DNA from: Flammeovirgaceae bacterium
GTDB lineage: Bacteria; Bacteroidota; Bacteroidia; Cytophagales; Cyclobacteriaceae
DNA length: 7,843 nucleotides
Reading direction: 5' to 3'
NCBI GenBank assembly: GCA_022616575.1
Contig: JAKEEN010000026.1
Span: 1 to 7,843, forward strand
Positions 1 through 7,843 of the stretch are shown piece after piece. Positions within the stretch are counted from its first letter, which is position 1. Each line of letters opens with the position of its first letter. The position numbers and the translations under genes are program-made. The notes below the pieces were generated by a model. The model had not been told where the DNA came from, did no database searches, and was given only the letters and a program-made list of their open reading frames with translations.

Positions 1-68
1 AATGAAAGAAAAACTTACAACAATTGGAAAGGTCTAAACCCTTCATTTTCAATCGTCAGCACAAAGTG

Positions 69-92
69 CAAAAAAGTCTAATGACTTTTTTG
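69..92 (+). terminator. Terminator-like hairpin
   Basis: Positions 69-78 (C, six A, GTC) pair perfectly with 83-92 (GAC, six T, G) around the loop TAAT, giving a 10-bp stem whose 3' arm is itself a T-run. This A-rich/T-rich form works in either direction and would fit the end of a gene just upstream of the window or of the frame stopping at 37. There is no long T-tract beyond the stem, so efficiency is uncertain. Confidence 0.5.
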
Positions 93-121
93 GGTTAATT
101 TTGATGTAAGATTGGATGAAC

Positions 122-146
122 TCCGGCTGAAATTTTTTCAGCCGGA
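122..146. repeat. 11-bp perfect inverted repeat (hairpin)
   Basis: TCCGGCTGAAA (122-132) is followed by the loop TTT and its exact complement TTTCAGCCGGA (136-146). The stem is G+C-rich at its base and A/T-rich at the top. No T-run follows on either strand, so it does not read as a standard intrinsic terminator. It may be a second 3'-end structure, an RNA-stabilising hairpin or a protein-binding site. Confidence 0.6.
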
Positions 147-185
147 TTCCACCATGGTAAAAACCGTTTAGAATTTAGGATTGTT

Positions 186-317
186 AGGTTAATAAAATTA
201 GTTTCTCATGTGAAAAAGCAGGAGGTTGATATCAACATCAACATTAATGTTCAGAATCCTGCTCGTTTTGGTTATAAACAACGATGACCAAAATCAGGTA
301 ATAAATCTAGTTTCTCA
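186..317. repeat. Imperfect direct repeats flanking a hairpin core
   Basis: Positions 186-208 and 296-317 are near-identical: both begin AGGT and end TAGTTTCTCA, with 20 of 22 aligned bases identical and one gap. Between them lie the nested inverted repeat at 217-263 and a hairpin at 266-293 (TTTTGGT paired with ACCAAAA around a 14-nt loop). Direct repeats around a structured core can mark a decayed small mobile element or a regulatory region. I see no transposase or coding content. Confidence 0.4.
217..263. repeat. Nested inverted repeat with two 12-bp palindromes
   Basis: AGCAGGA (217-223) pairs with TCCTGCT (257-263). Inside are two perfect 12-bp palindromes, GTTGATATCAAC (225-236) and AACATTAATGTT (240-251), separated by ATC. 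ATCAAC occurs twice in tandem (231-242), so the left palindrome arm has two possible partners. As RNA this could form a three-way junction; as DNA the palindromes could be half-site pairs for dimeric regulators. Confidence 0.5.
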
Positions 318-523
318 AAGTCAGAAAATTCCATTCACCGAAAATGGAGGAAAATTCATTAACCAGCCGAATAAGATATTTTAAATGTGTTGGTTATCAA
401 TTATTTACGAGTTAGGACTTTATTATCTGCCTGTCAAGTGGGTAAAATAAATATTTTATGTAGTAGTTTTAAATCTGATAGGAACCTCGGTTCGACATTT
501 GGATTGTCGGGGCTACGAAAAAC

Positions 524-555
524 AAAGGTCTTGAATTTCAAGGCCTTTTCTTTTT
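524..555 (+). terminator. Intrinsic terminator abutting mtgA start
   Basis: AAAGGTCTTG (524-533) and CAAGGCCTTT (539-548) form a 10-bp stem with one G-U pair and a five-base loop, followed by TCTTTTT (549-555). The mtgA start codon follows at once. The terminator must serve a transcript from upstream, or act as an attenuator inside the mtgA leader, since little room remains for a separate promoter after it. Confidence 0.7.
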
Positions 556-1263
556 ATGATGAAGTCCATCTTTCAAAAACTGAAGAAGATATTCCTGATC
601 CTGTTTATCGGTCAGTTGGTCTATATTATTACTTTAAGATGGGTGGACCCGCCCATCACGACCACCCAAATTGGAAGTTTGATCGATGGCTACTCATTAA
701 AGCGGGATTACGTTTCACTGGAAGAAATTTCGCCTTACGCCCGCCTGGCCGTTATTGCTTCTGAAGATCAACTCTTCACTGATCACAACGGCCTGGATTG
801 GAAGAGTATTGAAAAGGCAATCTCTCACAACAAGAAAAAATCAAAGCGAATCCGTGGAGCCTCCACCATTAGCCAGCAGGCAGCAAAGAATGTTTTCTTG
901 TGGCAGGGGCGCAGTTGGATACGCAAAGGATTGGAAGTCTATTTTACTTTCATGATTGAACTTGTATGGGGAAAGGAAAGAATTCTGGAGGTGTATCTTA
1001 ATGTAGCTGAAATGGGAAAAGGTGTTTTTGGAATTGAAGCTGCATCACAACACTATTTTAAGAAGAGTGCTAAAAAACTAACCATGAAAGAAGCGGCCAT
1101 GATTGCCTCCTGCCTGCCCAATCCAAAAAAGTATGTGGTCAATCCTCCCTCCTTGTACGTTCAACGCAGGTACCCGTGGGTGATGCAGCAAATGAGAAAC
1201 CTTGACGGTGATGTGAAAATTGAAAAATTACTTCAGGTAAAATCAGAGCCCCGTAAACGTTGA
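556..1263 (+). CDS. mtgA: Monofunctional peptidoglycan glycosyltransferase MtgA (GT51)
   Basis: It polymerises lipid II into glycan strands at the outer face of the cytoplasmic membrane, without the transpeptidase domain of class A PBPs. The 235-residue protein has a short basic N-terminus and one membrane segment at about 11-29. GT51 motifs follow in order: E70-D-Q with H77 (E70 is the expected catalytic glutamate), G101-A-S-T-I-S-Q-Q, RKxxE near 123-127, and KERILEVYLN at 140-149. The length is usual for MtgA. The start may be the ATG at 556 or the one at 559; both keep the anchor intact. The 5' end touches a terminator T-run, which is odd, and the last 21 bp overlap a convergent gene. Family assignment is secure; the promoter is not seen. 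Confidence 0.94.
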   Translation: MMKSIFQKLKKIFLILFIGQLVYIITLRWVDPPITTTQIGSLIDGYSLKRDYVSLEEISPYARLAVIASEDQLFTDHNGLDWKSIEKAISHNKKKSKRIRGASTISQQAAKNVFLWQGRSWIRKGLEVYFTFMIELVWGKERILEVYLNVAEMGKGVFGIEAASQHYFKKSAKKLTMKEAAMIASCLPNPKKYVVNPPSLYVQRRYPWVMQQMRNLDGDVKIEKLLQVKSEPRKR

Positions 1264-1545
1264 GAGTTGCTCCTCGCTCAGTGCAGCACTGGACTCTTCA
1301 ATTAACTTTTCAATATTGGTATAAAAGCGAAGCCTGTACTTCAGCATATTCTTGGCGCCAATTGCTTTCTTCAAATCTTTAATTGATTCTTTTTCAGGCA
1401 ACCAATACAAAAAGCACTCTTTGAACGGAATTAAATGATGGATGACAGTACCGGGGATAAATCGGTTCTCCTTTCCCCATAAACTCCTTTGTACTGCATG
1501 ATACGATTGAAGACTGCCAACAATATAGACTGGATTCATAGACAT
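1243..1545 (-). CDS. Small hypothetical protein, convergent with mtgA
   Basis: This is an open frame of 100 codons with protein-like composition, which I do not recognise. It begins M-S-M-N-P-V-Y-I-V-G-S and contains a segment with two adjacent histidines (IHHL) followed by a lysine- and leucine-rich C-terminal half that looks helical. The ATG at 1545 (or 1539) is preferred over a TTG at 1566. A Bacteroidota-type promoter match lies just upstream (TTTG at 1594-1591, 19 nt, TGGTTTTG at 1571-1564), and transcription from it would start downstream of the TTG. The gene overlaps the end of mtgA by 21 bp tail-to-tail. It fills a gap otherwise over 500 bp long. There is no signal peptide or clear membrane segment. 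It could still be a chance frame. Confidence 0.5.
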   Translation of the reverse strand: MSMNPVYIVGSLQSYHAVQRSLWGKENRFIPGTVIHHLIPFKECFLYWLPEKESIKDLKKAIGAKNMLKYRLRFYTNIEKLIEESSAALSEEQLSTFTGL

Positions 1546-1563
1546 TATTACAACGGCTAAAGG

Positions 1564-1594
1564 CAAAACCAGTTACAGACGGTTATTTCGCAAA
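1564..1594 (-). promoter_or_regulatory. Putative Bacteroidota promoter for the minus-strand gene
   Basis: On the minus strand, TTTG (1594-1591) is followed by 19 nt and TGGTTTTG (1571-1564). This fits the Bacteroidota -33/-7 pattern TTTG-N19-TAnnTTTG with one mismatch in the -7 box. Transcription would be expected to start about 12-18 nt before the ATG choices at 1545 and 1539. Confidence 0.45.
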
Positions 1595-1715
1595 AACATG
1601 CTGACATAATAGCTTATTGGGTAATCTGATTTTAAACCGCATAAAGTTGGGCGCTTAAATTTTACGCTTTTGGAATTCACTTGCAGGGAACTTTCAAGGG
1701 GTTATAAACCTTAAA

Positions 1716-1739
1716 AAGGCATTGGTTTTACCAAGCCTT
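1716..1739. repeat. Inverted repeat overlapping the gap promoter
   Basis: AAGGC (1716-1720), a bulged A, and TTGGT (1722-1726) pair with ACCAA (1730-1734) and GCCTT (1735-1739) around the loop TTT, giving 10 bp with one bulge. The left arm contains the -33 TTG of the gap promoter, so a protein bound here could compete with RNA polymerase. An operator role is inference only. Confidence 0.4.
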
Positions 1740-1751
1740 ACTTTATTTTTG
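1721..1751 (+). promoter_or_regulatory. Bacteroidota promoter of gap
   Basis: ATTG (1721-1724), a 19-nt spacer and TATTTTTG (1744-1751) match the Bacteroidota primary sigma consensus: the -7 box is exact (TAnnTTTG) and the -33 box has the TTG core. The start of transcription would lie near 1758, giving a leader of about 30 nt before the gap ATG at 1790. Confidence 0.7.
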
Positions 1752-1768
1752 CCGCAACTTAAGAATGA

Positions 1769-2788
<1,020 letters not shown>

Positions 2789-2810
2789 TTACTTCAGACA
2801 TATGTATAGA

Positions 2811-2843
2811 AAAAGCCTTGTTGAACTTCAGCAGGGCTTTTTT
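2811..2843 (+). terminator. Intrinsic terminator of gap
   Basis: AAAAGCCTTGTTG (2811-2823) and CAGCAGGGCTTTT (2829-2841) form a 13-bp stem with two G-U pairs and the loop AACTT. The T-run extends to 2843. It separates gap from the J-domain operon. Confidence 0.85.
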
Positions 2844-2906
2844 ATTGGTAAGCGGGGACGAAACGTGAAGAGTAATCGTTATCTATAAAATTCGTATTTT
2901 CAATAT

Positions 2907-4097
2907 ATGACGGATTACTACGAGGTGCTGGGGATTTCAAAAAATGCAGATTCCACAGAAATACGCGTGGCCTATAAGCGTTTGGCCATGCTCTACCACC
3001 CCGATCGCAACCCAGGTAATCCCGAAGCCGAAGATATGTTTAAGCTGGTGAATGAGGCCTATCATACGCTGGCCGATGTATTAAAGAAGGCACGCTACGA
3101 TGCGCGGCTGTACTCTATCCAGCTACCCCCTGTTTACACCAATACCGAATATTGGCAGGAAGTACATCGTCATCGCTATGAGCGCTGGCGCTATGCCAAT
3201 CGCGAATCGCGTTATAAGTTTGATAGAGAGTATTTCAAAATTCAGGGCCTTGCCTTCCTGGTATTTATTATCATCTCAGGGTTCTGCTTTGCCATTATTC
3301 ACGCAGGCAATTACCTGATCGAGTTGAAAAAAGCTGATATGCAAGTTCGGTACACCAGGATATTAGTTCAGGTAAACAACCTCTTTACCCATGGTAAGGT
3401 AGATGAAGCTTTTGGGATGATCGAAGCACTGCGCAAGCAGGATCCACTTGAGATGCGATTTATGATCGCTGAAGACAGCCTTATTATTCAGCTACGTGCT
3501 TTGGCAGAATCAAACTACAAGAAAAATGTAATTGATAGTTCTTTGCACTACTACAAATTGCTAAAGAAATATGAACTGGCCCCGCGTATTGAAACATTGA
3601 AAAAAGTTGCCGATTGCGAACTTAAACTCGGTAAATATCAGGATGCGCTCCTATCCTTAAAGCAACTTTACAAACAGCAACCCTGGAGCCTGGACCTTAT
3701 TAACCGGATCGCCCAGATTAATCTTCGTCAGCTGGATAATCCCACCGAAGCCCTTGAATACTTTACAATTGGCAAGGAACTCTTTAAGAAAAATATGTCG
3801 GCTGTTTATGGTGAGGCATTTTTGCTGGTGATTAATCCGGCTGACCTGCCAGAAGTTTGCAAAGACATTTTTGAAGGCCGTGCACTTGCCAATAAACAAC
3901 TCGGTTTTTATTCAGAAGCTTTGAAAGATTGCAACTGGATTATTATTCTTAAATCGGAGGATGGCAACGCATACCTATTCAGGGCAGAAATCAAAGACCT
4001 GGCCAATGAGCGTGACGGACTTTGCGCTGATTTATTCAACGCGCGAAAATACGGAGCCACCCAAACATCAGAATTGAGCAGGAAGTATTGTCAGTAA
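2907..4097 (+). CDS. Membrane-anchored J-domain protein with C-terminal TPR repeats
   Basis: This is a co-chaperone that should stimulate the ATPase of a DnaK-type Hsp70 at the membrane. Residues 2-66 form a J domain with the H31-P-D33 motif between helices II and III. There is no Gly/Phe-rich linker or zinc-binding cysteine cluster, so it is a class C (type III) J protein, not DnaJ itself. A strongly hydrophobic segment at about 113-132 is a single transmembrane helix, preceded by an Arg/Tyr-rich stretch (about 88-110). Residues 150-396 are helical with degenerate TPR-like repeats, ending in a Lys-Tyr-Cys-Gln tail. With one helix, the J domain and the TPR part would face opposite sides of the membrane. 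A J domain in the cytoplasm places the TPRs in the periplasm. It is probably the first gene of an operon with the TerB-like gene. Client specificity is unknown. Confidence 0.9.
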
Positions 4098-4138
4098 AAG
4101 CACCTTCTAAAGTTGATTTTTTTTACGAACTTGAAGCC

Positions 4139-4576
4139 ATGACCGAGAAACTCTCCAAAGATCAATTAAACTCCATTAAAAAGAGTTATTTCAATATACT
4201 GGCCCTATTTCTTGATCAAAAAACCATCGAATCAAAATATCTACGGTGTTTGCTAAAATGGGGATTTCAGTTGCACCTATCGCCTGATGATTTAAAGAAG
4301 GCTTCCATCAATGTTACTCATTTGGCCTTTACTCAGCCTGCCGAAAAAGTAGAGAAACTCGAATCCATTTTTCACTTGGTTCAAATGATTTACCTTGATA
4401 AAGTAGTGGAGGACATTGAATTAGAAGTGGCCAGCATTTATGCCGAAAAACTGGGCTTCCATGCGTCCGTAGTGAGCGAGCTTTTCCAGTCCATAGCTAC
4501 CGCCAAGTACGATGAGGATAATCACCCGGCAGTACGTCAGCAGGTACTGGATTTCCTGAAGCTCTATAATGTTTAG
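4139..4576 (+). CDS. TerB-like (DjlA N-terminal-type) helical protein
   Basis: From the ATG at 4139 this is a 145-residue, all-helical, soluble protein. The stretch at residues 80-107, with hydrophobic residues, an aspartate and spaced glutamates (D88, E91, E94) before a second helix ending L-G-F, resembles the core of TerB/DjlA-N domains. It lacks the usual A-D-G triplet, so the assignment is tentative. An upstream in-frame TTG at 4088 would add 17 residues and overlap the J-domain gene by 10 bp. I prefer the ATG because TTG starts are rare, but the extension cannot be excluded. DjlA fuses a TerB-like and a J domain in one chain; here the two are neighbours, which suggests the products work together. 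A 7-bp-period repeat starts at its stop codon. Confidence 0.72.
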   Translation: MTEKLSKDQLNSIKKSYFNILALFLDQKTIESKYLRCLLKWGFQLHLSPDDLKKASINVTHLAFTQPAEKVEKLESIFHLVQMIYLDKVVEDIELEVASIYAEKLGFHASVVSELFQSIATAKYDEDNHPAVRQQVLDFLKLYNV

Positions 4577-4623
4577 AGTCAGAAGTCAGAATCCAGAATT
4601 AAGTATCCAGAATCCAGAATCAG
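4576..4623. repeat. Degenerate 7-bp tandem array
   Basis: From the last base of the TerB-like stop codon the sequence falls into heptads: gagtcag, aagtcag, aatccag, aattaag, tatccag, aatccag and a final aatcag. The consensus is close to AATCCAG/AAGTCAG. It fills nearly the whole gap to the next start codon at 4626. Its period and sequence resemble the AGTTAGA array at 7132. Confidence 0.75.
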
Positions 4624-4625
4624 CC

Positions 4626-5105
4626 ATGATGAAAACACTTACCCTTATCCTGCTGCTGTTGTCAGCAGTACCTTCGCCAGCTCAAACAGAATCCATTCAG
4701 CAAATCAACCAACTCATTGATAACTGGCACCTTGCAGCCACCAAAGCTGATGCCAATGCGTTCTTTGGATTTATGAATGATAACAGCATCTACATTGGAA
4801 CCGATGCAACTGAGCGCTGGACGAAAACGGAGTTCGTAAGCTTTGCAAAACCCTATTTTGATAAGGGCAAGGCGTGGGACTTTAAGCCCTACGATCGCGA
4901 TCTTCACGTAACAAATGAGGGTAATTATGCATGGTTTTCAGAGCTTTTGACTACCTGGATGGGAACCTGCCGTGGCTCGGGTGTGCTTATAAAGACCGTA
5001 AATGGGTGGAAATTAGAGCAATACCATCTTTCTGTAACAGTTCCCAATGAAATAATCCGCGAATTCATCGATTTAGTGGAAAAATCATCAAAAAAAGAGG
5101 ATTAA
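4626..5105 (+). CDS. Exported NTF2-like (SnoaL/DUF4440-type) protein
   Basis: The 159-residue product has a signal peptide: M-M-K, a leucine-rich core, then P-S-P-A-Q as the likely cleavage region near residue 19. The mature part has the pattern of NTF2-like cone-fold proteins: an N-terminal helix (I-x-Q-L-I-D-x-W), a segment F-x-x-M-N-D-N-S-I-Y-I-G-T-D and alternating strands ending in G-W-K-L-E-Q-Y-H-L-S-V. Such proteins are either small enzymes or ligand-binding modules, and nothing here fixes which. A frame open from 4569 would add 19 residues, but these are encoded by the heptad array, so the ATG at 4626 (or 4629) before the signal peptide is chosen. It is 49 bp after the TerB-like gene and possibly in the same transcript. 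Confidence 0.8.
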   Translation: MMKTLTLILLLLSAVPSPAQTESIQQINQLIDNWHLAATKADANAFFGFMNDNSIYIGTDATERWTKTEFVSFAKPYFDKGKAWDFKPYDRDLHVTNEGNYAWFSELLTTWMGTCRGSGVLIKTVNGWKLEQYHLSVTVPNEIIREFIDLVEKSSKKED

Positions 5106-5207
5106 GGCTATTTCAATCGGTTGCGTTGAAAATTGAAGGTTTTAAAAGGTTTTCGATGCAAACTTACCTATCAGACGTAAGATAGCTGACCAATTTCAGT
5201 GGAAGTC

Positions 5208-5231
5208 GGGGTACCAAATACCCCATCTTTG
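5208..5231 (+). promoter_or_regulatory. Putative operator hairpin and -7 box before the small-protein pair
   Basis: GGGGTA (5208-5213) and TACCCC (5219-5224) form a perfect 6-bp inverted repeat around CCAAA. It runs directly into CATCTTTG (5224-5231), a one-mismatch fit to the Bacteroidota -7 box TAnnTTTG. No good -33 box is seen at the right distance, so promoter activity may need an activator. This gives a leader of about 20 nt to the ATG at 5256. Confidence 0.35.
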
Positions 5232-5255
5232 TATCGTACAAAACGCAAAGACCCC

Positions 5256-5474
5256 ATGACAACCACAGTAATCTCAAAATCAAGAAAATTAGTAGTACTG
5301 ATTGTAGTGATTATTATCGGAGTGTTCTTTAATGCGTTTACTTCTGAAGCAAAAACCAACCCGGCAAAGAAGGCAAACAAAGTGTACAACAATGCATGTG
5401 CGAAACTAAGCAAGAAGCACAGTCAGACTGAGAATTACAAAGTATCTATTAGCAAGAGACCCAGTTGGAGATAA
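5256..5474 (+). CDS. Small basic exported or membrane-anchored protein, copy 1
   Basis: I do not recognise this 72-residue protein. It has a short basic N-terminus (K-S-R-K at 8-11), a hydrophobic segment at about 12-28 and T-S-E-A (29-32), a possible signal peptidase I site. Cleavage there would release a 40-residue peptide with about ten Lys/Arg and a single acidic residue. The core Y44-N-N-A-C48-A-K-L-S-K-K-H-S-Q-T-E-N60 recurs in the next gene, and C48 is the only cysteine. The ATG at 5256 is chosen over a GTG at 5199 because it sits right before the export segment, and because the sequence just before it is shared with copy 2. Without cleavage it would be a bitopic membrane protein. Conservation between the two copies argues that it is a real gene. 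Confidence 0.75.
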   Translation: MTTTVISKSRKLVVLIVVIIIGVFFNAFTSEAKTNPAKKANKVYNNACAKLSKKHSQTENYKVSISKRPSWR

Positions 5475-5497
5475 GAAATAAAAACCCAAAAGACCCC

Positions 5498-5848
5498 ATG
5501 AGCCAATCCAGTTATAAAGACTTAGCCAATATTAAGATATCGGCTCGTATTAAGCAGGTAGTTGTCTTAATCATTGCCATCATACTCGGTATACTGCTTT
5601 CTAAAGAAGCAGATGCCAGACACTTCCCTGGTAAGAAGAACAAGAAAAAGTACGCGAAGGTAAAATACAAAGAGCAGAATGTTAAATATGTGAATGCCTG
5701 TAACATCCTTGATAAGAAGCATTCACAAAAAGAAAATATTAGAGTAGCCGTTAAAGAACCACGCTATAAGCCATCGGCAGAGTTTGATCCTTCAGCCCCA
5801 CGGGTTTTATCAAACCCTGACATGGGCATTGCAAAGGCAACATTCTAA
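5498..5848 (+). CDS. Small basic exported or membrane-anchored protein, copy 2
   Basis: This 116-residue paralogue of the preceding gene lies 23 bp downstream. It has a longer N-terminus (about 19 residues), a hydrophobic segment at about 20-34, and E-A-D-A (37-40), a good signal peptidase I site. A very lysine-rich stretch follows at about 46-58. The shared core is Y64-V-N-A-C68-N-I-L-D-K-K-H-S-Q-K-E-N80, aligning with copy 1 without gaps at a constant offset of 20 residues; 13 of 20 positions (44-63 against 64-83) are identical. C68 is the only cysteine. A proline-containing tail (about 87-116) is absent from copy 1. The ATG at 5498 is preceded by AAAAGACCCC, as in copy 1. A strong terminator follows. 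Function is unknown; secretion or membrane anchoring is inferred. Confidence 0.78.
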   Translation: MSQSSYKDLANIKISARIKQVVVLIIAIILGILLSKEADARHFPGKKNKKKYAKVKYKEQNVKYVNACNILDKKHSQKENIRVAVKEPRYKPSAEFDPSAPRVLSNPDMGIAKATF

Positions 5849-5889
5849 GCCGAGGAAAAGAAATTAAGATTTGGGTAATGGGTTGTTTT

Positions 5890-5928
5890 AGGCGCTTTCG
5901 GAGGGGTCCGGGGCGCCTTCTTTTTTTT
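5890..5928 (+). terminator. Intrinsic terminator of the small-protein pair
   Basis: AGGCGC (5890-5895) pairs with GCGCCT (5913-5918). Inside, CGGA (5899-5902) pairs with TCCG (5907-5910) around a GGGG loop, joined by a small TTT/GG internal loop. TTC and a run of eight T follow (5919-5928). This is the most G+C-rich hairpin in the window. Confidence 0.88.
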
Positions 5929-5949
5929 GCAGAAGTATGATAGCTTAGC

Positions 5950-7137
5950 ATGATGGACTATAGCCCTGAGGTTTTTTTAAACAACATTGCCCAGACTACC
6001 CCCTTTCCTTTTTTAATCCCTGTTGAACGCGCTGAAGGAATTTACCTTTATACTCCCGAGGGTAAGCGCTATACCGATCTTATTTCAGGAATTGCCGTAA
6101 GCAACATAGGCCATAGACATCCGCATGTAATCAATGCCATTCAATCACAACTTGAAAAGCACCTTCATGTGATGGTCTTTGGCGAATACATTCAATCAGC
6201 GTCAAACAGGCTTGCGAAGAAATTAACTGAATTGCTGCCCCCCTCACTCAACTGTACTTACTTTGTGAACTCAGGTACCGAAGCCAATGAAGGCGCGCTG
6301 AAATTGGCTAAGCGCTTTACCGGCAGAACAGAAATTATTTCATGTCGAAAATCATACCACGGCAGTACACATGGTTCGATGAGTGTATCAGGCAACGAAA
6401 TAAAAAAATATGCCTTCAGGCCTCTGCTTCCGGATGTGCGCTTTATTGACTTCAATAAAATGGAAGAGTTGGAAGCCATCACAGACCGAACGGCCTGTGT
6501 TATTATGGAAACGATTCAGGGCGATGCCGGAGTGCGTGTGCCTTCAAAATCATACATGAAGGCCGTACGGAAGAAATGCGATGAGACCGGGACGCTTCTG
6601 ATACTCGATGAAATTCAATGCGGTATGGGGCGCACGGGTACCCTCTTTGCCTTTGAACAGTTTGACATCGTGCCAGATATTCTGACTATAGCGAAAGCAT
6701 TTGGCGGTGGTTTACCAATCGGTGCTTTCATTGCTGATAAGAACCTGATGCAAACACTCACGCATGATCCGATGCTCGGCCATATCACTACCTTTGGTGG
6801 AAACCCTGTATGCTGTGCCTCGGCTTTAGCAACCTTAGAGGTAATCGAAAAAGAAAAACTGCTCGATCAGGTTGAAAAAAAAGGGAAGCTGATTGAAAAC
6901 TTATTGAAACACCCACTGATCAAGGAAGTCAGGCGCATTGGATTGATGTTCGCCATTGACTTTGATACACAGGAACGTGTGGAAAAGATTGTAAAATATG
7001 CCATGGACAAAGGTGTTATTACATTTTGGTTTCTCTCCCATCCCAACAGCTTTCGGATTGCCCCCCCGTTGACTATTACTGAAGAAGAAATCAAGGAATC
7101 ATGCCAGGTTATTGTAGAGGCTATTGATAGGAGTTAG
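5950..7137 (+). CDS. Class III PLP-dependent aminotransferase (acetylornithine/ornithine type)
   Basis: This cytoplasmic fold-type I enzyme transfers an amino group, typically from an omega-amine such as N-acetylornithine, ornithine or 4-aminobutyrate, to 2-oxoglutarate. It is full length at 395 residues. Visible features are the phosphate-binding S-G-T-E-A-N (108-113), Y136-H-G stacking on the cofactor, E187 in E-T-I-Q-G-D-A-G, D220-E-I-Q-C-G-M-G-R-T-G with D220 contacting the pyridine nitrogen, the PLP-binding K249 in T-I-A-K-A-F-G-G-G, and T281-F-G-G-N-P. The common E-P-x-Q-G-E-G-G motif reads E-T-I-Q-G-D-A-G here, so I do not assign argD or rocD. No arginine-pathway genes are nearby. The start is the ATG at 5950 or 5953, only 21 nt after a terminator. 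The stop codon lies in a tandem repeat. Confidence 0.94.
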   Translation: MMDYSPEVFLNNIAQTTPFPFLIPVERAEGIYLYTPEGKRYTDLISGIAVSNIGHRHPHVINAIQSQLEKHLHVMVFGEYIQSASNRLAKKLTELLPPSLNCTYFVNSGTEANEGALKLAKRFTGRTEIISCRKSYHGSTHGSMSVSGNEIKKYAFRPLLPDVRFIDFNKMEELEAITDRTACVIMETIQGDAGVRVPSKSYMKAVRKKCDETGTLLILDEIQCGMGRTGTLFAFEQFDIVPDILTIAKAFGGGLPIGAFIADKNLMQTLTHDPMLGHITTFGGNPVCCASALATLEVIEKEKLLDQVEKKGKLIENLLKHPLIKEVRRIGLMFAIDFDTQERVEKIVKYAMDKGVITFWFLSHPNSFRIAPPLTITEEEIKESCQVIVEAIDRS

Positions 7138-7193
7138 AAGTTAGAAGTTAGAAGTTAGAAGTTAGAAGTTAGAAGTTAGAAGTTAGAAGTTAG
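7132..7193. repeat. Tandem 7-bp repeat AGTTAGA, eight perfect copies
   Basis: Eight exact copies of AGTTAGA run from 7132 to 7187, and a ninth (AGTTAG, then G instead of A) ends the array. The first copy contains the aminotransferase stop codon TAG. Degenerate heptads continue as agatgag, gagacgg and gagatga to 7215. Because 7 is not a multiple of 3, three units place TAG in every forward frame and TAA in every reverse frame. Confidence 0.97.
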
Positions 7194-7215
7194 GAGATGA
7201 GGAGACGGGAGATGA

Positions 7216-7256
7216 AAATACGTAAGCACATCAACATATTAGCACATTGACACATT
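7216..7256. repeat. Low-complexity CACATT-rich leader
   Basis: Between the heptad array and the next ATG the sequence is built from variants of CACAT/CACATT (for example TTAGCACATT and GACACATT, 8 bp apart). It extends the simple-repeat character of the whole intergenic gap. No promoter or ribosome binding site is clear in it. Confidence 0.5.
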
Positions 7257-7843
7257 ATGAGTAGTAACTTTGATATCAAACCTCAGCGCTTCGACCGCCT
7301 CGATTATATCTACAAATTGTTTGTAGTGATTGCGCTATCCATTACGGCTACAATGTTGGCCAGTGACATTATTATCCCTATCCTCATTTCTGCCTTTTTA
7401 TCGGTGGTATTATTACCGGTGGTAAACCGACTGGAGAAAAAATTATCGCTTACCCTTTCAGTTACTATCGTGCTGATTTTCACCTTTATTCTTTTTGCGG
7501 GAAGTATGTGGATCATCGGGAAGCAACTGGCTAACCTCGTTCAAGACCTACCTGATTTGCAAACCCGATTTGAAGCGTTTGTCAACAAGACCAGCGATCA
7601 GATTGAACTCACGCTTGGATTTAGTGCTAAAGAACAAACACAGCTATTAAAAGACGGCTTAACCGCTGCAAGCTCCTACCTAACCAATTTGGTTGTCTCA
7701 ACTACCAACACACTTTCATTACTTGTTCAAATCCCGATTTATATTTTCCTGTTTTTGATCTACCGGGATAAATTCCGTGATTTTTTTGTAAGTCTGCTCC
7801 CATCCGATGACGCTTTAGGTTGGAAAAAAGATATTGAAAATGT
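7257..7843 (+). CDS. AI-2E transporter family (PerM/YdiK-like) membrane protein, 3' truncated
   Basis: The first 195 codons are present and the gene runs off the window. Residues 20-40 and 40-56 form two closely spaced hydrophobic helices, and 66-88 a third. A soluble, mostly helical section (about 90-150) follows, with the Q-L-A-N-L-V-Q-D-L-P-D-L pattern common in this family, then another membrane helix at about 155-170 ending I-Y-R-D-K-F-R. This order matches the N-terminal half of AI-2E transporter (formerly UPF0118) proteins, which are usually 340-380 residues long. Members include efflux pumps and Na+/H+ antiporters, so autoinducer transport should not be assumed. The ATG at 7257 follows directly on the repeat-rich gap. 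It could be co-transcribed with the aminotransferase, since no terminator separates them. Confidence 0.92.
   Translation, partial: MSSNFDIKPQRFDRLDYIYKLFVVIALSITATMLASDIIIPILISAFLSVVLLPVVNRLEKKLSLTLSVTIVLIFTFILFAGSMWIIGKQLANLVQDLPDLQTRFEAFVNKTSDQIELTLGFSAKEQTQLLKDGLTAASSYLTNLVVSTTNTLSLLVQIPIYIFLFLIYRDKFRDFFVSLLPSDDALGWKKDIEN

Follow-up and report, generated by a model that had tools for sequence, protein, structure and literature searches.

Small single-span membrane proteins of the CydX, AcrZ and KdpF kind are among the closest described counterparts of the family analysed here: they measure about 30–50 residues, contain one hydrophobic helix and are kept by selection. Part of our family is of the same build, i.e. 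those relatives reduced to a hydrophobic leader, with 35–64 aa and an omega of 0.02–0.11. No sequence relation is claimed in this likeness, and there are differences: the two genes of our window are longer (72 and 116 aa), and relatives carry a cysteine tail or an OmpA domain. Proteins with the OmpA/Pal/MotB C-terminal domain (PF00691) provide a second comparison; in relatives the module that forms the tail of the window genes precedes a true OmpA domain, whereas the window genes themselves are without it.

The leader has also to be compared with export signals. A Q-rule for signal peptidase I sites has been described in Bacteroidetes (PMC5837995), and the relatives with A-x-A-Q agree with it: this sequence occurs at the predicted cleavage site in 33/44 proteins with a cysteine tail. 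On the other hand ordinary Sec signal peptides are less conserved—judging by a small control—and the leader described here also occurs without a mature part. A signal peptide with its own function is found in the enterococcal pheromones of the cAD1 type (PMC7074142); these come from lipoprotein precursors, whereas in our family entire genes have shrunk to the leader, for which release as a pheromone is not suggested.

A duplicated pair of tail-bearing genes

The window—the whole stretch of 7,843 nucleotides analysed here, from a Flammeovirgaceae bacterium—contains on its forward strand gene A (5256..5474) and gene B (5498..5848), which encode proteins of 72 and 116 aa, each from an ATG. The ORF list gives them as frames of 91 and 127 aa from upstream TTG/GTG starts; the ATG forms were analysed. 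The same 12 bases including the start codon, AAAGACCCCATG, are found at both genes (5247..5258 for A and 5489..5500 for B, both + strand). The gap between the stop of A and the start of B is only 23 bases, so that co-transcription of the two is likely, and a terminator-like hairpin with a T run stands behind B (5890..5926, +).

Gene B is made of a typical leader, a Cys helix and a disordered K-P-x-A-E-x-D-P tail. Its leader (5498..5617, +; residues 1–40, ending ...KEADA) matches the leader profile with E 4.1e-18 and displays the conserved N-x-x-I-x-x-R-[IL]-[KR]-Q, then the hydrophobic helix; a lysine-rich segment (5633..5725, +; residues 46–76), helical in the model, holds the sole cysteine of the protein, Cys68 (codon 5699–5701, +). 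Gene A has a diverged leader (residues 1–32), whose match to the leader profile is weak (E 0.0054) and fails the 1e-4 cut, and a short Cys tail with again a sole cysteine, Cys48 (codon 5397–5399, +); the K-P-x-A-E block present in B is missing from A. Behind the hydrophobic segment the net charge is +10 in 40 aa for A and +12 in 76 aa for B.

The cores of A and B, YNNACAKLSKKHSQTENYKV and YVNACNILDKKHSQKENIRV, are identical at 13/20 positions without gaps. Local alignment of A with B scores 105, the best of 5,000 shuffles 62; with the hydrophobic segments removed the score is 79, and 53 for the best shuffle. In a tree of tails—short sequences with weak deep support, used solely for this point—A and B are sisters with support 0.86. 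A and B are paralogues, a duplicated tail-bearing pair. An earlier note on this DNA, made from its letters, had described the adjacent genes of 72 and 116 residues, the gap-free core with 13 identities (indeed above chance), one Cys per protein and strongly basic tails, all of which we recover; its export-type hydrophobic segment in both proteins is supported too. It had confined the similarity to the core, and this has to be corrected: the similarity also spans the hydrophobic N-terminal segment, which is the more widely kept part.

The model of B (31-row alignment; mean pLDDT 77.9, pTM 0.30) displays helices at residues 6–39, the leader, and 46–76, with Cys68, then a disordered tail; pLDDT is 87–95 over the block of residues 51–80. 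Foldseek returned 0 matches for this model in the PDB. The amphipathic moment is above shuffles in 4/5 helices, that of B itself not being so (0.09 vs 0.16), and the Cys lies 45–94 degrees off the hydrophobic face; this amphipathicity is not counted as evidence.

Relatives and taxonomic range

When a set of 5.8 billion proteins was searched with single sequences, nothing matched except the query protein itself or one near-identical copy, and B alone had no match among genome contigs and viral contigs. From the former result alone one would take A and B for orphans. Clear relatives nevertheless emerged when a profile with A and B as its two rows was applied to 390 genomes of the taxonomic family of the window; as its matches at E<=1 (139 genomes) include many chance matches, no count is taken from them. 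The alignment of relatives, 41 rows with the window pair included, has the Cys as its single invariant column (41/41), others being near-invariant, and the corresponding profile raised the matches in the protein set to 6, the relatives there carrying the name “hypothetical protein”. Homologues thus exist past close strains, contrary to what the earlier note had named as a refutation, and tandem copies, which the earlier note proposed to look for, are found in relatives. The Lys-Lys-His-Ser that it put forward as a signature does not extend to the family: H-S-Q is particular to A and B, while Lys-[Lys/Arg]-Arg is commoner among the aligned relatives, in most of which the sequence is A-C-x-[IL]-L-x-K-[KR]-R.

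The family is real and unnamed, as the earlier note had supposed; no curated family matched it. A and B have nothing above the cut-off in Pfam and no match in PHROGs or PADLOC, and their best NCBIfam match (for A, E 5.5e-4) attains 20 bits vs a cut-off of 80; none of 26 leaders matches Pfam at E<=0.01. A literature search for such a system in Cyclobacteriaceae came back largely empty, which is weak evidence of its absence from print.

A leader profile (A6), built from the first 41 positions, matches 84/390 family genomes and 11/84 genera at E<=0.01, the best E being 1e-19; for 77 of those 84 genomes the best E in the match table is <=1e-5. At E<=1e-4 it matches 8/291 genomes sampled at the order level and 4/247 at the phylum level, all from the same taxonomic family, so that none of these two sets of genomes has the family outside of it at this threshold. 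With the small-protein profile 29/291 order-level genomes match at E<=0.01; its matches outside the taxonomic family are weak (the best, 1.3e-5, in a 448-aa frame) and were treated as chance. Named records with relatives are from Cyclobacteriaceae. On these searches, the most widely kept part of the Cyclobacteriaceae family is the hydrophobic leader of about 40 residues.

A common genomic slot and three forms

Relatives sit mostly in one slot, whose order is GAPDH, DnaJ/TPR, a 162-aa gene, SnoaL, the family member and a class III aminotransferase; this order is common to the window and genome G024, and in part to many other genomes. In the window the upstream neighbour is a SnoaL-like protein with a signal peptide (4569..5105, +; Pfam PF13474, E 6e-29) and the downstream neighbour the aminotransferase (5950..7137, +; PF00202, E 1.1e-109). 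The 162-aa gene (4088–4576) encodes a helical protein without a Pfam match, which by eye may resemble TerB-like proteins; homologues of it are found in 35/59 relatives at E<=0.001. Behind the aminotransferase gene, at 7138–7194, the 7-base unit TTAGAAG is repeated in tandem.

The family member in the slot takes three forms: a leader with a lysine-rich tail containing a lone Cys, the same followed by an OmpA domain, and an ORF of 35–64 aa that is the leader only. A census of the loci of 86 genomes, from which the weak leader matches of G090, G207 and G397 were left out, gives 48 leader-only ORFs, 44 Cys-tail proteins and, for the OmpA forms, 2 that combine the leader with Cys helix and OmpA domain, 11 with Cys helix and OmpA domain behind another signal peptide, and 1 OmpA half. 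The leader is recognisable in 38/44 Cys-tail proteins, A of the window being among the 6 without.

Several weak matches of the two-row profile turned out to be ORFs ending at or just past the hydrophobic segment. In 32/48 leader-only ORFs the stop lies 16–20 residues past the start of the hydrophobic core, and the n-side is positive in 46/48. They keep the slot: the aminotransferase follows on the same strand in 42/48, within 400 bases for 40, and the remaining 6 have the usual neighbour genes upstream. A terminator-like hairpin is found behind 33/48 leader-only ORFs, for 8.9 expected in shuffles, and behind 33/45 tail-bearing genes, for 6.7 expected. The Bacteroidota -7 promoter box TAnnTTTG, considered as a shared upstream signal, was discarded: it is present in 1/48 and 0/45, under the shuffle expectation.

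A hidden or frame-shifted tail behind the leader-only ORFs was looked for by eye in 13 and by profile in all 48, and only G329 matches (E 9e-4; the next at 0.54), the same scan recovering 38/38 true tails as a control. In G329 the leader ends with S-L-H-A, followed by TAA; at this position G017, next to it on the aminotransferase tree, has CAA for the Gln just behind the predicted cleavage site. Past the TAA the in-frame residues are still tail-like, then further stops follow. A leader-only ORF could in certain genomes be just a remnant, and that of G329 may belong here.

In genus g86 a second type of ORF, of 39–41 aa with IESRI-x-H-R-[MI]-R-R..., is flanked by the family gene and the aminotransferase: L155:2815-2940 (G143) and, in a reverse-strand frame, L227:1920-2039 (G215). 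It is one more tandem copy resembling the leader, though very diverged.

The OmpA forms and the lone cysteine

In the OmpA forms the Cys helix and the K-P-x-A-E block precede the OmpA domain (PF00691, E 1e-12 to 1e-16). The Asp of G-H-T-D and the Arg of L-S-x-K-R are invariant in this domain (25/25 rows) and presumably bind peptidoglycan; solved relatives are 7rjj, 5u1h and Pal 2hqs. A scan of named genomes places 30/36 loci (L080–L109) in Cyclobacteriaceae and allied records—Chryseotalea, Chryseosolibacter, Chryseolinea, Pseudochryseolinea, Dawidia and Fulvivirga, plus MAGs—the other 6 matching weakly or by the OmpA domain only. Leader, Cys helix and OmpA domain are joined in one chain, within the slot, in G024 and G153; in the model of the leader-bearing form (mean pLDDT 76.6) residues 19–78 make one continuous helix, followed by a disordered linker and the OmpA fold. 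A Cys-tail protein adjoins the OmpA form in 8 genomes. In one of them, G303, the OmpA form is split by a stop into L039:1946-2272 (108 aa) and 2274-2726 (150 aa), which may reflect either a genuine fission or a fault in the assembly. The OmpA form stands outside the slot in G015, G125 and G161.

No OmpA form was found at E<=1e-25 in 63/80 member-bearing genomes (one of the 63 being the incomplete window genome), hence it is no obligatory partner. In Pfam A and B have no OmpA domain match. The window genome yields neither a further family copy nor an OmpA form; being 53% complete, it may have an OmpA form that was missed.

The earlier note had deduced a selection on the Cys core. One side of this stands: the Cys is kept in 55/57 tail-bearing relatives, and past residue 45 none of the 57 has another. 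The other does not apply to the whole family, in which 48 syntenic relatives keep the leader only. Moreover the Cys is not indispensable, since G319 and G406 (L221, L220) have lost it, with the sequence V-V-K-V-L-Y-W-K-R.

Selection on the leader and lability of the tail

In six groups totalling 21 genomes, omega of the leader-only ORFs, pooled over pairs, amounts to 0.02, 0.11, 0.04, 0.04, 0.07 and 0.09; these groups, like those below, were hand-picked among close sequences and their pairs pooled, so that the values are not independent. By sequence comparison the leader-only ORFs are under purifying selection. For Cys-tail genes omega is 0.05–0.12 for the leaders (five groups) and 0.08–0.17 for the tails (four groups, the fifth not being computable). 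With this low omega and its Cys in 55/57, the tail is also conserved.

As a control for export signals, the SnoaL signal peptide gives an omega of 0.56 (3 genomes) and 0.30 (4 genomes), the leaders of the same groups 0.02 (4 genomes) and 0.07 (6 genomes). In g86 the signal peptides of the OmpA form have 0.58 vs 0.11 for the small-protein leader in the same three genomes; in the g34 control the synonymous sites are saturated and omega is not computable, pN being 0.53 vs 0.12. The control sets are small and partly overlapping; all comparisons go in the same direction: the conservation of the leader exceeds what export alone would require.

Tail states were placed on a tree of the neighbouring aminotransferase (65 rows, quick method; 41 leader-only genomes, 24 tail-bearing). 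At least 10 changes are required, 5 of them forced by the starred, i.e. strong, branches; the labels are nevertheless clustered, as shuffled ones need 19.6 changes on average and 0/500 as few. This distribution indicates that tail presence is evolutionarily labile, repeatedly gained and lost.

Functional reading

Since the leader is kept with nothing behind it in some relatives, it probably needs no tail to act in the membrane. We consider it probable, with some reserve, that the leader is a self-sufficient single-span microprotein of the inner membrane and the Cys tail a predicted exported extension, repeatedly gained and lost. The leader would sit in the inner membrane, presumably with its N terminus inside, and may bind there a putative membrane partner, by analogy with CydX and AcrZ. 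In tail-bearing forms signal peptidase I would cut at the predicted A-x-A-Q, releasing to the periplasm a basic helix that probably dimerises through its lone Cys; in the OmpA-fused form this tail would be tied to peptidoglycan. In the window, A and B are duplicated tail-bearing members, B with a typical and A with a diverged leader. The bitopic membrane peptide, one of three roles envisaged in the earlier note, is thus the favoured one, though for the leader and not for the Cys core.

The fate of the tail deserves attention. Gln is at +1 of the predicted cleavage site in 13/13 OmpA forms and in 0/48 leader-only ORFs; the window pair has Arg41 (B) and Lys33 (A), not Gln. Among the relatives, the fit to the Q-rule holds where something is to be exported. 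Behind their hydrophobic core the Cys-tail proteins have a mean charge of +12.7, ahead of it one of +2.6, the former being much the larger in 38/38; with the positive-inside rule as sole guide, so basic a tail would, if uncleaved, be expected in the cytoplasm. The OmpA fusions and the predicted cleavage site rather speak for its export.

If the leader remains active once cut, signal peptidase would yield two working products, a membrane leader peptide and an exported Cys helix, of which many relatives would have shed the exported half, so that their genes would now code for the signal peptide only, under strong selection; we propose this only tentatively. It is just as doubtful a proposal that the leader then served as a platform for the gain and loss of exported tails, up to an OmpA anchor on peptidoglycan.

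These genes might instead encode ordinary secreted small proteins, the leader being a Sec signal peptide and the function residing in the basic Cys helix, perhaps a periplasmic disulfide dimer, a role that the earlier note had listed. The A-x-A-Q of 33/44 proteins, which agrees with the Q-rule (PMC5837995), would be expected of such proteins, as would the lone Cys of 55/57 tail-bearing members, the purifying selection on tails (omega 0.08–0.17 where computable) and the presence of the same Cys helix in front of the OmpA domain. This explanation is nonetheless unlikely in view of the 48 syntenic genes holding the leader without such a tail, 47 of them without a tail remnant at E<0.5, and of a leader omega below that of the control signal peptides.

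A membrane-anchored stalk was also considered: the leader would stay uncut and the Cys helix form the stalk of a MotB-like inner-membrane protein with its OmpA domain on peptidoglycan, which we find improbable; the stand-alone forms would derive from it by loss of the OmpA domain and either cooperate with the complete protein or compete with it, an equally poor prospect. The single chains of G024 and G153 that unite leader, Cys helix and OmpA domain, the modelled continuous helix 19–78 with the OmpA fold of one such chain, and the adjoining Cys-tail proteins of 8 genomes (one, G303, with the split of 108/150 aa) are consistent with it. The Gln at the cleavage site of 13/13 OmpA forms argues however for cutting, 63/80 member-bearing genomes are without an OmpA form, and the leader-only genes are left unexplained. 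That the leader-only ORFs, and by descent the whole family, belong to the small hydrophobic toxins found in type I toxin-antitoxin systems, or to peptides that depolarise membranes in a similar way, is very improbable: length and hydrophobicity fit, and some known bacterial membrane toxins are signal-peptide-like, e.g. TimP (PMC7667032), but the family occupies mostly one fixed chromosomal place across genera, is under strong purifying selection and has no PADLOC match.

We therefore return to the leader as a membrane microprotein with an optional exported tail. If this is right, the conserved product of these genes would be what is usually a disposable export tag, and the disposable part the “mature” protein. 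Leader-only ORFs of 35–64 aa are of a size easily missed by annotation. Together the relatives form a natural series—leader only, leader with Cys helix, leader with Cys helix and OmpA domain, and one gene with a stop at the predicted cleavage site—on which to test if signal peptides can have a function of their own as membrane microproteins.
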